From positions 1-29,913 of the IMG/VR virus record IMGVR_UViG_3300009474_000005: a stretch of 29,913 nt of DNA; one strand, 5' to 3'. Every line of letters begins with the position of its first letter. Positions within the stretch are counted from its first letter, which is position 1. Positions 1-29,913 of this stretch are shown piece after piece. A program made the translations under genes and the position numbers. This DNA comes from a virus. The notes under the pieces are model-generated. The model saw only the letters and a list, made by a program, of their open reading frames with translations, ran no database searches and was not told where the DNA came from.

Positions 1-1
1 C

Positions 2-178
2 CTCGCTGATTACGTCGCCCTTGCCGTTGCCATCCATGGCGTGGCCCTGGTGATCGTCAACATGACGCCCACCCCCAAAGACAACAAGGCACTCAACGAG
101 TACACCCGGCTTTTGGTGAAGCTCTACCGGGTGATCGAAGTGACTGCCGGCATCATCAGCCCGAAGGTGAAGCGCTGA
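2..178 (+). CDS. Small membrane protein, 5'-truncated (possible lysis-associated protein)
   Basis: The reading frame is open from the window edge and ends in TGA; 58 residues are visible and the start lies outside. A hydrophobic stretch over roughly residues 4-20 looks like one membrane helix. It is followed by a polar TPTPKDN turn, then an amphipathic helix and a basic end (SPKVKR). Small phage proteins with this pattern are common beside lysis genes, and this one converges on an endolysin gene, so a holin or spanin-like role is possible. That role is inferred from context only. The stop abuts the opposite-strand endolysin stop with no gap. Confidence 0.6.
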   Translation, partial: LADYVALAVAIHGVALVIVNMTPTPKDNKALNEYTRLLVKLYRVIEVTAGIISPKVKR

Positions 179-1312
179 TCAAGGTCTGCAGGTGAGATAC
201 CAGCCGCCGGTGCGGCCAGGCATCCAGCGTGGGTTCCAGTTCTTCCTGCTGTAGGCAATGCCGGCACCTTTGCTGGTGTTCAGATAACCTCCTCCCACCA
301 GGGAAGCTTCGCCGTTGGGGTCATTGTGGATCCATGCGGTATCGGTGTAACCGATGATCACCGACCAGTGGCCACCACCGCTAGGCGTTGAGACGGGACC
401 ACGGTGTAGCCAGCCAACAGCAACAGGGCGGCCAGCATCGATCTCCTGCTCGAGCACCTTTGGGTTGCCATCGGTGTGGAAGTCAGCCCTCAGGCCCAAC
501 GAACGCAAAGCAGCGAGTTGAGCTTGAGCACTGGTGGTGTCGCCGTACTTCTGGCGGATGGCGTTATAGGCGTCATCGCCCACAACCTTGCCCCAGAACA
601 TGGCGAGCATGGCGCAGCTGGAGGAGAAGCACTCGCGGTAGCCGGTGCCGCTCTTGTTGTCGTTCTGGCTCTGCCAGCGGACGTTCAACGGATTGCGTGG
701 CAGCGCCTCGCTCTCCACTGGGCGGCGCTGCTTCATCAACGCGATCAACCGATCGGCGTAGTTGGGGTTGGTGGCGTAGCCCTGGCGTTGCAGTTCACGA
801 GCTGCGGTCTCTCTGCAGCTGGCGTTGTTTACGCCCAGGTATGTTTTGCCATTGGCGTTGAAATCCCGGTACCAGCGGTCGACCAGGTATTCAACGCACT
901 CATCAATGCTACGGAAATCAAGAAACTCATCGGTGATTGTGATTGTCTTGCCGTTTACCACTTCTTGCGTCTTTTTTGAGGTGCCAGGCCCCTTCATGCC
1001 GAAGTAGTTATGGCGTCCGCTGGTGTGTTTGCCGTGGCCGGACTCAAGCGCCCACTGCGCAGCCACCAGCTCTGGGTATTTGGCCCCGGCAGTCTTGGCC
1101 GCGGCTTCAACGCCGGCCCATGTGTTGCTGACTGATGGCTGCCCCCTCCAGTCGTCGACCCATTCAGCTGATTCGGTGAGCAGGCCAGGGTCGGCTTGCT
1201 TGATCTGTTGGCCGAGCTTGATGACAGCATCTTCCTGGTGCTCAAGGCCCTTGAAGTGCCGCCAGAACTGCAGCCACCGTTCATCGGTGAACTGGACTTC
1301 AGTGATCGGCAT
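179..1312 (-). CDS. Two-domain endolysin: glucosaminidase (GH73-like) plus C39-like cysteine peptidase
   Basis: 377 residues. Residues about 60-195 match the FlgJ/GH73 glucosaminidase pattern: LVAAQWALESGHGK with probable catalytic Glu90, followed by NYFGMKG and a helical end with YADRLIALM. Residues about 212-375 look like a papain-fold C39-type peptidase, with Cys228 in ECFSSSCAM, GGGHWSVIIGY with His315, and HNDP with Asp331. The first domain would cut glycan chains and the second peptide cross-links. There is no signal peptide, so release would need a holin. It is the last gene of the leftward block, 38 nt after the integrase, which is an unusual place for a lysis gene. No Shine-Dalgarno is seen; a hairpin lies directly upstream. 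Confidence 0.85.
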   Translation of the reverse strand: MPITEVQFTDERWLQFWRHFKGLEHQEDAVIKLGQQIKQADPGLLTESAEWVDDWRGQPSVSNTWAGVEAAAKTAGAKYPELVAAQWALESGHGKHTSGRHNYFGMKGPGTSKKTQEVVNGKTITITDEFLDFRSIDECVEYLVDRWYRDFNANGKTYLGVNNASCRETAARELQRQGYATNPNYADRLIALMKQRRPVESEALPRNPLNVRWQSQNDNKSGTGYRECFSSSCAMLAMFWGKVVGDDAYNAIRQKYGDTTSAQAQLAALRSLGLRADFHTDGNPKVLEQEIDAGRPVAVGWLHRGPVSTPSGGGHWSVIIGYTDTAWIHNDPNGEASLVGGGYLNTSKGAGIAYSRKNWNPRWMPGRTGGWYLTCRP

Positions 1313-1313
1313 G

Positions 1314-1332
1314 GGGGCAAAGCACCTGCCCC
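1314..1332 (-). promoter_or_regulatory. Hairpin directly upstream of the endolysin start
   Basis: On the minus strand GGGGCA and TGCCCC pair around a 7-nt loop, ending one base before the endolysin ATG. It occupies the place of a ribosome binding site and no T-run follows, so it could mask translation initiation or mark the 3' end of the integrase message. The function is inferred. Confidence 0.35.
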
Positions 1333-1350
1333 ATGAAACCGTCTTCTGAT

Positions 1351-2460
1351 TCAGCTTGCCTTCTGTCTGCTGGTTACACCCAGCCCTGGGATCTCGGCCT
1401 CGTAGCTTTGGCCAGGGATTCGGCCTGCGATGCAGCTGTCTAGGTTGCTGCGGCGCCTGTCGTCGATGTCCTTGGCCTCGAGTGCTGCCACGCAGGCGGC
1501 CAGCGCATCGGTTTGCAAGTGCAGGTAGCGCTGCACTGAAGCGAGGGAAGTCCAGCCGCCGAAGGCCATCAGCTGATACAGGGAGATGCCCTGGGCAGCC
1601 AGCTTGCTGGCGCAGGTGTGGCGTGTGGTGTGTACCGACAGCGCTTCATCCTCACCGCAACCGATCGCTTCCTTGGCCTTTTGGAACAGGCGTTGGAACT
1701 CCCAGTAGCGATACGGGAACACCTTGTGGCGCCGCACAGCAGGCATGTGGCCCTCGATCGATTCCACTGCTCGCCGTGTCAGCGGCACCGATCGCGTGCG
1801 GTTGGCCTTGGTTTCGGAGAACGTGACCTTGCGGGCGGCCAGGTCCACGTCTTCACCACGCAGCTGTTCAACCTCTCCCCAGCGGGCACAGGTTTCCAGC
1901 AGGAAGACCAGGCAATCGGCGGCAGCCGGGTGGCCGATGCTGACGAAGTACTGGCACATGCCATCGCGTTCAGCATCAGAGATCACGCGGTCTTTGGTGT
2001 TCCGCAGTTTGATCTGCTTCGGGAACTGCGGTGCTGCATCGATGTGGCCCCGCAGCTGGGCATCAGAAAACATCGCCCGCAGTGCTGACACCTTCTTGTT
2101 GACGGTGGCAGGGCGGTTGCCTGTGGCCAGCAGGTGCCTGCGCCAGGCGTCGATCTGAACGGTGGTGATCTCAGCCAGCAAGGTGTTGGCACCGAAGTAA
2201 TCCACAGCGGCCTGGCTGTAGATCGCAGCAGTGCGCTCGCCGGCGGTGTTGCGCCAGCGCACATCCAGCGCCAGCTGGCGGGCATCACGCAAGGAGAACA
2301 GCTGCAGCGGTGTGGCGGGCCTGCCCACCAGGGCCTCGAGCAGCTCGCGCTTTCGGTTCAGCGCTTCCTGTTTGGTTTTGCACAGGGCCGTCTTGCGGTG
2401 GCCGGCGACGGTGACATCGGCCACCCAACCGGTGGGTGTGCGGCGAACAGTTCCAGACAT
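1351..2460 (-). CDS. int: Tyrosine site-specific recombinase (phage integrase)
   Basis: 369 residues. An N-terminal arm-type segment is followed by a SAM-like core-binding domain (about 55-150) and a catalytic domain (about 155-325). All catalytic residues are visible: Arg193 in ARWGE, Lys218 in SETKAN, His277 and Arg280 in HTTRH, Trp303 in GGW, and the nucleophile Tyr312 in VQRYLHL. The protein would integrate the phage at an attachment site. A tRNA-Leu-like segment about 8 kb away at 10586-10626 is the only att candidate seen. The gene lies in the leftward block, 28 nt after a winged-helix regulator, and starts 3 nt after a CCCAACAACCACC leader instead of a Shine-Dalgarno. About 45 residues beyond the catalytic domain are not recognised. 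Confidence 0.95.
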   Translation of the reverse strand: MSGTVRRTPTGWVADVTVAGHRKTALCKTKQEALNRKRELLEALVGRPATPLQLFSLRDARQLALDVRWRNTAGERTAAIYSQAAVDYFGANTLLAEITTVQIDAWRRHLLATGNRPATVNKKVSALRAMFSDAQLRGHIDAAPQFPKQIKLRNTKDRVISDAERDGMCQYFVSIGHPAAADCLVFLLETCARWGEVEQLRGEDVDLAARKVTFSETKANRTRSVPLTRRAVESIEGHMPAVRRHKVFPYRYWEFQRLFQKAKEAIGCGEDEALSVHTTRHTCASKLAAQGISLYQLMAFGGWTSLASVQRYLHLQTDALAACVAALEAKDIDDRRRSNLDSCIAGRIPGQSYEAEIPGLGVTSRQKAS

Positions 2461-2463
2461 GGC

Positions 2464-2476
2464 GGTGGTTGTTGGG
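2464..2476 (-). promoter_or_regulatory. CCCAACAACCACC leader motif, copy 1 (integrase)
   Basis: An exact 13-mer on the minus strand ending 3 nt before the integrase ATG. The same motif precedes five other genes in this window, and no Shine-Dalgarno is present here. Confidence 0.6.
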
Positions 2477-2488
2477 TTGGTGGTGGCA

Positions 2489-2806
2489 TCAGATCGACAG
2501 CAGCTGTCGCTTCAGTGCCTTGCCCTTTGGGGTGAGAAGGACAAGAAATCGCCGGCCCTCCTCTGGATCGTTTGCAGTGGTGACGAGGTTGAAGCCCGGC
2601 TTGCCTTTGCGGTGTTCATCGCCCAGGGCATGAACGGTGCGAGAGACGGCGCTGTTCGAAAGATCTAGAGCGTCTTCGATGGCGCGGAGGGTGCATGGCT
2701 CGTTTTCGCAGATGAAAACGAAGACTCGGACGAAGTGGGCATAGAAGTGAGTGGGTTCCAGGACCGCAAACAGGCCCAGAGCCCCCTGTAGTTGACGTAG
2801 ATCCAA
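2489..2806 (-). CDS. Winged-helix (MarR-like) transcriptional regulator
   Basis: 105 residues from a TTG codon; no ATG or GTG lies in frame upstream before a stop at 2828-2830. The segment CTLRAIEDALDLSNSAVSRTVHAL is a helix-turn-helix with recognition helix NSAVSRTVHAL. It is followed by a wing (FNLVTTANDPEEGRRFLVLLTPKG) and a final helix ending KALKRQL, the standard MarR order. The N-terminal helix region (LFAVLEPTHFYAHFVRVFVFI) would provide dimer contacts. It lies between another winged-helix gene and the integrase, so control of lysogeny is likely. The operator is unknown; a perfect palindrome lies just upstream at 2823-2836. Confidence 0.8.
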   Translation of the reverse strand: MDLRQLQGALGLFAVLEPTHFYAHFVRVFVFICENEPCTLRAIEDALDLSNSAVSRTVHALGDEHRKGKPGFNLVTTANDPEEGRRFLVLLTPKGKALKRQLLSI

Positions 2807-2988
2807 GGTCCAAAGCGGACGCGACTCCTAGGAGTCTGGCACCTGCGAACAGCGAGCTGAACAGGCGTCGCCATAGGGGTGAACCACACCTCAAACGCTT
2901 GCCAGTACTGGGGTCTGGGCAGCTCAATGGAGAGGAGTAGGGAGAAGTGCATCTGCATTGTATTTGTCGCATGTGGGAAGCATCGCAC
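2807..2988 (-). promoter_or_regulatory. Intergenic control region with palindrome and possible -10 box
   Basis: This 182-bp gap holds a perfect 14-bp palindrome, GACTCCTAGGAGTC (2823-2836), 17 nt before the TTG start. It also has a TACAAT on the minus strand (2962-2957) that could be a -10 box, although no good -35 is visible 17 nt upstream. ORFs across the gap show no recognisable protein. A promoter for the regulator and integrase is plausible. Confidence 0.35.
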
Positions 2989-3363
2989 CTAGGCGGCCAG
3001 CTGTTGTGACTGGCCAGGCGTCGTCAGAACGCCATAGGTGCGGATGAGCTCGGTGGCGGTGGTGCCCAATAGCAGCTGCAGGCCCTGCCGGTGAGGGTGA
3101 GGCCTGGTGCGCAGCCAGCTGACCGGGCAGCCACTGCTGCGGCCGCGGCCCCTTAGTCGGCAGGACAGCTGAGTTGCGGTCGATTGACTAAGCGGCGTGC
3201 CATCACTTGAGCCCATTGCGTGTCTTAGATCAGACACGTGATCAGCCTGCCCTCCAGCTATCAACAGCAGTGCTTCCAGCTGTTGCACGGTTAGATCGGG
3301 GTCTGCTGTTCTGGCCGCGGCGAGGAAGGAAGCCAGGCCTGCGGCGGTGTTGAGATCGGGCAT
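2989..3363 (-). CDS. Second winged-helix regulator (MarR-like)
   Basis: 124 residues. DLTVQQLEALLLIAGG is the usual first helix of small phage MarR-type proteins. DLRHAMGSSDGTPLSQSTATQLSCRL fits a helix-turn-helix with recognition helix LSQSTATQLSCRL. LRTRPHPHRQGLQLLLGTTATELI matches the wing and last helix. The order is that of the neighbouring 105-residue regulator, though identity looks low. It lies downstream of a ribbon-helix-helix gene and has its own leader: a hairpin plus an AACAACCACC motif 11 nt before ATG. Probable role: control of the lysogeny block. Confidence 0.7.
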   Translation of the reverse strand: MPDLNTAAGLASFLAAARTADPDLTVQQLEALLLIAGGQADHVSDLRHAMGSSDGTPLSQSTATQLSCRLRGRGRSSGCPVSWLRTRPHPHRQGLQLLLGTTATELIRTYGVLTTPGQSQQLAA

Positions 3364-3374
3364 GGCGTGGTGGT

Positions 3375-3385
3375 GGTGGTTGTTG
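3375..3385 (-). promoter_or_regulatory. CAACAACCACC leader motif, copy 2 (second winged-helix gene)
   Basis: An 11-nt match (CAACAACCACC) on the minus strand, 11 nt before the ATG at 3363. It directly follows a GC-rich hairpin and a run of four T. Confidence 0.5.
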
Positions 3386-3413
3386 AAAAGGGCAGCACCT
3401 GCTGGGGCTGCCC
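3386..3413 (-). terminator. GC-rich hairpin with T-run between regulator genes
   Basis: On the minus strand GGGCAGC pairs perfectly with GCTGCCC across a 10-nt loop and is followed by TTTT. It has the form of a weak intrinsic terminator or attenuator between the ribbon-helix-helix gene and the 124-residue regulator, so downstream genes may be partly uncoupled. Confidence 0.5.
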
Positions 3414-3421
3414 GGTGTTGA

Positions 3422-3601
3422 TCAGCCCTGTTCAGGCATCCCCACCTCGAGCACGTGTGCGCAAAGGTTGGACATGCTGCGGCCCTGCTGAAGGGCTGTG
3501 TTCAGCAGCCTTTGGTGCAGCGCGTAGCTGATCGTGATGGTGATGCGAGCGGGCGATCGTTTGGCAATCGAGAGCCGATCACGTAGCGAGAGAGGTTCCA
3601 T
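3422..3601 (-). CDS. Ribbon-helix-helix (CopG/Arc-like) DNA-binding protein
   Basis: 59 residues from the ATG at 3601, preceded by GAGGA 6 nt upstream; this start was preferred over a longer frame that overlaps the upstream gene. The core RITITISYALHQRLLNTALQQGRSMSNLCAHVLE has the ribbon (RITITIS), a first helix, the turn residue Gly40, and a second helix starting SMSNL, as in CopG/Arc/MetJ proteins. Such proteins repress transcription or control plasmid copy number. It is the only gene of this stretch with a clear Shine-Dalgarno and without the CCCAACAACCACC leader. Confidence 0.7.
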   Translation of the reverse strand: MEPLSLRDRLSIAKRSPARITITISYALHQRLLNTALQQGRSMSNLCAHVLEVGMPEQG

Positions 3602-3693
3602 AGGACTTCCTCGGTGGAAGCAGGGCAGAGCCCTGCAGGTGGCCGAGCACCAGGGCCCGGCCGCGAGCAGGGTTCGCTGCTGGCCAGGCGTCG

Positions 3694-4050
3694 TCAAACC
3701 TCGAGGGTCTTCATGGCCTGCCTGAGGGCATCCCATGCCCGGCCTTTGATCTGCTCAACCTCTGAGGCCGCCTTCTCCTGCTGCTGGTGGCAGCGCTCGA
3801 GCAGCTGGCAGGCCTCCAGGCTGGCGGCCTGGCGGATGGCGATGGCGTCGCAGCAGGCCTCAGCCTTGGCCCTGGCGGCCTGCTGCTGCAGCTGGCTGGC
3901 GGGCTGTGGAATGAGATCAGAGGCCAGCTGATCAGCCAGCCAGGGCAGGGCATCGGCCAGCCAGGGCCCTAGGTAGCTATCGGGCCCCAGGTGCTCGGCC
4001 AGCTGCTGCACAGCGGCCAGTTCTTCAGCCTTGGTGATGGTGGTGGGCAT
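3694..4050 (-). CDS. Hypothetical helical protein
   Basis: 118 residues, function not recognised. The N-terminal part (ELAAVQQLAEHLGPDSYLGPWLADALPWLADQL) resembles a stretch seen in cyanobacterial hypothetical proteins. The rest is Gln/Ala-rich and probably coiled coil (about 52-110). The ATG start lies 9 nt after the leader motif and downstream of the duplicated hairpin. The 92 bp between this stop and the ribbon-helix-helix ATG at 3601 shows no other gene. Confidence 0.6.
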   Translation of the reverse strand: MPTTITKAEELAAVQQLAEHLGPDSYLGPWLADALPWLADQLASDLIPQPASQLQQQAARAKAEACCDAIAIRQAASLEACQLLERCHQQQEKAASEVEQIKGRAWDALRQAMKTLEV

Positions 4051-4059
4051 GGTTTCAGT

Positions 4060-4074
4060 GGTGGTTGTTGGGTG
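4060..4074 (-). promoter_or_regulatory. CCCAACAACCACC leader motif, copy 3
   Basis: The exact 13-mer, flanked by CA, ends 9 nt before the ATG at 4050 and follows the structured RNA element at 4089-4124. Confidence 0.6.
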
Positions 4075-4088
4075 TTGGCAGCTGTGAA

Positions 4089-4124
4089 GGCTGCAGAGAA
4101 GCCCCGTAGGGCCTCTGGGCAGCC
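4089..4124 (-). ncRNA. Structured leader element, copy A (UACG-loop hairpin)
   Basis: On the minus strand the 36 nt fold as GGCTGC/GCAGCC, a 5' CC bulge, AGAG/CTCT, a 3' TT bulge, and GCCC/GGGC closing a TACG loop. C(UACG)G belongs to the very stable UNCG tetraloop class. A second copy at 5286-5321 is 34/36 identical, and the two differences are the two halves of one base pair. It lies about 40 nt before the 118-residue gene, followed by the leader motif. No T-run follows, so it does not look like a standard terminator. Confidence 0.55.
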
Positions 4125-4191
4125 ATCAGGGCCCGGTTTGGGCACCAGTGGCAGGGATGGCCGTGAGGGCAGCTGGTGGCCGCGGCTGCGG

Positions 4192-4201
4192 TGCACTGGT
4201 G
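4192..4201 (-). promoter_or_regulatory. CACNNGTGCA dyad site 1
   Basis: CACCAGTGCA on the minus strand, in the roughly 200-bp gap (4051-4256) upstream of the 118-residue gene. The remainder of that gap holds the hairpin and leader described separately; no coding sequence is recognised in it. Confidence 0.45.
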
Positions 4202-4256
4202 AACAGGATTGCGAGAGAGAAGCCGAGACACAAGCAAGCGAAGCGATTGCAGCCCA

Positions 4257-5243
4257 TCAGCCTTCCTCCTGCACTTCAGGGCCACAGATCAGGTTGGCGG
4301 CCTTGGTGGCATCGCTCAGCACCTTGAACAGCACCTTGTGCCCTTCCTTCAGCACACCAGCCCAATGCCCGAGATAGGCCACGTGGTTCTCGGTGCTGCT
4401 GGGTATCTCAAGCCGGTTACAGATCAGGAAGGCGGCCAGCTCAGCCACCAGCTCCTCGCGGGCGTAGGTGGTGGAACCGAACCCACCAGAGAGATCACGG
4501 GCCAGCCGGCTGGTGTGGCCGGTGCTGTGTGCTTGCTCGTGTGCCCAGGTCGCATACAGGCCAGCCGCGGTTGAGAACTGAGCACGGGCCGGCATTGAGA
4601 TGGAATCACCAGCGGGGCTGTAGAAGGCGCGATCGCCTGCCCAGCTGGTGGGCACCGGCCAGCTGCTCAGCATCTGCTCAGCACCGGCCAGCCGATCGGG
4701 CTCACTGCGCACAACCACAGCACCAGTGGCCGCGGCGATCGCGTCATTCAGAGCCTGTTGGCTGGCGTCATCACCGCCCACCAGATCGGCGACATTGAAC
4801 ACACAAGCGGGCTTGTAGCTGACCCATGCCGCAATGGATGGCGTGCCATCAGGCGACAGCAGCGGCTGGCCGTTCTCGTCTTCCATCTGGCGCTTGTTGA
4901 GCTGTGGCCTGAGCACGTAGCAGCCCTTAGAACCCTTGCGAGGGAACCAGCCCTTTGCTTTCGCCTGTGCCCCGCCCAGCCACAGCGGCAGGGAGAAGCC
5001 ACGGCAAGCGGAATAGATCTCGAGAACAGCCGGGTTACTGCCGCGGTAGTTGGCACCAGTCAGCAGGTTGCGGTGTTGGCCTTGCTGCCCCAGCTGTGTC
5101 CAATCCCGCCGCCAGGGATTCACGCCCTGCTCGAGCAGCTGCACCAGCTCGCTGCACAGCTTCTCCTCAGCGGTGGGCCCGTCATACGTCTTACGGGCCC
5201 TGGTGCTCGAGCCCTTTCCTTTCGTTTTGGTGGTGGTGGCCAT
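4257..5243 (-). CDS. ArdC-like antirestriction/ssDNA-binding protein with zincin motif
   Basis: 328 residues from the ATG at 5243. The N-terminal domain (about 25-115) matches the ArdC ssDNA-binding family: NPWRRDW, GANYRGSNP, then GWFPRKGSKGCYVLRP. The C-terminal domain has the zincin motif HEQAH (235-239) with HSTGH following, and AREELVAELAA (261-271), the probable third zinc ligand region. ArdC proteins travel on plasmids and conjugative elements and protect incoming DNA from host nucleases or restriction. Here the protein could protect phage DNA at entry or during plasmid-like replication. A longer frame upstream to 5435 was rejected because it overlaps the preceding gene and the leader. 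It starts 1 nt after a tandem CCCAACAACCACC leader. Confidence 0.85.
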   Translation of the reverse strand: MATTTKTKGKGSSTRARKTYDGPTAEEKLCSELVQLLEQGVNPWRRDWTQLGQQGQHRNLLTGANYRGSNPAVLEIYSACRGFSLPLWLGGAQAKAKGWFPRKGSKGCYVLRPQLNKRQMEDENGQPLLSPDGTPSIAAWVSYKPACVFNVADLVGGDDASQQALNDAIAAATGAVVVRSEPDRLAGAEQMLSSWPVPTSWAGDRAFYSPAGDSISMPARAQFSTAAGLYATWAHEQAHSTGHTSRLARDLSGGFGSTTYAREELVAELAAFLICNRLEIPSSTENHVAYLGHWAGVLKEGHKVLFKVLSDATKAANLICGPEVQEEG

Positions 5244-5244
5244 T

Positions 5245-5271
5245 GGTGGTTGTTGGGTGGTGGTTGTTGGG
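5245..5271 (-). promoter_or_regulatory. Tandem CCCAACAACCACC leader motif, copies 4 and 5 (ArdC-like gene)
   Basis: Two exact 13-mers at 5245-5257 and 5259-5271 with a 14-nt period, the nearer one ending 1 nt before the ATG. No Shine-Dalgarno is present. Confidence 0.65.
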
Positions 5272-5285
5272 TGACAGCTGGTGAA

Positions 5286-5321
5286 GGCTGCAGAGAAGGC
5301 CCGTAGGCCCTCTGGGCAGCC
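5286..5321 (-). ncRNA. Structured leader element, copy B (UACG-loop hairpin)
   Basis: The same 36-nt fold as at 4089-4124, but with inner stem GGCC/GGCC instead of GCCC/GGGC; pairing is kept by a compensatory change. It begins 1 nt after the TGA of the upstream 138-residue gene and is followed by the tandem leader and the ArdC-like ATG. It could be a processing, stability or attenuation element of this leftward transcript. Confidence 0.55.
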
Positions 5322-5322
5322 A

Positions 5323-5739
5323 TCAGGCGAAGCGCAGCGGCCGCCAGCCCAGCAGCCGGCAGACACGGCCCCAGGACCCGTCAGTAATCCAGCCCGGCCG
5401 GTGAACCGTGATCGAACCGCCGATGGCTTCCTCACCGCAGGCCAGATCGCTCAGGAATGACCAGCCATCACCAGGCCACAGCAGGTCATCACCACTGGCG
5501 TCAAACGTCAGGCGATCAGGCAGCTGGCCGCCATCGCCGTCAGGCCGATACCCACGCCCCAGCAGGTCGGCCAGATCGCGCACATCCCAGCAGCTGTCGA
5601 AATACTCATCACTCAGGCAGCCCCAGCTGGTGAGCCACCCACGCTCAGCCACATCCCCGCAATCGCAGGACTCAGCACTCACAGCTTCAGCAGTCAGACG
5701 GAAACGCCCAAAAGCCTCAGCACTACGCAAAACAGTCAT
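5323..5739 (-). CDS. Hypothetical acidic protein, first gene of the leftward block
   Basis: 138 residues, rich in Trp, Asp and Gly and strongly acidic. Cys24 and Cys26 form a CDC pair, with further Cys at 41, 50, 101 and 127, spaced unlike a classic zinc ribbon. No family is recognised. Repeated W-G-D segments (DGWSFLSDLACGEE, HRPGWITDGSWGRVCRLLGW) suggest a compact beta-rich fold, and an acidic DNA-mimic antirestriction role next to ArdC is conceivable but unsupported. The ATG lies 11 nt after a leader motif. It is the promoter-proximal gene facing the control region. Confidence 0.6.
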   Translation of the reverse strand: MTVLRSAEAFGRFRLTAEAVSAESCDCGDVAERGWLTSWGCLSDEYFDSCWDVRDLADLLGRGYRPDGDGGQLPDRLTFDASGDDLLWPGDGWSFLSDLACGEEAIGGSITVHRPGWITDGSWGRVCRLLGWRPLRFA

Positions 5740-5750
5740 CTCAATTCGGT

Positions 5751-5763
5751 GGTGGTTGTTGGG
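5751..5763 (-). promoter_or_regulatory. CCCAACAACCACC leader motif, copy 6
   Basis: Exact 13-mer on the minus strand ending 11 nt before the ATG at 5739. Confidence 0.6.
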
Positions 5764-5785
5764 TCGGTGAAACGCAACTGCATCT

Positions 5786-5795
5786 CACCTGTGCA
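5786..5795 (+). promoter_or_regulatory. CACNNGTGCA dyad site 2
   Basis: CACCTGTGCA within TGCATCTCACCTGTGCACA (5779-5797). That 19-nt stretch matches 7455-7473 at 18 of 19 positions. It sits about 45 bp upstream of the leftward block. Confidence 0.5.
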
Positions 5796-5863
5796 CAGTT
5801 CTAGCACTACCTGCCGCAGGTGCGTCAAGGGTGGGGTGGTGTTGGGTACTTAGGTGTTCACGC

Positions 5864-5889
5864 CATAACACTGCCGTTATGTCGTTATG
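5864..5889. promoter_or_regulatory. Probable operator: CATAAC-N6-GTTATG plus extra half-site
   Basis: CATAAC (5864-5869) and GTTATG (5876-5881) form a perfect 6-bp inverted repeat with a 6-nt spacer, and a second GTTATG follows at 5884-5889. The AT-rich half-sites stand out in GC-rich surroundings. The position upstream of the leftward block fits a repressor binding site. Confidence 0.45.
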
Positions 5890-6201
5890 ACGTTGCGTTG
5901 GTCGCCTGCAGGCCAGCCCTCAGCCGGACTCAGCCGGTGCTCACCAGCTGTCGCCTGTGCACAGCCGGGTGCCATCAGCCCTCAGCTGCACCCAGCGGCT
6001 GTGATCGCCTGCTCAATCCGCAAACAACCCAGCCACCACCAGCACCAGCCCCCTCAACTCTGCCGATCGGCTGCAGCTGGCCAGCCCCTGGCCCTCACCA
6101 GCCCCAGCAGGGCGCCCCTGGCCCCGTGACTGGTGGCACACACCAGCGAGGCCTCGCAGCCCCGCCCCAGGCCATCCCAGGCCGCAGTCAGGGCGAACGC
6201 A

Positions 6202-6304
6202 GGGGGGTATGGGGGGAACCCTGCTCGCTCGCGCTAGGGGGAAGCCATCACATCACGCGACCCCAAACGGGGCGGGGTTGGGGTGCCCCCAGGACGACGG
6301 GGGG
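6202..6304 (+). repeat. Cluster of seven G-runs (G-quadruplex-prone)
   Basis: Runs of four or more G occur at 6202-6207, 6211-6216, 6237-6241, 6269-6272, 6274-6277, 6280-6283 and 6299-6304. The three middle runs are separated by only 1-2 nt, so quadruplex formation is plausible on the plus strand. No such cluster was noticed elsewhere in the window. Confidence 0.45.
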
Positions 6305-6453
6305 AGACAACGCGTTAGCGGTGTCGGATGGAGGAGGTCTGGGGTGTGTGTGTTGTGGTCGGTCCTGCGAACTGCAATAGGACTGACAGAAAGAAATCTA
6401 AAAGACGAATTTGAGATCGATTCCAGTGGAGGAGGGGAGGTTTGGCCTACTTG

Positions 6454-6463
6454 TGCACAGGTG
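6454..6463 (-). promoter_or_regulatory. CACNNGTGCA dyad site 3
   Basis: CACCTGTGCA on the minus strand (TGCACAGGTG on plus), about 105 bp before the RepL-like gene and just upstream of the long hairpin. Confidence 0.45.
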
Positions 6464-6483
6464 TTAAGTTCTCGGCGAGACAG

Positions 6484-6531
6484 GGCTCTCCACCACTGGG
6501 TTTCGCCGACCCAGAGGTGGGTTGTAGAGCC
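6484..6531 (+). ncRNA. Long imperfect hairpin in the leader of the RepL-like gene
   Basis: GGCTCT/AGAGCC (6 bp), CCACC/GGTGG (5 bp) and CTGGGT/ACCCAG (6 bp) stack into a 17-bp stem. It has one A.A mismatch, a 5-nt 3' bulge and a 7-nt loop (6502-6508). No T-run follows, so a terminator is unlikely. It could be a translational control structure, an antisense-RNA-type regulator or part of an origin. Confidence 0.5.
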
Positions 6532-6566
6532 AGTCAGCACCTAGGGGTGAGTCCCGTGCCAACCGC

Positions 6567-6929
6567 ATGAAAACTACCGAAGCAGCGAGGTTCGTGATGC
6601 TGCAGATCAACGACACCAGCCATGTCGTTTCCCTGTTTGGGAAGCGGCTGTTGCAACCCAGAGATGCCGGCGTCTTGCTGGCGTTGATGGCCCACACCGA
6701 CACCCTGACCGGTCGCATCCAGGTGACGGCCAATCACCTGGCGGAGGAGCTGCAATGCCAGCCGTCTGAGGTCCGCAATGCCTTCGCCCGGCTCAAGAAG
6801 AACCACCTGCTCAGGAAGGTGATGATCAAAGAGACCGGCCAATGGTTCTACCTGCTCAACCCCTGGATGGTTCAGAGCGGTAAACCCCAGGCGATTGGTC
6901 TGGCTATGAAGCAATTCCAGGAGGCCTGA
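6567..6929 (+). CDS. RepL-like winged-helix protein (possible replication initiator or regulator)
   Basis: 120 residues. RDAGVLLALMAHTD is followed by TGRIQVTANHLAEELQCQPSEVRNAFARLKKNHLL, a helix-turn-helix with recognition helix QPSEVRNAFARLKK, and then by a wing ending GQWFYLLNPWMV. This layout and the NP-x-hydrophobic end resemble the RepL family of plasmid replication proteins and related cyanobacterial winged-helix proteins. It either starts replication of a plasmid-like form or regulates the rightward block. There is no strong Shine-Dalgarno; the leader carries a long hairpin. The stop overlaps an ATG (TGATG) in frame with the next gene. Confidence 0.7.
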   Translation: MKTTEAARFVMLQINDTSHVVSLFGKRLLQPRDAGVLLALMAHTDTLTGRIQVTANHLAEELQCQPSEVRNAFARLKKNHLLRKVMIKETGQWFYLLNPWMVQSGKPQAIGLAMKQFQEA

Positions 6930-6942
6930 TGCCAACCCTGCA

Positions 6943-6955
6943 CCCAACAACCACC
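6943..6955 (+). promoter_or_regulatory. CCCAACAACCACC leader motif, copy 7
   Basis: Exact 13-mer directly abutting the ATG at 6956, and the only plus-strand copy. It shows that the motif follows start codons, not one strand. Confidence 0.6.
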
Positions 6956-7312
6956 ATGAAGCCCTTCCGCATCAGCCAGCTCAATGCCGCCCAGGTGGAG
7001 GCGGTGTTTAAGAGCGATCTCTTCTGCCAGCTCACCGATAGCCAGCTGGTGGCCCTGCACCACCGTTCTGAACAGCTGCAGGCCCTGGGACACCAGCAAC
7101 GCATCAAACGCCGCCGCAGACGCCTTTTGGCAGCCGCTGTGGTGGTGGGTGGGGTTGCATTGGCGCCCTACTGGGTGCAGGTGTTCACCGCTTTTGCACT
7201 GATGCTCGTGATCGTGCTGTGGGGACTGATCTGGTTTGGTGCCATCACGGCGATGTGGCATCTGGTCAGCCGGCTGTGGCGTGCTCTGACCGGATCGAAG
7301 TCTTTGCCTTAG
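6956..7312 (+). CDS. Hypothetical membrane protein
   Basis: 118 residues from the ATG at 6956, chosen because the leader motif ends there; an ATG at 6929 overlapping the previous stop would add 9 residues. A soluble N-terminal helical part (1-45) is followed by a basic RIKRRRRR segment and two membrane helices (about 54-70 and 74-100). The positive-inside rule puts both ends in the cytoplasm. Paired with the RepL-like gene, it could tether replication to the membrane or act in superinfection exclusion; neither is shown. Confidence 0.65.
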   Translation: MKPFRISQLNAAQVEAVFKSDLFCQLTDSQLVALHHRSEQLQALGHQQRIKRRRRRLLAAAVVVGGVALAPYWVQVFTAFALMLVIVLWGLIWFGAITAMWHLVSRLWRALTGSKSLP

Positions 7313-7348
7313 CCTGCCCCGCAGCAGCTAACAGGTGGTGCTGAGCTG

Positions 7349-7360
7349 CGAATCGATTCG
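7349..7360. repeat. Perfect 12-bp palindrome CGAATCGATTCG
   Basis: Lies in the gap after the membrane protein gene; a partial copy CTCGATTCGG follows at about 7377-7386. The function is unknown. Confidence 0.3.
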
Positions 7361-7393
7361 TGTGCCCTGAAAGCCCTCGATTCGGTTGTTGGG

Positions 7394-7435
7394 GGAAGCC
7401 CTCACTGTCTTTCGAGATGGTGGGGGCTTCCTTGT
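7394..7435 (+). terminator. Intrinsic terminator after the RepL-like/membrane pair
   Basis: GGAAGCCCTCAC (7394-7405) pairs with GTGGGGGCTTCC (7420-7431), 12 bp including one wobble. Inside the loop TCT-TTCG-AGA forms a UUCG-capped mini-stem, and TTGT follows. It separates the upstream pair from the terminase genes. Confidence 0.65.
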
Positions 7436-7461
7436 GGTCGGGCTCAGAATGAATTGCATCT

Positions 7462-7471
7462 CACCAGTGCA
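7462..7471 (+). promoter_or_regulatory. CACNNGTGCA dyad site 4
   Basis: CACCAGTGCA between the terminator and the ATG at 7475, with the dyad centre about 10 nt before the start codon. Confidence 0.5.
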
Positions 7472-7474
7472 CAA

Positions 7475-7699
7475 ATGCCTTATCTCACCAACGCCGAACG
7501 ATTGGAATTGGGCCTGATTGGCTCCAGCGTTCCCAGCGAAGAAGCGGTCGCTGCAGCAAAAGCGCAGCAAGAAGCCGTCAAAAGCCCAGCAACTGAAGCC
7601 GCGGCCAAGTCCGTCAAGCGTGCTCGCACCAAGAAGGGTGAGTTCAAAGGTGATGACCCCACCACGCCTGACGTGAACGAGGCCTTTGAGGCGGAATGA
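7475..7699 (+). CDS. Conserved cyanophage-type small protein
   Basis: 74 residues from the ATG at 7475; a TTG 21 nt upstream lies inside the dyad motif and is less likely. The N-terminus is MPYLTNAERLELGLIG, the middle is Ala/Glu-rich and basic, and the C-terminus GEFKGDDPTTPDVNEAFE resembles a tail found in small hypothetical proteins of marine cyanophages. The function is unknown. It begins the transcription unit leading into the terminase. Confidence 0.65.
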   Translation: MPYLTNAERLELGLIGSSVPSEEAVAAAKAQQEAVKSPATEAAAKSVKRARTKKGEFKGDDPTTPDVNEAFEAE

Positions 7700-7700
7700 G

Positions 7701-7871
7701 ATGGAACCCATCCACCAGCTGCAGATCCTCGACGACGGCTGCTACCGCGTCTCCCTGTCTGATGGGCGTTACTCGGTGAGCTGCACCGTCTCATCCATGC
7801 ACCTAGTGGAGGACAAGCAGCAACAGCTCGTGCGGGCACTCCAAGCCATGCAACAGCAACAGCAGGGATGA
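7701..7871 (+). CDS. Small hypothetical protein upstream of the large terminase
   Basis: 56 residues. The N-terminal half (ILDDGCYRVSLSDGRYSVSCTVSSMHLVEDK) looks like a small beta sheet and the C-terminus is a Gln-rich helix (QQQLVRALQAMQQQQQG). The ATG is 2 nt after the previous stop, and the TGA overlaps the terminase ATG (ATGA), so translation is probably coupled. Confidence 0.6.
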   Translation: MEPIHQLQILDDGCYRVSLSDGRYSVSCTVSSMHLVEDKQQQLVRALQAMQQQQQG

Positions 7872-9649
7872 ACTGGGAACCACTTCCGGAACCGCTCGAG
7901 CCGCTGGCGCATTTCGCCTGCTATGTCCTGCGTGAGCTCAACCTGGCTGATACACCAACCAAGCAACAGCTGGGCATCCTCCGTTACCTGGAGGGCGGCC
8001 CTGACCGGCAGATCATCACCGCCTACCGCGGTTGCGGGAAGTCCACCCTGACCGGCATCTATGCCCTGTGGCGGTTGCGGCGGGATCCCTTCAGGGAGAA
8101 GATCCTGCTGGTGGGTGCCACGGCCGATAAGGCGGTGGAGATCAGCAACTGGATGCTGCGCCTGGTGCGCGACATCGACATCCTCCAGTGCCTGCAACCT
8201 GAGACCGATGGCCGCAGTTCGGTGCAGGCCTGGGATGTGGGGCCGGCAATCGTCGACCAGAGCCCGAGTGTCCGCGCTGTGGGAATTCTGTCCCCCTCGC
8301 TGACCGGCAAACGCTGTACCTGCGCGATCGCGGACGACATCGAGACCCTGGCCAACTCGATCACGCCGCTGAAGCAAGAACGATTGGCCGCGGCCATCAC
8401 CGAACTGGAGGCGATCAGGAAGCCAGAGGTGGCGGGCGAGCTGCCGAAGCAGACGATCTTCCTGGGCACGCCGCACCTGGAGTCAAGCCTCTACCTGCGA
8501 ATGAGGAGAGAGCGGAACTACCAACAGCGGTTCTGGCCGGCCCGCTACCCCAACCCGGGGGATGACGATGAATGGGATTGCTACGAGGGCTGCCTCGACC
8601 CGCTGATCGCGGCTGAGGTGGAGGAGAACCCTGTCATCAAGGGTGAGCCGACAGATCCTGAGCGCTTCGGCCACGACGAGCTGCTGCGCCGGGAGATGTC
8701 CATGACCCGGGCATCGGTGCAGCTGCAGTTCCAGCTCAACTGCCGGCTGTCGACCCTTGATCGCTATCCGATCAGGCTGGGCGATCTGATCGTGATGGAT
8801 CTCGACGGCAAGGCGCTGCCGGAGGTGGTGAGCTGGGCTTCAGGGCCTGATCAGCGCATCAACGATCTGGTGTGCGTTGGCCTGGGTGCTGACCGGCATT
8901 ACCACCGGCCGATGCTTAGCCAGGGCTGGATCAGCCAACAGGAGACCTGGCGGTGCGTGATGGCAATCGACCCATCCGGCCGCGGTGCCGATGAACTGGC
9001 CTGGGCCGTGGTGGCTGAGCTCAACGGCAACATGTTTGTGTTGGAGAGCGGTGGCACCACCCAGGGCTATGCCGAGGAGGTGCTGCGGATGCTGGCCGAC
9101 CGTGCTCGCCGCTGGGGCGTGAACCAGACCGTGGTGGAGAGCAACTTCGGAGACGGCATGTTCGAGGCCCTGTTGTCACCGGTGATGAACCGGGTGCATC
9201 CCAATCCGATCGAGGCCATCCGGGTTTCGATGCAGAAGGAACGGCGGATCGTGGATGTGATCGCACCGATCGTGCAGCAGCACCGGCTGGTGGTGGGCAG
9301 CGAGCTGATCAGGAAGGACTACCGGGAGGCCGAGCGGAACGCTGACAACGGCCACCAGCGCTCACTGATGTACCAGCTGAGCCGCATCACGACCGAGCGC
9401 GGGGCCCTGGTGCACGACGACCGGATCGATGCGCTGGCCCTGGCCCTGCAGTTCTTCACTGAAGCCGCCGCCCAGGACCAGCGCAAGGCCCAGGCCAACC
9501 GTCAGGCCGAGCTGGAGGACTGGACCCGCCAGGCCTTCTTCGATGAGACAGGGGCCAGCATTGATGCGCTGGCCCTGGGCTTCAGGCCATCTCCTCGTGG
9601 CCGGGCTTACGGCGGGGTGAAGCGTCCGGCTGTTGGGGCTGGCGGATAG
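7868..9649 (+). CDS. terL: Large terminase subunit (T7 gp19-like)
   Basis: 593 residues, close to T7 gp19 (586). Walker A-type AYRGCGKS is at 52-59, Walker B CAIADD with acidic residues at 156-157, and a coupling TIFLGTP segment follows. The RNase H-like nuclease domain shows AIDPSGRGADE (Asp368), ESNFGDGMFE and DDRIDALALAL. It would cut concatemers and pump DNA into proheads through the portal. Unlike T7, where it is the last late gene, it lies upstream of the RNA polymerase. Its last 68 bp overlap an opposite-strand gene. Confidence 0.93.
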   Translation: MNWEPLPEPLEPLAHFACYVLRELNLADTPTKQQLGILRYLEGGPDRQIITAYRGCGKSTLTGIYALWRLRRDPFREKILLVGATADKAVEISNWMLRLVRDIDILQCLQPETDGRSSVQAWDVGPAIVDQSPSVRAVGILSPSLTGKRCTCAIADDIETLANSITPLKQERLAAAITELEAIRKPEVAGELPKQTIFLGTPHLESSLYLRMRRERNYQQRFWPARYPNPGDDDEWDCYEGCLDPLIAAEVEENPVIKGEPTDPERFGHDELLRREMSMTRASVQLQFQLNCRLSTLDRYPIRLGDLIVMDLDGKALPEVVSWASGPDQRINDLVCVGLGADRHYHRPMLSQGWISQQETWRCVMAIDPSGRGADELAWAVVAELNGNMFVLESGGTTQGYAEEVLRMLADRARRWGVNQTVVESNFGDGMFEALLSPVMNRVHPNPIEAIRVSMQKERRIVDVIAPIVQQHRLVVGSELIRKDYREAERNADNGHQRSLMYQLSRITTERGALVHDDRIDALALALQFFTEAAAQDQRKAQANRQAELEDWTRQAFFDETGASIDALALGFRPSPRGRAYGGVKRPAVGAGG

Positions 9650-9878
9650 GCACCACTTTCTCCTGCAGGGTGGAGAAGTCGAGCTTGCCGGCCATACGCG
9701 ACTTCAGCGCCTGGGTGTCGGCCTCCGCCAGGCTGGCGGTGATGGAGTTCTGCTTCAGCAGCTGCAGGGCTAGCCGCAGATCCTCTGGTTCACCACCCAG
9801 CTCAACGCGCTGTTTGATCGTCTTGATGACGCTGGAGTGAAGGTCCTGGAGGTCTTGCGAGATGTCGTGTTCAGCCAT
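9582..9878 (-). CDS. Probable small terminase subunit
   Basis: 98 residues from the ATG at 9878; a TTG at 9887 has better Shine-Dalgarno spacing (GGAGG 10 nt upstream). HDISQDLQDLHSSVIKTIKQRVELGGEPEDLRLALQLLKQNSITASL matches the pattern of phage small terminases, with a helical oligomerisation region followed by a xLLKxNxIxA motif and a short tail. It would recognise phage DNA and load the large subunit. The size fits T7 gp18 (89). It is convergent with, and overlaps, the large terminase gene, an unusual arrangement. The call rests on pattern and context only. Confidence 0.5.
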   Translation of the reverse strand: MAEHDISQDLQDLHSSVIKTIKQRVELGGEPEDLRLALQLLKQNSITASLAEADTQALKSRMAGKLDFSTLQEKVVPIRQPQQPDASPRRKPGHEEMA

Positions 9879-9916
9879 GACGCGCAATGGCGATTTGCCT
9901 CCAGTATCGCGCTGGT

Positions 9917-10231
9917 TCAAATCACCATCTTGGTGCTGAGGGCTGGGTCATCCTCGTGATCGATGGGATCAAAGCTGGTGCCTTCTGGCAGCTCGGGCTT
10001 TTCATGCTTCTCCTGCTTGGCCTGATCTGCGGCCTGCAGTGAGGCCAACCATGAATCGAGCGACTCACGGCGGGCGCCCTTGGCGTAGACATCGATGAAC
10101 TTGCGCAGCTGGCCTGGGTCGCGGAAGAACATGCTGACGCCCCTTTTGTAGGCCACGTAATAGCGGCCGTTCCAGTCAGGGCCGGTTTCAATCGAGATGC
10201 CGCCCGGGAGATGAAGGGACTCTCTTTTCAT
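9917..10231 (-). CDS. Hypothetical protein next to the small terminase
   Basis: 104 residues from the ATG at 10231. A beta-rich N-terminus (SIETGPDWNGRYYVAYKRGVSMFF) leads into a helical part (DPGQLRKFIDVYAKGARRESLDSWLASLQ) and an acidic tail. The family is not recognised. It is the first gene of a two-gene leftward unit starting in the divergent control region. Confidence 0.6.
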   Translation of the reverse strand: MKRESLHLPGGISIETGPDWNGRYYVAYKRGVSMFFRDPGQLRKFIDVYAKGARRESLDSWLASLQAADQAKQEKHEKPELPEGTSFDPIDHEDDPALSTKMVI

Positions 10232-10261
10232 CTCGACCAAAGCGTTTGGTCAGTTGTAGCT

Positions 10262-10271
10262 CACAGGTGCA
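10262..10271 (+). promoter_or_regulatory. CACNNGTGCA dyad site 5
   Basis: CACAGGTGCA, 31 bp upstream of the leftward gene at 10231 and 66 bp before the rightward small gene at 10337. Confidence 0.45.
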
Positions 10272-10282
10272 TGGTTGGTATT

Positions 10283-10310
10283 TTGCGTAACTGCAACGGT
10301 TAGTTACAGT
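10283..10310 (+). promoter_or_regulatory. Divergent-region promoter/operator with inverted repeat
   Basis: GTAACT (10287-10292) and AGTTAC (10302-10307) form a 6-bp inverted repeat with a 9-nt spacer. It overlaps a possible weak sigma-70-like promoter: TTGCGT (10283-10288), 16-nt spacer, TACAGT (10305-10310). Transcription would start about 20 bp before the small gene at 10337. A repressor bound here could block it. Confidence 0.4.
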
Positions 10311-10336
10311 TTCTCCAATCCCTGCTGGAGGTCTCA

Positions 10337-10507
10337 ATGACCGCCGCACAACGAGAGGTTCAACAACTGAGGAGGCAGCTGGCCGAGTCTGGGGCCGATC
10401 CGTTCCAGGTGGCCGCCGAGGCCCTGGAGGCTGCCAGCCGGTATCGCCGGCTGCTCGAGCAATCCCAGTCTCGATTCGTCAGTAATGTGCCTGCGTCCAC
10501 CGGGTGA
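10337..10507 (+). CDS. Small helical hypothetical protein
   Basis: 56 residues. The ATG is preceded by GGAGG with 6-nt spacing, one of the best ribosome sites in the window. The sequence is a single long amphipathic helix region (REVQQLRRQLAE, then PFQVAAEALEAASRYRRLLEQ). An early regulator or inhibitor peptide is possible; the function is unknown. It lies directly after the inverted repeat operator. Confidence 0.55.
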   Translation: MTAAQREVQQLRRQLAESGADPFQVAAEALEAASRYRRLLEQSQSRFVSNVPASTG

Positions 10508-10513
10508 GTTTTT

Positions 10514-10532
10514 CTGCCGAGAAAATCGGCAG
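10514..10532. other. Perfect hairpin CTGCCGA-N5-TCGGCAG
   Basis: A 7-bp stem with loop GAAAA, preceded by five T (10509-10513) on the plus strand. On the minus strand five A follow it, so it is not a minus-strand terminator; on plus only TCTGCTT follows. It could be a weak terminator after the small gene, or an arm of an attachment site. Confidence 0.35.
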
Positions 10533-10585
10533 TCTGCTTACGGTGGCTCTGCTTGGGATTCTCCAAATCCCTTGCAGCGCAAGGC

Positions 10586-10626
10586 GGGAGCATGGCGGAA
10601 TTGGCATACGCAGCGGACTTAAAAAG
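10586..10626 (+). other. Partial tRNA-Leu(UAA)-like sequence, candidate attachment site
   Basis: The stretch has tRNA-Leu features in order: a 7-nt acceptor-like segment, TG (10593-10594), D-arm GCGGAATTGGCATACGC, A, anticodon 5' strand GCGGA and loop CTTAAAA (anticodon UAA). After the loop, the 3' strand is AGCGC instead of the required TCCGC, and no variable arm, T-arm or 3' acceptor follows. It is therefore a 5' half, as expected for a phage attP. Cyanopodovirus P-SSP7 is known to carry a 42-bp match to its host's tRNA-Leu. Confidence 0.65.
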
Positions 10627-10704
10627 CGCTTCGCACCAATGCACCACTGCAGAGTAAACGGCCAGAACAGGCCATAACTGGTATCTGCTGCCCATGGCAG
10701 AACT

Positions 10705-13059
10705 GTGCACAGGTGGGGTGGAATTGCTGCTGAAAGCAGTGAGTTCTGCACGTTGGACATCAAAAAAGGCGCATCCACACCTGTGGACGAACTGCATCGG
10801 CAGAGGCAAATCAGGGAAGAACAGCGAGCAGAACAGCGTGGCCGGGTTAGCTATCAGCAGCTGATCGCCCAGGGGCGCGAGGGCAGCACGGCCTACGGCG
10901 CGGCCCTGTTCCGTCTCTATGGGGAATCGGTGAATGTGGCGTTGGATGCACTGCTCACCCGGCTGCTGGACAACCCCCACATGGCAGGGAAGCACATGGG
11001 GGCATGGCCATTACTGCTGCACTTCTGTGATCGAGGTCCGCGGTCGATTGCGGCCATCGCGTTGGCGGTGGTGATCGATGGCATCAGTACACGGCCGCGG
11101 CGAGCGGACTTAGCCAAGCGAATTGGCCAGGCCCTGCAGGACGAGCTGAAGGCCACCCGTCTGTATCAGCAGAAGGGTGTGGTGCTGATGAGCACGCTCA
11201 AGAAGAAATACGGCCGCAAGACCGTCTCGAACCGGATCCTCAATGAGCTGTCTGTGGATCCAAGGGGCTGGACCCAGAAGGAGCGGCGAGAGCTGGGATT
11301 GCTGCTGCTCGAGGTCATTGCCGCCAACACCACGTTGATTCGCTTCACCAGCGATCGCGTGCCGCTGGTGGAGGCCACGGAGGACGCGCTCGAGGTGGTG
11401 CGGCTGAACCCGCCACGACCGTTACCAGTGCGGATGCTGCCGTCGCTGTTGCCGCCTGAGCCCTGGACGGATGTTGTTCGCGGCACGCGGTCGCTGGTGT
11501 CCAGTCGCAAGCCGCTGGATCTGAGCCACATAACGGCCGAGTCGGTGAAGACCGCGATTGAAGTGGCGAACTATGTCGAGCAGCAGCAGCTGGAGATCGA
11601 TCCATGGATGGTCGAGCTGCAGCGCGTCGCCTGGGACGCCAACCTGCCGGCCCTGTTCGCCGTGCGCCGTGACCCTGAGGAAGCGTGGCTGGCCCACATG
11701 CAGGCTGCCCAGCGGGCGCGGATTGAGGATGCGATTCGCCAGGCCGAGGAGGTTGGTGCATACCCGATCTGGCTTGAGCACGATTTCGATTTCAGGGGTC
11801 GCCTCTATTGCGGCAGCCGAATCGCTGGCCATCAAGGGCCTGATCACCAGAAAGCGCTGATCTCGTTCGCGCAGCGCGAGCCGGTTGATGAGCAGGCCCT
11901 GGTGCAGATGCTGCAGGCCGCGGCCGGACACTACGGGTTGGGTCATTCCAGCTGGGCTGAGCGTGCGGCCTGGGGGAGAGAGAACCTGCCGTTGATCACG
12001 TCGGTGGCTGAGAGCCCGCTGGATCAGCTGGATCTGTGGAAGGGTGCCAAGGAGCCATGGCAGTTCCTGCAGCTGGCCAAGGCAATCCACCAGGTGCTGC
12101 AGGGCGACACCAGCAGTGGTGTGCCGGTTCGTTTCGACCAGACCTGTAGCGGGCTGGGAATCATTGCGGCGCTCACGCGCGATCACTCGCTGGCCCTGGC
12201 CACCAATGTGATCGGCGATCACCGCAACGACCTCTACGCCCACGTGGCAGGGCGACTGACGGAGTTGTTGCAGGCCGATCTGGACAGCTTCGACTTCAGA
12301 GACCAGCGCTATGCCGAGCTGTGGCTGAAGCACGGTGTGGACCGATCGCTGGCGAAGGGGCCAGTGATGACCACGGTGTACGGCGCCAAGCACTTCGGGC
12401 TGGTTGAGCAGCTGGTGGCCCACCTGCAGGGAGCCAATCCTGATCAGCCAGTGGGGCGATGGGAGAAGGAATACACCGTGCCGGCGCAGTACCTGGCGCG
12501 AAAGCTCAATCTGGTCATCGGCACCGAGCTGCGCAGCTGCATTGCCGTTGAGACGTGGCTGCGGGACGTGAGCAGCCGCTGCCTGCGCAAGCAGCAACCG
12601 ATCCGCTGGAACAGCCCGTCGGGATTCCCGATTCGCCTGGGCAGCCTGATGGAGGAGACCCAGAAAGTGGGCACGGTGATCAATGGCTCACGGCGCTGGA
12701 AGCGCGTGGATGCCAGCTACGAGCCGGGCCAGCTGAGCGCCCGTGTGACCAACCGGGGCATCACGGCCAACGCCATCCACACATTCGATGCAGCCTTCTG
12801 CCACCAAATGGTTCTCACTTGTGCATCTGTGCAGGCGCCCGTGTTGACCAACCACGACTGCTTCGCCACAACGCCTGCTCGAGCGGCCTGGCTGCATGGC
12901 GTGTTGCATAGCGAGCTGCGAGAGATGTATCAGCAGGATTGGCTGTCTGAGATCCAAGTAGAAGCCAGTCGCAATGCTCGTCTGCGCCTAGGTGCCCCGC
13001 CAATGGTCGGCGATTTATGCGCAAATCAGATCGGCGAAAACCCCTATTGCTTCAGCTGA
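10705..13059 (+). CDS. Single-subunit DNA-directed RNA polymerase (T7 gp1-like)
   Basis: Up to 784 residues, against 883 in T7. Motif A is RFDQTCSGLG with Asp478 (T7 Asp537). Motif B is RSLAKGPVMTTVYGAKHFG with Lys551 and Tyr559 (T7 Lys631, Tyr639). Motif C is NHDCFAT with Asp718 (T7 Asp812). PIRWNSPSGFPI and the terminal NPYCFS also match the family; the aromatic C-terminal foot contributes to catalysis. It would transcribe phage middle and late genes from its own promoters. The start is uncertain: GTG 10705 overlaps a dyad site, and TTG 10753 or GTG 10783 are alternatives. The N-terminal domain is shortened relative to T7. Confidence 0.95.
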   Translation: MHRWGGIAAESSEFCTLDIKKGASTPVDELHRQRQIREEQRAEQRGRVSYQQLIAQGREGSTAYGAALFRLYGESVNVALDALLTRLLDNPHMAGKHMGAWPLLLHFCDRGPRSIAAIALAVVIDGISTRPRRADLAKRIGQALQDELKATRLYQQKGVVLMSTLKKKYGRKTVSNRILNELSVDPRGWTQKERRELGLLLLEVIAANTTLIRFTSDRVPLVEATEDALEVVRLNPPRPLPVRMLPSLLPPEPWTDVVRGTRSLVSSRKPLDLSHITAESVKTAIEVANYVEQQQLEIDPWMVELQRVAWDANLPALFAVRRDPEEAWLAHMQAAQRARIEDAIRQAEEVGAYPIWLEHDFDFRGRLYCGSRIAGHQGPDHQKALISFAQREPVDEQALVQMLQAAAGHYGLGHSSWAERAAWGRENLPLITSVAESPLDQLDLWKGAKEPWQFLQLAKAIHQVLQGDTSSGVPVRFDQTCSGLGIIAALTRDHSLALATNVIGDHRNDLYAHVAGRLTELLQADLDSFDFRDQRYAELWLKHGVDRSLAKGPVMTTVYGAKHFGLVEQLVAHLQGANPDQPVGRWEKEYTVPAQYLARKLNLVIGTELRSCIAVETWLRDVSSRCLRKQQPIRWNSPSGFPIRLGSLMEETQKVGTVINGSRRWKRVDASYEPGQLSARVTNRGITANAIHTFDAAFCHQMVLTCASVQAPVLTNHDCFATTPARAAWLHGVLHSELREMYQQDWLSEIQVEASRNARLRLGAPPMVGDLCANQIGENPYCFS
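10706..10715 (-). promoter_or_regulatory. CACNNGTGCA dyad site 6
   Basis: CACCTGTGCA on the minus strand, overlapping the first possible start codon of the RNA polymerase. The 17 nt CACCTGTGCACAGTTCT (minus 10715-10699) also occur on plus at 5786-5802. Confidence 0.45.
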
Positions 13060-13079
13060 TCTCGTGATGAACCCAATCG

Positions 13080-13095
13080 GACTCACCTAGGAGTC
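13080..13095. promoter_or_regulatory. Inverted repeat GACTC-ACCTAG-GAGTC
   Basis: A 16-nt dyad in the 93-bp gap between the RNA polymerase and SSB genes. It resembles the palindrome GACTCCTAGGAGTC at 2823-2836 and the reverse complement of 6541-6555 (GACTCACCCCTAG). GACTCAC also occurs in the T7 promoter core, so a promoter for the phage polymerase is a possibility. Confidence 0.35.
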
Positions 13096-13136
13096 TTGCC
13101 GTAGCACGCCTAGGGGCTTACGTTCTCGTTGTTCCC

Positions 13137-13146
13137 CACATGTGCA
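13137..13146 (+). promoter_or_regulatory. CACNNGTGCA dyad site 7
   Basis: CACATGTGCA with its centre about 12 nt upstream of the SSB ATG; no Shine-Dalgarno is visible between them. Confidence 0.45.
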
Positions 13147-13152
13147 TCGCAG

Positions 13153-13839
13153 ATGCCCCGCGAACTCATCGTTAGCCCTAGGGGTGAAGCCCAATGGGCC
13201 AAGGTCCTGGGAGAGCCCACTGCTTTCGAGGACAACCCCAAGGCCTGGTCCGTCTCCCTGGTGCTGGACCCCAGCGATCCCGAGACCATCGCCTTCACCG
13301 AGCGCTTGGAAAAGTGCTTTGAGGAGTTCCACGGCGCCAAGGCGAAGATCAGTCGCCATGGCTGGCCCTTTGGCGAGCAAACCAGCAAAGACGACAAGGG
13401 CCGTGAAGTGCCCACCGGCAAGATCGAGTTCCGCTTCAAGCGGAAGGAGCTGACCGCCAAGGGCAAGTTGAAGGATGCCCCAATCGTGGTGGACTCCAAG
13501 AAGAACCTTTGGCCGCAGGAGACGCTGATCGGCAACGGCAGCAAGATCAAGGTGGCCTTTACTCCCTGGGGCTGGGAGATGGCCGGCGCCAAGGGCATGA
13601 GCCTCGAGCTTGAGCAAGTCCAGGTGCTCGAGCTGGTGGAGTACGCCGGCCGTGACGCCGATCCCTTCGCCGAGGAAGACGGTTACGTGGTGGAGACGCC
13701 CGCTGCATGTACTGCGTTTGCGCAGGAGGAGCCAGAGGAAGAGAGCTTTGCAGCAAAGCTCCGTGCCCGCGCTGCAGAAGTACAGGCAGCAGCACCCGCT
13801 GTTCTGGCTGCTGCTGACGCCGAGGACATCCCCTTCTGA
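13153..13839 (+). CDS. Single-stranded DNA-binding protein (T7 gp2.5-like)
   Basis: 228 residues from the ATG at 13153, close to T7 gp2.5 (232). The N-terminal two thirds form a beta-rich, lysine-containing OB-type domain. The C-terminal third is acidic and ends DAEDIPF, the acidic aromatic-capped tip by which phage SSBs contact polymerase and helicase. Its place after the RNA polymerase matches T7 gene order. The acidic tip implies a replisome partner, although no phage DNA polymerase is encoded in the window. Confidence 0.8.
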   Translation: MPRELIVSPRGEAQWAKVLGEPTAFEDNPKAWSVSLVLDPSDPETIAFTERLEKCFEEFHGAKAKISRHGWPFGEQTSKDDKGREVPTGKIEFRFKRKELTAKGKLKDAPIVVDSKKNLWPQETLIGNGSKIKVAFTPWGWEMAGAKGMSLELEQVQVLELVEYAGRDADPFAEEDGYVVETPAACTAFAQEEPEEESFAAKLRARAAEVQAAAPAVLAAADAEDIPF

Positions 13840-14228
13840 TGGCCCTGCGCACTGCTGACTTTGTGCTGCCAGTGCCGCTGCAGCCCAAGTCTCGCCCCCG
13901 CTTTGGCAAAGGTTCTGCCTACAAGGACAGCAAATACAAGGCCTGGACCAAAGCTGTTCAGGCAATCCTTGCCGAGTGGTGGACGATCCCACCGCTGGGT
14001 AAAGGCCAGGTCGTAGCTCTGCACCTGACCTTCTTCGGCCCGGGCACATCGGATCTGGACAACCTGGCTGGCGCCGTGATGGATGCCGGCAACGGGATTG
14101 TCTGGGCGGATGACCGGGTGACGGTGCTGCAGCGCATCGAGGCCCAGTGGCAGCAGCAGCCCAAGAACTCTCAATCGATCCACTTGAAGGTGATTTGGAA
14201 TGACGAATCCGTACCCGCTGCGGCGTGA
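13839..14228 (+). CDS. RusA-like Holliday junction resolvase
   Basis: 129 residues. FVLPVPLQPKSRPRF at the N-terminus and SDLDNLAGAVMDAGNGIVWADDRVT match the RusA signature, with Asp residues in DLDNL and WADD likely binding metal. It would cut branched DNA during recombination or packaging. It occupies the slot of T7 endonuclease I (gp3), so one junction nuclease has been exchanged for an unrelated one. ATG overlaps the SSB stop (TGATG). The 3' end overlaps the next gene by 29 bp. Confidence 0.88.
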   Translation: MALRTADFVLPVPLQPKSRPRFGKGSAYKDSKYKAWTKAVQAILAEWWTIPPLGKGQVVALHLTFFGPGTSDLDNLAGAVMDAGNGIVWADDRVTVLQRIEAQWQQQPKNSQSIHLKVIWNDESVPAAA

Positions 14229-14418
14229 ACAGCGCTGCGACAACTGCTTTTTCGCAGTTGCTTTTGATCCCGAGATCACCGAAGACCGTGAGCTGATCGA
14301 ATGTCGCCGGTCTGCCCCGCCGGCGCTCACCGGGCCGAAGGCTTCCTTTGTTGGCTACTGGCCTGAGGTTGATGCCCTGGATTGGTGTGGTGACTGGTCT
14401 CCGAAGGAGGGCCAGTGA
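14200..14418 (+). CDS. Small four-cysteine protein, probable zinc ribbon
   Basis: 72 residues. CDNC (13-16), Cys35 in LIECRRSAPP and Cys63 in LDWCGDW give a C-x2-C...C...C set. Short phage proteins of this shape, ending in a WP...WCGDW segment, are common and uncharacterised. Role unknown; a DNA- or protein-binding knuckle is likely. It overlaps RusA upstream and ends at the Shine-Dalgarno of the next gene. Confidence 0.65.
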   Translation: MTNPYPLRREQRCDNCFFAVAFDPEITEDRELIECRRSAPPALTGPKASFVGYWPEVDALDWCGDWSPKEGQ

Positions 14419-14966
14419 TGAACTGCCCTCATTGCGACCATCCCGACTCCCGCGTTGCGGAGACCAGATCCAGCGCTGCCTATGACCGCCGCATCCGCAT
14501 CTGCAGGAGCTGCGGCAAGAACTTCCAGACCATTGAGCGGGTGGCGGTTTATGCCGGCCGCGCTGCCGGCTACATCGATGGTGGCCCTCCGGTCCTGGCT
14601 GTTGTCGAGGACCAGGAGCCCAAACGCCCCAAGCGGTATGCAGCCAGCTTGGATGACGACTACCTGGTGAATGTCTGCGGCGAAGCCCAGCCACTACTGG
14701 TCGAGTGGTGGAACGTCAGCCGTCTCTCCAAACACGGTGCAAAAGCTGCGTGGACCGAGAAGGCCTGGCAGCAGAACGTGAGCCGGATCGCAGCGCTGCC
14801 GACGTGGAAGCAGGTGCTGCTGGCAAAGGCCGGCGTCGAGTCGGGTTGGCAGGCCCTCAAGCCCGAATACATGGGAGAGATGGCGCCGCCGGCAGAGGAA
14901 GGGTTGGCGCCCAAGAGCACAGCCATGCAGGAGGCGATTGCGGCATGGAACACCAAGGTCGCCTGA
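14418..14966 (+). CDS. NrdR-like zinc ribbon fused to a helical domain
   Basis: 182 residues from the ATG at 14418, chosen because AAGGAGG (14404-14410) ends 7 nt before it. Residues 1-42 copy the NrdR zinc ribbon: MNCPHCDHPDSRVAETR, then RRIRICRSCGKNFQTIERV, with four Cys. The ATP-cone domain of NrdR is missing. Instead a helical region (about 88-155: EWWNVSRLSKHGAKAAWTEKAW, ALPTWKQVLLAKAG) follows, recalling helix bundles of phage replication and primosome-type proteins. It lies where T7 encodes the primase-helicase, so DNA binding or recruitment of host replication proteins is a reasonable guess. Confidence 0.7.
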   Translation: MNCPHCDHPDSRVAETRSSAAYDRRIRICRSCGKNFQTIERVAVYAGRAAGYIDGGPPVLAVVEDQEPKRPKRYAASLDDDYLVNVCGEAQPLLVEWWNVSRLSKHGAKAAWTEKAWQQNVSRIAALPTWKQVLLAKAGVESGWQALKPEYMGEMAPPAEEGLAPKSTAMQEAIAAWNTKVA

Positions 14967-15595
14967 CGATCGAGACGTTCCTGGCAGTGGCCGAGATGGT
15001 CGCTGCCCAGCTGCGGATCAAGGAGGCAGATCGTTGGTCTCCTCACATCTGTCAGCTGAAGTTCGTCTCCTTCTGCTCTGAGTTCCCCGAGGTTTCAGAT
15101 GCCCAGTTCCTCTGGGCTGCTGAGCAGTGGCTGCAGTCCACCGGCGGCCAGAACTTCCTCCGCTATCCCACGTGGAAGGAGCTGATGGTGCCGCTGTACC
15201 GGGCCGAGAACGGCCTGGCCAACAGGAGCTGGGGCTTTCGCCCTGATCTGCCGCAGCTGTGCAAGCCCTCAGAAGAGCAGCAGCGCTTGCTGCCTGCTGC
15301 AGCCCAATCAATCACTGCCCCACCTGATCCCACTAACGGAGGTGCCTACGTGCCGTTCATGACCGAAGAGCTGCCATGCCTGCCGCCGCCGGCGGATGAA
15401 GGCCCTGGCCTGACGCCCAAGAAGTGGGCCGACTACCTGCTGTTCCTTGCCGAGATCGACCCTGATGGATCTGCTGATCACCAAGGCGCAACTGCGCTCG
15501 ATCCTCGAGAGGGGGCTGCTGACGGGCAAGTGGTCAGTGATGCAGTTCAACCTCAACGCCAGGGAGCCAGTTCTTCCCAGCCGGGACTTCCTTGA
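14945..15595 (+). CDS. Hypothetical helical protein (possible replication accessory)
   Basis: 216 residues from the ATG at 14945, GGAGG 10 nt upstream, overlapping the previous gene by 22 bp. Residues 1-110 look well structured (TIETFLAVAEMVAAQLRIKEADRW, QFLWAAEQWLQS, YPTWKELMVPLYRAENGLANRSWGF), a pattern seen in uncharacterised cyanophage proteins. The last 44 residues lie over the next gene in another frame and look like low-quality sequence. Role unknown; position suggests DNA replication. Confidence 0.6.
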   Translation: MEHQGRLTIETFLAVAEMVAAQLRIKEADRWSPHICQLKFVSFCSEFPEVSDAQFLWAAEQWLQSTGGQNFLRYPTWKELMVPLYRAENGLANRSWGFRPDLPQLCKPSEEQQRLLPAAAQSITAPPDPTNGGAYVPFMTEELPCLPPPADEGPGLTPKKWADYLLFLAEIDPDGSADHQGATALDPREGAADGQVVSDAVQPQRQGASSSQPGLP

Positions 15596-15674
15596 AGAGC
15601 ACTCGGAGTTCATGGAGATGAACTACCGGGATATGGAGGCCTATCACCGCACGCATCACCAGAAGCCGCTGTGA
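15465..15674 (+). CDS. Small hypothetical protein
   Basis: 69 residues from the ATG at 15465. Composition is protein-like: MDLLITKAQLRSILERGLLTGKW, then an acidic, aromatic end (EEHSEFMEMNYRDMEAYHRTHH). It overlaps the upstream frame by 131 bp, which is long for this genome. The stop overlaps the next start (GTGA). No family is recognised. Confidence 0.55.
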   Translation: MDLLITKAQLRSILERGLLTGKWSVMQFNLNAREPVLPSRDFLEEHSEFMEMNYRDMEAYHRTHHQKPL

Positions 15675-15856
15675 GTTGGTCTCGCCTGAACAGAGGGAAG
15701 GAGGTGGAGTTCTATACCGCCTCTGGCTGGAAGAAAGGAGTAGTCGCCGATGTCTACGACAACAGCTGCACTGTTCTCTGGAGCCAGGGCAGCACACGCA
15801 AAACCACTCGTGTTTATGACTTGCGCAATGTCAGACCAATTAAACCCAAGCGATGA
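15671..15856 (+). CDS. Small SH3/Tudor-like beta-barrel protein
   Basis: 61 residues, GTG start overlapping the previous TGA. GKEVEFYTASGWKKGVVADVYDNSCTVLW, followed by a basic stretch (STRKTTRVYDLRNVRPIKPKR), has the strand-turn pattern of small SH3- or Tudor-like barrels. Such proteins bind nucleic acid or protein tails. The function is not known. Confidence 0.55.
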   Translation: MSWSRLNRGKEVEFYTASGWKKGVVADVYDNSCTVLWSQGSTRKTTRVYDLRNVRPIKPKR

Positions 15857-16019
15857 CACGTCTCTCGATGGCGTGACTGTCGGCACCTGCAAACGACTGC
15901 TGGATTTTGCGTATCGCAATTACAACTCGGCAGTGAGTGACGGCGCCCATGCCGCTAGCTCGTACTGGGATGGCTACATCCGTGGTATTCAGCATGTGCT
16001 GGAGGCTCGGCATGAATAG
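15828..16019 (+). CDS. Small hypothetical protein
   Basis: 63 residues from the ATG at 15828, overlapping the previous gene by 29 bp. GTCKRLLDFAYRNYNSAVSDGAHAASSYWDGYIRGIQHVLEA reads as two amphipathic helices. No family is recognised. It belongs to a chain of overlapping small genes before the exonuclease. Confidence 0.5.
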   Translation: MSDQLNPSDDTSLDGVTVGTCKRLLDFAYRNYNSAVSDGAHAASSYWDGYIRGIQHVLEARHE

Positions 16020-16254
16020 CCGTGATCGCATCAAGAACGCCATGGACGCGCTGTTCCCGCCTGAGGAGCAGCCCAACCTTGGCGATGGCATTAGTCGCCC
16101 CCGCAATCCCAGTAGGGCCAGGGAGTATCGGCTCGTGATCACCTTTCAGAAGGCAAAGCCGATGAGGGTGTCGCTGATGGCTGAGAGCCCGAAAACCGCG
16201 GTCAAATACGCCAGTAACCGCTGGCCAACAGCTGTTGTAGAGCTAATCCGATGA
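16012..16254 (+). CDS. Small basic hypothetical protein
   Basis: 80 residues. GGAGG lies 6 nt before the ATG at 16012, supporting this start. The N-terminus is helical (NSRDRIKNAMDALFPPEEQ) and the C-terminal half is basic and mixed alpha/beta (REYRLVITFQKAKPMRVSLMAESPKTAVKYASNRWP). The C-terminus may be a small nucleic-acid-binding fold. No family is recognised. Confidence 0.55.
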   Translation: MNSRDRIKNAMDALFPPEEQPNLGDGISRPRNPSRAREYRLVITFQKAKPMRVSLMAESPKTAVKYASNRWPTAVVELIR

Positions 16255-16451
16255 AACTGCTTGATGAGGTGACAGACCTCTACTGGTCCTTTAACGACTA
16301 CGGCATAGATGACAGGCGGCGGATGAAAGCTGTGCTGCATCACATCAGTCAGACCATTCGCACCTGGGCGCCCGACCCGGGCCAGGCCCGCATCTGCTTC
16401 CTGGCCATCAACGAGGTGGCCGATCGACTCATCAGGGAGACGGAAGGATGA
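16251..16451 (+). CDS. Small hypothetical protein
   Basis: 66 residues, ATGA overlap with the previous stop. It is mostly helical (MKLLDEVTDLYWSFNDYGIDDRRRMKAVLHHISQTIR, ARICFLAINEVADRLIRE). No family is recognised; the tight overlap supports a real gene. Confidence 0.5.
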   Translation: MKLLDEVTDLYWSFNDYGIDDRRRMKAVLHHISQTIRTWAPDPGQARICFLAINEVADRLIRETEG

Positions 16452-16657
16452 CCCACCAACCCACGTTTATGGCCATTACCAGCACCGGTGGCTACATCGG
16501 CCGCGTCTTCTGGCAAAACAGCGGCGTCCACCCAGATTTCCCCCGATGGGGCGAGATTCACTTCATCCCAAAACCCGTGCTGCACTGCCCCTTTGGCGTA
16601 TGGGCTGGCACGTTTCCTGTCATTCGACAGATCATCAATTGGAGGTTCCATGACTGA
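16448..16657 (+). CDS. Small hypothetical protein
   Basis: 69 residues, again with an ATGA overlap. It is rich in aromatic residues and Gly/Pro (GGYIGRVFWQNSGVHPDFPRWGEIHFIPKP), suggesting beta structure. No family is recognised. Confidence 0.45.
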   Translation: MTHQPTFMAITSTGGYIGRVFWQNSGVHPDFPRWGEIHFIPKPVLHCPFGVWAGTFPVIRQIINWRFHD

Positions 16658-16799
16658 CCTCAAGATCGAACAGCGCCGCCAGGACTACCTCGAGTGGCTG
16701 TATCAGCAATCGGGCCGCACCTGCAGCACCTGCACCGGCCTTTACCAGGAGCGGCTGAAGGAGCTGGTTGAGTGGGACATGCAGGAGGCAGGACTGTGA
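16650..16799 (+). CDS. Small two-CxxC hypothetical protein
   Basis: 49 residues. GGAGG is 4 nt before the ATG at 16650, which rules out the longer upstream frame. A charged helix (TDLKIEQRRQDYLEWLYQQSG) is followed by CSTC, a single CxxC-type pair, and another helix. The stop overlaps the GTG of the exonuclease gene. Confidence 0.55.
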   Translation: MTDLKIEQRRQDYLEWLYQQSGRTCSTCTGLYQERLKELVEWDMQEAGL

Positions 16800-17536
16800 G
16801 GGCTTTGATTGACACCGAGTACTTCCTCTATCGCTGCGCAGCCGGGTCAGAGCAGGAGGCGCAGTGGAGCCCAGACGTCTGGACCTATGTGTGTCGTCAC
16901 GATGACGCCAAAGAGGCCTTCGACAACCGCATCGCAGAGTTCATGGCCACGCTGGTGGGATATCAGCCGGTGCTGGTCTTTGGTGACCGGACCTCCTTCC
17001 GCAAAGGCCTGTGGCCCAAGTACAAGGAGAACCGCCGCACCATGCGCAGGCCGGCAGGCTATGGCGCCCTGATGGAGTGGGTGATGACCACGGCCGCCGC
17101 TAGGGGCTGGGACATTGCCCGGTTCCCTGAGGTGGAGGGGGACGACGCCCTGGGCATCAGCTACCAGGAGGGCGATGTGATCGTCAGCCAAGACAAGGAC
17201 ATGCTCACCCTTCCCGGCGAGCATCTGCGCGATGGCGAGCGGATGTCTGTGAGTGAAAGGGAGGCTGATCTTGCCTTCTATGCCCAGGCACTCACGGGCG
17301 ATGCAAGCGACAACTATCCCGGCTGTCCAAAGATCGGGGCGGTGACAGCCAAGAAGCTGCTCGCAGGCTGTATCTCACATGTGGAGATGTGGTCCAAGGT
17401 GCTCGCGGCTTACGAGAAAGCAGGGTTTGACCAGCGTTATGCGATCACCCAGGCCCGCTGTGCTCGAATACTCCGCGCTGGTGAATACGACTTTGATCGT
17501 GGTATTCCGCTTCTGTGGAATCCACCGGTAGCCTGA
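16796..17536 (+). CDS. 5'-3' exonuclease (T7 gp6/FEN-like)
   Basis: 246 residues from the GTG at 16796. Metal-binding acidic residues appear in family order: Asp6 in LIDTEYF, Asp64 in VFGDR, EGDDA (114-118), DKDM (133-136) and GDASDN (168-173). GCPKIGAVTAKKLL (176-189) is the helix-hairpin-helix that binds duplex DNA. FRKGLWPKYKENR (68-80) is the helical arch region. In T7 this enzyme removes RNA primers and degrades host DNA. It follows the chain of small genes and keeps its T7 position before the virion genes, although the DNA polymerase normally preceding it is absent. Confidence 0.92.
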   Translation: MRALIDTEYFLYRCAAGSEQEAQWSPDVWTYVCRHDDAKEAFDNRIAEFMATLVGYQPVLVFGDRTSFRKGLWPKYKENRRTMRRPAGYGALMEWVMTTAAARGWDIARFPEVEGDDALGISYQEGDVIVSQDKDMLTLPGEHLRDGERMSVSEREADLAFYAQALTGDASDNYPGCPKIGAVTAKKLLAGCISHVEMWSKVLAAYEKAGFDQRYAITQARCARILRAGEYDFDRGIPLLWNPPVA

Positions 17537-17555
17537 GGGCAGACACTCTCCAGCT

Positions 17556-17744
17556 GTGCTAAAGCCCAGACTCACGCCTGAGCTACTGACGTGGCTGGAG
17601 GCCCATTTCCCCGATCGGATGGTGGACCCAGATACAAGCGATCGCCACGTCTGGGTGAAGTCCGGCCAGGTGTCGGTCGTCCGCTTCCTGAAGCAGACCT
17701 ACGAGGAACAAGAAACCGAAGGCTTCGACATGGAGGGACTCTGA
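17556..17744 (+). CDS. Conserved small hypothetical protein
   Basis: 62 residues, GTG start at 17556. LTPELLTWLEAHFPDRMVDPDTSDRHVWVKSGQVSVVRFLKQTYEEQ resembles a short protein found in several cyanophage types, function unknown. The stop overlaps the next ATG (TGATG). Confidence 0.6.
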   Translation: MLKPRLTPELLTWLEAHFPDRMVDPDTSDRHVWVKSGQVSVVRFLKQTYEEQETEGFDMEGL

Positions 17745-18178
17745 TGTGTGGTGGTGCTCCTAAGGCCCCTGAGGCCCCTAAACCCAAACGGGCCAAGATC
17801 AAGCAGCCAAAGATGCACGCGGCTGAGGCGGCGCAGCGGATGATGACCAAGGCGGTCAGGCAGCTGCAAAAGCCGGATACGGCTTTGGCCATGGCCCAGA
17901 TGGACCTGCAGCAGAGCGACAAGGATCTCTCTCGCACGATCGAGCAGGTTCGTGATCTGAAGCTCGAACTGGCCAGTAATCAATCAGCGCTGTCAGAGCA
18001 GGCAATGCAGATGTCGGCGCTGATGGGGGCGCCGCCTCCTGAGCCTTCGGCAAAGCCACCGGTCGTCGGCCGGGACCGCGAGGACACCAGCACTCGCCGG
18101 CGCGGTCGTTCAAACCTCCGGGTTGACCGTGTGACAGCAAGTGGCTCAGCCCCTGGCGCTGGTCTTTCCATCACCTGA
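17744..18178 (+). CDS. Small virion-associated protein (T7 gp6.7/gp7.3-like position)
   Basis: 144 residues, with GGAGGG 6 nt upstream. The N-terminus MCGGAPKAPEAPKPKRAK is Cys/Pro/Lys-rich, as in several podovirus virion proteins. The middle (about 35-90) is a coiled coil (TALAMAQMDLQQSDKDLSRT). The tail is basic and ends NLRVDRVTASGSAPGAGLSIT, recalling the C-terminus of T7 gp7.3. It precedes the portal, where T7 encodes small head-tail and ejection proteins. A structural role is inferred. Confidence 0.6.
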   Translation: MCGGAPKAPEAPKPKRAKIKQPKMHAAEAAQRMMTKAVRQLQKPDTALAMAQMDLQQSDKDLSRTIEQVRDLKLELASNQSALSEQAMQMSALMGAPPPEPSAKPPVVGRDREDTSTRRRGRSNLRVDRVTASGSAPGAGLSIT

Positions 18179-18188
18179 GGACACCACC

Positions 18189-18896
18189 ATGGCCAACAAA
18201 AAGAAGCAGAAAAAGCAAAAGCAGGCCGTCAAGCAGGCCGTCAAGGACGCGGGCAAGAAGGTCAGCGTCAAGGAGTACAACCAGATCTTGAAGATCGCTG
18301 GCAACGCCACGTCTGCCGCCAAGGCGATCGCCAACTCTGGTGCGGTCATCAAGCCCGCGACGCAGCAAGCAATCAACCAGAGCATTGTCCCCACCTACGA
18401 CACCAGTACCTATGGCGGTGCTGGCCTGGGGATGAGGGATGTCAACTATTTGACATCGCTTGGCGTTGACAAGGCTGGCATCAAGGATGCCGCGAAAGCA
18501 GCGCCGCGTGTCACAAGTAATGTCTACAACAACTACAAGACCGGCGTCACCAAGGAGATGCTGGACATCCAGGACTGGGTTGCATCGGTTGAGACCCAGA
18601 ACCAGGATTTGATCAATGCAATCAACCAGCAGACAGTCAATAACCAGACCGACAATACCGACTGGATCAATCAGATCAACACGCTCACCAGCGCGATTGC
18701 GACCGCCCAGCAGCAGCAGCAACAACTGCAGGGCCCTCAGGGCGCCTATGCGGTGGTGACCAGTCAGAACGCGCCCGCTGCTGGCGCCAAGACCACCAGT
18801 GCAATCACCCCTCGCCGCAAGCCCAACCGCAACCCACTGTCGATCAGTCCGGCGATGAGCTCGTCGGCTGGCGCTGGGTTGAACATCGCTGCCTGA
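18189..18896 (+). CDS. Lys-rich virion-associated protein with shared C-terminal tail
   Basis: 235 residues from the ATG at 18189. The N-terminus is extremely lysine-rich (MANKKKQKKQKQAVKQAVK), like T7 gp7.3. A helical, Asn/Gln-rich middle follows (LINAINQQTVNNQTDNTDW), with a Gln-run. It ends RKPNRNPLSISPAMSSSAGAGLNIAA, the same type of tail as the preceding gene. The tail may be an assembly signal. Ejected or tail-assembly protein is the likely role. Confidence 0.6.
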   Translation: MANKKKQKKQKQAVKQAVKDAGKKVSVKEYNQILKIAGNATSAAKAIANSGAVIKPATQQAINQSIVPTYDTSTYGGAGLGMRDVNYLTSLGVDKAGIKDAAKAAPRVTSNVYNNYKTGVTKEMLDIQDWVASVETQNQDLINAINQQTVNNQTDNTDWINQINTLTSAIATAQQQQQQLQGPQGAYAVVTSQNAPAAGAKTTSAITPRRKPNRNPLSISPAMSSSAGAGLNIAA

Positions 18897-18900
18897 TGCT

Positions 18901-20538
18901 ATGAACGCCGAACAGACCTACCGCCGCCTGGTCGGCAATGGCCGCGACTGGTATCTCGATCGGGCCCGTCAAGCCAGCCGGCTGACGGTGCCCTACCTGA
19001 TCCCAAATACCGCAGAGCCAACGGCTCATCACCAGGAGTCGTTCCCCCTCCCGTGGAATGGCATTGGGGCTCGTGGTGTGCACAACCTGGCCAGCCGTTT
19101 GCTGCTGGCGATCCTGCCGCCGACCCAGAGCTTCTTCCGCTTCACGATCGATGACGTGGAGATGCAGAAGCAGGAAGAGCAGATGGTGAACATGGGGGCC
19201 ACCCCTCAGGACATCGCCAAGACCAAGAGCGAGATTGAGCTTGGCTTGGCACGGCTCGAGCGCTCAGTGCTGCGAAGCATCGAGGCATCGAATGACCGCG
19301 TGGTGATGCACGAGGCGTTGATGCACCTGTTGGTGGCCGGCAACGCTCTGCTCTACATCGCTGAAGACGGGCTGAAGTGCTACCACCTCAACCGCTATGC
19401 GTTGAGCCGCGACCCGATGGGTAGCCCCCAGGAGGCCGTGGTCTGCGAAGAGGTGTCGATCGAGAGCCTGCCCTCTGCGGTGCGTGAGGCGCTGAAGGGG
19501 GAAGAGGAAAGCGAACTGCGCGGCATCGTCGAGGCCAGCCCGCTGTCCCAAGTGGACAAGACCGTGAAGGTCTTTACCTGGATTAAGTGGGAGGACGGCC
19601 GCGTCAAATGGCACCAGGAGATCAAGGGCAAGGAGATCGAGGGCTCGTCTGGCAGCGCCAGCAGCAGCCGGTCTCCTTGGCTGCCACTACGCATGATTCG
19701 CGTGGATGGCTCTGATTACGGCCCGGGCTATGTCGAGTCGGCCTGCATCGCTGATCTGCAGACCGCGGAGGCCCTGAACCAGGCTGTGGCTGAAGGTGCG
19801 CTGGTGTCGGCGCAGGTGCGCCATCTAGTGAAGCCATCGGCGGTGGTGAACGCCAAGCAGCTGGCAGAGGCCCCCAACGGCGCCTACCTGCCCGGCAACC
19901 CTGACGATGTGTTCACCGTTCAGGTCCAGAAGGGCAGCGATCTGAACGTGGCTGTGGCCACGCTGCAGCGCATCGAGATGCGGCTGGCCCAGGCCTTCAT
20001 GCTCGCCGACATGCGAGACGCGGAACGAGTGACCGCGGAAGAGGTCCGCCTGCAGGCATTGCAGCTGGAACAGGCCATCGGCTCTATTTATGCCCAGCTG
20101 ACGGTTGAGCTGCAGGCCCCTTACATCTCACGCAAGCTCGATCTGTTCATGCGTGGCGGCGGCATGGGCCAGCTGCCGGAGGGTCTGGTGACACCGGTGG
20201 TGTCTGTAGGCCTGGCCGCTGTTGGCCGCGGGAACGACCTCGAGCAGACCGCTCGCTTCATGACGATCCTTCAGCAGACGCTGGGGCCTGATGGCATCAC
20301 CACCTACGTCAACAGCTCTGAGCTGATCAAGCGCCTGGCTGCGGCGATGGGCCTCGACATCATCGGCCTGGTCAAAACGGAAGACGAGCTTGCTGCTGAA
20401 CAGCAGCAGGCCCAGCAGATGGCCATGGCGCAACAGGCCATGGCTGCTGGCATGGCCGACCCACAGAAGGTGGCCAACGCTGCTGCGATCGAGCAGGAGA
20501 TGGCCAGCGCACAAGACCCTGAACTTCAACCCCAATGA
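18901..20538 (+). CDS. Portal / head-tail connector (T7 gp8-like)
   Basis: 545 residues, compared with 536 in T7. Family features are NGRDWYLDRARQASRLTVPYLIP at the start, HNLASRLLLAILPPTQSFFRF, and DYGPGYVESACIADLQTAEALNQAV in the crown/stem region, then a Gln/Ala-rich C-terminus. Twelve copies would form the vertex through which DNA is packaged and ejected. It overlaps the scaffold gene by ATGA. Confidence 0.93.
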   Translation: MNAEQTYRRLVGNGRDWYLDRARQASRLTVPYLIPNTAEPTAHHQESFPLPWNGIGARGVHNLASRLLLAILPPTQSFFRFTIDDVEMQKQEEQMVNMGATPQDIAKTKSEIELGLARLERSVLRSIEASNDRVVMHEALMHLLVAGNALLYIAEDGLKCYHLNRYALSRDPMGSPQEAVVCEEVSIESLPSAVREALKGEEESELRGIVEASPLSQVDKTVKVFTWIKWEDGRVKWHQEIKGKEIEGSSGSASSSRSPWLPLRMIRVDGSDYGPGYVESACIADLQTAEALNQAVAEGALVSAQVRHLVKPSAVVNAKQLAEAPNGAYLPGNPDDVFTVQVQKGSDLNVAVATLQRIEMRLAQAFMLADMRDAERVTAEEVRLQALQLEQAIGSIYAQLTVELQAPYISRKLDLFMRGGGMGQLPEGLVTPVVSVGLAAVGRGNDLEQTARFMTILQQTLGPDGITTYVNSSELIKRLAAAMGLDIIGLVKTEDELAAEQQQAQQMAMAQQAMAAGMADPQKVANAAAIEQEMASAQDPELQPQ

Positions 20539-21446
20539 CCGACTCCACCTTCAGCCCCGCACCGGTGATGGGCATCACCAGTGATGTCTCCCCCAGCGGT
20601 TTGGTTGCACCTGGCCAGGAAGAGCTGGCAGCCGAGTTTCTGCGTGAGCAGGAGAGCGGTGAGCTCACGCCTGAGGGTGACACTGGCGCACAGCAGGAAG
20701 AGCAGGAACTGCTGCTGGGCAAGTTCCGCTCGCAGGAAGACCTCGCTCGTGCTTACCAGGAGCTCGAGCGCAAGCTGGGCCGCGGCGAGCAGGTCGAGGA
20801 TGAGAGCGAGATTGAGATCCCGGACTATTCGCGGGATGAATCGCTCAAGCAATACGGCGAGCTGCTGACCGACAAGTTTGAGGAAGCGGGCGTCAACCCG
20901 TTCGAGATGGCAGCCCGCTTTGAAGCTGGTGAGGATCTGAGCGGCTACGTCGACAAGCTCGAGGGTGCCGGCATCCCCCGGCCTGTGATCGAGCAGTACC
21001 TCTCCAATGCAGCGGGCGACGAACAACCGGCGGCGGAGTTCGAGGCGCTATCTGAGCAGGAGGTTGACGAGTTCAAGACTCAGGTGGGCGGCGCTGAGGC
21101 CTTCCAGGAGCTGACCGATTGGGCCAAGCAGAACCTGACCGAAGCCGAGCTGGCCTCCTACAACCAGGTGGTGGATAGCGGTAACCGCCAGGCCATCTTC
21201 TGGGCCCTGCGTTCAATGTCCATGCAGGCTGCGATCAGCAAACGGGCAGGCAAGCCAGCGACTCAGGCTCGTGAGCCAAAGCTGATCGGCGGCAGCACAC
21301 CCAGCGATGGGATGGCCTTCGAGAGCATGGGTCAAGTGCTGGAAGCAATGCAGAAGCGCAACAGTCTGGGGCAGGTGCTTTACGAGACCGACGATGCCTA
21401 TCGGGCAAAGGTGGATTCGATGGTCGCCCGCAGCGATTTCTTCTAG
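20535..21446 (+). CDS. Capsid assembly scaffold (T7 gp9-like)
   Basis: 303 residues, T7 gp9 has 307. It is acidic and highly helical, with a Glu/Gln-rich N-terminal half (EELAAEFLREQESGELTPEG) and KFRSQEDLARAYQELERKLG, the typical phage scaffold motif. The C-terminal segment (AYRAKVDSMVARSDFF) would contact the capsid protein. Its position between portal and capsid genes supports the call. Confidence 0.85.
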   Translation: MTDSTFSPAPVMGITSDVSPSGLVAPGQEELAAEFLREQESGELTPEGDTGAQQEEQELLLGKFRSQEDLARAYQELERKLGRGEQVEDESEIEIPDYSRDESLKQYGELLTDKFEEAGVNPFEMAARFEAGEDLSGYVDKLEGAGIPRPVIEQYLSNAAGDEQPAAEFEALSEQEVDEFKTQVGGAEAFQELTDWAKQNLTEAELASYNQVVDSGNRQAIFWALRSMSMQAAISKRAGKPATQAREPKLIGGSTPSDGMAFESMGQVLEAMQKRNSLGQVLYETDDAYRAKVDSMVARSDFF

Positions 21447-21549
21447 TAGTTTCAGATCAGGACTAGCGAGATTCGACCGCCAAGGAATGGCCCCTGCGGG
21501 GACAACCGGACTGCAGCCGTCGTTGATCAAGGTCTACATCTGAACTGTC
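21447..21549 (+). promoter_or_regulatory. Leader of the capsid gene
   Basis: 103 bp with no gene. CCCC-TGC-GGGG gives a short hairpin at about 21491-21501. No T-run or CACNNGTGCA site is seen and no Shine-Dalgarno precedes the capsid ATG. A late promoter or processing site may lie here but cannot be named. Confidence 0.25.
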
Positions 21550-22566
21550 ATGGCACCAGCCACACCCCCTACTGCAACGCTTCAGCGCCTAGGCCAGATC
21601 AAAGGCACAGGTGATGACCGCGCCCTATTCCTCAAGTTGGGAATTGCGGAGGTCATTGGAGCGATGGAGACCAACTGCGTCTTCAAAGGCAAGCTCAAAG
21701 AACGCAACATCAAAGGCGGCAAAAGTGCCGCCTTCCCTGTGGCAGGCAAAATGTCTGCCCGTTACCACACTCCTGGCGAGCCCATCCTGGGCCAAGGCAA
21801 CGAGCCGAGCGACCTCAACGAGGTGATCATCAACCTCGACGGGCTTCTGATCGCGGACACCGTGATCTATGAGCTCGACGAGCTGATGAGCTACTGGCCC
21901 GTGCGCCAGGAGTACACCAAGCAGCTGGGCCTGGCCCTGGCCTACGAGTGGGACAAGCGTGCCGCTCGCGTGATCTATGGCGCCGCCAAGAGCGCCACAG
22001 AGCCCCTGGCACTGGCCAAGAACCAGCCTCGCACCGGCGCTGGCCTCACCCTGAGTGCTGGCTATGCCGCGGCCACCGTGCAGGCCAAAGGTGATGAACT
22101 CGTCCAGAAGATCTTCGATGCCCGTGTGGCACTCGAGCAGAAGGATGTGGGCATCAACGGCATGTATGGAGTCTTCTCCCCTGAGGAGTACTTCTACATT
22201 TCCCAGTCCAGCCGTGCGATCAACACCGACTTCAACGGTGGTGGTGGCGGCAACGGCACGATCGCTGATGGTCGCACCATGAGTGTGGCCGGCATCCCGC
22301 TGTTCATGAGCAATCATGTGACGCAGCCGGCTTACACCAACGTCTCCGGAGACAAGAACACTGCCTACCAGCAGAATCTGTCGAAGTGCGTGGGCATGAT
22401 CTTCTCACGTGACTGCGCCGGCGTGCTGACCCTCAAGCAGCCCTCGCTGCAGATGACCTCTGGCGACTTCAACATCGAGTACCAGGGAACATTGCTTTTG
22501 GCGCGCATGAGTGTCGGCATGGGAACCCTGCGCCAAGAAGCTGCTGTTGTGATCGAAAAGCCGTAG
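21550..22566 (+). CDS. Major capsid protein (T7 gp10-like)
   Basis: 338 residues, T7 gp10A has 345. HK97-fold family features are GKLKERNIKGGKSAAFPVAGKMSARYHTPGEPI in the E-loop region, VIINLDGLLIADTVIYELDELMSYWPVR, and SVAGIPLFMSNHV near the C-terminus. It forms the head shell. A classic terminator follows 43 nt after the stop, typical of capsid genes. Confidence 0.93.
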   Translation: MAPATPPTATLQRLGQIKGTGDDRALFLKLGIAEVIGAMETNCVFKGKLKERNIKGGKSAAFPVAGKMSARYHTPGEPILGQGNEPSDLNEVIINLDGLLIADTVIYELDELMSYWPVRQEYTKQLGLALAYEWDKRAARVIYGAAKSATEPLALAKNQPRTGAGLTLSAGYAAATVQAKGDELVQKIFDARVALEQKDVGINGMYGVFSPEEYFYISQSSRAINTDFNGGGGGNGTIADGRTMSVAGIPLFMSNHVTQPAYTNVSGDKNTAYQQNLSKCVGMIFSRDCAGVLTLKQPSLQMTSGDFNIEYQGTLLLARMSVGMGTLRQEAAVVIEKP

Positions 22567-22608
22567 GCTTCAGCGGGAGAGCGGCTCCTGCGCAACAGTG
22601 GAGAACGG

Positions 22609-22632
22609 GGAGGGCTTATGGCCCTCCTTTTT
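22609..22632 (+). terminator. Intrinsic terminator after the capsid gene
   Basis: GGAGGGC and GCCCTCC pair perfectly around a 5-nt loop and are followed by TTTTT. It corresponds in position to the T7 terminator after gene 10. Confidence 0.85.
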
Positions 22633-22653
22633 CATGCCCCGTACCATGAGAAG

Positions 22654-22665
22654 TGCACTAGTGCA
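22654..22665. promoter_or_regulatory. CACNNGTGCA dyad site 8 (perfect palindrome TGCACTAGTGCA)
   Basis: A 12-bp perfect palindrome between the capsid terminator and the tail tube A ATG, its centre about 12 nt before the start codon. Confidence 0.5.
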
Positions 22666-22671
22666 TACGTC

Positions 22672-23337
22672 ATGGGTCTGCAGTACGAGGGGGTCACGCC
22701 AGGCAGGACCACCCTGCTGGAGGCAGTGAATGTGGCGCTGGCCTGCATCGGCGAACAGCCGGTGAACAGCCTTGAGGGCCAGCAGGTTGGCGAAGTGTGG
22801 ATGGCCCAGCAGACGCTGCTGGAGTTCCACAAGGAAGGCCAGTCGCGTGGCTGGAGCTGGAACATGGAGTACGAGTACCCCTTCTCCCGCGACGAGACGA
22901 CCAATCAGATCACGATTCCAGAGAACGTGATCTCCTTCAGCCTCGATCCGTATCGGTGGAACGGACGGTTTCAGCTGCGCGGATTGCGGGTCTACGACCG
23001 GGTGAAGCGCAGTTATCAGATCGAAGACGGCATCAGTCCACTGCACGCGGATGTGACGTGGCTGCTGGCCTGGGATGAATCGCCGGAGGTGTTTAACCGC
23101 TGGATCACCATCCGCGCCGCACGGGTGTTCTCCGATCGCGTGCTCGGTTCAGACCAGGTGTTCAAGTTCACCTCGCTGGATGAGCAGCAGGCCCTGGTGG
23201 AGCTGAACCGGGTTGAGTTCGATCAGCACCAGCCCAACAGCATCACCGGTGGCCGCGGCCTGCGGCCCTTCCCGACGTATCAGGCGGGCTTTGGCCTGCT
23301 CGATCGCCGCATGGCTGGGGGAACGCACCTTGGCTGA
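22672..23337 (+). CDS. Tail tubular protein A (T7 gp11-like, gatekeeper)
   Basis: 221 residues from the ATG at 22672. A longer frame from 22618 begins inside the terminator stem and was rejected. TTLLEAVNVALACIGEQPVNSL, QTLLEFHKEGQSRGWSWNMEYEYPF and the RAARVFSDRVLGSD region match the gp11 family. It forms the ring between portal and nozzle. It overlaps the TTG start of the next gene. Confidence 0.9.
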   Translation: MGLQYEGVTPGRTTLLEAVNVALACIGEQPVNSLEGQQVGEVWMAQQTLLEFHKEGQSRGWSWNMEYEYPFSRDETTNQITIPENVISFSLDPYRWNGRFQLRGLRVYDRVKRSYQIEDGISPLHADVTWLLAWDESPEVFNRWITIRAARVFSDRVLGSDQVFKFTSLDEQQALVELNRVEFDQHQPNSITGGRGLRPFPTYQAGFGLLDRRMAGGTHLG

Positions 23338-25834
23338 GCTCTACAGCTACGCCATTCCGAACCTGATCCAGGGGATCAGCCAGCAACCGGATTCGCAGCG
23401 TGATCCATCGCAGGGCGAGATCCAGATCAATGGGATGTCAAGCATCGCCGAAGGCCTGCGGAAGCGTGACGGCACCAACACGCTTGCCAAGGTGAGCGAT
23501 ACAGATTTTGGCGATGCGTATTTTCACTCATTGCTACGTGACGACAACGAGGAATACCTGGCGGTGATTACCAAGACCGCGATCAAGGTGTTTGATCTGG
23601 CGGGCAACGAGAAGACGGTCAGCGCCCCTGATGGCTATGGCTACCTGTCGACCATCACCGATGCCCGCAGCCAGATCAGGGCCACCACGATTGCGGATTA
23701 CACCTGGATCCTGAACACGCTGAAGGCCCCAGAGATGGACCCAGCGCTGAGCCCAGTGACGCCGCGGCCTGCGACGCATGAAGCCCTGATCTGGGTCAAG
23801 GCGGCCAATTACGGCCAGAAGTACAGCGTGACGCTGAACGGCACCACGGTGGATGTGACCACTGCAACGGCAGCCGTGATCGTGGCCGGCTCGACGGTGA
23901 CGGAGGTCAAGATCAGCGCAGCTGAGATCGCGGAGAACATCAAGACCGGCCTCGCTGGTGTGAGCGGGGTGACGATCGACCAGTCGGGTTCGGTGCTGCA
24001 CCTGAAGAGCAGCAGCCCGATGACGATCAAGGCCACGGATGCCCGGGCCAACTCGGACATCACGGCGATCACCAACAGCGTGCAGGCCTTCACTGAGCTG
24101 CCGACGATCGGCCCAGTTGGCTACCAGGTGGAAATCGATGGCGACCCTGGCAACAAGTGGGACGGCTACTACGTGGAGTTCCGCCCACGGGAGGGCCTGG
24201 GCACCTTTGGTGAGGGTGCCTGGGTGGAGACGGTGGCGCCGGGCACCCAGTACAAGATCAAGCCCAGCACCATGCCTCATGCGCTGGTGCGGCTGCCGGA
24301 TGGCACCTTCTACTTCGGCCCGGTGGATGGCCGCACGGTGGGCACCATCACCCTGCCGAAGTGGGGTGATCGCACCTGCGGTGATTACGACACGGTGGTG
24401 GATCCGAGCTTTGTCGGGAAGCCGATCAACGATGTGTTCGTCTATCGCAACCGCCTAGGCCTGCTGGCGGATGAGGCGGTGGTGCTGAGCCGCTCTGGGG
24501 AGTTCTTCCAGTTTTTCCCGGAAACAGCCACCACGATCCTGGATTCCGATCCGATCGACATCTCAGCCAGCAACAACCGGATTTCGGTGCTGCGCTACGC
24601 GGTGCCGTACCAAGACGAGCTGATCATCTTCAGCTCCCAGAGCCAGTTCCGACTGAGTAGCGGTGATCAGCCGCTGACCTCGCAGACCTCGCGGCTCACG
24701 GTGCTGACCCAGTACGAGGCCGATACGGGGCTGCGGCCCAGCCAGGTGGGCAGCGGTGTGTTCTTCGCCCAAGAGAACGGCGTGTGGAGTCGCTTCCGGG
24801 AGTTTGCCGTGGTGGGCAGTGGCAGCGGTGTGGTGGCCAATGCGGCTGACATCAGCGACCACGTGAGCGCCTATGTGCCGTCGGGCATCTTCAAGATGGC
24901 GGCGAATGACACGGGCAACGCGATCTTCTTCATCTCGGGCCGGACGGGCTACGAGAACAGGATCTACGTCTACAAGTTCTTCAACCGCAGCGATGGCCAG
25001 ACGGCTCAGAGGGTGCAGGCCAGCTGGAGTTACTGGGACTTCGCCGGTTGCGACAAGGTGCTCTCGATTCTGTGTGTCAGAGAACAGCTGTTCTGCCTGA
25101 TGCAGTACGGCACCAAGGTCTACCTCGAGGTGATCTCTGTTCTCGATCGCCTATCCGAGGAGACCGGTACGCCCTACCCAATGCTGCTGGATCGGCGGGT
25201 GAGCAACACCAACGTCACCAGCGCACCGATGCGCATGGCGGATGGTGTTTACAACGCCGCAACAGAGACGACCACCTGGACGTTGCCTTACATCGCTGAT
25301 ACCACAACCCAGCTGTGGTCGGGTTACAGCACCACGCCCGGCCGGAAGATGGGTGGCGTGCTGCTGGCCACGATCAACAGCGGAACCACGTTCACCACAC
25401 GCGGTGACTGGAGCAACGCCGATGTATTCGCGGGTGTGCCGTATCAGTTCCGCTATCGCTTCAGCCGCTTCAAGGTGATGAAGGAGGTGGGCACAGGCAA
25501 GACCGCCAGCAACACGGTTCGTACCCAAGTGCGATCAGCCAAGCTCCGCTACCACGAGAGCGGTTACTTCCAGGTCACGGTGAGCCCAGAGCACCGGCCG
25601 ACAGCCACATACACCTACGACGGCACGATCATCGCCACCCGTGGCTCAACCATCGGCACAGCGCCCAATGAAGACAGCGATGCCGGTCGTTACTACGAGG
25701 GTGTGTTCAGCGTGCCGATCGCAAGTCGCGGTGAGCAGTGCATCGTCGAGGTGGTCAACTCGACGCCGCTGCCGTGCAAGTTCTCCACGTGTGAGTGGAC
25801 TGCACTACTGAGCACTAACAGCAAATCGCTATGA
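23330..25834 (+). CDS. Tail tubular protein B (T7 gp12-like, nozzle)
   Basis: 834 residues from a TTG at 23330 (GGGGGA about 7 nt upstream); T7 gp12 has 794. The start is chosen because YSYAIPNLIQGISQQPDSQRDPSQGEIQINGM is the family N-terminus. A beta-propeller follows with repeated YTWILNT, RNRLGLLADEAVVLSRSGEFFQFFP and TSQTSRLTVLTQYEADTG segments. It builds the tail nozzle. The rest of the longer frame lies over gp11 in another frame. Confidence 0.92.
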   Translation: MAELYSYAIPNLIQGISQQPDSQRDPSQGEIQINGMSSIAEGLRKRDGTNTLAKVSDTDFGDAYFHSLLRDDNEEYLAVITKTAIKVFDLAGNEKTVSAPDGYGYLSTITDARSQIRATTIADYTWILNTLKAPEMDPALSPVTPRPATHEALIWVKAANYGQKYSVTLNGTTVDVTTATAAVIVAGSTVTEVKISAAEIAENIKTGLAGVSGVTIDQSGSVLHLKSSSPMTIKATDARANSDITAITNSVQAFTELPTIGPVGYQVEIDGDPGNKWDGYYVEFRPREGLGTFGEGAWVETVAPGTQYKIKPSTMPHALVRLPDGTFYFGPVDGRTVGTITLPKWGDRTCGDYDTVVDPSFVGKPINDVFVYRNRLGLLADEAVVLSRSGEFFQFFPETATTILDSDPIDISASNNRISVLRYAVPYQDELIIFSSQSQFRLSSGDQPLTSQTSRLTVLTQYEADTGLRPSQVGSGVFFAQENGVWSRFREFAVVGSGSGVVANAADISDHVSAYVPSGIFKMAANDTGNAIFFISGRTGYENRIYVYKFFNRSDGQTAQRVQASWSYWDFAGCDKVLSILCVREQLFCLMQYGTKVYLEVISVLDRLSEETGTPYPMLLDRRVSNTNVTSAPMRMADGVYNAATETTTWTLPYIADTTTQLWSGYSTTPGRKMGGVLLATINSGTTFTTRGDWSNADVFAGVPYQFRYRFSRFKVMKEVGTGKTASNTVRTQVRSAKLRYHESGYFQVTVSPEHRPTATYTYDGTIIATRGSTIGTAPNEDSDAGRYYEGVFSVPIASRGEQCIVEVVNSTPLPCKFSTCEWTALLSTNSKSL

Positions 25835-26277
25835 AATGGGCCGCCGCGACTGAGGAGAGGGTGAAGTACGTGGCAAAGCGGCTGCGTGTTTCAGATCGGC
25901 AGGAGGTGCAGCTCAGCCACGGGATTGATCCCTATCTGGTGACAGTGAACAGCTGGGCCAGCAGTGAGATCTGCCAGGCCATCGTGGACCACAAGGGCGT
26001 CCCCCTGGGGCTGACAGGGCTGGACGGTGATCTGATCTGGCTGCTGGGCACCGATGAATTGACGGCAACGCGGCTTAGACGTATGCAGCTGTGCAGAGAA
26101 GCGGAAGAATGGGTGCAGCATTGCCTCAAGCGAGTGGATGGTCCGATCGGCAACTACGTCTTTGCGAAGAACGCCGAGTCGATCCGCTGGCTGCAGCGGA
26201 TTGGGTTCACGGTGTTTGACCCTGAGCCCTATGGGCCAAGCGGTGCTCTGTTCTGCCCGTTCTGGAGGATGAGCTGA
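25831..26277 (+). CDS. Internal virion protein A (T7 gp13-like, GNAT-fold)
   Basis: 148 residues, T7 gp13 has 138. The layout has a helical N-terminus, a beta strand region (GVPLGLTGLDGDLIWLLGTDEL) and KNAESIRWLQRIGFTVFDPEPYGPSGALFCPFWR, a GNAT-like C-terminus as in gp13 homologues. In T7 it is needed for assembly of the internal core. ATGs overlap both neighbours' stops. Confidence 0.82.
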   Translation: MKWAAATEERVKYVAKRLRVSDRQEVQLSHGIDPYLVTVNSWASSEICQAIVDHKGVPLGLTGLDGDLIWLLGTDELTATRLRRMQLCREAEEWVQHCLKRVDGPIGNYVFAKNAESIRWLQRIGFTVFDPEPYGPSGALFCPFWRMS

Positions 26278-27197
26278 TGGATCCCATCTCCCTTGGTATC
26301 ACAGCTGTTACAACTGGCCTGAGCATCTTTGGTGCGAATCAGCAGCGTGCAGCGGAGGATGCAGCCGAGGCTGCGGCCTATGCGCAGGAGCTGCAGAACT
26401 ACAAAGACGCCAAGCGATTCCAAAAGGCGAATGATCGCTTCGCTAAGTGGCAATCAAAGTTTAATGCCAAGCTGAGCAATACCAATTCGAAGTATCAATA
26501 CTGGGCTCAGACGGTCAACTACAACCAGCAAAAGTCATACGTTAATTCTCTCAGAAATTACGAGACGATTCGCGCCATCCGTCAAGCGGAAACGGTTGCC
26601 GAAACAAGGGCTAACGCAATGGCGTCCTACATCGGCGACAGCCAAGCGATCTCCAACGCCTACCAAGAAGCCGACATTCAGGATGCCTATGGCCGGATGC
26701 AGTATCGCTGGCGTGCGTTGCAGGCCAGGGCATCCGTGCAAACGCTTGAGCAGGAGGGTAATTCTGTTGATCGCATCATCAACGATTACTCCCGGCAGCT
26801 GGGTGATTACGAGACGCTGCAGAACATCAATGCAGGGCTAAGGAAGCGTCAGTACACACGTGAACAGGCAGCGCAAGTAGCTCAATACATCAGTCGGTAC
26901 AACAGCCAGAAGTTTTACGACGAGCAGCCCTACATGGATCCGCTGCCGCCGTTGGCGCCACTACCCACCTTGGTAATGCCGCAGCCGCCATCAATGACCG
27001 GTGCTGGCCCCACCAAGCCAAACGGTGCGGCCTATGGCCTGAACATCGCCACTGATGTTCTTAACGGCATCCAGTCCGGCATCAGCACCTTCCAGGGGCT
27101 GAAGGGACTGAACACCCCAAGCGGCGGCGGTAGTGGCACCGGCAGCGGCTTGACCGGTTTCGATCTGGCCTCCCGGGGCATCAACTTGCTGAACTGA
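26277..27197 (+). CDS. Internal virion protein B (T7 gp14-like)
   Basis: 306 residues, longer than T7 gp14 (196). A hydrophobic N-terminal segment (SLGITAVTTGLSIFG) precedes a long helical, Ala/Gln/Tyr-rich region with many basic residues, and a Pro/Gly-rich C-terminus. In T7, gp14 is ejected first and inserts in the outer membrane. Position between gp13-like and gp15-like genes supports the call. AT content is somewhat higher than in its neighbours around 26440-26620. Confidence 0.8.
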   Translation: MDPISLGITAVTTGLSIFGANQQRAAEDAAEAAAYAQELQNYKDAKRFQKANDRFAKWQSKFNAKLSNTNSKYQYWAQTVNYNQQKSYVNSLRNYETIRAIRQAETVAETRANAMASYIGDSQAISNAYQEADIQDAYGRMQYRWRALQARASVQTLEQEGNSVDRIINDYSRQLGDYETLQNINAGLRKRQYTREQAAQVAQYISRYNSQKFYDEQPYMDPLPPLAPLPTLVMPQPPSMTGAGPTKPNGAAYGLNIATDVLNGIQSGISTFQGLKGLNTPSGGGSGTGSGLTGFDLASRGINLLN

Positions 27198-27198
27198 C

Positions 27199-29913
27199 AT
27201 GGCAGAGCGTCTTCCCTTCGGCCAGGTCACGCCTGTCGCCCGACCCCTCGATACCTACATCCAGCCAGCGGCGCAGCAGAACGTGCCGAAGCCTGCTGCG
27301 CCATCTGAGATCCAGGTAACCAGTGGTCTTCGTGCGATCAATACGGGCAACGGAGGAAACATCGGCAGCCAGGCCGACCCCGGCCGCAATCTGCGAGCGG
27401 TTGCTCAAGCCCTGACTCCCTTTAACCGGGCGCTGACGACCAGCCTTACCGGTGGGGCAATGATGCTGAAAACACAGCAGATCGACGCCGGCTACACCGA
27501 GGCGCAGAACGAATACGCCAAGGCGCAGCTAATCCTGCAGCAGCAGAGTGAGGTGTCTGCCACCAACGCTGCCAGTCAGATCACCCAACTGGAAAGGGTT
27601 GATCCTGTGGCTGCAATTCTGCTGAAGGATGCCAACCCTTGGAAGCAGATTGGCCGCCGTCGTGCGATCGCTCAGATCGCTGGCAACGATGTGAACTCAG
27701 CGCTGTCTACCGCCCTATCGCAGGGCTTTGGCCAGTTGGCTGGACTTCCGCCAGGCAGTGGCGAGCTGATGAAGGTGCGGGTGGATGTCACCAGCCAGAT
27801 CATGCAGCGCTACGGGTTGAATGAAGACATGCCTGAGGTGGCGCAGTACTTCACGCCGCAGATGACACGGGCGTGGGACAAGTTCGCCACCAGGCACGAG
27901 CAGGCCTACAACGACCAGCTGGAGGCCAGCACCACAGCCACCGGCATCGCCGCGATGGGTTCTGGGCTGCAGTCGCTCTACGAGAACGGCATCCCCTTCA
28001 ACGGTGCGCAGGTGATGCCTGGGGATCCGATGTGGCCCCAGTTGGCAGGGCTGATGCTGACGCAGGAGATGGATAAGCAGTTGCAGATGCTGGGCGGTTC
28101 ATCGCGCGTGAAATCCGCCAAGGAGATGCGCGAGCAGCTGATGGGCAGCTTTGGCCAGGTGCCGGGGATGGCCGAGGCGTTGACGTTTGTGCGTGGTGGC
28201 GATCCGTCAGTGCCGATGGAGAAGCGGCCGACATGGGGTGCCAGCAGCCCGCTGGACATGATCGAGTTGAAGAACCGAGGCAATGAAGCCCGGATCAAGG
28301 ACTACGAGCTGGGGCAGCAGGGGATCGAGCAGAGGCTCGACTCGCTCTGGTATCAGTCCGGCAGCCCAGGTGCATTGCTGCCTTCAGACCCTGGCTATCC
28401 AGCAGCACTGATCAACTTCCGCAATCAGGCCGCGGCCCTGGGGTATCGGGACGTGGACAGCTACTTGAGCAACCGGATGAGTTCCACATCTTCTGTGCTC
28501 GAAGAGGCGTATCGGCCCGATCCGTTGGCCAGTCAAGACTTCCTGAACACGATCGAAGATGCACCTCCTTCGACGTTCTCCTCTCCGGCAGGTCTGAAAG
28601 CGCTGCGTGAGCAGGCTGCAGCTGCTGCTCGAGCAGAGCCCACCCCTGCGCTGCAGGCTGAGCGCTACCGCGAATACAACGAGGCGATCGAGCGCAAGCG
28701 CCAACAGGCCGAGGAGTTCACCCCTGGGGTAAAACAGCAGGTGGACCAGGCCCTGCTGCAGGATCTGGCGCTGCCGGCCGTGAAGTCCCTGGCGGACCAG
28801 GGCAAGCCTGGCGGCAGCAGCATGATGCAAGCGCTGATCCAGCAAGGTGCCGATCCAGCTTCTGCAGCTGCGAGTGCGTTTGGTTCCAGCAACGTGGTGG
28901 CGTTCACCAACGGTGTGCAGAACCTCTACCTGCGGGCGGCAGAGGATGCGCTGAACCAGTGGCGGGAGGACAACCCAGGCCGCGCGATGAGCCCGGCGGC
29001 CAAGAACCGGATTGTGAGCCAGGCCGTAGCCGATGCTCGCAAAAGCAAGGACTATGCCGACTTCTACTCGACGTTGACGGGCAAGCAGCCTGGGCAGGTT
29101 GGCCCAGGCACGGTTGGCCCAGGGCCCAGCCAGGGCACGCAGCCTGGTCCTCAGTCGCGGGGTGTGCCAAAGGCAGGGTCTGGCTCACTGCCCGACAGCA
29201 CAGTGAAGGCCTATGCGGCCCGGCCAGTACTTGATGGGAGTTGGCTGCACAGCGAGCTGAGCAACGTCGCCAATGGCAAGCCGGTCAGTGCCGAGCTCTA
29301 CCAGATGGCCAAGCGGGCCAACACCAGCACCAACCGCTATCTGCTCGAACAGCTGCGGTTCTACCCCCAGCTAGACCCGCAAGGCGATGCGCGTCGCTTC
29401 CTCGAGGGCCAGCTGCGTAAGCAGCAACAGGGACAGCAAGTGTCGAGCGCCAACTATCGCGGGGCCACTGGTGGGCTGGCGATGGTGCCCACCGGGTACA
29501 ACCCCCTGGCGCCAGGCAGCTGGCTGATGAACCTGCTGATGCCACCGGCTGCTGCGGCGACGTTGCCTTCACCATTGATTGCGCCTGCCACTTCTGGTGC
29601 CGGTGGCAGCGGTGGTGGAGCCCAGCCAACCGGAAGTGTTGGGGCGTTTCGTGCCGCGATCATCGGCAAAGAGTCAGGCGGCAATTACAACGCCGTGAAC
29701 CCAGATTCCGGAGCTCTCGGCATTGGTCAAGTGATGCCTGACAACGTCGGTCCATGGACGCAAAAGTACCTGGGCCGTCGTCTGACGCCACAGCAGTTCT
29801 TGCGTGATCGCAATGCGCAGGACGCAGTTGTTAATGGCCGTTTCAGAGACATGCTCGCTGATCAACAGAAGGCCGGATTTACGGGCGAGAAGGCGATTCG
29901 GCGAGCGGCGGCA
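27199..29913 (+). CDS. Internal virion protein C (T7 gp15-like) with lytic transglycosylase domain, 3'-truncated
   Basis: 905 codons are open to the window edge. Residues 1-about 620 are Gln/Ala-rich and helical like T7 gp15 (747). A Gly/Pro-rich linker lies at about 633-655 and another low-complexity segment near 775-810. From about residue 815 a soluble lytic transglycosylase domain begins: AAIIGKESGGNYNAVNPDSGALGIGQVMP with catalytic Glu825. In T7 this domain starts the separate gp16. Here it follows the gp15-like part in one frame, suggesting a gp15-gp16 fusion. It would be ejected to form the channel and open peptidoglycan. Confidence 0.85.
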   Translation, partial: MAERLPFGQVTPVARPLDTYIQPAAQQNVPKPAAPSEIQVTSGLRAINTGNGGNIGSQADPGRNLRAVAQALTPFNRALTTSLTGGAMMLKTQQIDAGYTEAQNEYAKAQLILQQQSEVSATNAASQITQLERVDPVAAILLKDANPWKQIGRRRAIAQIAGNDVNSALSTALSQGFGQLAGLPPGSGELMKVRVDVTSQIMQRYGLNEDMPEVAQYFTPQMTRAWDKFATRHEQAYNDQLEASTTATGIAAMGSGLQSLYENGIPFNGAQVMPGDPMWPQLAGLMLTQEMDKQLQMLGGSSRVKSAKEMREQLMGSFGQVPGMAEALTFVRGGDPSVPMEKRPTWGASSPLDMIELKNRGNEARIKDYELGQQGIEQRLDSLWYQSGSPGALLPSDPGYPAALINFRNQAAALGYRDVDSYLSNRMSSTSSVLEEAYRPDPLASQDFLNTIEDAPPSTFSSPAGLKALREQAAAAARAEPTPALQAERYREYNEAIERKRQQAEEFTPGVKQQVDQALLQDLALPAVKSLADQGKPGGSSMMQALIQQGADPASAAASAFGSSNVVAFTNGVQNLYLRAAEDALNQWREDNPGRAMSPAAKNRIVSQAVADARKSKDYADFYSTLTGKQPGQVGPGTVGPGPSQGTQPGPQSRGVPKAGSGSLPDSTVKAYAARPVLDGSWLHSELSNVANGKPVSAELYQMAKRANTSTNRYLLEQLRFYPQLDPQGDARRFLEGQLRKQQQGQQVSSANYRGATGGLAMVPTGYNPLAPGSWLMNLLMPPAAAATLPSPLIAPATSGAGGSGGGAQPTGSVGAFRAAIIGKESGGNYNAVNPDSGALGIGQVMPDNVGPWTQKYLGRRLTPQQFLRDRNAQDAVVNGRFRDMLADQQKAGFTGEKAIRRAAA

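Follow-up and report, generated by a model that had tools for sequence, protein, structure and literature searches.

The window, a 29.9-kb IMG/VR record, belongs to a T7-like phage with an integrase, a member of a temperate virus family that infects water cyanobacteria. On its minus strand lie a tyrosine integrase (1351-2460; Pfam PF00589, E=6.5e-20, and the PHROG integrase family) and an ArdC-like antirestriction protein (4257-5243; PF08401, E=9.9e-18, and PF18818, E=7.2e-36), in agreement with the names that a sequence-only reading had given them. A scan of the window locates six exact copies of the word CCCAACAACCACC next to gene starts. The minus-strand copies occupy 2464-2476, 3 nt 5' of the integrase start (2460); 4060-4072, 9 nt 5' of the start of gene 3694-4050; 5245-5271, where two copies in tandem (from 5245 and 5259) stand 1 and 15 nt 5' of the ArdC start (5243); and 5751-5763, 11 nt 5' of the start of gene 5323-5739. 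The plus-strand copy (6943-6955) directly abuts, at 0 nt, the start of a rightward membrane-protein gene (6956). A seventh copy with two mismatches, TTCAACAACCACC (3375-3387, minus strand), precedes the start of gene 2989-3363 by 11 nt. All seven copies of the sequence-only reading were thus found upstream of its six genes, with measured gaps of 0-15 nt. The tagging of the membrane gene stands, but the start proposed for it, 6929, was corrected to 6956, because in the homologues of L029 and L030 a stop codon separates this start from the upstream ATG. Two tagged genes are hypothetical, and the 124-residue product of 2989-3363, read as a winged-helix protein from the sequence alone, matches no family in Pfam or PHROG. 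One hundred shuffles of the window give an expectation of 0.00 exact copies, which rules out chance or base composition as the source of the word, as had been claimed; likewise, the morphogenesis and DNA-metabolism part contains zero exact copies.

The leaders are predicted to be unstructured, with probabilities of being unpaired of 0.69-0.97 versus 0.41 for random 13-mers. Most tagged genes are without a Shine-Dalgarno sequence. The word is still no simple substitute for it, since in the relatives L196, L230 and L264 a Shine-Dalgarno-like sequence sits between the word and the ATG. The RHH gene of the window (3601) presents a Shine-Dalgarno-like sequence in place of the word. Upstream of the 4060 leader and of the ArdC leaders there is a 47-nt hairpin-forming repeat (4084-4130 and 5281-5327, minus strand; 96% identical), and this arrangement of hairpin and then leader recurs in relatives. 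Similar repeats exist in T4-type phages, in which promoter-early-stem-loop cassettes are repeated hairpin-bearing sequences between shuffled genes; we know of no antisense partner described for those cassettes.

In the relatives, the core of the word, CAACAACCACC, is present in 3-8 copies in most of the viral contigs that carry ArdC, grouped in a single module on the strand of the genes, and the remainder of the related records of ~40 kb is almost free of it. The starts tagged by the leaders belong to non-homologous genes. The sequence-only reading had set beforehand, as its own refuting test, an equal frequency of the motif inside the genes of related genomes. The outcome did not refute the observation. 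Among 94 core copies in 17 related loci, 80 are gene leaders, 14 occupy one conserved site and 0 lie elsewhere; every one of the 80 is located 0-24 nt (median 11) 5' of a start, compared with 28% for random positions. Integrase leaders bear the lineage's own word in most related genomes. A cultured relative, Synechococcus phage S-SRP02 (Autographiviridae; host Synechococcus SR-C1), whose integrase is 62% identical, has the same leaders, and several of its structural genes have Shine-Dalgarno-like sequences instead; the paper describing its genome (PMC8790148) contains none of the words promoter, terminator, leader and ribosome. Broad pattern scans of viral contigs returned mostly unrelated single copies and few added members. 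Searches for terminases added upwards of 100 loci, and in some of these the leader words differ. The word is not a property of the host. The extended leader CCAACAACCACCACC before an ATG was seen in 1 of 300 Cyanobiaceae genomes, a MAG, and there only on two contigs bearing genes of this phage, and in the 3-Mb MAG G025 motif matches were no more numerous than matches to a reversed control. On the evidence of these Cyanobiaceae genomes, which do not use the word, a host-wide translation leader is rejected.

The key to function is a partial copy that the sequence-only reading did not list, on the minus strand at 7381-7393 (CCCAACAACCGAA). It marks the one conserved non-leader site, a structured element of ~100 nt 5' of the terminase genes, with one copy per genome and no gene start tagged by it. 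The leaders have their reverse complement in the G/U-rich stretch of this element, which lies in the terminase transcript, on the strand opposite to the leftward leaders. In the full records, this is the single complement of the word on the rightward strand, and hardly any other copies are found. Between terS and terL the rightward order is a hairpin with the loop GTGGTG (hp0), a second hairpin (hp1), the anti-leader GGTGGTTGTTGGG and a third hairpin of 15-20 bp (hp2). The element of the window, a putative antisense RNA delimited by covariance model, fold and covariation, spans 7326-7433 (plus strand) and comprises hp0 (7326-7347, with the conserved loop at 7335-7340), hp1, the anti-leader GGTTGTTGGG (7384-7393) and hp2 (7394-7431), a 17-bp hairpin that looks like a terminator or an RNase III site. 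The anti-leader is the perfect complement of CCCAACAACC within the six exact leaders, with predicted duplex energies of -17.4 to -21.6 kcal/mol. In the window and in L029, L031, L183 and L250, the element is found before terS with its layout unchanged, and elsewhere it stands directly before terL; the preservation of the layout before terS indicates that it is not merely the ribosome site of terL. In L264 and L259, a hairpin and then UUUU come after the anti-leader, resembling an intrinsic terminator, while hp2 is without a long U tract in most freshwater genomes. A Rho utilisation site would require Rho in the host, and to our knowledge cyanobacteria are generally held to be without it.

Covariation argues that this element is an RNA, and on which strand. 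For hp0 and hp2, double-sided changes affect 14 of 20 pairs, values reached by 0 of 500 shuffles, and pairing is maintained in 96.6% of the alignment cells, unmatched by any shuffle. (For hp0, the hairpin of the single folds was preferred to an RNAalifold placement and was tested by pair counting.) On the rightward strand there are 92 G-U cells versus 2 A-C cells, the latter being G-U on the other strand; this asymmetry argues that the element acts as a rightward RNA, the strand bearing the anti-leader. A stable fold is thus seen on the antisense strand. Counting against pairing with the leaders, the anti-leader is predicted to be partly paired inside the folded element (probability of being unpaired 0.12-0.38). 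A sigma-70 consensus picked out no promoter in the vicinity of the element. No known Rfam RNA fits: the window contains no family at gathering score, and the elements of L198 and of the window gave chance-level matches only. One of these, the sar model (RF00262), scores 17.5 bits against the window element (E=0.32), below its cut-off of 43 and at chance level.

Evidence for pairing comes from the matched change of word and complement. At least 14 lineage-specific words are each matched by the complement in their own element, among them CACACCACCA (L196, L243), CACCACCACCACC (L207), CAACCACCAACC (L218), CAACCACCACC (L221), CAACAACAACCAA (L226), ACACCAACCAACC (L244, L247, L248), CACCATCACCA (L278), CCAACACCACC (L297), AACAACCACTAACC (L234, L236), CAACAACCACCAACC (L239, L284), ACCACGACCAA (L264) and TCACCCGAC (L301). 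Nearly all words consist of A and C only, so the leaders remain unfolded though the word changes. For the integrase leader, the longest perfect complement averages 14.6 nt in the own element versus 10.4 nt in foreign ones (n=19); the permutation value of p=5e-5 is the floor of the test and treats related genomes as independent. The corresponding values are 12.3 versus 10.2 for the ArdC leader (n=15) and 13.75 versus 10.07 for the 700 nt 5' of terL, where random own 40-mers reach 7.5 (n=28). Because the permutations ignore kinship, changes were counted on a TerL tree, on which the 14 words need 13 changes and several derived words are nested with good support in the canonical clade. Perfect complements beside starts measure about 9-22 nt. 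The match of the window is among the shortest (10 nt), for which reason foreign elements score as high as its own. Single leaders that match poorly are those of the integrase in L285 and of ArdC in L236 and L230. At the other extreme, the integrase leader pairs on into the 5' arm of hp2, over 19-22 nt, in L198, L221, L232 and S-SRP02, which suggests that integrase control is tightest.

A covariance model of the element (R1) was built from 25 sequences, the window itself among them (46.4 bits, E=8.8e-10), and the genomes and loci scanned with it included several outside the training set. Among these, the model recognised elements in L287 (E=7e-8) and in the genome G246 (E=5e-11). The L287 element bears AGTAGTGGTGTGTGG, and the leftward genes of this locus start after CACACACCACC; the G246 element bears GTGTGGTGTTGGTGTG, and ACACCAACACCAC is part of the only leader identified on the short contig of this genome. 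Both matches are predicted by the pairing hypothesis and not by an enhancer or a promoter, although a DNA-binding protein that drifts together with its sites would also fit this test. In two distant marine relatives, AP013546 and AP013547, R1 had no clear match.

We consider it probable, from these sequence comparisons, that the motif tags the targets of an antisense RNA which the phage encodes and which shuts off the leftward early/lysogeny module. An antisense RNA is indicated as the partner because the word differs from lineage to lineage and yet matches its complement in one conserved element. Pairing of RNA and leader is well supported by the sequences; expression of the element, release of a small RNA and repression we infer. 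In this model, most leftward early and lysogeny genes, and in the window's own subgroup one early rightward gene, would carry one unstructured word beside the ribosome-landing site. The element, with its G/U-rich complement held between hairpins, would be part of a rightward transcript, immediately 5' of the terminase genes. Once this transcript is made, the element would pair over about 10-22 bp with every tagged leader beside its start codon and cover the ribosome-landing zone; translation would be blocked, and the paired mRNAs would probably be exposed to RNase III as well. The 3' end of the antisense RNA would lie at hp2, by termination in L264 and L259 and elsewhere perhaps by RNase III cleavage, and pairing would repress rather than activate; in S-SRP02 the predicted RNA, of about 80-120 nt, would cover 9278-9376 (minus strand). 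At the change from early or lysogenic to lytic expression, production of integrase, ArdC and the small early proteins would thereby cease jointly. Most likely, RNA pairing is how the virus turns off the tagged genes together. Of the earlier proposals, the unstructured leader and the co-regulated module survive; the matched complement points away from a generic enhancer or an RNA-binding protein as the partner. A single-stranded-RNA-binding protein is disfavoured because it would not read two complementary sequences, and a plain enhancer or S1 site because it has no need of a matched complement.

Control could also run in the reverse direction, with the leader-bearing mRNAs governing the terminase by opening or closing hp2 beside the terL start. 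In most genomes hp2 ends ~3 nt 5' of this start, with a GGAGG-like stretch, as such a mechanism would have it. In the window and its relatives, however, the element is 5' of terS and 270-480 nt from terL, and many leaders facing one element better fit one regulator with many targets; we regard the reverse direction as unlikely. The word might instead be a double-stranded DNA operator to which a phage protein binds, the terminase region holding a single inverted copy and the specificity of the protein drifting together with the words. Such an operator also yields lineage-specific words matching in both places. We nevertheless find it quite improbable, given that genes inside the module have leaders right next to their start codons, that the orientation of the leader follows the gene, that of the rightward membrane gene included, that the words are limited to A and C on the mRNA strand and have no dyad symmetry, and that the RNA fold around the inverted copy covaries and contains strand-specific G-U pairs.

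The lack of structure in the leaders and of a Shine-Dalgarno sequence at most tagged genes would suit a CA-rich leader that is a mere unstructured ribosome-landing or S1 enhancer replacing Shine-Dalgarno, its repeats arising from cassette shuffling. By its title, as cited in PMC6847405, a 2006 paper of Mutsuda and Sugiura reports S1-dependent initiation free of Shine-Dalgarno in cyanobacteria, which counts for this explanation. An enhancer gives no reason to expect a separate RNA element with a matched complement, the word is kept where a Shine-Dalgarno-like sequence follows (L196, L230, L264), and the genomes of the host family do not use it. As the sole function, enhancement is already contradicted by the covariation and is very unlikely; the CA-rich stretch may have an added role in ribosome landing. 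The slimmest chance is given to a promoter of the phage's T7-like RNA polymerase at the inverted copy, with the similarity to the leaders secondary. In this reading TTGGGAGA would be its start, and GGGAGA is similar to the T7-type initiation sequence. T7-like phages have many promoters, however, and here there is one site only per genome, flanked by covarying hairpins; the leaders would be left unexplained.

The antisense model has precedents in phage biology. The c4 RNA of P1 and P7 is a processed antisense RNA of 77 nt that represses ant (PMC8546580, citing Citron and Schuster 1992). As with c4, a phage antisense RNA from a longer transcript is proposed here to block phage genes in trans; unlike c4, which has one target operon, the element is set against some four to eight genes, each tagged on its own, and the words differ by lineage. 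The sar RNA of P22 (68/69 nt) pairs with a phage mRNA (PMC12197685), and its single target, ant, contrasts with the many tagged genes of our phages. Closer in the number of targets, the CI RNA of P4 is processed and has more than one complementary phage target (seqA/seqC; PMC4825925), but it acts by transcription termination, whereas the targets here are mostly A/C-only tags at many start codons. As in trans-acting antisense RNAs of the c4, sar and CI type, there is extended complementarity at or near start codons, and it is kept by coordinated change (14 words, 13 changes, L287 and G246). Antisense RNAs are also known from the cyanophage S-PM2 (CfrI) and the temperate T7-like phage LUZ100; CfrI is linked to psbA, the LUZ100 antisense RNA is in the structural region, and neither is described as acting against repeated leaders (PMC12197685, PMC10134795). 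The portion consulted of a 2025 review of phage small RNAs (PMC12197685) describes none against a repeated tag on many phage genes.

Known phage antisense RNAs mostly have one target each, while in these phages a single RNA appears to control an entire module by way of a tag common to its genes. About 13 rewritings of this tag, with the complement keeping pace, make the coevolution of one regulator with many targets directly measurable. The system also provides a switch, early/late or lysis/lysogeny, that can be tested in temperate T7-like cyanophages, along with a family of RNA regulators that may be orthogonal. Tentatively, and with the odds rather against it, the words might constitute a phage-private code, in which an element silences only early genes with its own tag. 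A resident prophage or a first infector could then silence kin of the same word, an RNA-coded superinfection immunity in which a changed word would create a new immunity group.

Across all loci that carry the structured RNA element 5' of the terminase genes, the hp0 stem covaries and the anti-leader (the G/U-rich complement of the leader word) changes, whereas the hp0 loop, GTGGTG at window positions 7335-7340 on the plus strand, is near-invariant, with GTGGTT or GTGGTA as variants in some lineages. In the related loci L198, L221, L232 and L046 (Synechococcus phage S-SRP02), complementarity of the integrase leader to the element reaches past the anti-leader into hp2's 5' arm and spans 19-22 nt, a longer match than that of the leaders of other genes.

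Intergenic hairpins lie directly 5' of leaders in the window (4084-4130 and 5281-5327) and in L023-L044, L123, L196 and L243. In each hairpin region GCAGCC can pair with one GGCTGC or with the next, and the two pairings exclude each other; these hairpins may act in termination, processing or attenuation.

The window holds only two exact copies of TGTGCACNGGTGAGATGCA, a 19-nt repeat, both on the minus strand: one (5779-5797) adjoins the first gene of the leftward module and the other (7455-7473) adjoins terS. A third copy, with three mismatches, lies at the RNA polymerase start (10704-10722, plus strand). A phage repressor may use these sites as its operator. Two genes without homology to each other share an exact 17-nt repeat, CTGGCCAGGCGTCGTCA, at their 3' ends (3010-3026 and 3680-3696).

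The cyanophage module is present on a contig binned as Rhodobacteraceae (L049, RFQY01000156.1), probably a misbinned phage contig.
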